From: Terriglobales bacterium
Lineage (GTDB): Bacteria > Acidobacteriota > Terriglobia > Terriglobales > Acidobacteriaceae
DNA: 38,503 nucleotides
Assembly: GCA_030038475.1 (NCBI GenBank)
Contig: JASHOU010000051.1
Span: 1-38,503 of the forward strand
Reading direction: 5' to 3'
Below, piece by piece: positions 1 to 38,503 of the stretch (within the stretch, counting starts at the first letter, position 1; each line of letters opens with the position of its first letter). A program made the position numbers and the translations under genes. The notes beneath the pieces are model-generated. The model was not told where the DNA came from, searched no databases, and was given only the letters and a program-made list of their open reading frames with translations.

Positions 1-1
1 C

Positions 2-2725
2 CAATCCGCCATCCCCGACGATGGCGCCTGGTGGATGGAGCGGAACGGTCACTTGACGGCGGATCGGCTCGAGCCGAACGGTCCGGCAGAGCGAGCCGGC
101 ATCCGCCGTGGCGATGAGGTCGTCAGCATCAACGGCCGCGCCGTGAATAATGCTGCCTCGCTCACCCGCCAGCTCTATTATTCCGGCGTCTACTCCAAGG
201 CAACCTACTCGCTGATTCGCGGATCGGTTCCGCTCGATGTGGAAGTGGTGCTCGTGCCCGCCGAGCGCTCCATGAACGACTGGCTGCGCCTCATCGCGCT
301 CATCTACCTCGGCATCGGTCTCTATGTGCTGATGCGCCGCTGGACCGCCGTCGGTTCCACCCACTTCTATATCTTCTGCCTCGTCTCTTTCATCTTCTAC
401 TCGCTCCATTACACCGGCAAATTCAACGCCTTCGATTGGACTGTTTTCTGGGCCAATGAAGTCGCCTGGTTGCTGCAGCCAGCATTGTTCCTCCACTTCG
501 TCTTGACCTTCCCCGAACGGCGCGCGTTCGTCAACCGCCATCGCTGGTCGCTTCCCGCGCTCTATCTGCCCGGCCTGCTGCTTCTCTTGATGCAGCTTCT
601 CGCGTTCACCTACCTCGAAGCCAGCAACTCGCTTCTGTTCAACCTGAACCGCATCCACTGGGCCTATCTCACCATCTTCTTCGTCTCCGCGGCCGTTGTT
701 CTCTGGAAGAACTATCGCCAGGCCGCAACTCCCATTCTTCGCCAGCAGCTCAAATGGATCACCCGCGGCACCGTCGTCGCCATCGCGCCCTTCACCCTTT
801 GCTACGTGCTCTGGTACGTGCTCGGCGTCATGCCTTCGCCCGCCATGAAGGTTTCGGTGCTCTCGCTAGGTGTTCTGCCCCTAACCTTCGGTTACGCCAT
901 CTTCCGCTACCGCCTGATGGATGTGGATCTGATCTTCAAGCGCGGCATGGCCTACACGCTCGCCGCCGCGGCTGTCATCGGAATGTACTTCGCCGGCGTG
1001 GCCGCAATCGCCGAACTCGTCCACACTCGCGTTCCCAGCACCGGCCCTTATGGCTTGCTGGTAGCCATGGTAGTCACCGCGATCCTGTTCGAGCCGGTTC
1101 GCAAGTGGATTCAGGAAAAGCTCGACCGCGTTTTCTTCCGCGCCGGCTACAACTACCGCCGCACCCTCATCGAATTTGGCCGCGAGTTGAGTTCTGAAAC
1201 CCATCTCGACAAGATGCTCTCCTCCCTCGTCGATCGCGTCTCCAACACGCTCCAGGTCGATCGCGTCGCCATCTTTCTCGCCAACAGCGACTCTTCGCGA
1301 TTCGAATTGTCCAAGTCGCTCGGCATCACCCACGTCACCGGTCTCGACCTGTCATTTCTTGCCAAGCCTCGCATCGAAGACGCTGCCGGACACATCTTTT
1401 TCGAAAACACGCATCTGCTGCCGCGTGAAAATCCCACCGCGCAGGAAGCGATCGCGCGTCTCGAGCTCAATTACTACATTCCCTGCCACGCGCGGCAAAA
1501 CACCATCGCCTTCCTCGGACTCGGCAAAACCATGCAAGGCGACTTCCTCTCCAGCGAAGATGTCGAATTGCTCCAGGTGCTCGCCGGCTACATCGGCATC
1601 GCCTTCCAGAACGCCCGTCTCTACGCCTCGCTCGAGCAGAAAGCAACCGAGTACGAGCGCCTCAAGGATTTCAACGAGAACATCGTCGAATCGATCAACG
1701 TCGGCGTCATGGCCGTCGATCTCCAGGATCGTATCGAGTCCTGGAACTCGCAAATGGAAGTCATGTACGCCCAGCCGCGCTGGCAGGTCGTTGGCCGCTC
1801 GCTCAGCGAAGTTTTCCCCGCCGCCTTCGTCGAGGAGTTCTACCGCGTCCGCCAGAATCCCGGCATCCACAATCTTTATAAATTCCGCCTGATCACTCCG
1901 ACGGGCGAATCGCGCGTGGTCAACGTTGCGATGGCGCCGCTGGTCACGCGCAAATTCAACGTCGTCGGCCGTCTCGTGATCGTCGACGACATCACCGAGC
2001 GCATCGAGCTTGAGGTTCAGCTCACCCAGGCCGATAAGCTTTCTTCCATCGGACTCCTCGCCGCGGGCGTTGCGCACGAAGTCAACACGCCGCTCGCCGT
2101 GATCTCCTCTTACAGCCAGATGCTGGCAAAACAGCTCCAATCCGATCCGCAAAAATCCGCCGTCCTCGAAAAAATCACCAAGCAAACCTTCCGCGCTTCG
2201 GAAATCGTCAATAACCTTTTGAACTTCTCCCGCACCACGGGAACGGAATTGACCGGAGTCAACCTGAACAAAGTGATCAGCGACACGCTGGCGCTGCTCG
2301 AGCACCAGTTCAAGGTGGCTCAGATTCAAGTACAGTCTGAACTCAACGAGAATCTTCCTTTGATTCAGGGCAACGCCGGCCGCTTGCAGCAGGTGTTTTT
2401 GAATCTCTTTCTCAACGCCAAAGACGCCATGGCTGGAGGCGGCGTGTTGAACGTCGCCACGCTCAACGGCGAATCTGTCAGCGTCCGCGTCTCCGACACC
2501 GGCTCGGGCATCGCTCAGGAACACATTCACCGCATCTACGATCCATTTTTCACGACCAAGACCTCTCCGCTCGACGGTCAGAATCGCGGCACCGGTCTTG
2601 GCCTTTCTGTAACCTACGGCATCATCCAGGAACATGCGGGCAACATCCGTGTGGAGAGCCGCCCGGGCGAAGGCACCACCTTCACCCTGGATTTTCCGCT
2701 GATTAAGAAGGCAGTCCATGTCTGA
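2..2725 (+). CDS. Membrane sensor histidine kinase (PDZ-7TM-like-GAF-PAS-HisKA-HATPase), 5' end missing
   Basis: Sensor kinase that should autophosphorylate on His and pass phosphate to the regulator encoded next. The frame is open from base 2, and the residues before the first ATG (position 35) already read like a PDZ domain, so the true start lies outside the window. Counting from that ATG: PDZ about 1-80 (PAERAGIRRGDEV, SINGR), eight or nine hydrophobic segments about 85-355, GAF-like region about 385-540, PAS about 560-670, HisKA with phospho-acceptor H681 in GVAHEVNTP, then a HATPase with N-box NLFLNAKDAM, G1 DTGSGI and G2 GTGLGLS. A PDZ domain ahead of a multi-TM kinase is a less common input arrangement and suggests sensing of envelope proteins (inference). 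Its last codons overlap the start of the regulator gene by 8 bp, which implies translational coupling. Confidence 0.93.
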   Translation, partial: QSAIPDDGAWWMERNGHLTADRLEPNGPAERAGIRRGDEVVSINGRAVNNAASLTRQLYYSGVYSKATYSLIRGSVPLDVEVVLVPAERSMNDWLRLIALIYLGIGLYVLMRRWTAVGSTHFYIFCLVSFIFYSLHYTGKFNAFDWTVFWANEVAWLLQPALFLHFVLTFPERRAFVNRHRWSLPALYLPGLLLLLMQLLAFTYLEASNSLLFNLNRIHWAYLTIFFVSAAVVLWKNYRQAATPILRQQLKWITRGTVVAIAPFTLCYVLWYVLGVMPSPAMKVSVLSLGVLPLTFGYAIFRYRLMDVDLIFKRGMAYTLAAAAVIGMYFAGVAAIAELVHTRVPSTGPYGLLVAMVVTAILFEPVRKWIQEKLDRVFFRAGYNYRRTLIEFGRELSSETHLDKMLSSLVDRVSNTLQVDRVAIFLANSDSSRFELSKSLGITHVTGLDLSFLAKPRIEDAAGHIFFENTHLLPRENPTAQEAIARLELNYYIPCHARQNTIAFLGLGKTMQGDFLSSEDVELLQVLAGYIGIAFQNARLYASLEQKATEYERLKDFNENIVESINVGVMAVDLQDRIESWNSQMEVMYAQPRWQVVGRSLSEVFPAAFVEEFYRVRQNPGIHNLYKFRLITPTGESRVVNVAMAPLVTRKFNVVGRLVIVDDITERIELEVQLTQADKLSSIGLLAAGVAHEVNTPLAVISSYSQMLAKQLQSDPQKSAVLEKITKQTFRASEIVNNLLNFSRTTGTELTGVNLNKVISDTLALLEHQFKVAQIQVQSELNENLPLIQGNAGRLQQVFLNLFLNAKDAMAGGGVLNVATLNGESVSVRVSDTGSGIAQEHIHRIYDPFFTTKTSPLDGQNRGTGLGLSVTYGIIQEHAGNIRVESRPGEGTTFTLDFPLIKKAVHV

Positions 2726-4229
2726 AGTAGCAAGGTTTGAAGCAGCGAGGTCTGAAGTGGCAGGTTCCGAAATCGCAGGCTCTGAATTAACGATGTCCGA
2801 TGTCTCGACCATCCCGCGCCGCAGCCCAACAGAAAACGCCTCCGCCAGCGCCGGTCGAATCCTTATCATCGACGACGAAGCCGAAATCCGCGAATCGCTC
2901 GAAACCCTCCTTCAACTCGAAGGTTACGGCGTTGCCGTCGCCGCCAGTGCGGCGGAAGGTCTGTCCCACATCGGCGAATCCACCTTCGATGTCGTCCTGC
3001 TCGATCTCGCTCTGCCCGACAAAAACGGTATGGACGTGCTCGCCGAGATTCGGCTTCTCCATCCCCAGCAGGCGGTCATCATGATCACCGCCTACGGCAC
3101 CGTCGAAAACGCCGTCCGCGCCATGCAATCCGGCGCAACCAACTTCATCCAGAAGCCATGGGATAACGAAAAGCTGCTCGCCGATGTCCGCGCCGCCGTC
3201 GCCCGCCAGAAAGCGGAAGAAGAAAACATTCAGCTGAAGCGCGCTCTCAAGCAGCGCTACAACTTCGAAAACATCGTCGGCAAGAGTGAGCCCATGCTCA
3301 AGATTTTCGACCTCATCGCGCAGGTCGCTCCTAGCCGCTCCACCGTCCTGCTGCAAGGTGAAAGCGGAACCGGCAAGGAACTGATCGCCAAAGCCATTCA
3401 TCTGAACTCTCCACGCCGCGACCGCTCCTTCGTGCCGGTGAACTCCGGCTCCACTCCGCCCGACCTGCTCGAGTCCACCCTCTTCGGCCACGTCAAAGGC
3501 GCATTCACCAGCGCCATTACCTCCAAAAAAGGTCTGTTCGAGGTCGCCGACCGGGGCACGCTCTTCCTCGACGAAATCGGCACCATGAGCATGGATACGC
3601 AAGCGAAGATTCTGCGCGTTCTGCAAGATCGCAAGTTCATGCACCTCGGCGGCGTGCAGGAGATTCAAGTCGATGTCCGCATCATCGCCGCCACCAACGT
3701 CGACCTGCGGCAAATGGTGCGCGAAGGCAAATTCCGTGAAGACCTCTTCTACCGCCTCAACGTGATCACCCTCGATCTGCCGCCGTTGCGCCAGCGCCGC
3801 GAAGACATTCCCTTGCTGGTTCAGCATTTCCTGCAAAAATATTCCGAGGAAAACGATCGCCCCAGGCGCCATATCACCACCGACGCTTTGCGCCCGCTCG
3901 TCAGCTACAACTGGCCCGGCAACGTCCGCGAACTGGAGAACACGGTCGAACGCGCCGTGGTCTTATCTTCCGACTCCGATATCGGCCCCGATCTCCTGCC
4001 CGATCACATCGTCGGCCGCGGCAGCTCAGTTCCGGCCCTCGACGCCAACTCCGGAGCTACCTTGTTCAGCATCATGGAAGACTGCGAACGCCAGATCATC
4101 GTCGACATGCTGCAAAAATGCGGCTGGAACCAGACCGAAGCGGCCGAACGCTTCCACGTTCCGCTCTCGACCCTGAATCAAAAAATCAAACGTCTGGCCA
4201 TCGAAATCAAAAAGAAAAACCGGGAATAG
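2718..4229 (+). CDS. NtrC-family sigma54-dependent response regulator
   Basis: Response regulator and AAA+ enhancer-binding activator of sigma54 RNA polymerase; likely partner of the upstream kinase. Receiver about residues 48-160 with D96 as phosphoacceptor (VVLLDLALP) and acidic pair IDDE. The AAA+ domain has Walker A GESGTGKE at about 214 and Walker B LFLDEIG at about 282, with a NWPGNVREL motif near its end. The C-terminus is a Fis-type HTH (NQTEAAERFHVPLSTLNQKI). The sigma54-contact loop reads GAFTSA (261-266), not GAFTGA. ATG 2718 lies inside the kinase stop region with AAGAAGG about 7 nt upstream. The first 25 residues are pentapeptide repeats of the SEVAR/SEVAG type with no counterpart in the family; an alternative ATG at 2793 would exclude them. 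Confidence 0.93.
   Translation: MSEVARFEAARSEVAGSEIAGSELTMSDVSTIPRRSPTENASASAGRILIIDDEAEIRESLETLLQLEGYGVAVAASAAEGLSHIGESTFDVVLLDLALPDKNGMDVLAEIRLLHPQQAVIMITAYGTVENAVRAMQSGATNFIQKPWDNEKLLADVRAAVARQKAEEENIQLKRALKQRYNFENIVGKSEPMLKIFDLIAQVAPSRSTVLLQGESGTGKELIAKAIHLNSPRRDRSFVPVNSGSTPPDLLESTLFGHVKGAFTSAITSKKGLFEVADRGTLFLDEIGTMSMDTQAKILRVLQDRKFMHLGGVQEIQVDVRIIAATNVDLRQMVREGKFREDLFYRLNVITLDLPPLRQRREDIPLLVQHFLQKYSEENDRPRRHITTDALRPLVSYNWPGNVRELENTVERAVVLSSDSDIGPDLLPDHIVGRGSSVPALDANSGATLFSIMEDCERQIIVDMLQKCGWNQTEAAERFHVPLSTLNQKIKRLAIEIKKKNRE
2721..2792 (+). repeat. 15-nt tandem repeat encoding an SEVAR-like N-terminal extension
   Basis: Nearly five degenerate 15-nt units of the form TCTGAAGTRGCARGK. They are translated as successive pentapeptides (SEVAR, FEAAR, SEVAG, SEIAG, then partial SELT) at the N-terminus of the NtrC-type regulator. 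The unit length is a multiple of three, so the frame is kept. Confidence 0.85.
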
Positions 4230-4237
4230 TTCGCGTT

Positions 4238-4337
4238 ATCGGATGATCTCGCCATCGGGTGATCGGATCATCTGAACCCGGCGCAGGTTGGATTTTAGAT
4301 GACCCGATCGCCCGATCCCCCGATGATGAGATCGCGA
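4238..4337. repeat. Inverted pair of 5x8-nt degenerate repeat arrays
   Basis: Five 8-nt units of type ATCGGRTS run from 4238 to 4277, and five units of type GATSRCCC, the reverse-complement sense, run from 4298 to 4337. The stretches 4254-4273 and 4297-4316 can pair at 18 of 20 positions around a 23-nt loop. The element lies between the regulator stop (4229) and the mlaE-like gene (4402), so it could end transcription or be a passive repeat. The same 8-mer family recurs at 8690-8737. Confidence 0.8.
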
Positions 4338-4347
4338 TGTCGCCCCG

Positions 4348-4376
4348 GTGACCCGATTCCCTCCGTCTGCTATAGT
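4348..4376 (+). promoter_or_regulatory. Candidate sigma70-type promoter of the mlaEF-like pair
   Basis: GTGACC (-35, 4 of 6 matches) and TATAGT (-10, 5 of 6 matches) are separated by 17 bp, with the ATG of the permease 25 nt downstream. The -35 box lies just past the 8-nt repeat array. Based on consensus match only. Confidence 0.45.
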
Positions 4377-4401
4377 TCCTTGAACGCATCTCCGACCTTC
4401 C

Positions 4402-5196
4402 ATGGCGCTCGAACTCGAACTGATTTCGCCCTTTGAACTCGCCAAAGATTTTGCCTTGGCGGTTCAGGAATACACCCTGCTCTCGGCGCAATCGCTGGCC
4501 AACTTCTTCCGCCGTCCCCTCTACATGGCCGACATGGTGCAACAGGCCGACCTCATCGGCTTTGGTTCCCTGCCCATCGTCGTTCTTACCGGACTCTCGG
4601 TCGGCGCACTGCTCGCGCTCAATGCCGCCAGCACGCTCCAGCGCTTCGGAGGAATCACTCTCATCGGCCAGCTCGTTTCCATCGGCATGGTTACAGAACT
4701 CGGTCCCCTCATCACCGGCCTCATGGTCGCCGGCCGCAACGCCTCCGGCATGGCCAGCGAACTCGGCTCTATGATCGTGACCGAACAAATCGACGCCATG
4801 CGCGCTCTTGGCACCGATCCCACTAAAAAGCTGATCACGCCGCGCATCGGGGCAACGGCGTTCATGTTGTTCTTCCTCACCATCATCGCCGACCTGCTCG
4901 GTCTGATCGGCGGCTACGCGGTTGCGCATCTGATCTTCGGCCTCAACTCGCAGCAGTATTGGACTTCGGTCTGGCAGATTCTCGTCTTCCGCGACGTCTT
5001 CACCGGCCTCGTCAAGCCGGTGCTCTTCGGCTTCATCATCTCCACCGTGGGCTGTTACTACGGAATTTCGACCCGCGGCGGCACGCAGGGCGTGGGCCGG
5101 TCGACCACCCAGGCTGTGGTTGCTTCTTCGGTATTGATTCTGATCGTGGACTTCTTTGTCACCAAATTGATCTTCGCGTTTTTTGGTTATCGGTAA
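4402..5196 (+). CDS. MlaE-family ABC transporter permease
   Basis: Inner-membrane permease of an MCE/Mla-type transporter that moves phospholipids or other hydrophobic compounds between the membranes. 264 aa, close to the usual family length. Five or so hydrophobic segments and the conserved stretch EQIDAMRALGTDP, the family's coupling region contacting the ATPase, are visible. An MCE-domain substrate-binding subunit (MlaD) would be expected but is absent from this window; the gene after the ATPase is an unrelated membrane protein. The ATPase gene starts 4 nt after this stop, so the two form a transcription unit. Confidence 0.9.
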   Translation: MALELELISPFELAKDFALAVQEYTLLSAQSLANFFRRPLYMADMVQQADLIGFGSLPIVVLTGLSVGALLALNAASTLQRFGGITLIGQLVSIGMVTELGPLITGLMVAGRNASGMASELGSMIVTEQIDAMRALGTDPTKKLITPRIGATAFMLFFLTIIADLLGLIGGYAVAHLIFGLNSQQYWTSVWQILVFRDVFTGLVKPVLFGFIISTVGCYYGISTRGGTQGVGRSTTQAVVASSVLILIVDFFVTKLIFAFFGYR

Positions 5197-5199
5197 CTC

Positions 5200-6045
5200 A
5201 TGTCCGTTCCGACACTGCCCATCGAGAGTCCGGCCGCTTCCGTAGCTGCTCCCTCGCAGTACGCCATCGAGTTCGATAACGTTTCCATCGCCTTCGATGA
5301 AAAGGTCGTGCTCAGCGGAGTTTCCTTCCACTTGCATCACGGAGAAACGAAAGCCATCTTCGGTGTTGCCGGTTCCGGCAAAAGCACGCTGCTCAAACTC
5401 GCCATCGGCTTGCTCCCGGCCGATAGTGGCCGCATCGACGTTCTCGGCGACGAAGTCACCGCCATGTCTGAGGAGCAACTGTTCGAACTGCGCCGCCGCG
5501 TCGGCATCGTCTTCCAGGAAAGCGCGCTCTTCGATTCGCTCAAGGTCTTCGAAAACGTGGGCTTCCGCCTGATGGAAGAGCACACTCCGCCCGATGAAAT
5601 CGAACACCGCGTTCGTGAGGTGCTGCGTTTTGTGGAGTTGGAACGAACCTACGACATGTTTCCCTCGGAGCTCTCCGGAGGCATGAGAAGACGCGTCGCC
5701 ATCGCCCGTGCCGTCATCACCCAGCCCGAGGTCCTGCTTTACGATTCGCCTACTGGCGGACTCGATCCCGTGACCTCAAACACGATCATCGAACTCATCA
5801 TGAAACAGCGCGATGTCTACAAGACCAGCGCGCTCCTGGTTACGCACCGTCTGCAGGACGCATTCACCATGGCGACCCACCAGTTCGACCCCGCCACCAA
5901 CCAGATGGTCGCCCTGCCCAAAGGCCAGCTCTGTGACGTGCCCATGAGTTTCCTGATCCTCCGCGATAGCAAAGTAATCTTCGACGGCGACGCTCACCAG
6001 TTGGCCACCAGCCGCGACGAATACATCCGCGAATACATCTCGTAG
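5200..6045 (+). CDS. MlaF-like ABC transporter ATP-binding protein
   Basis: ATPase partner of the MlaE-like permease. Walker A GVAGSGKST, Q-loop VFQES, signature LSGGMRRR, D-loop GGLDP and H-loop VTHR are all present in order over 281 aa. The residue after the Walker B aspartate, normally the catalytic Glu (DEPT), is Ser here: D182-S183-P-T, codons GAT TCG at 5743-5748. This should weaken or alter ATP hydrolysis unless the residue is replaced functionally; it may be a lineage feature. Two degenerate stretches follow the H-loop, as in longer MlaF homologues. The ATG is 3 nt after the permease stop. Confidence 0.9.
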   Translation: MSVPTLPIESPAASVAAPSQYAIEFDNVSIAFDEKVVLSGVSFHLHHGETKAIFGVAGSGKSTLLKLAIGLLPADSGRIDVLGDEVTAMSEEQLFELRRRVGIVFQESALFDSLKVFENVGFRLMEEHTPPDEIEHRVREVLRFVELERTYDMFPSELSGGMRRRVAIARAVITQPEVLLYDSPTGGLDPVTSNTIIELIMKQRDVYKTSALLVTHRLQDAFTMATHQFDPATNQMVALPKGQLCDVPMSFLILRDSKVIFDGDAHQLATSRDEYIREYIS

Positions 6046-6130
6046 CCGCAATTCTCACGGAGCTGCGGGCGTCCGCACCCGCTATCCCCGAGCAAGAATA
6101 TTCTCGCCTCGCCGACTTCAGGAGCGTAGC

Positions 6131-6979
6131 ATGATCTCGCTCCCGAAGGATTTCCCTATGGCTAGCGAACTGCCGAGCGGAGGCTTGGCAGTATATGTTT
6201 TTCTCGAAATGGTCGCACTAGCCTTCGTTTTTGGTGCGGTCGAAGCTTTCACGAACAACAAACCGTGGTACGTCTGGGCTGGCTGCCTGGTGCTGGGCGT
6301 CCTATTTTTTCTGGCCGGAATTAGATGGGGCACTCCAACCGGGTTTGCAATACTGGGAATCCTCGTCTGTGCCGTTCTCGCCTATGGAGGCTACCGGTAC
6401 CACCACAACACGACGACGGATAACCAACCTGTCGCGTTGCAACCGACCGAACTCTACATGGAATGCCGCATCGCGTCACTGCCGATTCACATTCCCCCTA
6501 ACGAAGTGGCTCATGTGAAGGCATTTAATAAGAAGCAATATGGCAATACAAAATCGGCGATAGATGATATACGCAACGAGGGCACAAAGGAACTGCTGTG
6601 GCCGGATCAGAGAATAATGAAGAAAGTAAAATTCCCCACTACCCCGTTTGACTATGAATGTGAGGTGACAAACCACGCCGCCGCGAACCTTATGGATATA
6701 GTGATTGCCCTTTCCGTTAACTTCGACAACGAGAAACCCCCTCTCATCTACAACGTAATAATTAGTCCGTTAGACGCCGGCAAGACATTCTCGTTTCACC
6801 TCGTCAACGAATGTCCCATCCAAGTTTCAGTGATTTCCCCAAACACGGCCACTGTTCAGGTATTCGGAGAAGAACAAAGACGAACAATCCCTCTGCATTG
6901 GCCACACCGCAGTCCCATAGAACAAATAATGATGTTTTTTCCGTCAAATGTAAGCTGGACAGGAAACGCCTGTCAGTGA
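6131..6979 (+). CDS. Hypothetical membrane-anchored protein
   Basis: 282 aa of unknown function. Three hydrophobic segments lie in the first 100 residues (roughly 20-40, 48-64 and 70-88), followed by a soluble domain of about 190 residues, rich in beta-type sequence, with cysteines at MECRI, YECEV, NECPI and the C-terminal NACQ. AGGAG 6 nt before ATG 6131 supports this start; a second ATG (6158) also has a purine-rich GAAGGA upstream. The gene is visibly more AT-rich than the mla and dinB genes around it and uses more A/T-ending codons, which suggests horizontal acquisition (inference). I do not recognise the family. Confidence 0.7.
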   Translation: MISLPKDFPMASELPSGGLAVYVFLEMVALAFVFGAVEAFTNNKPWYVWAGCLVLGVLFFLAGIRWGTPTGFAILGILVCAVLAYGGYRYHHNTTTDNQPVALQPTELYMECRIASLPIHIPPNEVAHVKAFNKKQYGNTKSAIDDIRNEGTKELLWPDQRIMKKVKFPTTPFDYECEVTNHAAANLMDIVIALSVNFDNEKPPLIYNVIISPLDAGKTFSFHLVNECPIQVSVISPNTATVQVFGEEQRRTIPLHWPHRSPIEQIMMFFPSNVSWTGNACQ

Positions 6980-7018
6980 TGCTTGTGCCTGATTACGACA
7001 ATCCCCTTCCTCTGCGTC

Positions 7019-7156
7019 TTAGCGGCCCGCTGAGCCAGTCGGCTGCGTCGATGCCGTTGGAATTACAACGATCAGGTTATCCCCGCTTCCGGGGTGCGTC
7101 ATCCCCAGATATTCCACCTGCGGCTGCGAGTCGAATCCAATATCTTTGGTCGTCAT
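7019..7156 (-). pseudogene. Short reading frame, possible gene remnant
   Basis: A 45-residue minus-strand frame too short for most gene callers. Its composition is protein-like (for example EYLGMTHPGSGDNLIVV) and the frame stays open about 24 nt upstream of the ATG before an in-frame TGA. There is no clear Shine-Dalgarno. It may be the 3' remnant of a gene whose 5' part was lost where the AT-rich parS spacer now lies, or a small protein. Confidence 0.3.
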
Positions 7157-7244
7157 GTACGCCGCATATGTATCAACATTATCATATCAACATATAAATG
7201 TACGTACACAACCATACATATCATAAGAGAACAAAATGCGAAAT

Positions 7245-7260
7245 TGTTTCACGTGGAACA
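7245..7260. promoter_or_regulatory. parS site (ParB-binding), copy 1
   Basis: TGTTTCACGTGGAACA is a perfect 16-bp match, in reverse orientation, to the Bacillus subtilis-type parS sequence TGTTCCACGTGAAACA. The CACGTG core and GTTYC/GRAAC arms match the bacterial consensus for chromosome-segregation ParB loading. Confidence 0.88.
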
Positions 7261-7300
7261 TTTTGTTCATATTGCTATGTACATACAAATATCCCCACTA

Positions 7301-7316
7301 TGTTCCACGTGAAACA
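7301..7316. promoter_or_regulatory. parS site (ParB-binding), copy 2
   Basis: TGTTCCACGTGAAACA, identical to the reverse complement of copy 1, 56 bp downstream start to start. Both copies are followed by ATTTTGT-N-CATAT, so a 28-bp segment is directly repeated with three differences, suggesting local duplication. Confidence 0.88.
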
Positions 7317-7376
7317 TTTTGTACATATACCGAGAACCCCGCCGCGACACTTCCTGGCCATGGAGCCCCTGCCCCT

Positions 7377-8699
7377 TCACCCGCCCTCCTCCGTGCCTCC
7401 GTGGCTCCGTGGTGGACCGGAAAGCTCACTCCGCTGCCTGGCCGTCGATCTCCCCGGCGGCGCCGCCGGATTCTCATGCACCCGCTCGCGGAACCCGCCT
7501 TTCATCCCTCGCGCCAACCCGATCGCCGCTTCTCCAAACTTGTCGCGCACATGATCGGCCGCCGCCAGCGCCTTCCGCCAGCGCTCGTCCCGCGAAGGCT
7601 CGAGCAAGTCAAGCTGCGCACCCATCGTCCCCGATTCGAAGTTCGACGCCTGCACACCCAGCAGCCGCACCGCCGCACCCTCCTTCCAGTTTGTCAAGAA
7701 CAAATGCCGCGCCTCCTCGAAAATCCGGTTGTCCATCTGCGTCGGCTCGTCGAGCGAATGCGCTCGCGTGATGGTGGAAAAATCCTTGTAGCGCAGCTTC
7801 AGCTGAATCGTGCGCGCAAAGTATCCCGCTTCGCGCAAGCGCCTTCCGACCATCTCGCTCAGCCGCATCAGCGTCGATTGCAACCGCTCGGCGTCGCCCG
7901 TGTCCTCGTTGAACGTGTGCTCGTGGCTCATCGATTTCGCATCGACGTTTTCTCCCACCGCAGTATCGAACCATCCGCCCGCATCCTCGCCGCGCGACTT
8001 CCCTGCCAGCGCCAGGCCCCATTTGCCGAATCGCTCTTCGAGGTCGCGCTCCTCCATGCGCGCCAGATCGCCAACCTTCTCAATGCCGATCGCGTGCAGC
8101 TTTTCCTCCATCACCTTGCCCACGCCTGGGATGTCTCCCACTGCGAGCGGCGCAAGAAACTTTGCCTCTTCGCCGGGCAGAATCCAGAGCACGCCATTCG
8201 GCTTCGCCTTTGCGGAGGAAACCTTTGCCACCAGCCGCGACGTGCCAATCCCAATCGAGCAGTTCAATTGCGTTGCCGATTTCATCTCCGCGTGAAGCCG
8301 GTGCGCCGAACGCAGCGGACGCCCATGCAGGCGCTCGGTCCCGGTCATATCAAGATAAGCCTCATCCACCGAAGCCATCTCGACCAGCGGAGAAAAATGC
8401 CCCAGCACCTCATGCACCTTGTGCAAATACTCGCGATAGCGCTCGGGATGCCCGTTTACAAAGATCGCCTGCGGACAAAGCTTCGCCGCCGTCCGCAACG
8501 GCATGGCCGAATGCACTCCAAATCTGCGCGCCGCGTACGAAGCCGCCGAAACGACGCCGCGCTCGTCGCGCTGCCCGCCGACCACAACCGGCTTGCCCTT
8601 TAGCGACGGATCGAACAATTCCTCGACTGACACAAAGAACGCATCCATGTCGACATGAAAGATAGTTCGCGGAATCGGGCCTTCAGAGGATCGGGTCAT
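7377..8699 (-). CDS. dinB: DNA polymerase IV (Y-family, translesion synthesis)
   Basis: Error-prone Y-family polymerase that bypasses damaged bases, normally SOS-related. The metal-binding motifs are visible: HVDMDAFF near residue 15 and SVDEAYLD at about 108, with helix-hairpin-helix DIPGVGKVMEEKL and a little-finger domain. QLDLLEP resembles the beta-clamp-binding motif. 440 aa is longer than the usual 350-400; the last 20-odd residues are proline/glycine-rich and encoded by a CCTCCGTG 8-mer repeat, so the stop appears to have been pushed outward. The chosen ATG also falls at the edge of an ATCGGGTS repeat, leaving about 16 extra residues before the family's usual start. No LexA box was noticed. 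Confidence 0.95.
   Translation of the reverse strand: MTRSSEGPIPRTIFHVDMDAFFVSVEELFDPSLKGKPVVVGGQRDERGVVSAASYAARRFGVHSAMPLRTAAKLCPQAIFVNGHPERYREYLHKVHEVLGHFSPLVEMASVDEAYLDMTGTERLHGRPLRSAHRLHAEMKSATQLNCSIGIGTSRLVAKVSSAKAKPNGVLWILPGEEAKFLAPLAVGDIPGVGKVMEEKLHAIGIEKVGDLARMEERDLEERFGKWGLALAGKSRGEDAGGWFDTAVGENVDAKSMSHEHTFNEDTGDAERLQSTLMRLSEMVGRRLREAGYFARTIQLKLRYKDFSTITRAHSLDEPTQMDNRIFEEARHLFLTNWKEGAAVRLLGVQASNFESGTMGAQLDLLEPSRDERWRKALAAADHVRDKFGEAAIGLARGMKGGFRERVHENPAAPPGRSTARQRSELSGPPRSHGGTEEGG
7388..7411. repeat. 3x8-nt CCTCCGTG tandem repeat in the dinB 3' end
   Basis: Units CCTCCGTG, CCTCCGTG and GCTCCGTG, followed by GTGG, lie inside the C-terminal codons of dinB (minus strand) and encode its non-conserved tail. 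Similar CTCCGTG-type words are familiar from intergenic regions of other environmental bacteria (recollection, not checked). Confidence 0.75.
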
Positions 8700-8737
8700 C
8701 GGAACATCGGGTCATCGGGTCATCGGGTGATCCCGAT
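8690..8737. repeat. 6x8-nt ATCGGGTS tandem repeat upstream of dinB
   Basis: Units ATCGGGTC, ATCGGAAC, ATCGGGTC, ATCGGGTC, ATCGGGTG, ATCCCGAT in exact 8-nt register. The first overlaps the dinB initiation codon. Same unit family as 4238-4337. Confidence 0.85.
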
Positions 8738-8794
8738 GCTTGGGAAAAGTGTAACCCGGAAACTCTGCGACTGTGATCCACCACCTCCAGCCGT

Positions 8795-9169
8795 TCAGTT
8801 TTCTACGAATAACTTCAGGCGGGACAATGCCTGATCCCACTGCTCGGAGACGAAGTCGAGATACTGCCTGATTCCTTCGATCGGCTGCGGATCGAATTCG
8901 AATCGGCTCTCGCGGCCCGCCCTGACGCCGCGCACGATACCCGCGCTCTCCAGCACGCGAAGATGCTTGGTGATCGCCTGCCGCGTGAGCCGGGAACGCT
9001 CCGTTAACTGCGAGATTGACCGCGGCTGTCCCTGGCAGAGTTTCGCCACCAGCGACAGCCGCGTTGCGTCGCCCAATGCGGCAAAGACGAGCGCGGGATT
9101 CTTCCTTCCCGCAGCTCGCCGTTGAGCCGTTCGCCGGTCAGCCATGCTGCCTCGGCTGCTACGCGACAT
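8795..9169 (-). CDS. ArsR-family winged-helix transcriptional regulator
   Basis: Small HTH repressor (124 aa). The region from about residue 25 to 90 matches the ArsR wHTH: FAALGDATRLSLVAKL, then recognition helix TRQAITKHLRVLE, then the wing. The ELCVCDL-type metal site of arsenic/metal sensors is absent, as in the ArsR subgroup paired with SRPBCC proteins. It overlaps the upstream SRPBCC gene by 11 bp and should be co-transcribed and co-translated with it. It probably binds the two palindromes upstream of the operon (9673-9738) and represses its own transcription (inference). An in-frame ATG at 9145 is an alternative start. Confidence 0.9.
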   Translation of the reverse strand: MSRSSRGSMADRRTAQRRAAGRKNPALVFAALGDATRLSLVAKLCQGQPRSISQLTERSRLTRQAITKHLRVLESAGIVRGVRAGRESRFEFDPQPIEGIRQYLDFVSEQWDQALSRLKLFVEN

Positions 9170-9671
9170 GATTCTTCGAGATATGGTTTTTCGAAATCAA
9201 GTCGTCAGAAACATACTTCTCGATGTTCTTCATTTGTTCTGTCCAACCGCCTTCGTTTCTCCGGAACAATTCGAGACGCCGGTCGGCGGGGAGCTTGTCG
9301 AAGCCGGACTCGGTGAGCACCAGTAGCGTGCCGCTGGGAATTTGTTCCAGCCGGAACTCGACGAGCGTGCTCGGTTCGCCGGAGTAGTCCGGTGAGTAGT
9401 CCTTCTTGTCAATCGATTTGGGATGGGGCCAGGTGAAGGAGAACAGGCGTTCGTGGTCCATCCTCTGCACCACCGCTTCCCATTTTATGTGCTCGCATCC
9501 GGGATAAGTGATCCAGCCGCGTGAAACTTGACCTGCCACAAAAGGTCCGTCGAGTTTCACGCGAAACCACTCGCCAAATTCGCGGTGATCGGTCAGGGCG
9601 CGCCACACGCGGGAAATCGGAGCCTTCAGTTCAATGCGCTTTTCAATTCTGTCGTTCATCGTTGCATTCAT
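9159..9671 (-). CDS. SRPBCC (AHSA1/START-like) domain protein
   Basis: Hydrophobic-ligand-binding or Aha1-like fold of about 170 aa. The N-terminal IEKRIELKAPISRVWRALTD and the FSFTWPHP and GWTEQMKNIE regions match the family. Its ligand is unknown. ATG 9671 is chosen because GGAGG lies 9 nt upstream; ATG 9659 would align better with shorter homologues, and a TTG at 9680 is less likely. The C-terminus is a duplicated pentapeptide ISKNH (15-nt DNA duplication at 9168-9197), and the stop overlaps the ArsR gene. First gene of a two-gene operon. Confidence 0.88.
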   Translation of the reverse strand: MNATMNDRIEKRIELKAPISRVWRALTDHREFGEWFRVKLDGPFVAGQVSRGWITYPGCEHIKWEAVVQRMDHERLFSFTWPHPKSIDKKDYSPDYSGEPSTLVEFRLEQIPSGTLLVLTESGFDKLPADRRLELFRRNEGGWTEQMKNIEKYVSDDLISKNHISKNHVA

Positions 9672-9672
9672 A

Positions 9673-9696
9673 ATACGCAACCTCCAGGTTGCATAT
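9673..9696. promoter_or_regulatory. Palindromic operator 1 of the SRPBCC-arsR operon
   Basis: ATACGCAACC-N4-GGTTGCATAT, a dyad with one mismatch. It covers the GGAGG ribosome-binding site of the SRPBCC gene and a candidate -10 (TAATAT, minus strand 9698-9693, preceded at 18 bp by TTGCAT). A bound repressor would block this promoter. Confidence 0.7.
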
Positions 9697-9714
9697 TATC
9701 CTAGCTGTATAGCA

Positions 9715-9738
9715 ATATGCAACCAAGTAGTTGCGTAT
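9715..9738. promoter_or_regulatory. Palindromic operator 2 of the SRPBCC-arsR operon
   Basis: ATATGCAACC-N4-AGTTGCGTAT, the same dyad as operator 1. The centres are 42 bp apart, exactly four helical turns, so two dimers would sit on the same DNA face. It covers the candidate -35 region. Confidence 0.7.
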
Positions 9739-10035
9739 AAAAGAAGATTCCAGCGGTTGCCCCAAAGTTTCGCCGCCGTCCGGCGGAATAGCCGAGTGGG
9801 GTCTCGTCGAGGGACCGCCCTACCTCCATCTGGGCGGTGAAGATATTTCTGGCTGACATTTTCGCTTGACATTTCCTCGGCTCGTGATTTATTTTCTCTC
9901 GTCCCGCCAGCTTCATCGAGGGGGCACGGGATCGAATTTCGGCTTTTCGCCGAATTTCCGACTAATACAAATCGACTTTGCTCGCCTGGGAGCTTTTGTG
10001 GGCGAGCGATGGAGGCTCGTTTGATTTGCCCCTCG
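9739..10035. other. Spacer with a candidate promoter for the secreted-protein gene
   Basis: No gene seen. TTGACA at 9866-9871, then 18 bp and TATTTT at 9890-9895, is the best plus-strand promoter candidate and faces the gene at 10036. Confidence 0.35.
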
Positions 10036-10935
10036 ATGCGAAGTGCTGTTGTTGTTGGAATTCTAGCTTTGCTAGTTCCAGCTGCCCTTTGTGCGCAGCC
10101 CCCGTCTCCTCCTGCGTCAACTCCGCCTCCCGTATCAACCGCGCCTCCCGCGTCAACTCCGCCGAAAACTCCGGCCAGCACTGGTGCGACTGGCCCCGCA
10201 AACTCGCCCAGAGCAAAGGCAAGGACTCCGGTACTTGGGGATTACGTGCCGTGCCTCTTTGACGAAGGCCAGATCTACGATTTACGAGCGCAACCCGATC
10301 CCTCTAAGCAGCCCCTTACCGAAACGGAGGCGGAGAAGGCTGTCAGCACCATCCGGGACAATCTGCAAAGCACTGCCCCCGCCGAAGGGGGAAGCGACCC
10401 AACTTACGAGGCTTCACAAAAGCTGAAATCTTCGATGCTGGTGGGCGTTCCGCGCTCTAGTTTGAGCGATGTGACGACGGCGTGGCTGACAAGCCAACCT
10501 GGGACCGACCGCACCAGGGTCGCAGCGGCAGCCACCGCCGCACAGGCCTCCGCAGGCGGAACGCCAGGTACTTTTGACCGTCCGCCTGATGTCAGTTGCT
10601 CATTTTCCATTATGCAATGGCAGGAAACGCGAGACACATTCGGCCGCCGTGTTGCGAATCAATACATCGCAATCGAGGTGAATGTCCGCAACCTGAATTC
10701 CCAGAATGACTTTCTAATCCATGATGTCCAAATCGCAGTAGATACCGGTCTCGACAGGACCCAATTCGGGCGCTTCCAAGCGGGCCGCGACAAGCAAATT
10801 GTGCGCGCAGTAATTCAACGAGGGCAGTCGGAGGATTTCCGCAACCTTGCGATCAATTCACTGCTGATGATAGGGGCGATCGCAGGCGGAGCCAGCGCCG
10901 CTGTCACACAAGGGCTCCTCCACAGCGCAAGCTAA
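10036..10935 (+). pseudogene. Secreted hypothetical protein, 5' part of a frameshifted gene
   Basis: 299 residues in this frame. ATG 10036 begins a clean Sec signal peptide (MRSAVVVGILALLVPAALCAQ); the frame extends to ATG 10009 but that adds a non-hydrophobic lead. A Pro/Ser/Thr-rich linker, about residues 22-60, follows, then an uncharacterised domain with the stretches CSFSIMQWQETRDTFGRRVA and AGRDKQIVRAVIQRGQSEDF. The frame ends at TAA 10933-10935, just where the +1 frame continues with protein-like sequence (NDFSTAVAIFQGPF) into the next reading frame. Removing one base near 10933 joins both into one polypeptide of about 660 residues. Either a true frameshift mutation, a sequence error, or recoding. 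Confidence 0.75.
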
Positions 10936-10984
10936 TGACTTTTCTACTGCTGTTGCGATCTTCCAGGGGCCCTTCACTACTGGA

Positions 10985-12031
10985 TTGATCAATATTTTCC
11001 CCGACCACACCATCGAGCACATCAATCACGTCAACGACCTCGGATTCTCCGCATCTTCTGCCACTAAAACGATCGTGCCCGTGCAGGGGTCTATACCGCT
11101 GGTCACCTTTTTGGCGCAAAAGCCATTAGAACAGCTGCCTTTTGCTCATTGCGGCAAGAAGACCATACCCGAAGCCAGCCTCACGACGTCGCGCTGCAGC
11201 ATTGACACCAACCCGTCCTCCCCATCCTCGACGTCGTCGAGTGCCGACGGCAAGGAGTCCAAGGCGGATGACTCCTACTACGGAAGGACCCTCAGGTTCA
11301 GTAAGTGGGATCCGCTTGCCGTTGCCCTGCTGGAACGTCATATCTTCGTAATCATCGCGGGAGTCCACATTAAGGAGGCCGCGAAGGAACCGACGTTCGC
11401 TAGCATTACCTGTGCGCCGGGGGACAACGCGACGATCACGCTGTCAAAGGTAACCGGGGCGGCGGCGGCGAATTGTACTCTCAAGGGGACAGACCTGGAC
11501 CTGGTTTCCCAGGTTGAGTTGCAATCCCCGACCGATTCAAACGACAAGGTCGATGGAGCGTCTTCGGTGAGCGGCGACAACACTCAGGCGACCCTCCAGT
11601 TCAACACAACCGACCTAGCCAAACTAAAAGGAACCACCTACACGCTCTACTATTCGTTAAAGGGAGGAAGCCCCGAGGCGACCAAACTGACCGTCACCGT
11701 ACAGCCGGTGATTTCTTTCAGTCCAGCATCACTAAGCTTTTCGACAACGGATAGGGGGCCAAAGACAATAACTCTTAGTAACGATGGAACGACGGCATTG
11801 ACTATTAAGAGCGTTAAAGTGACAGGAACGAAGTCGGGCGACTTCGGCGCACCTACAGGCTCGTGTGTCCCCGTCGCTCCTGCTACTACTGCCGCGGTTC
11901 CTTCAGGAAAGACTTGCACCGTCAGCCTTACGCTGGCAACTACTACTGGGTCCGGTACGGCTTCCCTTAGCGTTGACTATGACGGAACCGGGAGCCCGCA
12001 GGTGATACAGGTCACGGAAAGCTCGCCATAG
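10985..12031 (+). pseudogene. 3' part of the frameshifted secreted protein, with C-terminal choice-of-anchor-D-like domain
   Basis: The only start in this frame after the break is TTG 10985, without a Shine-Dalgarno, and there is no signal peptide, so it is probably not an independent gene. The protein begins with INIFPDHTIEHINHVNDLGF, in continuity with codons read in the same frame from about 10934. The final 110 residues form an immunoglobulin-like domain of the choice-of-anchor-D/ASPM-SPD2-Hydin type (FSPASLSFSTTDRGPKTITL, GKTCTVSLTL). Such domains are common on secreted Acidobacteriota proteins. Function unknown. Confidence 0.7.
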
Positions 12032-12109
12032 GGGTCGGGGGTTGGGTCTAGATTCTCTTTGTGAGCACATAGTTCGACTGGGGATGGGAGCCCCAATTCC
12101 TGTACGGCG

Positions 12110-13585
12110 CTACACTCCTACTTTTTCTAGTATGGTCGCGGTGCGCGCGTGCCGCAGGCGATCATAGATCTTGCCGTACTCCCGCGCCGATGCGCCCCAG
12201 GAGAAATCGCGGCTCATGCCATTCCGCATCAGCGTCTGCCACGAGGATTGATCCTGGTAGGCAAGCAGAGCCTGCCTGATGGTCCCAAGCAGCGCCTCGC
12301 CGGTGTAGTCGGAGAACTTGAATCCCGTGCCCTTGCCGCTGCGCGCGTCCCAGGGCTCGATGGTATCGTCGAGTCCGCCAGTGGCGCGCACAATCGGGAC
12401 CGTGCCATATTTCAGGCTGTAAATCTGATTCAACCCACAGGGTTCGTAGCGCGACGGCATCAGGAACATATCCGCGCCGGCTTCAATTTTGTGCGCAATC
12501 GCATTGTCAAACGCGACCTTGGCCGCAACTCTATTCGGGAACTGCTTGTTGAGGCGCTGGAACATCTCTTCGTAAAGCTTGTCGCCCGTGCCAAGCGCGA
12601 CCACGATCATCTCTTCCAGAGCCAGACGATCCATGATCTGCGCGATTAAATCAAATCCTTTCTGTGCGGCAAAACGCGAGACGATGCCGATCACTGGCAC
12701 ATTCGTATCGGTTTTGGTGACGCCGAAGGTTTGCAAAAGGTCCTTCTTGCATCTCTCTTTTCCGCTCAAATCCTGCGCGGAATAGCGGGCGGCAATGAAC
12801 TTGTCAGTCTGCGGATTCCATTCGTCGTAGTCGACGCCGTTCACAATTCCAGTCACAGTTGCGGCGCGGTTGCGCAGCACCCCCTCCAGGCCAAAACCAT
12901 ATTCCGTGGTCTGGATCTCCTGGCTGTATTTCTTGCTCACCGTGGTGATGAAATCCGAGAACACCAGCGCGCCTTTAAGAAAATTCACTTGCCCGAAAAA
13001 TTCCATCTTCGAAATCGTCAGCAGGTCCCAGGGCAGCAGGAGCAGGGGCAAAGTATCGGGTGGAAATAAGCCCTGGTATCCCATGTTATGGATAGTGAAA
13101 ACCGTTGCCACATCGCGAAACGCTGGATCTTCGACGTAGAGCGTGCGCAGCATCACCGGCACCAGCGCCGACTGCCAGTCGTGGCAATGAAAGACATGCG
13201 GAACGCCGAGGACTTTCGAAGCCTCAAGCACCGCGCGCGAAAACAGAGCGAAGCGCTCGGCGTTATCGCTATAATCGCCGGCCGCGGTTCCATAGAGCGC
13301 TTCGCGGTCGAAGTACGGCGGATAATCGACAAAGTAAAAGCGAACGCCGCTCGTCGTTCCGGCCGTCACGACCGAACAGAAGCGATATTTATCGTCGAAA
13401 GGCACGGTGATGCTGCTGACCACGGTTTGCGGATCGGCGAGTTTCGTCTGCCGATAACGAGGAACGTAGACGCTGACCTGATGCCCAAGCGCGGCCAGAG
13501 CGCGCGGCAAAGCTCCGACAACATCAGCCAGTCCGCCGGTTTTCGAGAAAGGTACACACTCCGATGCTGCGAAAGCGATGTGCAT
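12110..13585 (-). CDS. glgA: Glycogen synthase (ADP-glucose, GT5)
   Basis: Transfers glucose from ADP-glucose to alpha-1,4-glucan ends in glycogen synthesis. 491 aa, the normal bacterial size. The N-terminal MHIAFAASECVPFSKTGGLADVVG contains the KTGGL nucleotide-sugar motif; the C-terminal half has EPCGLNQIYSLKYGTVPI and the TGGLDDTI loop typical of GT5. ATG 13585 is preferred over an upstream ATG because it has AGGAAGG about 10 nt upstream and gives the standard family N-terminus. It stands alone here, with no glgB or glgC in the window, and is divergent from rsmA. Confidence 0.97.
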   Translation of the reverse strand: MHIAFAASECVPFSKTGGLADVVGALPRALAALGHQVSVYVPRYRQTKLADPQTVVSSITVPFDDKYRFCSVVTAGTTSGVRFYFVDYPPYFDREALYGTAAGDYSDNAERFALFSRAVLEASKVLGVPHVFHCHDWQSALVPVMLRTLYVEDPAFRDVATVFTIHNMGYQGLFPPDTLPLLLLPWDLLTISKMEFFGQVNFLKGALVFSDFITTVSKKYSQEIQTTEYGFGLEGVLRNRAATVTGIVNGVDYDEWNPQTDKFIAARYSAQDLSGKERCKKDLLQTFGVTKTDTNVPVIGIVSRFAAQKGFDLIAQIMDRLALEEMIVVALGTGDKLYEEMFQRLNKQFPNRVAAKVAFDNAIAHKIEAGADMFLMPSRYEPCGLNQIYSLKYGTVPIVRATGGLDDTIEPWDARSGKGTGFKFSDYTGEALLGTIRQALLAYQDQSSWQTLMRNGMSRDFSWGASAREYGKIYDRLRHARTATILEKVGV

Positions 13586-13662
13586 GGCAGGAGAGCCTTC
13601 CTGAGCGAGGAACTCAATCAGCCCCGCCTCGCTCACGTTATGATGAGATTGCCGGGCTATTT

Positions 13663-13725
13663 GTAATTCGCGATTTGTAGCTGGTAATGGTTCAATTGCA
13701 AATTACCAGTTGCAAATTCACTTCA
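13663..13725. repeat. 7-nt degenerate tandem repeat between glgA and rsmA
   Basis: AT-rich units in 7-nt register, for example GCAAATT, ACCAGTT, GCAAATT. An 8-bp inverted repeat (CTGGTAAT 13681-13688, ATTACCAG 13702-13709) forms inside it. It occupies most of the divergent promoter region. Confidence 0.6.
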
Positions 13726-13763
13726 GTTTAAATGCCGGACAACCGGAAAGAAAGCGGGTCCAT

Positions 13764-14618
13764 GTGACGAAGGGCGCTAGCGCTCCCAGGAGTCGACGCA
13801 AACCCAAAATCGGCCAGCATTTTCTGGCCAGCGAAGCAGCCGCCGTGCGCATTGTCGAAGCGCTGGGCGATCTCTCCCAGGCCACTGTGCTGGAGATCGG
13901 CCCTGGCCGCGGCGCCATCACCGAATTACTGGCGCCAAAAGCGCGCCGCGTGATCGCGGTGGAACTGGACCGCGTGCTTTCAGCGCAACTGCGGATGAAG
14001 TTCGGGCTGTACCCCAACGTCGAGATCATCGAAGGCGATTTCCTCAAGATCGAACTCGACACCGTTTTCGGGCCCAAACCGGGCAGCGTGCGCGGCGGAC
14101 TTAACTTCTCGCCCGAACCAGCCCGCGTGGTCGGCAATCTGCCCTACTACATCACCTCCGATATTCTGCTGCGTCTGTTCGAATATCGGCGCTACTTTTC
14201 GACGATTGTGGTGATGGTGCAAAAAGAAGTTGCCGACCGGCTCGCCGCTTCCGCCGGAAGCCGCGACTATGGCCTGCTTTCGGCGACGGCGCAATTATAT
14301 GGACGGGTTGAGCCTCTCTTTACCTTGCCGCCGACGGCATTTTTGCCGCCACCGAAAGTTCATTCCAGCGTCGTCCGCATTACCATCCAGCCTCGGCTGG
14401 AGTCGCTTCGCGTTCCCGAGGACGGATTCATCGCGTTTCTCAAACTGTGTTTCGGGCAAAAACGAAAAACTCTCTGGAACAACCTGAAGACGCGATACGA
14501 TGAAGGTGCGCTGCGCGCCGCGATGGCCAAGAGCGGAGTGAAGCCAGCGATTCGGGCGGAAGCGCTGCCGCTGGAAAAAACCGCAGCTTTGTTTCGCGCG
14601 CTCGCGGGCGGCAACTGA
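13764..14618 (+). CDS. rsmA: 16S rRNA (adenine1518-N6/adenine1519-N6)-dimethyltransferase
   Basis: RsmA/KsgA dimethylates two adjacent adenines in the 3' hairpin of 16S rRNA late in small-subunit assembly. GQHFL, SAM-binding LEIGPGRGAIT, acidic VELD and the catalytic NLPYYI motif are all present, followed by the C-terminal helical domain with LPPTAFLPPPKVHSSV and FGQKRKTL. GTG 13764 leaves 15 residues before GQHFL as in E. coli KsgA; a TTG at 13710 is in frame but sits in repeat DNA. 284 aa. The next gene begins 70 nt downstream. Confidence 0.95.
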   Translation: MTKGASAPRSRRKPKIGQHFLASEAAAVRIVEALGDLSQATVLEIGPGRGAITELLAPKARRVIAVELDRVLSAQLRMKFGLYPNVEIIEGDFLKIELDTVFGPKPGSVRGGLNFSPEPARVVGNLPYYITSDILLRLFEYRRYFSTIVVMVQKEVADRLAASAGSRDYGLLSATAQLYGRVEPLFTLPPTAFLPPPKVHSSVVRITIQPRLESLRVPEDGFIAFLKLCFGQKRKTLWNNLKTRYDEGALRAAMAKSGVKPAIRAEALPLEKTAALFRALAGGN

Positions 14619-14688
14619 TAACACAGGTTTAAGTGTGGACACTGTTCTCTGCGAGCAATGGAATCGAGCCCTTCCAAGCAGGCCAACT

Positions 14689-15528
14689 ATGAATTCCGCT
14701 CTGCGCACTCCCGCCGTTGCCGGCCGTTTCTATCCCGGCCGCACCGATGAATTGCTGCGCGACGTTCGGCATTACATTTCCTCCGCCGGCAGTGCAGATG
14801 CGATTACCCGCATAAGGGCCATCGGCTGCGTTGCTCCTCACGCTGGATATATGTACTCCGGGTCGGTCGCAGGCGCCGTGTACGCACATCTCGAAATTCC
14901 GGAGCGCTGCGTGATTCTCTGCCCCAATCACACCGGCAAGGGACGCCCGCTGGCCATCATGGCCAGCACCACCTGGCAGACTCCGCTTGGTGACGTGCCC
15001 GCAGACGCGAGCCTCGGTGCGAATCTCGTGCGCCGTTTTCCCGCGCTGCAAGAAGACAGCGCCGCTCACCGCGGCGAACACGCGATTGAGGTGGAACTTC
15101 CTTTTTTGCAGACCTTGCAGCCGAAGTTGAAGATCGTTCCCATCGCCGTCGGCACGAGCGACTTCAATGCACTCCGCGGATTGGGTGAAGTGCTGGCCGA
15201 TGTGATTGCTGAACATGAGGAAACGCAAAAACAGAAAGTCCTCATCGTCGCCTCGAGCGATATGAACCACTACGAGCCCGACGACATCACGCGCGTCAAA
15301 GACCACAAAGCCATCGATCGCGTGCTGGCGCTTGATGCGCGCGGCCTGTGGGAGGTGGTGATGAACGAAGACGTCAGCATGTGCGGATTTGGCCCGACGG
15401 TTGTGATGCTGACCGCCGCCAAGCTGTTGGGAGCGACCACGGCCACGCTGGTCAAGTACGCCACCTCGGGCGATGTGTCGGGCGACCACCAGTCGGTGGT
15501 CGGTTACGCGGGAATGATTGTGGAATAG
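14689..15528 (+). CDS. amrB: AmmeMemoRadiSam system protein B (MEMO family)
   Basis: MEMO-like protein related to class III extradiol dioxygenases; the reaction is unknown in bacteria. 279 aa. Metal-site motifs are visible: APHAGYMYSG, CPNHTGKG, HRGEHAIEVELPFLQ and SSDMNHYE. The start at ATG 14689 gives the family's typical opening (RTPAVAGRFYPG). Usually found with a radical SAM enzyme (AmrS) and an AMMECR1 protein (AmrA), but neither is next to it here. It probably shares a transcript with rsmA. Confidence 0.92.
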   Translation: MNSALRTPAVAGRFYPGRTDELLRDVRHYISSAGSADAITRIRAIGCVAPHAGYMYSGSVAGAVYAHLEIPERCVILCPNHTGKGRPLAIMASTTWQTPLGDVPADASLGANLVRRFPALQEDSAAHRGEHAIEVELPFLQTLQPKLKIVPIAVGTSDFNALRGLGEVLADVIAEHEETQKQKVLIVASSDMNHYEPDDITRVKDHKAIDRVLALDARGLWEVVMNEDVSMCGFGPTVVMLTAAKLLGATTATLVKYATSGDVSGDHQSVVGYAGMIVE

Positions 15529-15545
15529 AAAGAAACGTCAACTCA

Positions 15546-16226
15546 TCAGTGCCCGCTGCCGTTTTCGAGCAGACGTTGCGCCCGCGCGCGGCTCACATTC
15601 ATCACCGAAGGATCGGCGACAATCTGATCCAGGATCGGCTGGATCGCCGAGATTTCGATCAGTTGATGGTCGCGGGCCATTTCTTCCATGCGTTTCAGTT
15701 CGTCATCGAGCGCGAGCTTCTGGTAGCGCCGGTCGTAGTCGAGGCGGTGTCCAAATTCGAGCGTGGCGGAGAGGCTCTGCATCAGGCTGGTCAGTTCCTG
15801 CACCGCGGGAATTTCGGAGAAGTTGTAGCTCGACTCCGTGCTGCGATGAGCATCGTCGTAGCTGAGCGTTTTCTTTCCCGTAAAGGCGAGGCCTTTGCGG
15901 TGTGAGGCAACATCATTCTGAAAATACCCGGCCTTTGCCGCCAATGCGAAGATTTTCTCTCGCGTTTCCGCATCCAGAGTGAAATCGTGATCGAAGCTAT
16001 CGCTGTCATCGGAATTGGCATCGGACGACACGCGGCCGCTCGACTTGTAGCGGACCGACCCATCAGATTGAACGCGGATGGAATAATGCTCGGGCTGGGA
16101 GCCGGGGAAATCGTCGGCAAACGTGACTGCGGCCGCGGGTTGCACCCCGGTCTGGGAGCAGACCTGGGTTGAGGAAATAATGGTGGAAGAAATCGCCAGC
16201 AGCCAGAAAATTCGAAAGGAAGCCAT
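15546..16226 (-). CDS. Exported protein of unknown function
   Basis: 226 aa with a Sec signal peptide (MASFRIFWLLAISSTIISS, probably cleaved around the AQ/CS-type site before residue 27). The mature part has a polar, Asp/Ser-rich stretch (SSDANSDDSDSFDHDF) and a helical C-terminus. I do not recognise a domain; the layout suits a small periplasmic protein. Convergent with amrB, 17 bp between stops. The gene on its 5' side runs in the same direction but is separated by a strong hairpin, so it is probably transcribed on its own. Confidence 0.78.
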   Translation of the reverse strand: MASFRIFWLLAISSTIISSTQVCSQTGVQPAAAVTFADDFPGSQPEHYSIRVQSDGSVRYKSSGRVSSDANSDDSDSFDHDFTLDAETREKIFALAAKAGYFQNDVASHRKGLAFTGKKTLSYDDAHRSTESSYNFSEIPAVQELTSLMQSLSATLEFGHRLDYDRRYQKLALDDELKRMEEMARDHQLIEISAIQPILDQIVADPSVMNVSRARAQRLLENGSGH

Positions 16227-16280
16227 AGACCCCGGTTAATCATTGGGGATGGCAGCTGCGAGTGTCAAGGGGAGACGGCC

Positions 16281-16338
16281 GTTAGCTCTTCGCCGCGCGC
16301 TTTTCAGATCCTGGAAAAGCTATGGGCGAAGAGCTAAC
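16281..16338. other. Composite hairpin (14-bp outer and 7-bp inner stems)
   Basis: GTTAGCTCTTCGCC (16281-16294) pairs perfectly with 16325-16338; inside it GCTTTTC (16299-16305) pairs with GAAAAGC (16314-16320) around an 8-nt loop. It lies between two minus-strand genes, 17 nt after the stop of the HAF-type protein, so it could terminate that gene, though no T-tract follows. The perfect stem is also compatible with a small mobile palindrome. Confidence 0.6.
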
Positions 16339-16355
16339 CGCCAGAAGCGAGAAGC

Positions 16356-17231
16356 TTATTTGCAGACCGCGGTGTAGCCTAGAGTGTCGCCCAGCGTGAA
16401 GTAGATTTGGCCCGAGATCAGGCCGTTGTTGTTGATGCCTCCAGCCGTTGCAAATTTGGCGCCGCTGTATTCAATTTTTTCGAAGGTTCCGTTTTCGTAG
16501 ATGAAACCGTGGCCCACATCGGCATCAAAAGAATCGCCCACAATCACCCCGGAATTGTTGATACCGCTTAGCACGGTTCCGTACTTGGCTCCTGGAAGGT
16601 TGATGGTGGTGAACTTGCCGTTTTCCCAGAGAAAACCGTTGGTGAAGGCATCGCTGGCGTAGGATCCAACGACCGCACCGTTGTCGTTGAGGGCATAGGG
16701 CCAAGTTACCTGTGCTTTAGGATAGGCGAGGGTCGTATACTCGCCGTTGGTATAGACAAAACCCTTGGTCGACGCCGGATTCTTGCTGAAGCTGCCGGCC
16801 ATGCCCCCGACCTGATTGATGTCGAACACCCAGGTATTATCGGCCCCCGGATAGTTAACTTCGGTCATTTCCTTGCCCTGTAAGAGCAATCCATGAAGGT
16901 GTCCCGGATACTTGATGTCCTGATAGTAACCGGCAGTAGTGCCGCTGGCGTTCTCTCCATAAAACCACGTCATCATTGACTTCGGAGCCGTGTACTCGGT
17001 GAAGACTCCGCTGGAGGAGTAGGAAAAACCAACGTATTGCCCAGTTTTGTTGTCCAGCAACTGGCCGACAACCGTGCCGTCGTCGCCCACTCCGTTGATC
17101 TGCCAGAAGGTATATCCAGCGGGCGCGGAAAATGTGGTGAAGGTGCAGGAAGCAATTTCGGTGGCATGCATCGCTGTCGCCTGCAAAAACAGCATGACGA
17201 CAAGCGCGGAAACGAGACGGGGAAGGGTCAT
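16356..17231 (-). CDS. Exported HAF-repeat-like protein
   Basis: 291 aa: signal peptide (MTLPRLVSALVVMLFLQATAMHA) followed by about six repeats of 40-50 residues, each with a motif of the type IN-x-x-G-x-x-G: INGVGDDGTVVGQ, LNDNGAVVGSY, INNSGVIVGDS, INNNGLISGQI. These resemble the extracellular HAF repeats that probably form a beta-propeller. No PEP-CTERM or sortase signal at the end. TGAGGAGA 3-4 nt before ATG 17231 supports the start. Function unknown. Confidence 0.8.
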   Translation of the reverse strand: MTLPRLVSALVVMLFLQATAMHATEIASCTFTTFSAPAGYTFWQINGVGDDGTVVGQLLDNKTGQYVGFSYSSSGVFTEYTAPKSMMTWFYGENASGTTAGYYQDIKYPGHLHGLLLQGKEMTEVNYPGADNTWVFDINQVGGMAGSFSKNPASTKGFVYTNGEYTTLAYPKAQVTWPYALNDNGAVVGSYASDAFTNGFLWENGKFTTINLPGAKYGTVLSGINNSGVIVGDSFDADVGHGFIYENGTFEKIEYSGAKFATAGGINNNGLISGQIYFTLGDTLGYTAVCK

Positions 17232-17450
17232 GATCTCCTCAGTAGTTTGGATATTCTTGCGCCATAGCCTTGTCTGCCGGCGCAGCAGATGCTGGCATTT
17301 AGCATTGAGGATAACTTGGGGATCGCCCGGAAGTCAGCCCCGGATGCACTAACGAGTAGATTCCTCTTTTGTCGGCACCAAGTGGAATCTCTGGCTTTAG
17401 CCGCTGAGGTGAGCCTTCTACCGGGTGCTTGAAAAGACCTTCGCCAAATA

Positions 17451-17477
17451 AAACCGGCGGGATGCCCGCCGGTTTTT
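17451..17477 (-). terminator. Rho-independent terminator, M48 protease gene
   Basis: 11-bp perfect stem (AAACCGGCGGG/CCCGCCGGTTT) with an ATG loop. T-rich sequence follows on both strands; on the minus strand it is 28 nt after the M48 gene stop. The opposite side faces the HAF gene's upstream region, so it may be bidirectional. Confidence 0.82.
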
Positions 17478-17504
17478 AATCTCTCTGCAATTGGAATTTT
17501 GCTA

Positions 17505-18800
17505 TTAATTTTGCTGCGGGTTCTGCTGCTGGCTGTCGTCGCGCCGCTTCAGCGTTGGCCGATCGTCGTCGCTGTTGCTTGTGCCGCCGTTACCATCGCT
17601 GGTTGATGCCCGCCGCAGGCTCGGTTTGCTGCCGTCTTTCTCTTCGATAATCTTGTGCCGGTTCTCAATCGTTGCCAGCCGCGCCTTCACATCGTCGAAC
17701 TCCGAGGTGGAAACGATATATTGCGGACGCGCCGGAAGAATGGTCGCAATCTCTTTCTGCGAGGCCGCGATGCGGTCCGGAGTTTGCGGATGCGAAGCGA
17801 ACGCCTTGGCGATCGTGCCCGGTTTCTTTTTCTCTTTCGCCTGTATTTTTTCGAAGAAGCTGATGAACGCCTGCGGATCGTATCCCGTCTTGTACATGTA
17901 TTGCAGGCCCAGGTAATCCGCCTCGGCTTCGAAATTGCGCTGGAACTTCATGAAGGTGAGCGGCAAGCCCAACCCGGCGGCTTCGTAAATCCCGTACCCG
18001 ATTCCACCGCCGATGAAGATCAGCGGAATCGTGCCGATCTGCGCCCAGTTCGCGCGCGTCATCTGCCGCATCCCGTGCCGCGCGGCCACGTGCGAAATCT
18101 CATGCGCCATCACGCCCGCGAGCTCCGCTTCCTCGTCCGCCGCCAGAATCAACCCGGAGTTCACATAGAAAAATCCGCCGGGCAGCGCGAAGGCGTTGAT
18201 CTCGTCCGAATCGATGACCTTGATGGTGAACGGCACCTGCGCGTCGGAATTGCGCACCAGGTTCTGCCCAATGCGGTTGACGTACTCGTTCACCACCGGA
18301 TCCTGAACCAGCTTCACGCTGTTCTCGACCTGCATCGCATATTGCTTGCCGATCTTGATCTCGGTTTCGAGCGAATACCAGTCGCCCAGGCCGCGCCCGC
18401 CAACCTTGCGGTTGCCAATGGCGTCAACGTCGTCCTCGCCGCCGTCGTGCTTCACTTTGCTGGGGTCGGGTTCCTGAACCGGCGGCGGCCCACTCGGAGC
18501 CGCGTTCGTGTCGGCGCTGTTATCGCTTGAGGAAGAATCGGAGCCCGTGCTGGCCGGCGGATTCTGCGCTGGCGTGGTCGATGTCGTTGGCTGTGCGTTT
18601 GGCGTCTGCGACGTCGGATTCGATGTAGACGGCTGCGATGTTGAAGTCTGCGAGCCTTGAGTCTGCGAAGTTTGACTCTGGGAAGTCTGGCTCGACGAAG
18701 CTTGCGGCTGCGTGCCTGAGGTTTGCGAAGTTTGAGCTAATGCCGGCGACGCTATCAACGCCAGTAGGCTAAGGGCGATCAGCAATACACGGAACGACAT
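17505..18800 (-). CDS. M48-family zinc metalloprotease (BepA-like), exported
   Basis: Periplasmic zinc protease of the BepA/YfgC type, which degrades or helps mature outer-membrane proteins. 431 aa. Signal peptide 1-22, a low-complexity Ser/Gln/Thr-rich linker 23-110, then the M48 domain with the zinc motif H233-E-I-S-H237 and the downstream ligand in EAEADYLGLQYM. The C-terminal tail is again low complexity. No TPR domain is visible after the protease. The linker has a short-period DNA repeat and appears to be an expansion. The upstream -10 (TATAAT) and the hairpin at 17451 define a monocistronic unit. Confidence 0.92.
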   Translation of the reverse strand: MSFRVLLIALSLLALIASPALAQTSQTSGTQPQASSSQTSQSQTSQTQGSQTSTSQPSTSNPTSQTPNAQPTTSTTPAQNPPASTGSDSSSSDNSADTNAAPSGPPPVQEPDPSKVKHDGGEDDVDAIGNRKVGGRGLGDWYSLETEIKIGKQYAMQVENSVKLVQDPVVNEYVNRIGQNLVRNSDAQVPFTIKVIDSDEINAFALPGGFFYVNSGLILAADEEAELAGVMAHEISHVAARHGMRQMTRANWAQIGTIPLIFIGGGIGYGIYEAAGLGLPLTFMKFQRNFEAEADYLGLQYMYKTGYDPQAFISFFEKIQAKEKKKPGTIAKAFASHPQTPDRIAASQKEIATILPARPQYIVSTSEFDDVKARLATIENRHKIIEEKDGSKPSLRRASTSDGNGGTSNSDDDRPTLKRRDDSQQQNPQQN

Positions 18801-18836
18801 ACGGACACCCCGCAGAGACCCGGTTCAGCTTCCACT

Positions 18837-18842
18837 ATTATA
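18837..18842 (-). promoter_or_regulatory. -10 element of the M48 protease gene
   Basis: Perfect TATAAT on the minus strand, 36 nt before the ATG at 18800. No good -35 at 16-18 bp was found. Confidence 0.5.
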
Positions 18843-19075
18843 CTCCCCATAGCAAGTGGCCCCGACGAACTTTTTCAACCGGTAGGACGCCGACTTCCCG
18901 CCGAAGGTTATCCACGTTTGTCAACGGAATGTTAACTCTTCGCAGGGTCTCAGGTTGTGTCGACATTGCGTCTCAGCCTGGCCACCCCACGAATTATCGT
19001 CCTGAGCGCGAAGCGAAGAGCCTGCTTTGGGATTGCGAAGGGACTAATGCAACTGCCGTCCCCTGCCGTCGCTCT

Positions 19076-19103
19076 TTGCGTTTTCCTCCCGCCCGTGTAA
19101 CAT
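19076..19103 (+). promoter_or_regulatory. Candidate leaderless-type promoter of the PLP-enzyme gene
   Basis: TTGCGT and TAACAT are spaced 16 bp, and the ATG lies 6 nt after the -10. Transcription would start at or next to the initiation codon, and there is no Shine-Dalgarno. Confidence 0.4.
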
Positions 19104-19109
19104 GCCCCC

Positions 19110-20405
19110 ATGTTGAATCGCCGCAACTTTCTCTCCTCGGCTGTCACTTCGTCCCTGGCAATTGGCGCCGGTCTGGCCTGGCGCGGAAATCTGTGGGCAC
19201 AGCTCGAATCTCTGCCCGCGCAGCTGCCCGATCGCTCTCTTTTCGACCAGAACGAAGACGCCTACTGGCGCGAAATGCGCAAGCAATTTCTCATTCCCGC
19301 CGATGAGATCTACCTCAACAACGGCACCGTCGGTTCCAGTCCCGCGCCTGTTCTGCGCGCCGTGTTCCAAGGTTACGAAACCGGCGAGAAGATGAACCAG
19401 GCCGATCCCGAAGACTATCCCATCTGGGGATACGCTGCCTGGAACGAGTTTCGTGATCCTCTCGCTGGCTTCGTCGGCTGCAATCGCGACGAAATCGCGC
19501 TTCTGCGGAATGCCACTGAGGCTAATAACTATATCGCCAACGGCATCGACATGAAGCCGGGCGACGAAGTGCTCATGAGCGATCAGGAGCATCCCGGAGG
19601 CGAACACCCATGGAATCTAAAAGCCAAGCGCTACGGCATCGTTATAAAAAAATTCAACTTGCCAAAACCGCTCATCAATCCTGCCCAGGTTTTGGAAGTC
19701 GTCCAGGCCTACATAACTTCTCGCACGCGCGTCCTGTTTTTCAGCCACATCACCACCGTCACCGGAGTGGTCTTGCCCGCCAAAGAACTGTGCTCGCTCG
19801 CCCGCAGCAAGGGCATTATTTCGGCGGTCGACGGCGCGCATGTCCCTGGCATGATGCGCCTTAACGTCCGCGAAATCGGCTGCGACATGTATTCCTCCAG
19901 TCCGCACAAATGGTTGCAGGCGCCCAAAGGCTCGGGATTTCTCTACGTGCGCGACGAAATGATCGACCGCCTCTGGTCGACCATCGCCACCGAGGGCTGG
20001 GACGAACCTCAGCTCCGCGCCGAACGCTTTCAGCGAATCGGCAGCTCGAATGTGCCTGCGCTCTGGGGGCTGCGTGCCTCCATTCAACTCGCGAATGATA
20101 TCGGTATGGACCGCATCGAGCACCGCCAACGCGCGCTCTGTGACTACATTCTGACAGCCATGGTCAAACGCCGCGCTATCTCCTGGACATCTCCCGATCC
20201 CAAGCTGCGTTGCGCCATCGCCACCGTCAACGTTCCGCCCATCGTTCGCATGGATCTCGAAAACTGGTTGTGGAAGGAAAAGAAAATTCGCATCCGCGGA
20301 GGCGATCCCAACAAACTGCGTCTCTCCACTCCCTACTATTTGTCGAAAGACGATATCGACCGCTTCCTCGACGCCTTCGACGAATACAAAAAGTCAAAGG
20401 CATAA
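19110..20405 (+). CDS. Tat-exported class V aminotransferase-fold PLP enzyme
   Basis: PLP-dependent enzyme of the cysteine desulfurase/isopenicillin-N-epimerase group, substrate unknown. 431 aa. Twin-arginine signal (MLNRRNFLSSAV) with hydrophobic core to about residue 30 ending in LWAQ. PLP-fold landmarks: NNGTVGSSP near residue 70, VDGAHVPGM for the cofactor Asp, and Schiff-base lysine K267 in SSPHKWLQAPKG. Tat export of a folded cofactor-loaded enzyme fits this class, which has Tat members in several phyla. The following phosphoesterase gene starts 40 nt later on the same strand, so they are probably co-transcribed. Confidence 0.92.
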   Translation: MLNRRNFLSSAVTSSLAIGAGLAWRGNLWAQLESLPAQLPDRSLFDQNEDAYWREMRKQFLIPADEIYLNNGTVGSSPAPVLRAVFQGYETGEKMNQADPEDYPIWGYAAWNEFRDPLAGFVGCNRDEIALLRNATEANNYIANGIDMKPGDEVLMSDQEHPGGEHPWNLKAKRYGIVIKKFNLPKPLINPAQVLEVVQAYITSRTRVLFFSHITTVTGVVLPAKELCSLARSKGIISAVDGAHVPGMMRLNVREIGCDMYSSSPHKWLQAPKGSGFLYVRDEMIDRLWSTIATEGWDEPQLRAERFQRIGSSNVPALWGLRASIQLANDIGMDRIEHRQRALCDYILTAMVKRRAISWTSPDPKLRCAIATVNVPPIVRMDLENWLWKEKKIRIRGGDPNKLRLSTPYYLSKDDIDRFLDAFDEYKKSKA

Positions 20406-20445
20406 AGGTTCGAGCCAATTACGAAGAGCGAGACCTTGGAAAATC

Positions 20446-23259
20446 GTGAACGTGAAAGCCCATAAGATCGTCCTCACCGTCCTTCTTTTGCTATTGGCCG
20501 TCTTCCTTGCTGCCCGCGCCGCCGACCGCGCGCGCCGCGTCAATCTTCCCACCAGCAAAACTCTCACCCTGCCCGTGCCTGGCTATCTCGCGCGCACCAA
20601 CAGCTTTCCTGCAACCATTGCTGTCAGCCCCGATGGACGTTACGCGGCGCTGCTGAATCAAGGCTACGGCACGCTCGAAACCGCCGGTCGCCAGTCGATT
20701 GCCGTTCTCGATCTCAGCAACAATCAGCTTCGCGATTTTCCCGACGACCGGCTGCGCGCCGAAGATACGACTCCGCAGAGTTACTTCATCGGCCTCGCCT
20801 TTTCAAGCGACGGCCAACACCTTTACGCTTCGATCGGCTCGGTCACCGATCCGATCGGCGGGACACCGACGAGCACGGGCAACGGCATCGCGGTCTACAA
20901 ATTCTCGAACGGCGAAGTCGCGCCCGAGCGCTTTATCAAAATTCCTCCGCAGCCTCTCGCGGCCGGAAAAGAAGTGGCTTTTGAGTTGCGCAAGACTCCG
21001 GCCGGCACTGCGATTCCCTATCCCGCCGGATTTGCCGTTCTGCCCAACGCGAACGGAGATCGCCTGCTTATTGCCAACGATCTTTCCGATAATGTGATAC
21101 TGCTCGACACAGCCTCTGGCAAGATTCTGCAATCGTTCGACCTGAGCCGCAACAATTACGTTCCCAGCGCTTACCCATACACCGTCGTCGCCAACAAGGC
21201 TGCAACCAAAGCCTGGGTGAGCCTGTGGAACGCCGCTCAGGTTGCCGAATTGAACCTTGTAACCGGCAAGGTCGACGGTTGGATTCCTCTGGGAGTGCCT
21301 GACCCCGGCAGCCACCCGACTGCAATGCTTCTGAATCCGGTCGAAGATCGGTTGTTCGTTGCCCTGGCCAACTTCGACACCATCGCAGCCGTCGATCTCA
21401 ATGCCCAACTTCCCTCTCTTCTTTATTTCGCTGGCATCGGCGACCACGGCACGGTGCCCCAAGCCATCGCGCTCTCGCCCGACGGCAATCGCCTCTATGC
21501 TGCCGCTGCATCGATCGATGCGGTCGCCGTATTCGACGCCAGCAATATTCCCGCGGTGACGACAAAAGTGCGCGTCGTCGCAAAGAACAAAAGCCCGCAA
21601 GGTCTCATCCCCACCGAGTGGTATCCCAGCGCACTCGCTCTCGTCGGCAAGGGCAACAATGAAGACCTTCTCATCGCGACTGCCAAAGGGGAAGGCAGCG
21701 GTCCCAACAACATGAAGGCTTTCGTCCAGATCGGGCCTTATCATCGCGCGCAGCCTTATATTGCAACTCTGATTGGAGGATCGATCCAGCGCCTCAGCCT
21801 CGCCGATATTGACAAGAATCTCGCCGCATATACGCGCCAAGTCGAAGAAGACAATCTGCTGCGCACCGATCCCGGCAAGTTCGCGTTTCCTGACGGCAAG
21901 AATCCGATCAAACACGTGCTCTACATTCTCAAAGAAAACCGCACCTACGATCAGATCCTCGGCGATCTTTCCTTCGACCATCAGCCCGTCGGCGACGGTG
22001 ATTCCTCCCTGACCATGTACGGCGCAGACATCACTCCGAACGAGCACAAACTGGCGCTGCAATTCGGCGTGCTCGACAATTTCTACGACAGCGGAGAAGT
22101 TTCCGGCGACGGCCACGTCTGGTCAACCGCGGCCACCACCAGCGACTACAACGAAAAAAACTGGCCCATCAACTATCGCAACCGCCAGCGCACTTACGAT
22201 TTCGGGGGAGCTGTCTCCGATGAGATCGCCATGGAGCACGGCATTCCCGATGTCGACGATCCCGGTACCGGATTCATTTGGGACAACCTCGCGCACAGCA
22301 GCATCAGCTATCGCATCTACGGCGAGTTCGTTGCAGCCGTGTGGTGCAAAGACGAAAAAGTGGAATCGGCTACGCAAGGCACTCCGTCGGCTTTCTCGGC
22401 CCCGTGCCCCAAGGCCGAACTCAAGCAGGGTGAGCCTCTGCCGGCGAACATTGGCAATCCGCGCGGAGCGGCGAGTCCGTGGCCGTGGCCGTTTCCATTA
22501 TTCAAAGAAGTGCGTCCGGGGAAAGCGGCGCTGCGCAATCACTACGATCCCAATTTTCCTGACTTCAATACCGACTATCCCGATCAGCTTCGCGCCGACG
22601 AATTCCTGCGTGAGTTCGACGAATTCGTGAAAGCGCGCGGCACGCCGAAAGAGTTGCCGCAATTCATCCTGCTCTATCTTCCCGACGATCACACCGGCGG
22701 GACGCGCCCCGGCCATCCCACGCCGCAAGCTTCCGTCGCCGATAACGATCTCGCCGTCGGCCGCGTAGTAGATGCCGTCTCGCACAGCCCTTATTGGGTC
22801 GACACTGCGATCTTCGTCATTGAAGACGATGCGCAGAACGGCGCCGATCATGTCGACGCGCATCGCTCGATTGCGCTGGAAATCAGCAAATATTCGCCAC
22901 GCACAGAAAAGCCTTTCGTCGATCATCACTTCTATTCGACTGTCAGTATGATCCACACGATGGAAGCGCTGCTCGGCATGGCGCCTATGAATCTGTTCGA
23001 CGCGCACGCGCCGCTCATGACGGCGCTACTCGCGGGAGACGGATCGCAGCCCGCTTATCAGGCCGACGACCAGAACCTGCGCAGCGGGCTGATCTATAAG
23101 GTCAACCAGAAGACCGCTCCCGGCGCGAAAGCAAGTTTGCGAATGGATTTCTCGCGTCCCGATGCCGCCGATGCGCAAAAGCTGAACGCTATTCTCTGGC
23201 AGGACGCCAAAGGGAATGTGCCAGTGCCCGCGAAGGAGCGGGCCGTAGTTTTCCCCTGA
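20446..23259 (+). CDS. Exported beta-propeller/phosphoesterase (alkaline-phosphatase-superfamily) protein
   Basis: 937 aa. A GTG start (20446) follows GGAAAATC. A short hydrophobic N-terminus (IVLTVLLLLLAVFLAARA) is a signal or anchor. Residues about 40-470 hold YncE-like propeller repeats (AVSPDGRYAALL, ALSPDGNRLYAAA). Residues about 480-900 match the phosphoesterase family PF04185: YILKENRTYDQILGDL with the metal/nucleophile region, PDDHTGGTRPGHPTP, EDDAQNGADHVDAHRS and FYSTVSMIHTME. Known relatives hydrolyse phospholipids or phosphate esters outside the cytoplasm; the substrate here is unknown. Probably co-transcribed with the exported PLP enzyme. Confidence 0.92.
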   Translation: MNVKAHKIVLTVLLLLLAVFLAARAADRARRVNLPTSKTLTLPVPGYLARTNSFPATIAVSPDGRYAALLNQGYGTLETAGRQSIAVLDLSNNQLRDFPDDRLRAEDTTPQSYFIGLAFSSDGQHLYASIGSVTDPIGGTPTSTGNGIAVYKFSNGEVAPERFIKIPPQPLAAGKEVAFELRKTPAGTAIPYPAGFAVLPNANGDRLLIANDLSDNVILLDTASGKILQSFDLSRNNYVPSAYPYTVVANKAATKAWVSLWNAAQVAELNLVTGKVDGWIPLGVPDPGSHPTAMLLNPVEDRLFVALANFDTIAAVDLNAQLPSLLYFAGIGDHGTVPQAIALSPDGNRLYAAAASIDAVAVFDASNIPAVTTKVRVVAKNKSPQGLIPTEWYPSALALVGKGNNEDLLIATAKGEGSGPNNMKAFVQIGPYHRAQPYIATLIGGSIQRLSLADIDKNLAAYTRQVEEDNLLRTDPGKFAFPDGKNPIKHVLYILKENRTYDQILGDLSFDHQPVGDGDSSLTMYGADITPNEHKLALQFGVLDNFYDSGEVSGDGHVWSTAATTSDYNEKNWPINYRNRQRTYDFGGAVSDEIAMEHGIPDVDDPGTGFIWDNLAHSSISYRIYGEFVAAVWCKDEKVESATQGTPSAFSAPCPKAELKQGEPLPANIGNPRGAASPWPWPFPLFKEVRPGKAALRNHYDPNFPDFNTDYPDQLRADEFLREFDEFVKARGTPKELPQFILLYLPDDHTGGTRPGHPTPQASVADNDLAVGRVVDAVSHSPYWVDTAIFVIEDDAQNGADHVDAHRSIALEISKYSPRTEKPFVDHHFYSTVSMIHTMEALLGMAPMNLFDAHAPLMTALLAGDGSQPAYQADDQNLRSGLIYKVNQKTAPGAKASLRMDFSRPDAADAQKLNAILWQDAKGNVPVPAKERAVVFP

Positions 23260-23301
23260 GATCAGTAAGGAGATTAGGAATTTGCTGAGACCGAAAAGGG
23301 A

Positions 23302-23676
23302 TCAGTAAAACGTCACTTCCCTCATCGGATAGTGCTTGCGGTTGCGCGTCCAAAGTTCGGCGCGGTTCAACACTGCAGCCGCGGCAATCAGCGCATCGCC
23401 GAGTTCCACGCCGTGACTTTTCCGGTAGTGGCGGAGATAATCGCCCGCCTGGCGGCCGGTTTCGGCGTCGACCGGAGCGCACAAAAGCGTTCGGAAAAGA
23501 TTGGCGAGCGCCGCGTATTCCTGCTGCCGCGCCCCAGCCCACAACTCGGCAGCGGTGACCGGCGAGTAGAGAATCACGCGATCCGATTGGCTCAGCTCAC
23601 CCCACCGCGAAAGAAGATCTTGGTCGCGTCCGCGTGTTACCTCGATGAGCACATCGGAATCGACAAGAACGGACAC
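23302..23676 (-). CDS. PIN-domain ribonuclease toxin (VapC-like)
   Basis: 124-aa PIN-domain protein. Acidic residues expected for the Mg2+ site are present: D7 in LVDSDVLIE, E44 region (TAAELWAG), D94 in ELGDALIAAAA and the C-terminal TRNRKHYP. Known VapC toxins cut tRNA or rRNA; the target here is unknown. The start is GTG, overlapping the TAG stop of the antitoxin by one base, so translation is coupled and the antitoxin comes first. Length is typical for VapC. Confidence 0.9.
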   Translation of the reverse strand: MSVLVDSDVLIEVTRGRDQDLLSRWGELSQSDRVILYSPVTAAELWAGARQQEYAALANLFRTLLCAPVDAETGRQAGDYLRHYRKSHGVELGDALIAAAAVLNRAELWTRNRKHYPMREVTFY

Positions 23677-23960
23677 TATTTCCGCCCGCCGCGTTTGCCG
23701 GGTTTGTCGTTCTCCAGCTTCTCAATCCGGCTGCCACGCCGCAAACTCCGCACGTATTGGCTGGCATTCGTGAACTCCGGTCTGCCGCGGCGAATTCCGG
23801 CTATCGCTTGCATGGCCGCCTTACGCTCATCGAGCGGGCCGAGATAGCGCTCGCGCGCAGCTTGCCTCACCAGATCGGAGACAGTTGTTCCCATACGTCT
23901 CGCGCTCGAGTGGAGCGCGCTCCACAAATCGTCGTCCAGGTAAAGCTGGGTTCGCCGCAT
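23676..23960 (-). CDS. Ribbon-helix-helix antitoxin partnered with the PIN toxin
   Basis: 94-aa protein starting MRRTQLYLDDDLWSALHSSA, typical RHH/CopG DNA-binding N-terminus, followed by a flexible basic tail (ENDKPGKRGGRK) expected to bind the toxin. First gene of the pair. The ATG touches a 19-bp palindrome (23960-23978), probably its own operator. No Shine-Dalgarno; the -10-like TATACT ends 7 nt before the ATG, suggesting a leaderless mRNA. Confidence 0.88.
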   Translation of the reverse strand: MRRTQLYLDDDLWSALHSSARRMGTTVSDLVRQAARERYLGPLDERKAAMQAIAGIRRGRPEFTNASQYVRSLRRGSRIEKLENDKPGKRGGRK

Positions 23961-23978
23961 GATGTATAGTATACATCA
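23960..23978. promoter_or_regulatory. Perfect palindromic operator of the toxin-antitoxin pair
   Basis: TGATGTATA-G-TATACATCA, 9-bp perfect arms around a single central base. It covers the -10 (TATACT, 23973-23968 on the minus strand) and reaches the A of the ATG, so RHH binding would block RNA polymerase. Confidence 0.78.
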
Positions 23979-24122
23979 CATGAAAAGTTTTGGGATCCAA
24001 CATTCGGGATATAGAATGATAAGGAGCAAAGACTGAAGAACTAAAGGGCGCGGCCGCGCTCTAACTTCGCGCCTGCCCTCAAGTTTCACATAAGTCTGCC
24101 GATAAAACGGTTGGAGGAATGT

Positions 24123-24659
24123 TTGGCAACCAAGTCTAAGGTGTTGCTGGTCGATGACAGCAAATTCCTGCGCATGGCGAATGAGTGTGTTTTGTCGAAA
24201 GCCGGCTATGAAGTGAGCACCGCTGCCGATGGCGAAGAAGCGTTGCGCATCGCGAGCGAGCAACTGCCCGATATTATCCTGCTCGATATGATGCTGCCTA
24301 AAGTCAGCGGTGTGGAGGTGCTGAGAGCTCTGAAAAAAAATCCTGCGACGGCAAATATTCCAGTGATCGTGTTGTCCAGCCTGTCACAGGTCAACGAGGG
24401 GAAGCTCATCGCCGAAGGCGCAGCCGCCTACTTTGAAAAGGCAGCGCTTGACCTGGACAAAAGCTCCGATCGGCTTACGGCGACGGTGAAGGCGGTACTA
24501 GAGCAAGCGGCTCACAAAAGGAGCGGGGCTTCGCGGGGAAAATACCCGCCGCCGAGAAAGCTGCCGCCTCCCACTGAGAGTCGAAAACGGCTAGCTACTG
24601 GCGGCTCGCGCCGGTTGAGAAATTCCGTCATCGCCAGAATGATCCGCACTCAAGAATGA
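24123..24659 (+). CDS. Single-domain response regulator with basic C-terminal tail
   Basis: 178 aa. Receiver domain 1-125: LLVDDSKFLRMANE, phosphoacceptor Asp in IILLDMMLPK, Ser/Thr switch VLSS and a Lys region (FEKAAL). The tail (HKRSGASRGK ... RKRLATGGSRR) is Pro/Arg-rich and disordered, with no output domain. TTG 24123 is chosen because GGAGG lies 5 nt upstream. The gene is not next to a histidine kinase, so its cognate partner is unknown. Confidence 0.85.
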   Translation: MATKSKVLLVDDSKFLRMANECVLSKAGYEVSTAADGEEALRIASEQLPDIILLDMMLPKVSGVEVLRALKKNPATANIPVIVLSSLSQVNEGKLIAEGAAAYFEKAALDLDKSSDRLTATVKAVLEQAAHKRSGASRGKYPPPRKLPPPTESRKRLATGGSRRLRNSVIARMIRTQE

Positions 24660-24678
24660 TCGGCGCTAAAATGAGCGC

Positions 24679-24885
24679 ATGTACCACTACAATCCTTCAA
24701 CCGCGCTGGAAGAACTTACCGAAGACGCAACCCTGCCAAACCCGGTTCACGTGCGCGACATGATGCTCCGCCACCGGCTCACTGCCGATCAGTCGCTGGA
24801 ACTGAACCGCATCTTCCTCGAATACCAGAAATTTTTTGGCGAGGCGCAGAAGCTGGGCAAGGAGATTCTGCGGCGGTTGGCATAG
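24679..24885 (+). CDS. Small conserved-looking soluble protein
   Basis: 68 aa, acidic N-terminus and a helical C-terminal half (LELNRIFLEYQKFFGEAQKL). Function unknown. ATG 24679 is preceded by TAAAAT with 6 nt between and no Shine-Dalgarno, again a leaderless-type layout. It follows the response regulator by 19 nt but may have its own promoter. Confidence 0.6.
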   Translation: MYHYNPSTALEELTEDATLPNPVHVRDMMLRHRLTADQSLELNRIFLEYQKFFGEAQKLGKEILRRLA

Positions 24886-24931
24886 AAGATTGGCAATCGG
24901 CTACTCGCAGTCACCGGTCAGCGGACTGTAG

Positions 24932-25474
24932 CTAGGGCTGGTCCCAACCGTGCACGCGCGGCCACCAGCGGCGAACATTGCGGCAATATGCGTCATAGTC
25001 TGCTCCGAATTTCCGGCGCAGAGTCGGCTCCTCATAAAACATGACGAACAAATCTACCGCCAAGGCGACGGCTGCGACGGCAGCGATCACGGCGGCATTG
25101 GCGTGTCCGAAGACGACCCAGAGACCGATCCATCCCGCGGCAAAGCCCAGATACATGGGGTTGCGCACGTAGCGATAGAACCCTACGACCACCAGACGCC
25201 GCGGCGGAACCATGGGCGCGGGCGTACCGTGTCCGGTCCAGCCGAAATCCCAGATGCAGCGCAGGGCGACCGCGAAGCCAAGCACCGAGGGTATGGCCGC
25301 GAGCCAGCGCCAGCGCGCCGCTCCCGCTGTTTCAACTTGAAAGCCCAGCCAATTGGGCAGTAACCAGAACCAGAGCGCGAAAAAACCTGCGCCGACAGCC
25401 AGCGACGCAATCGCAGTAGGCCAGTGCGAATCGCCGTTAGCTCCATGCGCGGCGCCGGCTTGTCCAGTTGACAT
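24932..25474 (-). CDS. ICMT-like membrane methyltransferase
   Basis: 180-aa protein of the isoprenylcysteine carboxyl methyltransferase/phospholipid methyltransferase group. Hydrophobic segments near residues 20-40, 52-70, 108-122 and 128-145. The diagnostic GFYRYVRNPMYLGF and the late EEPTLRRKFGADYDAYC are present, which bind SAM in the ICMT fold. Bacterial substrates of this group are mostly unknown. Flanked by unrelated genes, so monocistronic. Confidence 0.9.
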   Translation of the reverse strand: MSTGQAGAAHGANGDSHWPTAIASLAVGAGFFALWFWLLPNWLGFQVETAGAARWRWLAAIPSVLGFAVALRCIWDFGWTGHGTPAPMVPPRRLVVVGFYRYVRNPMYLGFAAGWIGLWVVFGHANAAVIAAVAAVALAVDLFVMFYEEPTLRRKFGADYDAYCRNVRRWWPRVHGWDQP

Positions 25475-25560
25475 ATCGCCTTCGGTCGAACGAAGTATGC
25501 GCCCGCTAAACCACCTCTCGCAACAAGAAGCAAGGAGCTCGCATTAGACGCTGAAGTGAT

Positions 25561-26106
25561 TTACCTTTGGCCAAGGCGCAATACAACACCGGCGGAGAGC
25601 CGGTTGGAGACTGTGTTTGCGCCTCCCGAGCGCGTGGCAAAATAATCGTCCTGCAGCCGCACGGCGAACCTTGCGCTGCTGCGCGGCATAATGTCGGCGC
25701 CGAAGCCGCCCGCGAAGGCGAGCTGCAAGCCACCACCGGTGATGCCTCCCGAAGAGACGTTAAAGTGCGAACCGCCGAACAATCCGTGCGCGAACGGCTG
25801 AAAGTGCGCGAACCCGCGGTAGGTAAATCGTGGGCCGGTGGTGTAAGTCTCGCCCGTAAGACTTTGTGCTGGATAGCCGTGATAAGCGCCCAGGTCGGTG
25901 ACCATTGCAAACCACGGGCTGAAATTGTAAGCGAACGATTCGCTCGCGCCGTTCATGCTGATGGTGTATCCCTTCAGCACCTGGAGATGAGAATATTCGA
26001 CCGCGATGTCGGCTGTCGGGGTTTCCTGTGCGAGCGAAACCGTTGCGGTCAGAAAGAAAGCGAGGGCCAGGTGCAGAGCAAGCGCAGTCCCGGTAAGTGC
26101 TCTCAT
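25561..26106 (-). CDS. Outer-membrane beta-barrel-like protein
   Basis: 181 aa from ATG 26106, which starts a clear signal peptide (MRALTGTALALHLALAFF ... SLAQ). The mature part has alternating hydrophobic-polar strands with YTTGPRFTYRGF, FGGSHFN and LQLAFAGGFGADIMP, typical of small OmpA/OmpW-sized barrels, ending in VLRLGQR rather than the usual terminal Phe. Longer frames to 26190 would displace the signal peptide. A promoter is listed separately. Confidence 0.82.
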   Translation of the reverse strand: MRALTGTALALHLALAFFLTATVSLAQETPTADIAVEYSHLQVLKGYTISMNGASESFAYNFSPWFAMVTDLGAYHGYPAQSLTGETYTTGPRFTYRGFAHFQPFAHGLFGGSHFNVSSGGITGGGLQLAFAGGFGADIMPRSSARFAVRLQDDYFATRSGGANTVSNRLSAGVVLRLGQR

Positions 26107-26160
26107 TCTCGGCTCCAGCGACTGGCCGTCATAGTGCGCCCGACCTTGGGTCAGCCGAAG

Positions 26161-26190
26161 CATATATCGGTGGCACCAAAGAGTTGTCAT
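26161..26190 (-). promoter_or_regulatory. Candidate promoter for the beta-barrel gene
   Basis: Minus-strand ATGACA (5 of 6 to TTGACA) and TATATG (4 of 6) with 18 bp between, about 55 nt before the ATG at 26106. Confidence 0.35.
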
Positions 26191-26273
26191 ATAAATGTAA
26201 AAACAGACTAAGTCGCACGGAAGTGTATTACGACTTCCGAGCGCCTATGCTCGGAACTTGGCCGTGGCCTACT

Positions 26274-26450
26274 TTGAGTTTTGATCCCGTCGCGCTCAAT
26301 TATTTCGCTTACAACTTCATCAAGATTCATCGTACACTTCGCACGTCGCCCTCGATGGCCGTTGGCGTTACTGATCGGCAGTGGAGCGTGGAGGATTTTA
26401 TCGCCCTCTGGGAATCCTGCGAGCAACGGAGGGCGGAAAGAGTGGCGTAG
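26274..26450 (+). pseudogene. Transposase C-terminal remnant
   Basis: About 55 residues (ALNYFAYNFIKIHRTLRTSP, then MAVGVTDRQWSVEDFIALW) match the end of a DDE transposase/integrase-type protein; the HRTLR-S/TP-AMAAGVTD pattern is characteristic. Upstream frame sequence does not continue the domain and no terminal inverted repeats are seen. It is a dead fragment of a mobile element in a lower-GC patch. Confidence 0.7.
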
Positions 26451-26456
26451 TTGAAA

Positions 26457-26723
26457 ATGAATCTACGATTGTTAGCGCTGGCCGGAACAACGGTATTCGG
26501 AGTGTTTTCACTCGTGGGAGTTGTCAGCCTAATCTACGCATACATCGAAATCTATCAACTCCCTCTCCCTCCTCCGTCGGTCCTCGCTCACCTCCACGGA
26601 TACCATCGCTTCCCAATTTATAGAGTGCCCCAGGACTTGGCAGAACTGGCACCGTTCGTGCTCGGGTTCTTGTGCTGCGCGACCGCGTATCGCCACTCAC
26701 TCAGGTGGGGAAATCCAAAGTAG
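26457..26723 (+). CDS. Small membrane protein, unknown
   Basis: 88 aa starting at ATG 26457, with hydrophobic segments about residues 5-27 and 64-78 and a Pro-rich loop between. A TTG two codons upstream is also in frame. Lower GC than core genes. It starts 6 nt after the transposase remnant stop. No family recognised. Confidence 0.6.
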   Translation: MNLRLLALAGTTVFGVFSLVGVVSLIYAYIEIYQLPLPPPSVLAHLHGYHRFPIYRVPQDLAELAPFVLGFLCCATAYRHSLRWGNPK

Positions 26724-26776
26724 CCCACTACCGTAACTCGTTCTGCTTGACAAATCGGCTGGTTCGCGAAGTTCGA

Positions 26777-27079
26777 TTACGCCTTGCCGTTGATTTTGGC
26801 CCACCACCAGCGCACGCCAACAAACAGAAAACGCCAGTCGTGGAAGAACTCGGGCGGCTTGCATTCAAAAACGTGGCCAATGAACTGAAAGGCCCATCCG
26901 ATGAGAAACAGCGTCAGCGCGTAGAACCAGAGGCGGTGAAAGAAAATGCCGGCGATGAAAAACGGGAGTGAAAGAAGGATGGTCGGTATTCCCAGCGTGT
27001 GGCAAAGGCGGTTCACCGGATGCCGATGGCTGGAGCCATATTGGGTGATCCACTGCTCGCTTGTGCGTCCGCCCAGCAC
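26777..27079 (-). CDS. Mpo1/DUF962-like membrane protein
   Basis: 100 aa. HPVNRLCHTLGIPTI, GHVFECKPP and WWAKI match the DUF962/Mpo1 family, whose yeast member is a 2-hydroxy fatty acid dioxygenase and whose bacterial members are mostly uncharacterised. Two hydrophobic hairpins around residues 30-50 and 52-68. Starts with GTG. Conserved His residues (HPVN, CHTL, GHVFE) would bind iron. Flanked by accessory genes of lower GC. Confidence 0.88.
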   Translation of the reverse strand: MLGGRTSEQWITQYGSSHRHPVNRLCHTLGIPTILLSLPFFIAGIFFHRLWFYALTLFLIGWAFQFIGHVFECKPPEFFHDWRFLFVGVRWWWAKINGKA

Positions 27080-27397
27080 GCGGAGATGATATCACGATCC
27101 TATTGCTATAGAGCCAGTCGGTGATATGGGTACTGACCCAACACTGCGTTGTTGGTTGGTGGCGGGCGCGCAAGGGCGACCCGCGTGGTACAGCTTCGTG
27201 TGCGTTCACTCCTCGCTGCGGGTCACACCTGCGACGCAGGCAGGAATTGCAAATCAGTGGAGTTTAGGGGAACTTCTAGCGTAGTATTCAGTGGACAGAT
27301 GACTGAGAACTTCCAACCGTATGGCCTAAAGAAGTGCTGAACACTTCATAGATTCTGGTTGTGGCCTACCGCATTAATGTAACACGGGCGGGCCTAA
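27080..27397. other. Accessory spacer, no gene seen
   Basis: 318 bp. A weak 6-bp hairpin (GAAGTG/CACTTC) lies around 27333-27349. No promoter, tRNA or convincing frame was found. Confidence 0.4.
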
Positions 27398-27763
27398 GTG
27401 GACCGCTCTGCGATCAGTGCTTGGCAAGCATATATCGTGTCGATATTTATTGAACGTTTTCTTATCGTTGTTTGCGCGGCGGCATTTTACGGTTTGGTGA
27501 TTCTTAACACCATGGCCCTAGACGGTCCACAGAGAATCAGCCTTGGCGTGATACTGGTAGCGACAGCCTTTTTTCTAGGCCACACGGCGCATAAAGCTTC
27601 AAAACATCCCGGCATTGCTAATCCACCCCAAGTCAGTGTTCCAACGCAGCAAAATGCGTCTGACAGTCTATGCTCAAATGTGAGCTCTGGCAGAGATGTT
27701 TCGATAAACTGTTCTCCATCAAAGGAGAACAAAGATGCGCCGAAACCATCTCCTAGTCATTAG
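27398..27763 (+). CDS. Membrane protein with C-terminal Cys-Ser-Asn motif tail
   Basis: 121 aa. GTG 27398 with a weak upstream region. Two hydrophobic segments (about residues 13-36 and 46-63) then a polar tail containing LCSNVSSGRDVSINCS. The same pattern, CSN-x(n)-DV-x-I-x-CS, opens the mature part of the next gene. It overlaps that gene by 29 bp in another frame, so both are likely on one transcript. Family not recognised; low GC. Confidence 0.6.
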   Translation: MDRSAISAWQAYIVSIFIERFLIVVCAAAFYGLVILNTMALDGPQRISLGVILVATAFFLGHTAHKASKHPGIANPPQVSVPTQQNASDSLCSNVSSGRDVSINCSPSKENKDAPKPSPSH

Positions 27764-28379
27764 CGTCGTTCTTTTGATGCTGGCCAGCGAGGCAACCGGG
27801 CAAAATCCTCCAACTGTTACACAAGAGGCCAAGAACTCACCTTGCAGCAACATCGTTGCTTTAACGGGAGATGTGAAAATTGATTGCTCTAGCCTTACCC
27901 CAACCCAACAGAAAATAATCGAGAGCATTCCTTCGCTCTTGCGGAAGCTAATCGCGCACCAAGCTGATGCTGACGCGATCATAGCCAGGCTAGACGAATG
28001 TCTCAAGGCGGTGAACCCCAACCTCCCCGCGAAGGCATATTTTTGCAACGGTGGGTGGAGATCGACAGGTATAGGTGCAAATACAGGGCTGCAAATGAAT
28101 GTCAGCCCCGGCCCAGACCCCTCGCTTGGGGAAATGATCAATCTAAACAACAACCATACCCAGTATCAGAAATTGTTGGAAGTTTGCACATCCCAGATCG
28201 AATCCAATCCTGAGTGGCTGACACCGCGATTATTCTGTGCAATCGCCTATGCGAGCCTGGGTAATGCGGCGAAGGCAAAGGAAATGATTGATGTCTACGA
28301 TTCCCGAAAAGGCCCAGCTTACGATGACGATCCGTTATGCAAACAAGTATCTGATGCCATTCATACTGCCTTGAAGTGA
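27735..28379 (+). CDS. Exported Cys-Ser-Asn-motif protein
   Basis: 214 aa. AGGAGA 7-8 nt before ATG 27735. Signal peptide (MRRNHLLVISVVLLMLASEATG) then SPCSNIVALTGDVKIDCSSL, a helical segment (IIESIPSLLRKLI), a Cys-containing middle and a TPR-like C-terminus (WLTPRLFCAIAYASLGNAAKAKEMID). Function unknown. Shares its N-terminal motif with the tail of the preceding membrane protein; together they look like a two-part envelope module (inference). Confidence 0.68.
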   Translation: MRRNHLLVISVVLLMLASEATGQNPPTVTQEAKNSPCSNIVALTGDVKIDCSSLTPTQQKIIESIPSLLRKLIAHQADADAIIARLDECLKAVNPNLPAKAYFCNGGWRSTGIGANTGLQMNVSPGPDPSLGEMINLNNNHTQYQKLLEVCTSQIESNPEWLTPRLFCAIAYASLGNAAKAKEMIDVYDSRKGPAYDDDPLCKQVSDAIHTALK

Positions 28380-28452
28380 GTAAGCAACGGAGTGTTAGGA
28401 CAGTGCCGCGATACGGGATTACAAGAGGGCAGACTACTAACGCGCAAAATGA

Positions 28453-28479
28453 AAACGGCTGGCGTTATGCCAGCCGTTT
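28453..28479 (-). terminator. Rho-independent terminator of the Gly-rich exported protein gene
   Basis: 11-bp stem (AAACGGCTGGC/GCCAGCCGTTT) with loop GTTAT and a T-rich stretch on the minus strand, 21 nt after the stop at 28500. It lies 3' of the convergent plus-strand gene as well. Confidence 0.78.
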
Positions 28480-28499
28480 CTTGATTCCGCGCGGAGACG

Positions 28500-28943
28500 T
28501 TAGCGCCCGCCGCGGAAGCCCCCACCATGGAAACCACCAACCCGCCCGCGGTCAAAGCCGCGCGCTACCGGGCCACGCCCAACAAAGCCGTGACCGACGT
28601 AGCCGCGTCCGACATAACCACGGCCAACGAAGGGCCGCGCCGGATACACCGGATGTCCCCAACCGTGGTACCACGGACCGGCGCCGATAAAGACGCCATT
28701 CACGAACCAGGTCGGGCCATAATATCCGTAGGGTGCGCATGTATACGGATAATCCGGGTAATAGCCATAGGCGCACACCGGAGGACCGGCGACGTAGCCG
28801 GGGCCAACGCCAACGCCGACGCCAACCGGGCCTACTCCTACTCCGACTCCTACGCTGACTGCGGCTTGCGCGATGGCAAGCGGAAAAGCCAGCAAAGCAA
28901 CCAGTGCAACATATCTCATGTATTTCATGCTCGTGTATTTCAT
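28500..28943 (-). CDS. Exported Gly/Tyr-rich protein
   Basis: 147 aa from ATG 28943, which has AGGGAG 7 nt upstream. Starts MKYTS-MKYMR, a 15-nt duplication of the start region, then a signal peptide to about residue 26. The mature part is a GVGVGVG block, a Tyr/Cys/Pro-rich centre (YGYYPDYPYTCAPYGYYGP) and a C-terminal run of VGRGY-type pentapeptides. Suited to a structural cell-surface role (inference); no family recognised. Confidence 0.72.
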   Translation of the reverse strand: MKYTSMKYMRYVALVALLAFPLAIAQAAVSVGVGVGVGPVGVGVGVGPGYVAGPPVCAYGYYPDYPYTCAPYGYYGPTWFVNGVFIGAGPWYHGWGHPVYPARPFVGRGYVGRGYVGHGFVGRGPVARGFDRGRVGGFHGGGFRGGR

Positions 28944-29299
28944 GGTGAATCTCCCTCTTTCATCCCTCCAGCAAATCGCTTGTTTCTTGCCGCATTTGCG
29001 TTTCGCCGGTGTCCGGTGCTTCAGCTTTTTTCTTCTGAAGCATCTACTCATTTGAACTCGGGTGGCGCGGAAAAGTTGCGGAAAACGGAGTGGCTGATTT
29101 CAGCCATGTTGCGTGAAATCAACCAGTTGCAAAGGATCATCCCAAACTGACGACTTTGAACTGCGGCACTTCGTGACCAAGAAAAACGCGTAGGAAGCGT
29201 CACCATCTATGGAAGCTTGATTGGATTCTGCGAGCTCGCGAGTGTTCCCAAAGTGATGGCCGACAATAATAAAGGATGCAACCGTCGGTTGCCGTGGCC
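28944..29299. other. Spacer, mostly featureless
   Basis: 356 bp between two minus-strand genes. It holds the Gly-rich gene's ribosome-binding site (28951-28956) and an 8-bp inverted repeat (TGATTTCA/TGAAATCA, about 29093-29121). A longer in-frame extension of the Gly-rich gene to 29051 lacks the signal peptide at its start and is not used. Confidence 0.4.
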
Positions 29300-30064
29300 T
29301 CATGCCACGTTTCTGTGGCCGCGCTCTCGCGGGTCGCCGACAATCACCCAGCGTGGAGCTCCGCCGACGATTGCGCCCATCAGCAATGCGGCCAAGAAGG
29401 TGTACCCTCCCTCGATCCAGAGCAATTCAAGCGAAAGCTGCGACCGCGTGGCCGCCATCAGCGCGGCGAAGGTTACCAGCCAAACCGCAGCGGAGACTTC
29501 GAGGCCATGCGTCAGCGTCCGCGAACCCAGCCAACGCAGCAGTCCGGCGACCCCATAGGCGAACAGGATGCAAGCACCTACGCTCACCAGATGCGGCGCC
29601 ATGGTTCGCGCCAGTGCGCGCGTTTGCGGGTCGCTCAAGCCTAGCGCGGCCATCCAGCGCGGGCGGAATACATATTCCGAGTGCCAGGCTACGCCCAGGA
29701 CCCATGCCGCGGCAGCCGCCAGCAGCACGGGCATATGCACGATTCTTCGCGTCCGCCAGGGAATGTACTCCGCCGTGCCCGAGGGTTCGGCCCGCAGCGC
29801 ATCGGGGATGCATTCCTGCCCGCAATCGGAGCGCTCCGGCCAGCGCGTGCAGTCGCTCAATTGCAGTTTTGGCGGGCCCTCGAGGCTGCTCCACGCCGCA
29901 CGCCACGCGTTAAAGCGCACAGCAGCCCGGGCGTGTGTCTCCGGACAGTTCACGGCTCGCGCGTCGCGATAAGTGCGGTAGGTCTGTTCCGCCCACAGAA
30001 CCGGCAACAGCAGAATCACGACGGTCCCAGCCAGAAAGAGGATACAACCGAATAGCAGCAACAT
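29300..30064 (-). CDS. Hypothetical multi-pass membrane protein
   Basis: 254 aa. ATG 30064 is preceded by AAAGGAGG 6 nt upstream, a strong ribosome-binding site, so the frame extension to 30148 is not used. Hydrophobic segments near residues 1-26, 110-126, 160-182, 192-210 and 220-240, and a large loop with cysteines (NCPETHARAA, DCTRWPERSDCGQECIPD) that could form disulfides outside the cytoplasm. No family recognised. Confidence 0.75.
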   Translation of the reverse strand: MLLLFGCILFLAGTVVILLLPVLWAEQTYRTYRDARAVNCPETHARAAVRFNAWRAAWSSLEGPPKLQLSDCTRWPERSDCGQECIPDALRAEPSGTAEYIPWRTRRIVHMPVLLAAAAAWVLGVAWHSEYVFRPRWMAALGLSDPQTRALARTMAPHLVSVGACILFAYGVAGLLRWLGSRTLTHGLEVSAAVWLVTFAALMAATRSQLSLELLWIEGGYTFLAALLMGAIVGGAPRWVIVGDPRERGHRNVA

Positions 30065-30248
30065 GACGCGCCTCCTTTCCTCGGCGAAGAACTCATGCAC
30101 TCGCAAAGCGCCAGAGGATGGCAGCAATCTCAGGCTAAGGTTAGCCATGCCGCGACCCGCGCGCAGTGACCAAAATCACTGACCATTCGCAGGTGGATTT
30201 TTCTGATAAATCGACAGATCGCTTCCCAGATAGCTTCTTTGGAGCTTT

Positions 30249-31265
30249 CTAAGTAACGATGGCTGCGGCGCCGTCGATGGCATCCTCTTTTACCGCAAGC
30301 AAAGCTTCGTTGGCTTGATCGAGCAGAAACGGAGTTACCTGCGGCTTCAATCCAATCTCTGCCGAGAGCTGCAGAAAGTCGCGCGCGTCGGCGCGAGTCA
30401 TGTTGGCGACGCTGCGAATCTGGCGCTCGCCCCACAGCAGGCGGTCGTAATCGAACTGCGGAATGCGGTCGAGATGGATGGCATTGATGGCAACCACTCC
30501 GCCTTTGCGCAGGCTGCCGAGCGCGGCGACCACGACATCGCCGCTCGGCGCAAACGTCACCGCGCAGTCGAGTTCGACGGGAGGTTTTTCGGTTTCGCTT
30601 CCCACCCAGGCCGCGCCGAGTGAAGCGGCTAACTGGCGATGCGCGGCCCCGCGCGTCGAAACATAGACCTCGCAGTTCCACGAGCGCAACACCGCGATGG
30701 CGAGGTGCGCCGAGGCTCCGAAGCCGAAGAGACCGACGCGATCGCCGCGCTTGACTCCGGCAACGCGCAGGCTGCGAAAGCCGATAATGCCCGCGCACAG
30801 GAGCGGAGCCGCGTGCAGATCGTCGAGCTGGTCGGGAAGCGGAAAGGTGAAATCGGAGCGGACAGCGGCGTACTCGGCGTAACCGCCATTCACCGTGTAG
30901 CCGGTGAAGGTTGGCGAGTCGCAAAGATTTTCGAGACCCAGCCGGCAATAGCGGCAGGCGCCGTCAGTGCCGCCCATCCAGCAGACGCCCACGCGCGCGC
31001 CGACGGTGGGGTGGTTGCTATTTTCGGATGTGGCAGTTCTAGATCCGACGGCGACGACCTCGCCGACAATCTGATGGCCGGGAATAACCCCCGCGCGCAG
31101 AGGAGGCAAATCACCCTCGACGATATGCAGATCGGTGCGGCAGACTCCGCAAACGCGCACGCGCAGCAGAACCTCGCCCGGCTTGGGCTCCGGCGTCGCG
31201 ACCTCGCCAATGCGCAGCGGCCTGCTGGCGATCGGTTGCGGCGAGCTGAGGGTTGCGGCTTTCAT
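30249..31265 (-). CDS. Zinc-dependent medium-chain alcohol dehydrogenase-like protein
   Basis: 338 aa of the MDR superfamily. Catalytic zinc Cys in VCGVCRTDLHI, GHQIVGEV, and the cofactor-binding GLFGFGASAHLA fold. Substrate unknown. The structural-zinc lobe reads TDGACRYCRLGLENLC: the first of the four usual cysteines (normally TCG) is Asp, while C, C and C remain in x2 and x7 spacing. A hairpin lies 12 nt upstream of the ATG. The gene is followed by an amidohydrolase on the same strand. Confidence 0.93.
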   Translation of the reverse strand: MKAATLSSPQPIASRPLRIGEVATPEPKPGEVLLRVRVCGVCRTDLHIVEGDLPPLRAGVIPGHQIVGEVVAVGSRTATSENSNHPTVGARVGVCWMGGTDGACRYCRLGLENLCDSPTFTGYTVNGGYAEYAAVRSDFTFPLPDQLDDLHAAPLLCAGIIGFRSLRVAGVKRGDRVGLFGFGASAHLAIAVLRSWNCEVYVSTRGAAHRQLAASLGAAWVGSETEKPPVELDCAVTFAPSGDVVVAALGSLRKGGVVAINAIHLDRIPQFDYDRLLWGERQIRSVANMTRADARDFLQLSAEIGLKPQVTPFLLDQANEALLAVKEDAIDGAAAIVT

Positions 31266-31277
31266 TGTCGCGGCTTC

Positions 31278-31295
31278 CGTTGAGGTTACTCAACG
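31278..31295 (-). promoter_or_regulatory. Hairpin just upstream of the alcohol dehydrogenase start
   Basis: CGTTGAG-GTTA-CTCAACG, a 7-bp perfect stem with a GTTA/TAAC loop in the leader. Its base is 12 nt from ATG 31265 and adjoins the GGAAGC that could act as ribosome-binding site, so it might modulate initiation. Confidence 0.3.
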
Positions 31296-31328
31296 ACGCG
31301 TCTGCACCTTGTGATGACTTTCTATCAA

Positions 31329-32654
31329 TCATGGTTTCTTATAAACAACACCGCCCTTCATCACGAAGTCCACCTTTTCGAGCACGGTCACATCGCGCAG
31401 CGGATCGCCCGGCACGGCAACGATATCGGCGAGTTTGCCGGCTTCAATCGTGCCGACGCTATCCTGCATTCCGAGCAACGACGCAGCTGACGCGGTTGCC
31501 GCTCGAATCGCCTGCGCCGGAGTCATTCCCCATTTCACCATGTAGGAAAATTCCTTGGCCGGGTTCACTGTCCAGTCGAATCCTCCGGCATCCGTGCCAA
31601 AGGCGATCTTCACACCCGCCTTCATCGCGCGTCGAAACGTGTCTTCGTGGATCTGTATCATCTGCAGCCACACGCCAGCTCCTGCAGCTGCGCGCCCCTG
31701 CGCCACGTATTCGCCAACAAAAATCGTCGGCACATACCAGGTTCCGTGGTCGGCCATAGTTTTCAGGTCATCGTCGGCAATGTAGTTTCCGTGTTCGATG
31801 GTATCCACTCCCGCTTCTACCGAATTGTGCACTCCGTGCAGCGCTATGGCGTGGGATGCGACCATGTGCCGCTCGCGATGCGCCTCGTCCACGATCGCCC
31901 TTAGTTCGTCGAGAGTGAAGGTCGGAATATCGTCTAACACTCCGTCAGAGCGGACGAAATAACTGCGGTCGGAATAGACTTTGATCCAGTCGGCGCCATG
32001 ACTGATCTGCTCGCGCACGGCTTTGCGTCCGTCTTCGACGCCATCGACGATCTGCACTCCGTGCGGCACGGGCACGTTCGGCGCATAGCCTTGTAGAGGA
32101 TAGGCTCCGGTGACATCCATGGCGCGCGTTGCCACTTGCATTCGCGGGCCCAGTATCACGCCATTCTGGATCGCCCTCTTTACGTCTACATCGGCGTAAC
32201 CTGCGCCTTCGGTCTCGAGGTCGCGAATGGTGGTGAACCCAAACTCCAGCGCGCGGCGTGCGTTGACGGTCGCCAGAATCGTCCGGTACTCCGGCGACTG
32301 CTTGAGCAACTGCGCGTCGTAGTCGGCGGCTGTGATGTCGCCTTGCAGCAGAATGTGAGTATGGGTGTCGATCAATCCGGGAAGGCAGGTTTCGCGCGAG
32401 AGATCGATGACTTGCCCGGTCGGCGCCGCGCCGCCCAACTCGTAGCTCTTCTCACCCACGATCTTCTCGCCCTCGATTGCGACGATCACATCTTTTCGCG
32501 CCTGATCGGACTTGCCATCGAGCAGCCATCCGCACTTCAGGTAGACGAATGTTTGGGCTTGGGATGTTTGGGCCTGGGAACGTGCGGCGCCCAAGCAAGC
32601 CAAAGCTCCGATCGCCGTGCATACCACTCGCAATCCGATCATGATTTTTCTCAT
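31329..32654 (-). CDS. Exported amidohydrolase (imidazolonepropionase-like)
   Basis: 441 aa. Signal peptide to about residue 27; the mature protein opens with a duplicated pentapeptide (SQAQT-SQAQT, 15-nt duplication at 32550-32579). Metal-site motif LPGLIDTHTHI (HxH), middle His residues (VASHAIALHG, IEHGNYI) and catalytic Asp in FGTDAGGFDW. Members hydrolyse cyclic amides, dipeptides or related compounds; substrate unknown. ATG 32654 is chosen over ATG 32663 because GGAG lies right against the upstream ATG and is better spaced for the second. Confidence 0.92.
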   Translation of the reverse strand: MRKIMIGLRVVCTAIGALACLGAARSQAQTSQAQTFVYLKCGWLLDGKSDQARKDVIVAIEGEKIVGEKSYELGGAAPTGQVIDLSRETCLPGLIDTHTHILLQGDITAADYDAQLLKQSPEYRTILATVNARRALEFGFTTIRDLETEGAGYADVDVKRAIQNGVILGPRMQVATRAMDVTGAYPLQGYAPNVPVPHGVQIVDGVEDGRKAVREQISHGADWIKVYSDRSYFVRSDGVLDDIPTFTLDELRAIVDEAHRERHMVASHAIALHGVHNSVEAGVDTIEHGNYIADDDLKTMADHGTWYVPTIFVGEYVAQGRAAAGAGVWLQMIQIHEDTFRRAMKAGVKIAFGTDAGGFDWTVNPAKEFSYMVKWGMTPAQAIRAATASAASLLGMQDSVGTIEAGKLADIVAVPGDPLRDVTVLEKVDFVMKGGVVYKKP

Positions 32655-32719
32655 ATTGTGCATCTCCAGATTATGAGGTCTTCAGATTACGCCCCAGCCA
32701 GACTTGTCGAGACGACTGG

Positions 32720-32790
32720 CAGTTGCCAGCGTCCAGTTGCCGGTTGCTGGTAGAACCTATCGGGAGCTGGCGGTTGGCAACTGGCGACTG
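32720..32790. repeat. 7-nt degenerate tandem repeat upstream of the amidohydrolase
   Basis: CAGTTGC, CAGCGTC, CAGTTGC, CGGTTGC (32720-32747) and the inverted sense CTGGCGG, TTGGCAA, CTGGCGA (32767-32787). The two blocks can pair through CCAGTTGCC/GGCAACTGG. Confidence 0.75.
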
Positions 32791-32846
32791 ATTCTGGGTC
32801 GTGCGGAGTCACAGTAACAGAGTCCTGGGAGATGAAAACCGTAAAC

Positions 32847-32943
32847 TGGCGGAAGCGTGTGTGAGTCGAACACACCGGCAACATCGAAGATGCCGCCCGC
32901 CGGTTTTGAAGACCGGGACGATCACCGGACCGCATGCGCTTCC
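32847..32943 (-). tRNA. selC: tRNA-Sec (UCA anticodon)
   Basis: 97-nt minus-strand tRNA with encoded CCA. The anticodon loop is CTTCAAA with UCA reading UGA, flanked by CCGGT/ACCGG. The variable arm is long (pairing GGCATC with GATGTT around UUCG), the D-arm is extended and the T-loop is TTCGACT. The acceptor has 7 clean pairs (GGAAGCG/CGCTTCC) plus a C-A at the eighth position. This is the selenocysteine tRNA layout. selA, selB and selD are not in the window. Confidence 0.93.
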
Positions 32944-32973
32944 CTGCTTGGTTCGCAAACCTGCTCGCAGCGA

Positions 32974-33024
32974 GCACGATGGGCGAGCCGGTTGGTGAAG
33001 GCTCGAGGTACAAGCTCATCGTGC
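32974..33024. other. Inverted-repeat element between the peroxiredoxin gene and selC
   Basis: GCACGATG (32974-32981) pairs with CATCGTGC (33017-33024) and, inside, CGAGCC (32984-32989) with GGCTCG (33000-33005). A smaller palindrome, TGCTCGC-A-GCGAGCA, precedes it at 32962-32976. They could form a terminator for the peroxiredoxin gene or lie in the selC promoter. Confidence 0.3.
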
Positions 33025-33078
33025 AAGGTCGACCCGCAAAGTAGTTTCGAACAAAGTTCGTTGGGAACGTAACACGAA

Positions 33079-33738
33079 CTACTTGGGTTGCGCCACCACC
33101 CGCAGATACGGCCTCAGCGTCTTAAAGCCCGCGGGATATTTCTGCTTCGCTTGCTCGTCCGACACCGAGGTGGGAATGATAACGTCGTCTCCCGGCTTCC
33201 AATTCACCGGCGTGGCCACGTTGTGCTTGGCGTTGAGTTGGATGGAATCGAGCGCGCGCAGAACTTCGTCGAAGTTCCGTCCGCTGCTCATGGGGTAGAT
33301 CAGCATCAGCTTGATCTTTTTGTCGGGACCGATCACGAATACGGTGCGGACGGTGGCATTATCGGCGGCGGTGCGGCCCTCGCTGGTTGTGCCGGCCGTT
33401 TCCGGCAGCATATCGTAGAGCTTGGCGACTTTGAGTTCGGGATCGCCGATCATGGGATACGTCACCTTGTGACCTTGCGTGGCTTCGATGTCGGCAGACC
33501 ACTTTCCGTGGCTGGTGACCGGATCGACGCTCAAACCGATAATTTTCGTGTTGCGCTTCGCGAACTCCGGCGCGAGGCTCGCCATGTAACCCAACTCCGT
33601 GGTGCAGACGGGAGTGAAATCTTTGGGGTGGGAAAACAAAATCGCCCAGCCGTTGCCAATCCATTCGTGAAAGTTGATGGGGCCTTGGGTAGTTTCAGCG
33701 GTGAAGTTTGGGGCTTCGGAATTGATGCGGAGAGTCAT
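33079..33738 (-). CDS. 1-Cys peroxiredoxin (Prx6/AhpC-TSA type)
   Basis: 219 aa; reduces peroxides using peroxidatic cysteine C45 in FTPVCTTELG, encoded by TGC (not UGA). The thioredoxin fold reads FSHPKDFTPVCTTE with the conserved Pro and Thr; the C-terminal extension (PVNWKPGDDVIIP) is characteristic of Prx6. No resolving cysteine is evident. The start ATG 33738 agrees with the family N-terminus. It lies upstream of selC on the same strand. Confidence 0.95.
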   Translation of the reverse strand: MTLRINSEAPNFTAETTQGPINFHEWIGNGWAILFSHPKDFTPVCTTELGYMASLAPEFAKRNTKIIGLSVDPVTSHGKWSADIEATQGHKVTYPMIGDPELKVAKLYDMLPETAGTTSEGRTAADNATVRTVFVIGPDKKIKLMLIYPMSSGRNFDEVLRALDSIQLNAKHNVATPVNWKPGDDVIIPTSVSDEQAKQKYPAGFKTLRPYLRVVAQPK

Positions 33739-33840
33739 TTCGGTTCCTCGCGTAGTTTTCCTTAGATGGATGCTCGCGGACGTATCGCGGCTTCAAACCC
33801 TACAACATTAGTAGACAATAGAATATCGAGCGGGCGCCAA

Positions 33841-33882
33841 CTCGTCAACCGTGGCTCGTCAACCCCGGCTCGTCAACCGCAG
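33841..33882. repeat. 3x14-nt CTCGTCAACC tandem repeat
   Basis: Three 14-nt units, CTCGTCAACCGTGG, CTCGTCAACCCCGG and CTCGTCAACCGCAG, between the peroxiredoxin and PhzF-like genes. Confidence 0.85.
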
Positions 33883-33972
33883 TATGTCTTTTTTGCGACA
33901 GAAATTATCGTATTGCATCCAATCAGTGTCGCCGCGTTTGCGCAGGAAAATTAGCTCAGGATAAAACCGGAT

Positions 33973-34881
33973 ATGCCTGCCGCCGCACACAGCCTTTCTA
34001 TGGTGCAGGTCGATGTATTTACCGACCGCGCTTTCACCGGCAACTCGCTCGCAGTTTTCCTCGATGGACGCGGGTTGGCAACCGAGCAAATGCAGGCGAT
34101 CGCTCGAGAGATGAATCTTTCCGAGACGACCTTCATTCTCCCCGTGGATGCCGATGCGGAAAAGACGCACGGGGTTCGCGTGCGCATCTTTACCGTGCAG
34201 GAGGAACTGCCGTTTGCGGGGCATCCGACGCTGGGCACGGCATTTGTTTTGCGAACCGGGCCCGCCTATAAGGACGCCCGCGAAATCCGGCTCGATTTGA
34301 ATGCCGGAACAGTTCCCGTGAGTTTCACCGGCGAAGCGCCGCGGCCGACCTTCGGAGAAATGACCCAGAGAAATCCGGAGTTTGGGGCGGTCCACGACAT
34401 CGCGGACGTCGCCCGTGTTACCGGCCTCGACGGCGGTGATTTTGACGAATCGGCGCCCATTCAAACTGTCTCGACCGGCGTCCCTTTTACCATCGTTGCT
34501 TTGCGCTCGCTCAAGGCCTTGCAGAGCCTGCGCCTCGATGTCGGCCGATCGGCGGAATATCTGGGGCGAAGCGGAGGGAAGTTTTTTTACTTCGTTTGCC
34601 GCGAGACCGTCGATTCCAAAGCCCGACTTCACGCCCGTATGATTTTCTATGGCGGAGACGATCCCGCCACAGGTTCCGCGGCGGGATGCTGCGCCGCCTG
34701 GATGGTGGCGCACGGCGTGGCGGTGAGCGAAGAGCAGGTTTTGATCGAACAAGGGCTCGAAGTGCACCGCCCGAGCAGCATTTTTGTCCGCGCGGCGAAG
34801 CAAGGTAATCAGGTCGTCAATGTGCGTGTCGGTGGAAATTGTGTAGAAGTGTTGCGCGGCGAGCTGGCGCTGGCGGCTTAG
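33973..34881 (+). CDS. PhzF-family isomerase/epimerase-like protein
   Basis: 302 aa of the PhzF (diaminopimelate-epimerase-like) fold. MVQVDVFTDRAFTGNSLAVF, MNLSETTFIL with the family's catalytic Glu, FAGHPTLGTAF and GDDPATGSAAGC are visible. PhzF itself isomerises a phenazine precursor, but most family members, probably this one, have other unknown substrates; no other phenazine genes are here. Confidence 0.92.
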   Translation: MPAAAHSLSMVQVDVFTDRAFTGNSLAVFLDGRGLATEQMQAIAREMNLSETTFILPVDADAEKTHGVRVRIFTVQEELPFAGHPTLGTAFVLRTGPAYKDAREIRLDLNAGTVPVSFTGEAPRPTFGEMTQRNPEFGAVHDIADVARVTGLDGGDFDESAPIQTVSTGVPFTIVALRSLKALQSLRLDVGRSAEYLGRSGGKFFYFVCRETVDSKARLHARMIFYGGDDPATGSAAGCCAAWMVAHGVAVSEEQVLIEQGLEVHRPSSIFVRAAKQGNQVVNVRVGGNCVEVLRGELALAA

Positions 34882-35073
34882 TGGTCTGAAAAGAGGCAAC
34901 CGTCGCGGCGTTCGGCGCGATTGCACAACTTTGCCACACACGCGAGTGCCATTAGCAAACGCGGCACTTTACCGGCCCGGCGATTCTGTTTAGGATTCAC
35001 CTCGCTCCGATTCCCAAAAAAAATTCAATTTTGATGCAGAAAGTTTTTTGAGCAGATTCGCCCGGTTAGCCCC

Positions 35074-35502
35074 ATGAAGCCCAAAAAAACAATTCTTTGT
35101 GTGGACGATAACGAACAAGCCCTCTCGATTCGCAAAATCATGCTGGAAACGCGAGGCTATCGCGTGCTCGCATGCAACAATGCGGCGGCAGCGATCCAGG
35201 CGTTTCGCCACGGCGGCGTGGACCTGGTGCTCACCAACCTGACCATGCCCGGCGTGGATGGTTCGCAGCTGATCGAAGAAATCAAAAACCTTTCGCCGCA
35301 GACTCCGGCGGTGCTGCTTTCCGCCCGGACAAAGATCTACGAGCGCGAAACCTTGGCCGATGTTTTTCTTTCCAAGGGAATGTACGAGCCAGCGGAACTG
35401 CTGGAGCGCATTCGCCTGTTGCTGGTGCGCAAGCGCGGGCCGAAGCGGCATGTCGAACTCCAGACGCGCGCAGCACATGCGAGTCACGCGAGCGTGGCCT
35501 AG
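35074..35502 (+). CDS. Receiver-domain protein lacking the phosphoacceptor Asp (pseudo-receiver)
   Basis: 142 aa; a single CheY-type receiver. The acidic pocket D11-D12 (CVDDNE) and the Ser/Lys positions (VLLSAR, LSKGMYEP) are kept, but the residue that should be phosphorylated is N55 (LVLTNLTMP, codon AAC 35236-35238). It should not accept phosphate in the usual way and may act constitutively or as a decoy. The C-terminal tail is basic. It lies 92 nt before the ABC ATPase gene, same strand. Confidence 0.88.
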   Translation: MKPKKTILCVDDNEQALSIRKIMLETRGYRVLACNNAAAAIQAFRHGGVDLVLTNLTMPGVDGSQLIEEIKNLSPQTPAVLLSARTKIYERETLADVFLSKGMYEPAELLERIRLLLVRKRGPKRHVELQTRAAHASHASVA

Positions 35503-35594
35503 CGCAGGCCGCTGAGGGTTTGCGCCGAGTCTTGCTCCAGCAAACTTTGCTCGGTAAAAAACTTGCTGCCATCCTGTGATATGGTTTTCACTGG

Positions 35595-36320
35595 ATGTCG
35601 GCCTTTATCGAAGCAAGAGATCTGCGTAAAACCTACCGTGTGGGCAAAGTGGATGTGCCCGCCCTGCGCGGCGTTTCCTTCAGCGTGGAAAAAGGCGAGT
35701 TTGTCTCGGTCGTGGGCCCTTCGGGCAGCGGCAAATCCACGCTGTTTTATCTGCTGGGCGGACTGACTCGGCCTGACTCAGGCAGTGTGACCATCGACGA
35801 CGTAGATTTCGCTAAGCTCTCCGACTCCGAGCGGACGCGTTTGCGCAAAAGCAAAATCGGATTCGTCTTCCAGAAATTCAATCTTCTGCCCACGCTCAGC
35901 GCGCGCTCGAATATCGAAATTGCCGCCGATATCGCCGGCGCCGGCGCGCCCGATGCGGCGTACATGAAAACGATCACCGAAATGCTCGGCATTGCGCAGC
36001 GTCTGAATCACCGGCCCAACGAGCTCTCCGGCGGCGAGCAGCAGCGCGTTGCGTTGGCGCGGGCTCTGATCAATCGTCCGGCCATCGTGCTCGCCGACGA
36101 ACCCACCGGCAACCTCGATTCGAAAAATTCGGAGGTTGTGCTGGCGATGCTGCGCCAGTCGAATCGGAACTTAGGCCAGACAGTGCTGATGATTACGCAC
36201 AATCCCGAGGCGGCCAGCTATGGCGACCGCATTATCCATATGCGCGATGGCCAGATCGTTGCCGCCGACGAAGATCCGCAGTGGTCGCCGCATCCGCCAG
36301 CGCAGCAGGTGCAGCCCTGA
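35595..36320 (+). CDS. LolD/MacB-type ABC transporter ATP-binding protein
   Basis: 241 aa. Walker A GPSGSGKST, Q-loop VFQKFN, signature LSGGEQQRVALARAL, Walker B VLADEPTGNLDS and H-loop MITHN: complete and intact. LolD/MacB ATPases power lipoprotein export or efflux with a FtsX-type permease, but no permease gene adjoins it; the following gene is unrelated. It is therefore an orphan ATPase in this window. ATG 35595. Confidence 0.92.
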   Translation: MSAFIEARDLRKTYRVGKVDVPALRGVSFSVEKGEFVSVVGPSGSGKSTLFYLLGGLTRPDSGSVTIDDVDFAKLSDSERTRLRKSKIGFVFQKFNLLPTLSARSNIEIAADIAGAGAPDAAYMKTITEMLGIAQRLNHRPNELSGGEQQRVALARALINRPAIVLADEPTGNLDSKNSEVVLAMLRQSNRNLGQTVLMITHNPEAASYGDRIIHMRDGQIVAADEDPQWSPHPPAQQVQP

Positions 36321-36323
36321 GGT

Positions 36324-36800
36324 ATGCCCGGTCGAGAGTGCTACCACTGCAAGCAGTGGATCGAGGATGGAGAAGAGCACGACTGTTGGACGACCACTGA
36401 AGCGGCTCTGACGCAGGAACTCCCCGACGATCTGCGGGATGCTTGGGAGCGGCTGCGCGAGACAGCCGTTGCCTTCGGCGATCAACGGATTTACGCGTCG
36501 CACAAATCGATCATGTTCTCGCGCCAGTCCTGCTACTTTTTCGTGCGTCCCAAACGGAACTTTCTCGAACTCTGCGTCTTCCTCGGTCGCACGCTGAAGG
36601 CTCCTCAAGTGCGACGAAGTGACCGGGCATCGAGGTCCAAGGTTTATCACATCATTCACATCCGGCACCGCGATGAAGTCGAGGCACCCATCACTGACTG
36701 GCTTCGGGAGGCATACGAGCTTTCTGACGTGCTCACGCCGAAGGGCAAGGTTCGTGCCAAGTCAAAGAACAAGCCGAAGGCGAGACGGATTTTGCCTTGA
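36324..36800 (+). CDS. DUF5655-like hypothetical protein
   Basis: 158 aa. N-terminal Cys/His cluster (CYHCKQWIEDGEEHDC) could bind zinc. The central and C-terminal part (RIYASHKSIMFSRQ, VYHIIHIRHRDEVEAPITDW) resembles DUF5655 (my recollection of the family, not searched). Starts 4 nt after the ATPase stop, so likely co-transcribed. Basic C-terminus. Function unknown. Confidence 0.72.
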   Translation: MPGRECYHCKQWIEDGEEHDCWTTTEAALTQELPDDLRDAWERLRETAVAFGDQRIYASHKSIMFSRQSCYFFVRPKRNFLELCVFLGRTLKAPQVRRSDRASRSKVYHIIHIRHRDEVEAPITDWLREAYELSDVLTPKGKVRAKSKNKPKARRILP

Positions 36801-36834
36801 AGGTAGTAGTAGTTGCAATCGCAAAGGAGGTACT

Positions 36835-37224
36835 ATGCGTCGAGAACGTGCGCTGAAGGCCGTACTCGTAGCAGTGGGATTGTTATTTATCGCGGGAGTT
36901 ATTCCGCTGACCATGTTTTTCTCGCGAGACCCTGGCGTGCCCATGATCATGAGCATCTATATCACCCTCGGAGTTTTCCTGCTGCTGGCAGTGCGTGACC
37001 CGGCGGCGAACCGCAGCCTGATCGCCTTTGCCGGATGGGCGAACCTTGCGCATGCTGCGGTAATGGCAGCGCAGGAATACAGGAATGTGATCGAGCGCCA
37101 AGAACTCGCAGGAGTGGTTCTGTTCGGAATCGTCGGTGTGGTGCTGGTCACACTGGCTCCGGCGAAGCCAGTCGAGAAAGCTTCAGTTGAGATTGCCGAG
37201 ACCGTGAAACCCACTGTAAAATGA
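36835..37224 (+). CDS. Small four-helix membrane protein (DUF6632-like)
   Basis: 129 aa from ATG 36835, with AAAGGAGG 4 nt upstream; the frame extension to 36619 overlaps the previous gene and is not used. Four hydrophobic segments near residues 8-28, 38-52, 62-76 and 90-108. Resembles a family I recall as DUF6632 (unverified). tRNA-Gly starts 10 nt after its stop. Confidence 0.8.
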   Translation: MRRERALKAVLVAVGLLFIAGVIPLTMFFSRDPGVPMIMSIYITLGVFLLLAVRDPAANRSLIAFAGWANLAHAAVMAAQEYRNVIERQELAGVVLFGIVGVVLVTLAPAKPVEKASVEIAETVKPTVK

Positions 37225-37233
37225 AGGGGCCGA

Positions 37234-37308
<75 letters not shown>

Positions 37309-37429
37309 GATTATTCTTTCCGCGCGAACTCCCATTCCAAATTTTTCCTTTCGCGAGAGTTCCCCTTCTACTGCTTGCGACTTGGGATTACACTGTGCGG
37401 GCGATTCCAATTCCAAACCGAGGTTTTCT

Positions 37430-37954
37430 ATGAAGATCCTTTCCATGAAGATCGTTTCCACGAAGATCTATGGCATCAGTGTGGCAGTCTTGCTTTCAAT
37501 CGCCCTGGCCTGCGTTGCCCTGACCTGCGTTGCGCAGGATACCGGCCGCAAGTACATTGTGCTGCAACGTTCGCCGTCCCTCGCTGCGCTGCCCTTCAGC
37601 GATGGCGTGCTCGCTGGAAACACACTGTATATTGCCGGCCACATCGGGCTCGATCCGAAAACGGAGCAGCCGCCTGCCGACGCCGCCGAGGAAGCACGGC
37701 TGGCGATGGAGAGCACCAAGGCCACGGTTGAAGCCGCCGGAATGACGATGGAGGACGTGGTATCGCTGCAGGTGTTCTGCTCCGATGTCAACCTATATGA
37801 CACCTTCAACCAGGTGTACCGCACCTATTTTCATGGAGATTTCCCGGCCCGCGCCTTTATCGGATCGGGGAAGCTGCTGCGCGGAGGCAGATTCGAGGTG
37901 CTGGGAGTAGCGGTAAGGAAGTCGCCGGAGAAGTCCGCCGCCAAGTCTCAATGA
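37430..37954 (+). CDS. Exported RidA/YjgF-family protein
   Basis: 174 aa. N-terminus is three 15-nt units (MKILS, MKIVS, TKIYG) leading into a signal peptide (VAVLLSIALACVALTCVAQ). The remainder is the RidA fold: GVLAGNTLYIAGHIGLD, VEAAGMTMEDVVSLQVFC, and the active-site Arg in FPARAFIG. Cytosolic RidA destroys reactive enamine/imine intermediates; an exported form has an unclear role. GAGG 7 nt before ATG 37430; the second MKI (37445) is an alternative start. Confidence 0.9.
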   Translation: MKILSMKIVSTKIYGISVAVLLSIALACVALTCVAQDTGRKYIVLQRSPSLAALPFSDGVLAGNTLYIAGHIGLDPKTEQPPADAAEEARLAMESTKATVEAAGMTMEDVVSLQVFCSDVNLYDTFNQVYRTYFHGDFPARAFIGSGKLLRGGRFEVLGVAVRKSPEKSAAKSQ

Positions 37955-38016
37955 CCCGTGCCGCTTGATATGCGCGGGTGGACTTTTCTTAGCGATGACT
38001 TTAACTTAAGAAGTAG

Positions 38017-38090
38017 GGCGCGGTAGCCAAGTGGTAAGGCCGAGGTCTGCAAAACCTCTATCGTGAGTTCGATTCTCACCCGCGCCTCCA
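38017..38090 (+). tRNA. tRNA-Cys (GCA anticodon)
   Basis: 74 nt including CCA. Acceptor GGCGCGG/CCGCGCC, anticodon GCA at 38049-38051 in loop CTGCAAA, T-loop TTCGATT. A possible promoter (TGGACT, 17 bp, TAACTT) ends about 10 nt upstream. Confidence 0.96.
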
Positions 38091-38094
38091 ACAC

Positions 38095-38122
38095 TCGGCT
38101 TTCGGCTGTCGGCCCTCGGCTC
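38095..38122. repeat. 4x7-nt TCGGCTT tandem repeat
   Basis: TCGGCTT, TCGGCTG, TCGGCCC, TCGGCTC in exact register, directly downstream of tRNA-Cys. Confidence 0.8.
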
Positions 38123-38263
38123 CCGGAAAAAGTAAACCTCTCCACGGCCCGCCATCTCGAACCTCGGATCCAGTCCGACAAGTTTCGGCACCAGGCAAAC
38201 AACGAGGGCCGGCGGCTTCGGTACTGGTGCCGTTTCGCGCGGCGCCAGCGGCACCGTTGTCGA

Positions 38264-38503
38264 TTAGGTTGAATCGGCCCAGCGCGATTCAACCACATGC
38301 GTGGTATCGGAAGAATGAAGCTGGCGAGATTGATGAGCGTGGCCAGATTGACGATCGTGGCGAGGTTGAAGATGTTCGGCCACCACAACTTTCGGCTTCG
38401 ACAGAATGCGCATCGTCCAGATGAGATCGTCAAGCGAGGTTCCGAAGCCGAAGTGCGCATCGACAAATTCGAGTTCGCTCGCCGGGAGCGAAGTGCGTCC
38501 GGA
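38264..38503 (-). CDS. C-terminal part of an unidentified protein, extends off the window
   Basis: The frame is open from the right edge to TAA 38264-38266. The first 45 residues are protein-like (EFVDAHFGFGTSLDDLIWTM, then RILSKPKVVVAEH) and the last 30 are coded by an 18-nt repeat plus a hairpin, so its real C-terminus may be shorter. Identity not recognised. Another frame also stays open here, so this is uncertain. Confidence 0.45.
   Translation of the reverse strand, partial: SGRTSLPASELEFVDAHFGFGTSLDDLIWTMRILSKPKVVVAEHLQPRHDRQSGHAHQSRQLHSSDTTHVVESRWADST
38267..38294 (-). terminator. 10-bp hairpin at the end of the right-edge gene
   Basis: GGTTGAATCG/CGATTCAACC, a perfect 10-bp stem with an 8-nt loop. 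It overlaps the final codons of the minus-strand frame and has no T-tract, so it may be a terminator or a plain palindrome. Confidence 0.35.
38321..38374. repeat. 3x18-nt tandem repeat
   Basis: Three 18-nt units of form STGGCSAGATTGAYGAKC in perfect register. They lie in the coding frame of the partial minus-strand gene, and their length keeps frame. Confidence 0.85.

Follow-up and report, generated by a model that had tools for sequence, protein, structure and literature searches.

The two parS sites in the window, by which we mean the whole stretch of 38,503 nucleotides that was analysed, are probably (at roughly two chances in three) one copy of a dispersed and probably mobile repeat element of the genus, a lineage among uncultured soil bacteria. 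In its complete form this element consists of a parS end, an AT-rich and TGTAC-rich spacer of about 50 bp and a solitary gene for a small basic BrnA-like protein, while many copies retain parS and the spacer without a recognisable gene. The copy in the window would be one of the gene-less kind, with two parS sites, inserted in its lineage between dinB and an ABC-transporter gene.

Site 1 (TGTTTCACGTGGAACA, 7245..7260) and site 2 (TGTTCCACGTGAAACA, 7301..7316) were placed by sequence match, strand being not applicable to either. The earlier note described both correctly: each matches the B. subtilis-type parS TGTTNCACGTGAAACA perfectly on one strand, with one mismatch on the other, the two are reverse complements of each other 56 bp apart, and they lie in a duplicated 28-bp unit whose two copies (TGTTTCACGTGGAACATTTTGTTCATAT and TGTTCCACGTGAAACATTTTGTACATAT) are identical at 25 of 28 positions. 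The A+T-rich surround is equally clear, at 67% A+T in 7160-7330 against 42% for the whole window. When up to three mismatches were allowed, the window gave six parS strand-matches at three places, a number reached in none of 100 shuffles of the window (shuffle mean 0.68); the pair is real and far above chance expectation. As read from the sequence, site 1 is an extended site with inverted-repeat arms (7229..7268), made up of GAACAAAA, an 8-bp insert TGCGAAAT, parS and TTTTGTTC. The insert recurs exactly in the copies on contigs C105 and C155 and in near form in those on C83 and C167, and the arm of site 2 (TTTTGTACATATA, 7317..7329) is found exactly or nearly in several other copies of the genome. 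Between the two sites lies the word TATGTACATACA (7276..7287), and the palindrome TGTACGTACA, a companion motif of the dispersed sites, stands at 7199..7208.

The source assembly (G000) has 216 contigs and 4.46 Mb, the window being contig C123. Over the whole genome TGTTNCACGTGNAACA was found 16 times on 12 contigs, and the reversed control was found 0 times. A chromosomal ParB, on which the reading of these sites as parS in the earlier note depended, is encoded on C156 (TIGR00180, E 3e-54, above the cut-off), with two exact parS sites upstream of parB in the parAB locus. The other 14 sites, on 11 contigs, are mostly intergenic by rough ORF calling. TGTAC or GTACA words lie no more than 120 bp from each of the 14, and from neither of the two parAB sites. 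Aligned to each other, the 14 match in blocks of 27-224 bp, with identities of 72-100%. From these alignments we infer that the 14 sites are copies of a dispersed A+T-rich, TGTAC-containing element.

Multiplied parS sites are common in the genus, where 21 of 24 genomes (this one included) have more than three, as do 9 of the 66 other genomes of the family that were searched. Dispersed sites with no TGTAC words occur in the genus at the clpB 3' end (G150, G154) and elsewhere in G150, G152, G154 and G002. Judged by distance, parS lies at about the 3' end of clpB in this genome, G150 and G154, and the flanks differ; the sites at position 3001 of L273 (G150) and L276 (G154) are those with no TGTAC, and that of this genome (C167) is inside the element. 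G040, a complete genome of another genus, has 15 parS sites; seven are at parAB, and the eight dispersed ones lack TGTAC words, which indicates that parS can be multiplied without the element. On its contig C1 there is a cluster at 1496516-1497083 and there are seven further places (L113, L097, L105, L111, L129, L130, L132, L134); one dispersed site is apparently inside mutL, as seen by eye, and the distance from dnaA to parB is 413 kb.

The window copy (7160..7330, limits approximate) has no ORF and is probably on the minus strand, if parS points towards the lost gene as we suppose. Its closest kin are the copies on C167 (78% over 137 bp) and C155 (85% over 95 bp). On the gene side of the element is a 45-aa ORF (7019..7156, minus strand) with no Pfam match at E 0.1, which is not a recognisable BrnA remnant and probably stands outside the family; a matrix of start codons, described below, also gave no brnA remnant at this copy (p 0.12 and 0.16). 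The element and a 282-aa ORF (6131..6979, plus strand) together lie in a lineage-specific stretch (6046..7376) that runs from the stop of the ABC-transporter ATPase gene (5200-6045, plus strand) to the stop of dinB (7377-8699, minus strand), so that the stop codons of the two convergent genes are 1.33 kb apart. The 282-aa ORF matched only DUF4131, below the cut-off, and had no tblastn match in the dinB loci of relatives, and a PHROGs search of three window ORFs gave nothing useful. None of the 80 dinB loci from relatives contains parS (1.19 Mb; at most 10 kb on each side and in some far less). The ABC-transporter gene adjoins dinB in 16 of the 80, none of the 16 having parS. The spot is variable, since the tblastn matches to the two genes are separated by 50-263 bp in nine of these loci and by 0.6-1.9 kb in the other seven. 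Metagenome assemblies, titled Acidobacteriaceae or Terriglobia bacterium, are the closest named relatives when dinB is compared.

Of the recent insertion suggested in the earlier note, the insertion itself is borne out in kind by the 80 dinB loci and the lineage-specific spacer, but with copies that differ as much as these do (72-100% in short blocks) it cannot be called recent. The alternative offered there, an integrated replicon, was not seen. A plasmid origin was considered and rejected: the 211-bp stretch had no match in a plasmid collection, and none of the ten window proteins scanned had a par domain.

What a complete copy looks like was learned from 60 stretches of eleven relatives, read alongside those of this genome (L275, a parAB site of G154, was dropped from later counts). 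Several dispersed parS sites lead into a small ORF that encodes a BrnA domain, and the C-terminal BrnA_antitoxin domain (PF14384) was above the Pfam cut-off in all six proteins scanned from complete copies. A profile, A1, was made from an alignment of eight of these BrnA-like proteins, whose members had first been found through parS, and it gave 48 hits over 22 genome handles, all of which were inspected with their surroundings (G003 and G152, with a hit at an identical place, are apparently a single genome). Each of the 19 hits scoring at least 79.6 bits has parS with 0-1 mismatch just upstream; eight of these are the members of the alignment itself and 11 are independent of parS. The next hit scored 70.2 bits, and only two of the 29 weaker hits have parS within 500 bp, namely the BrnTA pair of G151:C25 (an exact site about 450 bp upstream) and a gene fragment of G037:C119 (a site with one mismatch 214 bp upstream). 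The remaining weaker hits had no parS at up to two mismatches in the loci inspected, two lying 1.7 and 2.5 kb off. Of the 17 members in which both ends could be placed, 13 have parS 48-52 bp from the start codon, and in the rest the distance is 38, 41, 43 and 81 bp; the start of the G006:C502 member has masked bases. In this genome the A1 search found intact BrnA-like genes on C124 and C137 only.

The gene of the element appears to be solitary. A tblastn search with one BrnT query (E 1e-3) found no BrnT partner in the 18 parS-linked loci; for other BrnA genes the same query found one in 29 of 44 loci. Among the latter loci are 33 from virus contigs, where no BrnA relative has parS (at most two mismatches) near the gene, the one such site, with two mismatches, being about 1.95 kb away. 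A search of the PDB with profile A1 gave no match at 0.01. Hexamers with a spacing of 15-18 bp are present in the spacer of many members, though not of all, and the case for the spacer as a promoter, read from its sequence, is weak in several members. A genuine BrnT-BrnA pair, that of G151:C25 (L261), has a dispersed parS a few hundred bp away, and it could be either the source of the orphan BrnA-like family or a bystander.

Gene-less copies seem in part to be remnants of complete ones. With a start-codon matrix built from 15 intact genes, and with random stretches nearby for comparison (p<=0.05), decayed starts were recognised beside 17 of 72 non-intact sites, where about 4 would be expected, and 11 of these 17 were at +49 to +52; the other 55 of 72 fell short of that level. 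In G014, the only genome in which the distal end of the element could be defined, the full-length copy L341 is matched by five short copies, each in two blocks that flank the ORF. In the second full-length copy of that genome, L322, the tail block aligns with all five short copies and both blocks with one. The alignments skip the ORF; the short copies of G014 are internal deletions of the long form. Beyond the gene, L341 and L293-L296 have a tail with GTAATTATTACACTGTAATTATTAC-like sequence, which is possibly the distal end of the element, and the tail of L296 contains a small inverted repeat around GTGGCTAAATAGCCAC. Short palindromic repeats, CACTTCTCG..CGAGAAGTGGCGCACCC, which appear REP-like by eye, occur near several elements in L293-L296 of G014. 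In the copies inspected by eye no terminal inverted repeats, target duplication or mobilising enzyme or transposase were recognised.

The likely binder of the dispersed sites is the chromosomal ParB, to judge from the match between the dispersed variant and the variant at the parAB sites of the same genome and from the co-variation of a ParB residue. In the four genomes with TTTC/GAAA at parAB (G000, G150, G153, G154), 20 of the 26 dispersed sites share that type, 6 are mixed and 0 are opposite. In the five with TTCC/GGAA at parAB (G151, G010, G002, G015, G037), 48 dispersed sites comprise 45 of the same type, 3 mixed and again 0 opposite. For G150, G151, G153 and G154 the parAB contigs were taken from G007, G011, G008 and G020, which are apparently the same genomes, and the count leaves aside G152 (two TTTC/GAAA and two mixed sites, its parAB contig being unplaced), G028, G040, G056 and G086 (listed sites all TTCC/GGAA) and genomes listed in part. 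Both parS sites in the window are of the mixed type. The elements at G153:C99 and G151:C19 are 84% identical along a 656-bp match that starts about 310 bp upstream of parS and extends close to the gene's end. They have one flank only in common, and their parS sites are TGTTTCACGTGAAACA and TGTTCCACGTGGAACG respectively. On this comparison we take it that the shared locus switched its parS variant along with the genome.

Residue 241 of ParB, in GISREQVSN, is Q or K in one group of genomes and T or S in the other, and it segregates with the parS variant (6 and 8 genomes). Residue 274 also separates the groups, as do a few gappy columns by default. For Caulobacter ParB, S172, R173 and N178 are given as contact residues (PMC7383237). 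By our own count from these contacts, residue 241 corresponds to position 175, in the recognition helix. The variant changed at least 2 times on the ParB tree (2-4 in bootstraps), and with just 2-4 changes of type the co-variation is suggestive, not strong. A second ParB-like match in this genome (L017, C203 17420-17614) was below the threshold, at 27.8 bits.

Sequence that is identical to, and co-varies with, that at parAB suggests that the chromosomal ParB would load on each dispersed parS as it does there. In complete copies, ParB might nucleate by the promoter, spread, and silence or gate the brnA-like gene. ParB of Pseudomonas has been described (PMC4368675) as spreading from parS and silencing adjacent promoters in a test system; by analogy, with parS about 50 bp from the start codon, the BrnA-like gene would come under such silencing. 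The TGTAC words would make the spacer an operator as well as a promoter, through which the BrnA-like product could repress its own gene. If so, gene-less copies such as that in the window would have kept only an extra loading site for ParB, and perhaps SMC, away from parAB. The fuller account, of a mobile element with a centromere site as its conserved end, with an orphan antitoxin-like gene under a ParB-gated promoter, that plants ParB and perhaps SMC loading sites which co-evolve with the ParB specificity of the host, is offered tentatively and is somewhat short of probable. A search of the open-licence literature by title yielded no description of a parS-bearing repeat with a BrnA-like gene.

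As parS sites are usually markers of the origin region, the earlier note proposed that the window may lie in the origin-proximal domain. Marker genes lying at most about 8 kb from the dispersed parS sites of this genome were mapped in G015, an assembly from the same genus. There C12 holds dnaA and parB, 29 kb from each other, together with four markers (nadC, clpB, glmS and mltD) at 97-723 kb from dnaA. Four others, sdhA, ppx, yebC and the window's own ksgA, are on C10, a contig of over 1.2 Mb, while deoA is on C18 and thiC on C25; the marker from C194 matched a paralogue only. In complete relatives the distance from ksgA to dnaA is 62 kb (G040), 1.68 Mb (G054) and 1.89 Mb (G069), and gene order differs too much between genera for the window to be placed from them. 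As far as position can be read through relatives for an assembly of 216 contigs, loci on four contigs of G015 and ksgA at such different distances from dnaA point to scatter, and the proposed position is not supported. Of the mapping that the note had recommended, parAB accounts for only 2 of the 16 sites, and GC skew was weak and mixed in G040 and G015.

It is unlikely, although it is the strongest of the alternatives, that these are ordinary multi-site parS of the kind found in Bacillus, Streptomyces and Myxococcus, selected in a broad origin domain for ParB and SMC loading with no mobile element involved. Some relatives do carry many sites without the element, G040 with its eight dispersed ones being an example, and six of those eight are within about 550 kb of dnaA; the parS at the clpB 3' end of three genomes amid different flanks would fit as well. 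However, most sites read in the genus come with TGTAC words, complete copies have a gene at near-fixed spacing, flanks are alike within a genome, and the G015 map does not confine the loci of this genome to one domain.

An operator of the BrnA-like protein, resembling parS by descent or convergence and with ParB uninvolved, would account for the near-fixed distance upstream of the gene, and type II antitoxins commonly repress their own promoters. We regard this as improbable, since the perfect 16-mer is kept in gene-less copies (though copies were found by a search for that 16-mer), the variant follows that of the genome's own parAB sites, even at the shared locus where the protein is similar, the palindrome is absent within 500 bp of all but two of the 29 weaker BrnA hits, and a ParB residue covaries. 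As for the idea that the stretch separating the convergent genes is a transcription terminator or an RNA element, the window site does stand between two 3' ends and TTTT directly follows each parS, but Rfam gave only two microRNA matches, far below the cut-offs, the 16-bp palindrome has no loop, and complete copies have the site upstream of a start codon, leaving this very improbable. The repeat element with parS at one end is the reading that we prefer.

The dispersed element shares features with several known systems. With the chromosomal parS of ParABS (B. subtilis type) it has in common the 16-mer, the chromosomal ParB encoded in the genome, and, in the nine genomes compared, the variant of the genome's own parAB sites; unlike that system, the sites are multiplied and dispersed in a gene-bearing repeat, not clustered at parAB. 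The BrnA domain is common to the complete copies (the window copy has none) and to type II BrnTA toxin-antitoxin systems (PF14384, with BrnT PF04365), whereas here no BrnT was detected nearby in 18 loci, the N-terminus is rich in K and R (MKQRKRVTKR type) and parS is upstream. In their dispersed short intergenic copies and in the ORF-less internal deletions of G014 the elements resemble non-autonomous repeats of the MITE or REP kind, from which they differ in that one end is parS and the only gene is BrnA-like, with no recognised transposase, terminal repeat or target duplication. Plasmid centromeres of the ParG and omega type have ribbon-helix-helix binding proteins, and the BrnA-like protein is presumably of the ribbon-helix-helix type as well, as we take BrnA to be. 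In both, a small protein is found beside a partition site, but here the site is that of a chromosomal HTH-type ParB, and the copies read contain no ParA.

One study states that ectopic parS distal to oriC can cause severe segregation phenotypes, and that single relocated parS sites are viable in Corynebacterium glutamicum (PMC7083940). If our reading is true, this lineage would be a natural experiment on how many ParB and SMC loading sites a chromosome can bear, and a gene family derived from a toxin-antitoxin system would be linked to the segregation machinery. The variant switches would then also form a natural series of changes in ParB specificity, with as many as 15 matched dispersed sites in a genome. 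Elsewhere in the window, adjacent small ORFs at 23302-23960 on the minus strand resemble, by eye, a VapC-type toxin and its antitoxin, and at 26163-26450 on the plus strand the end of an ORF (YNFIKIHRTLRTSPSMAVGVTDRQWS) resembles a fragment of a transposase.
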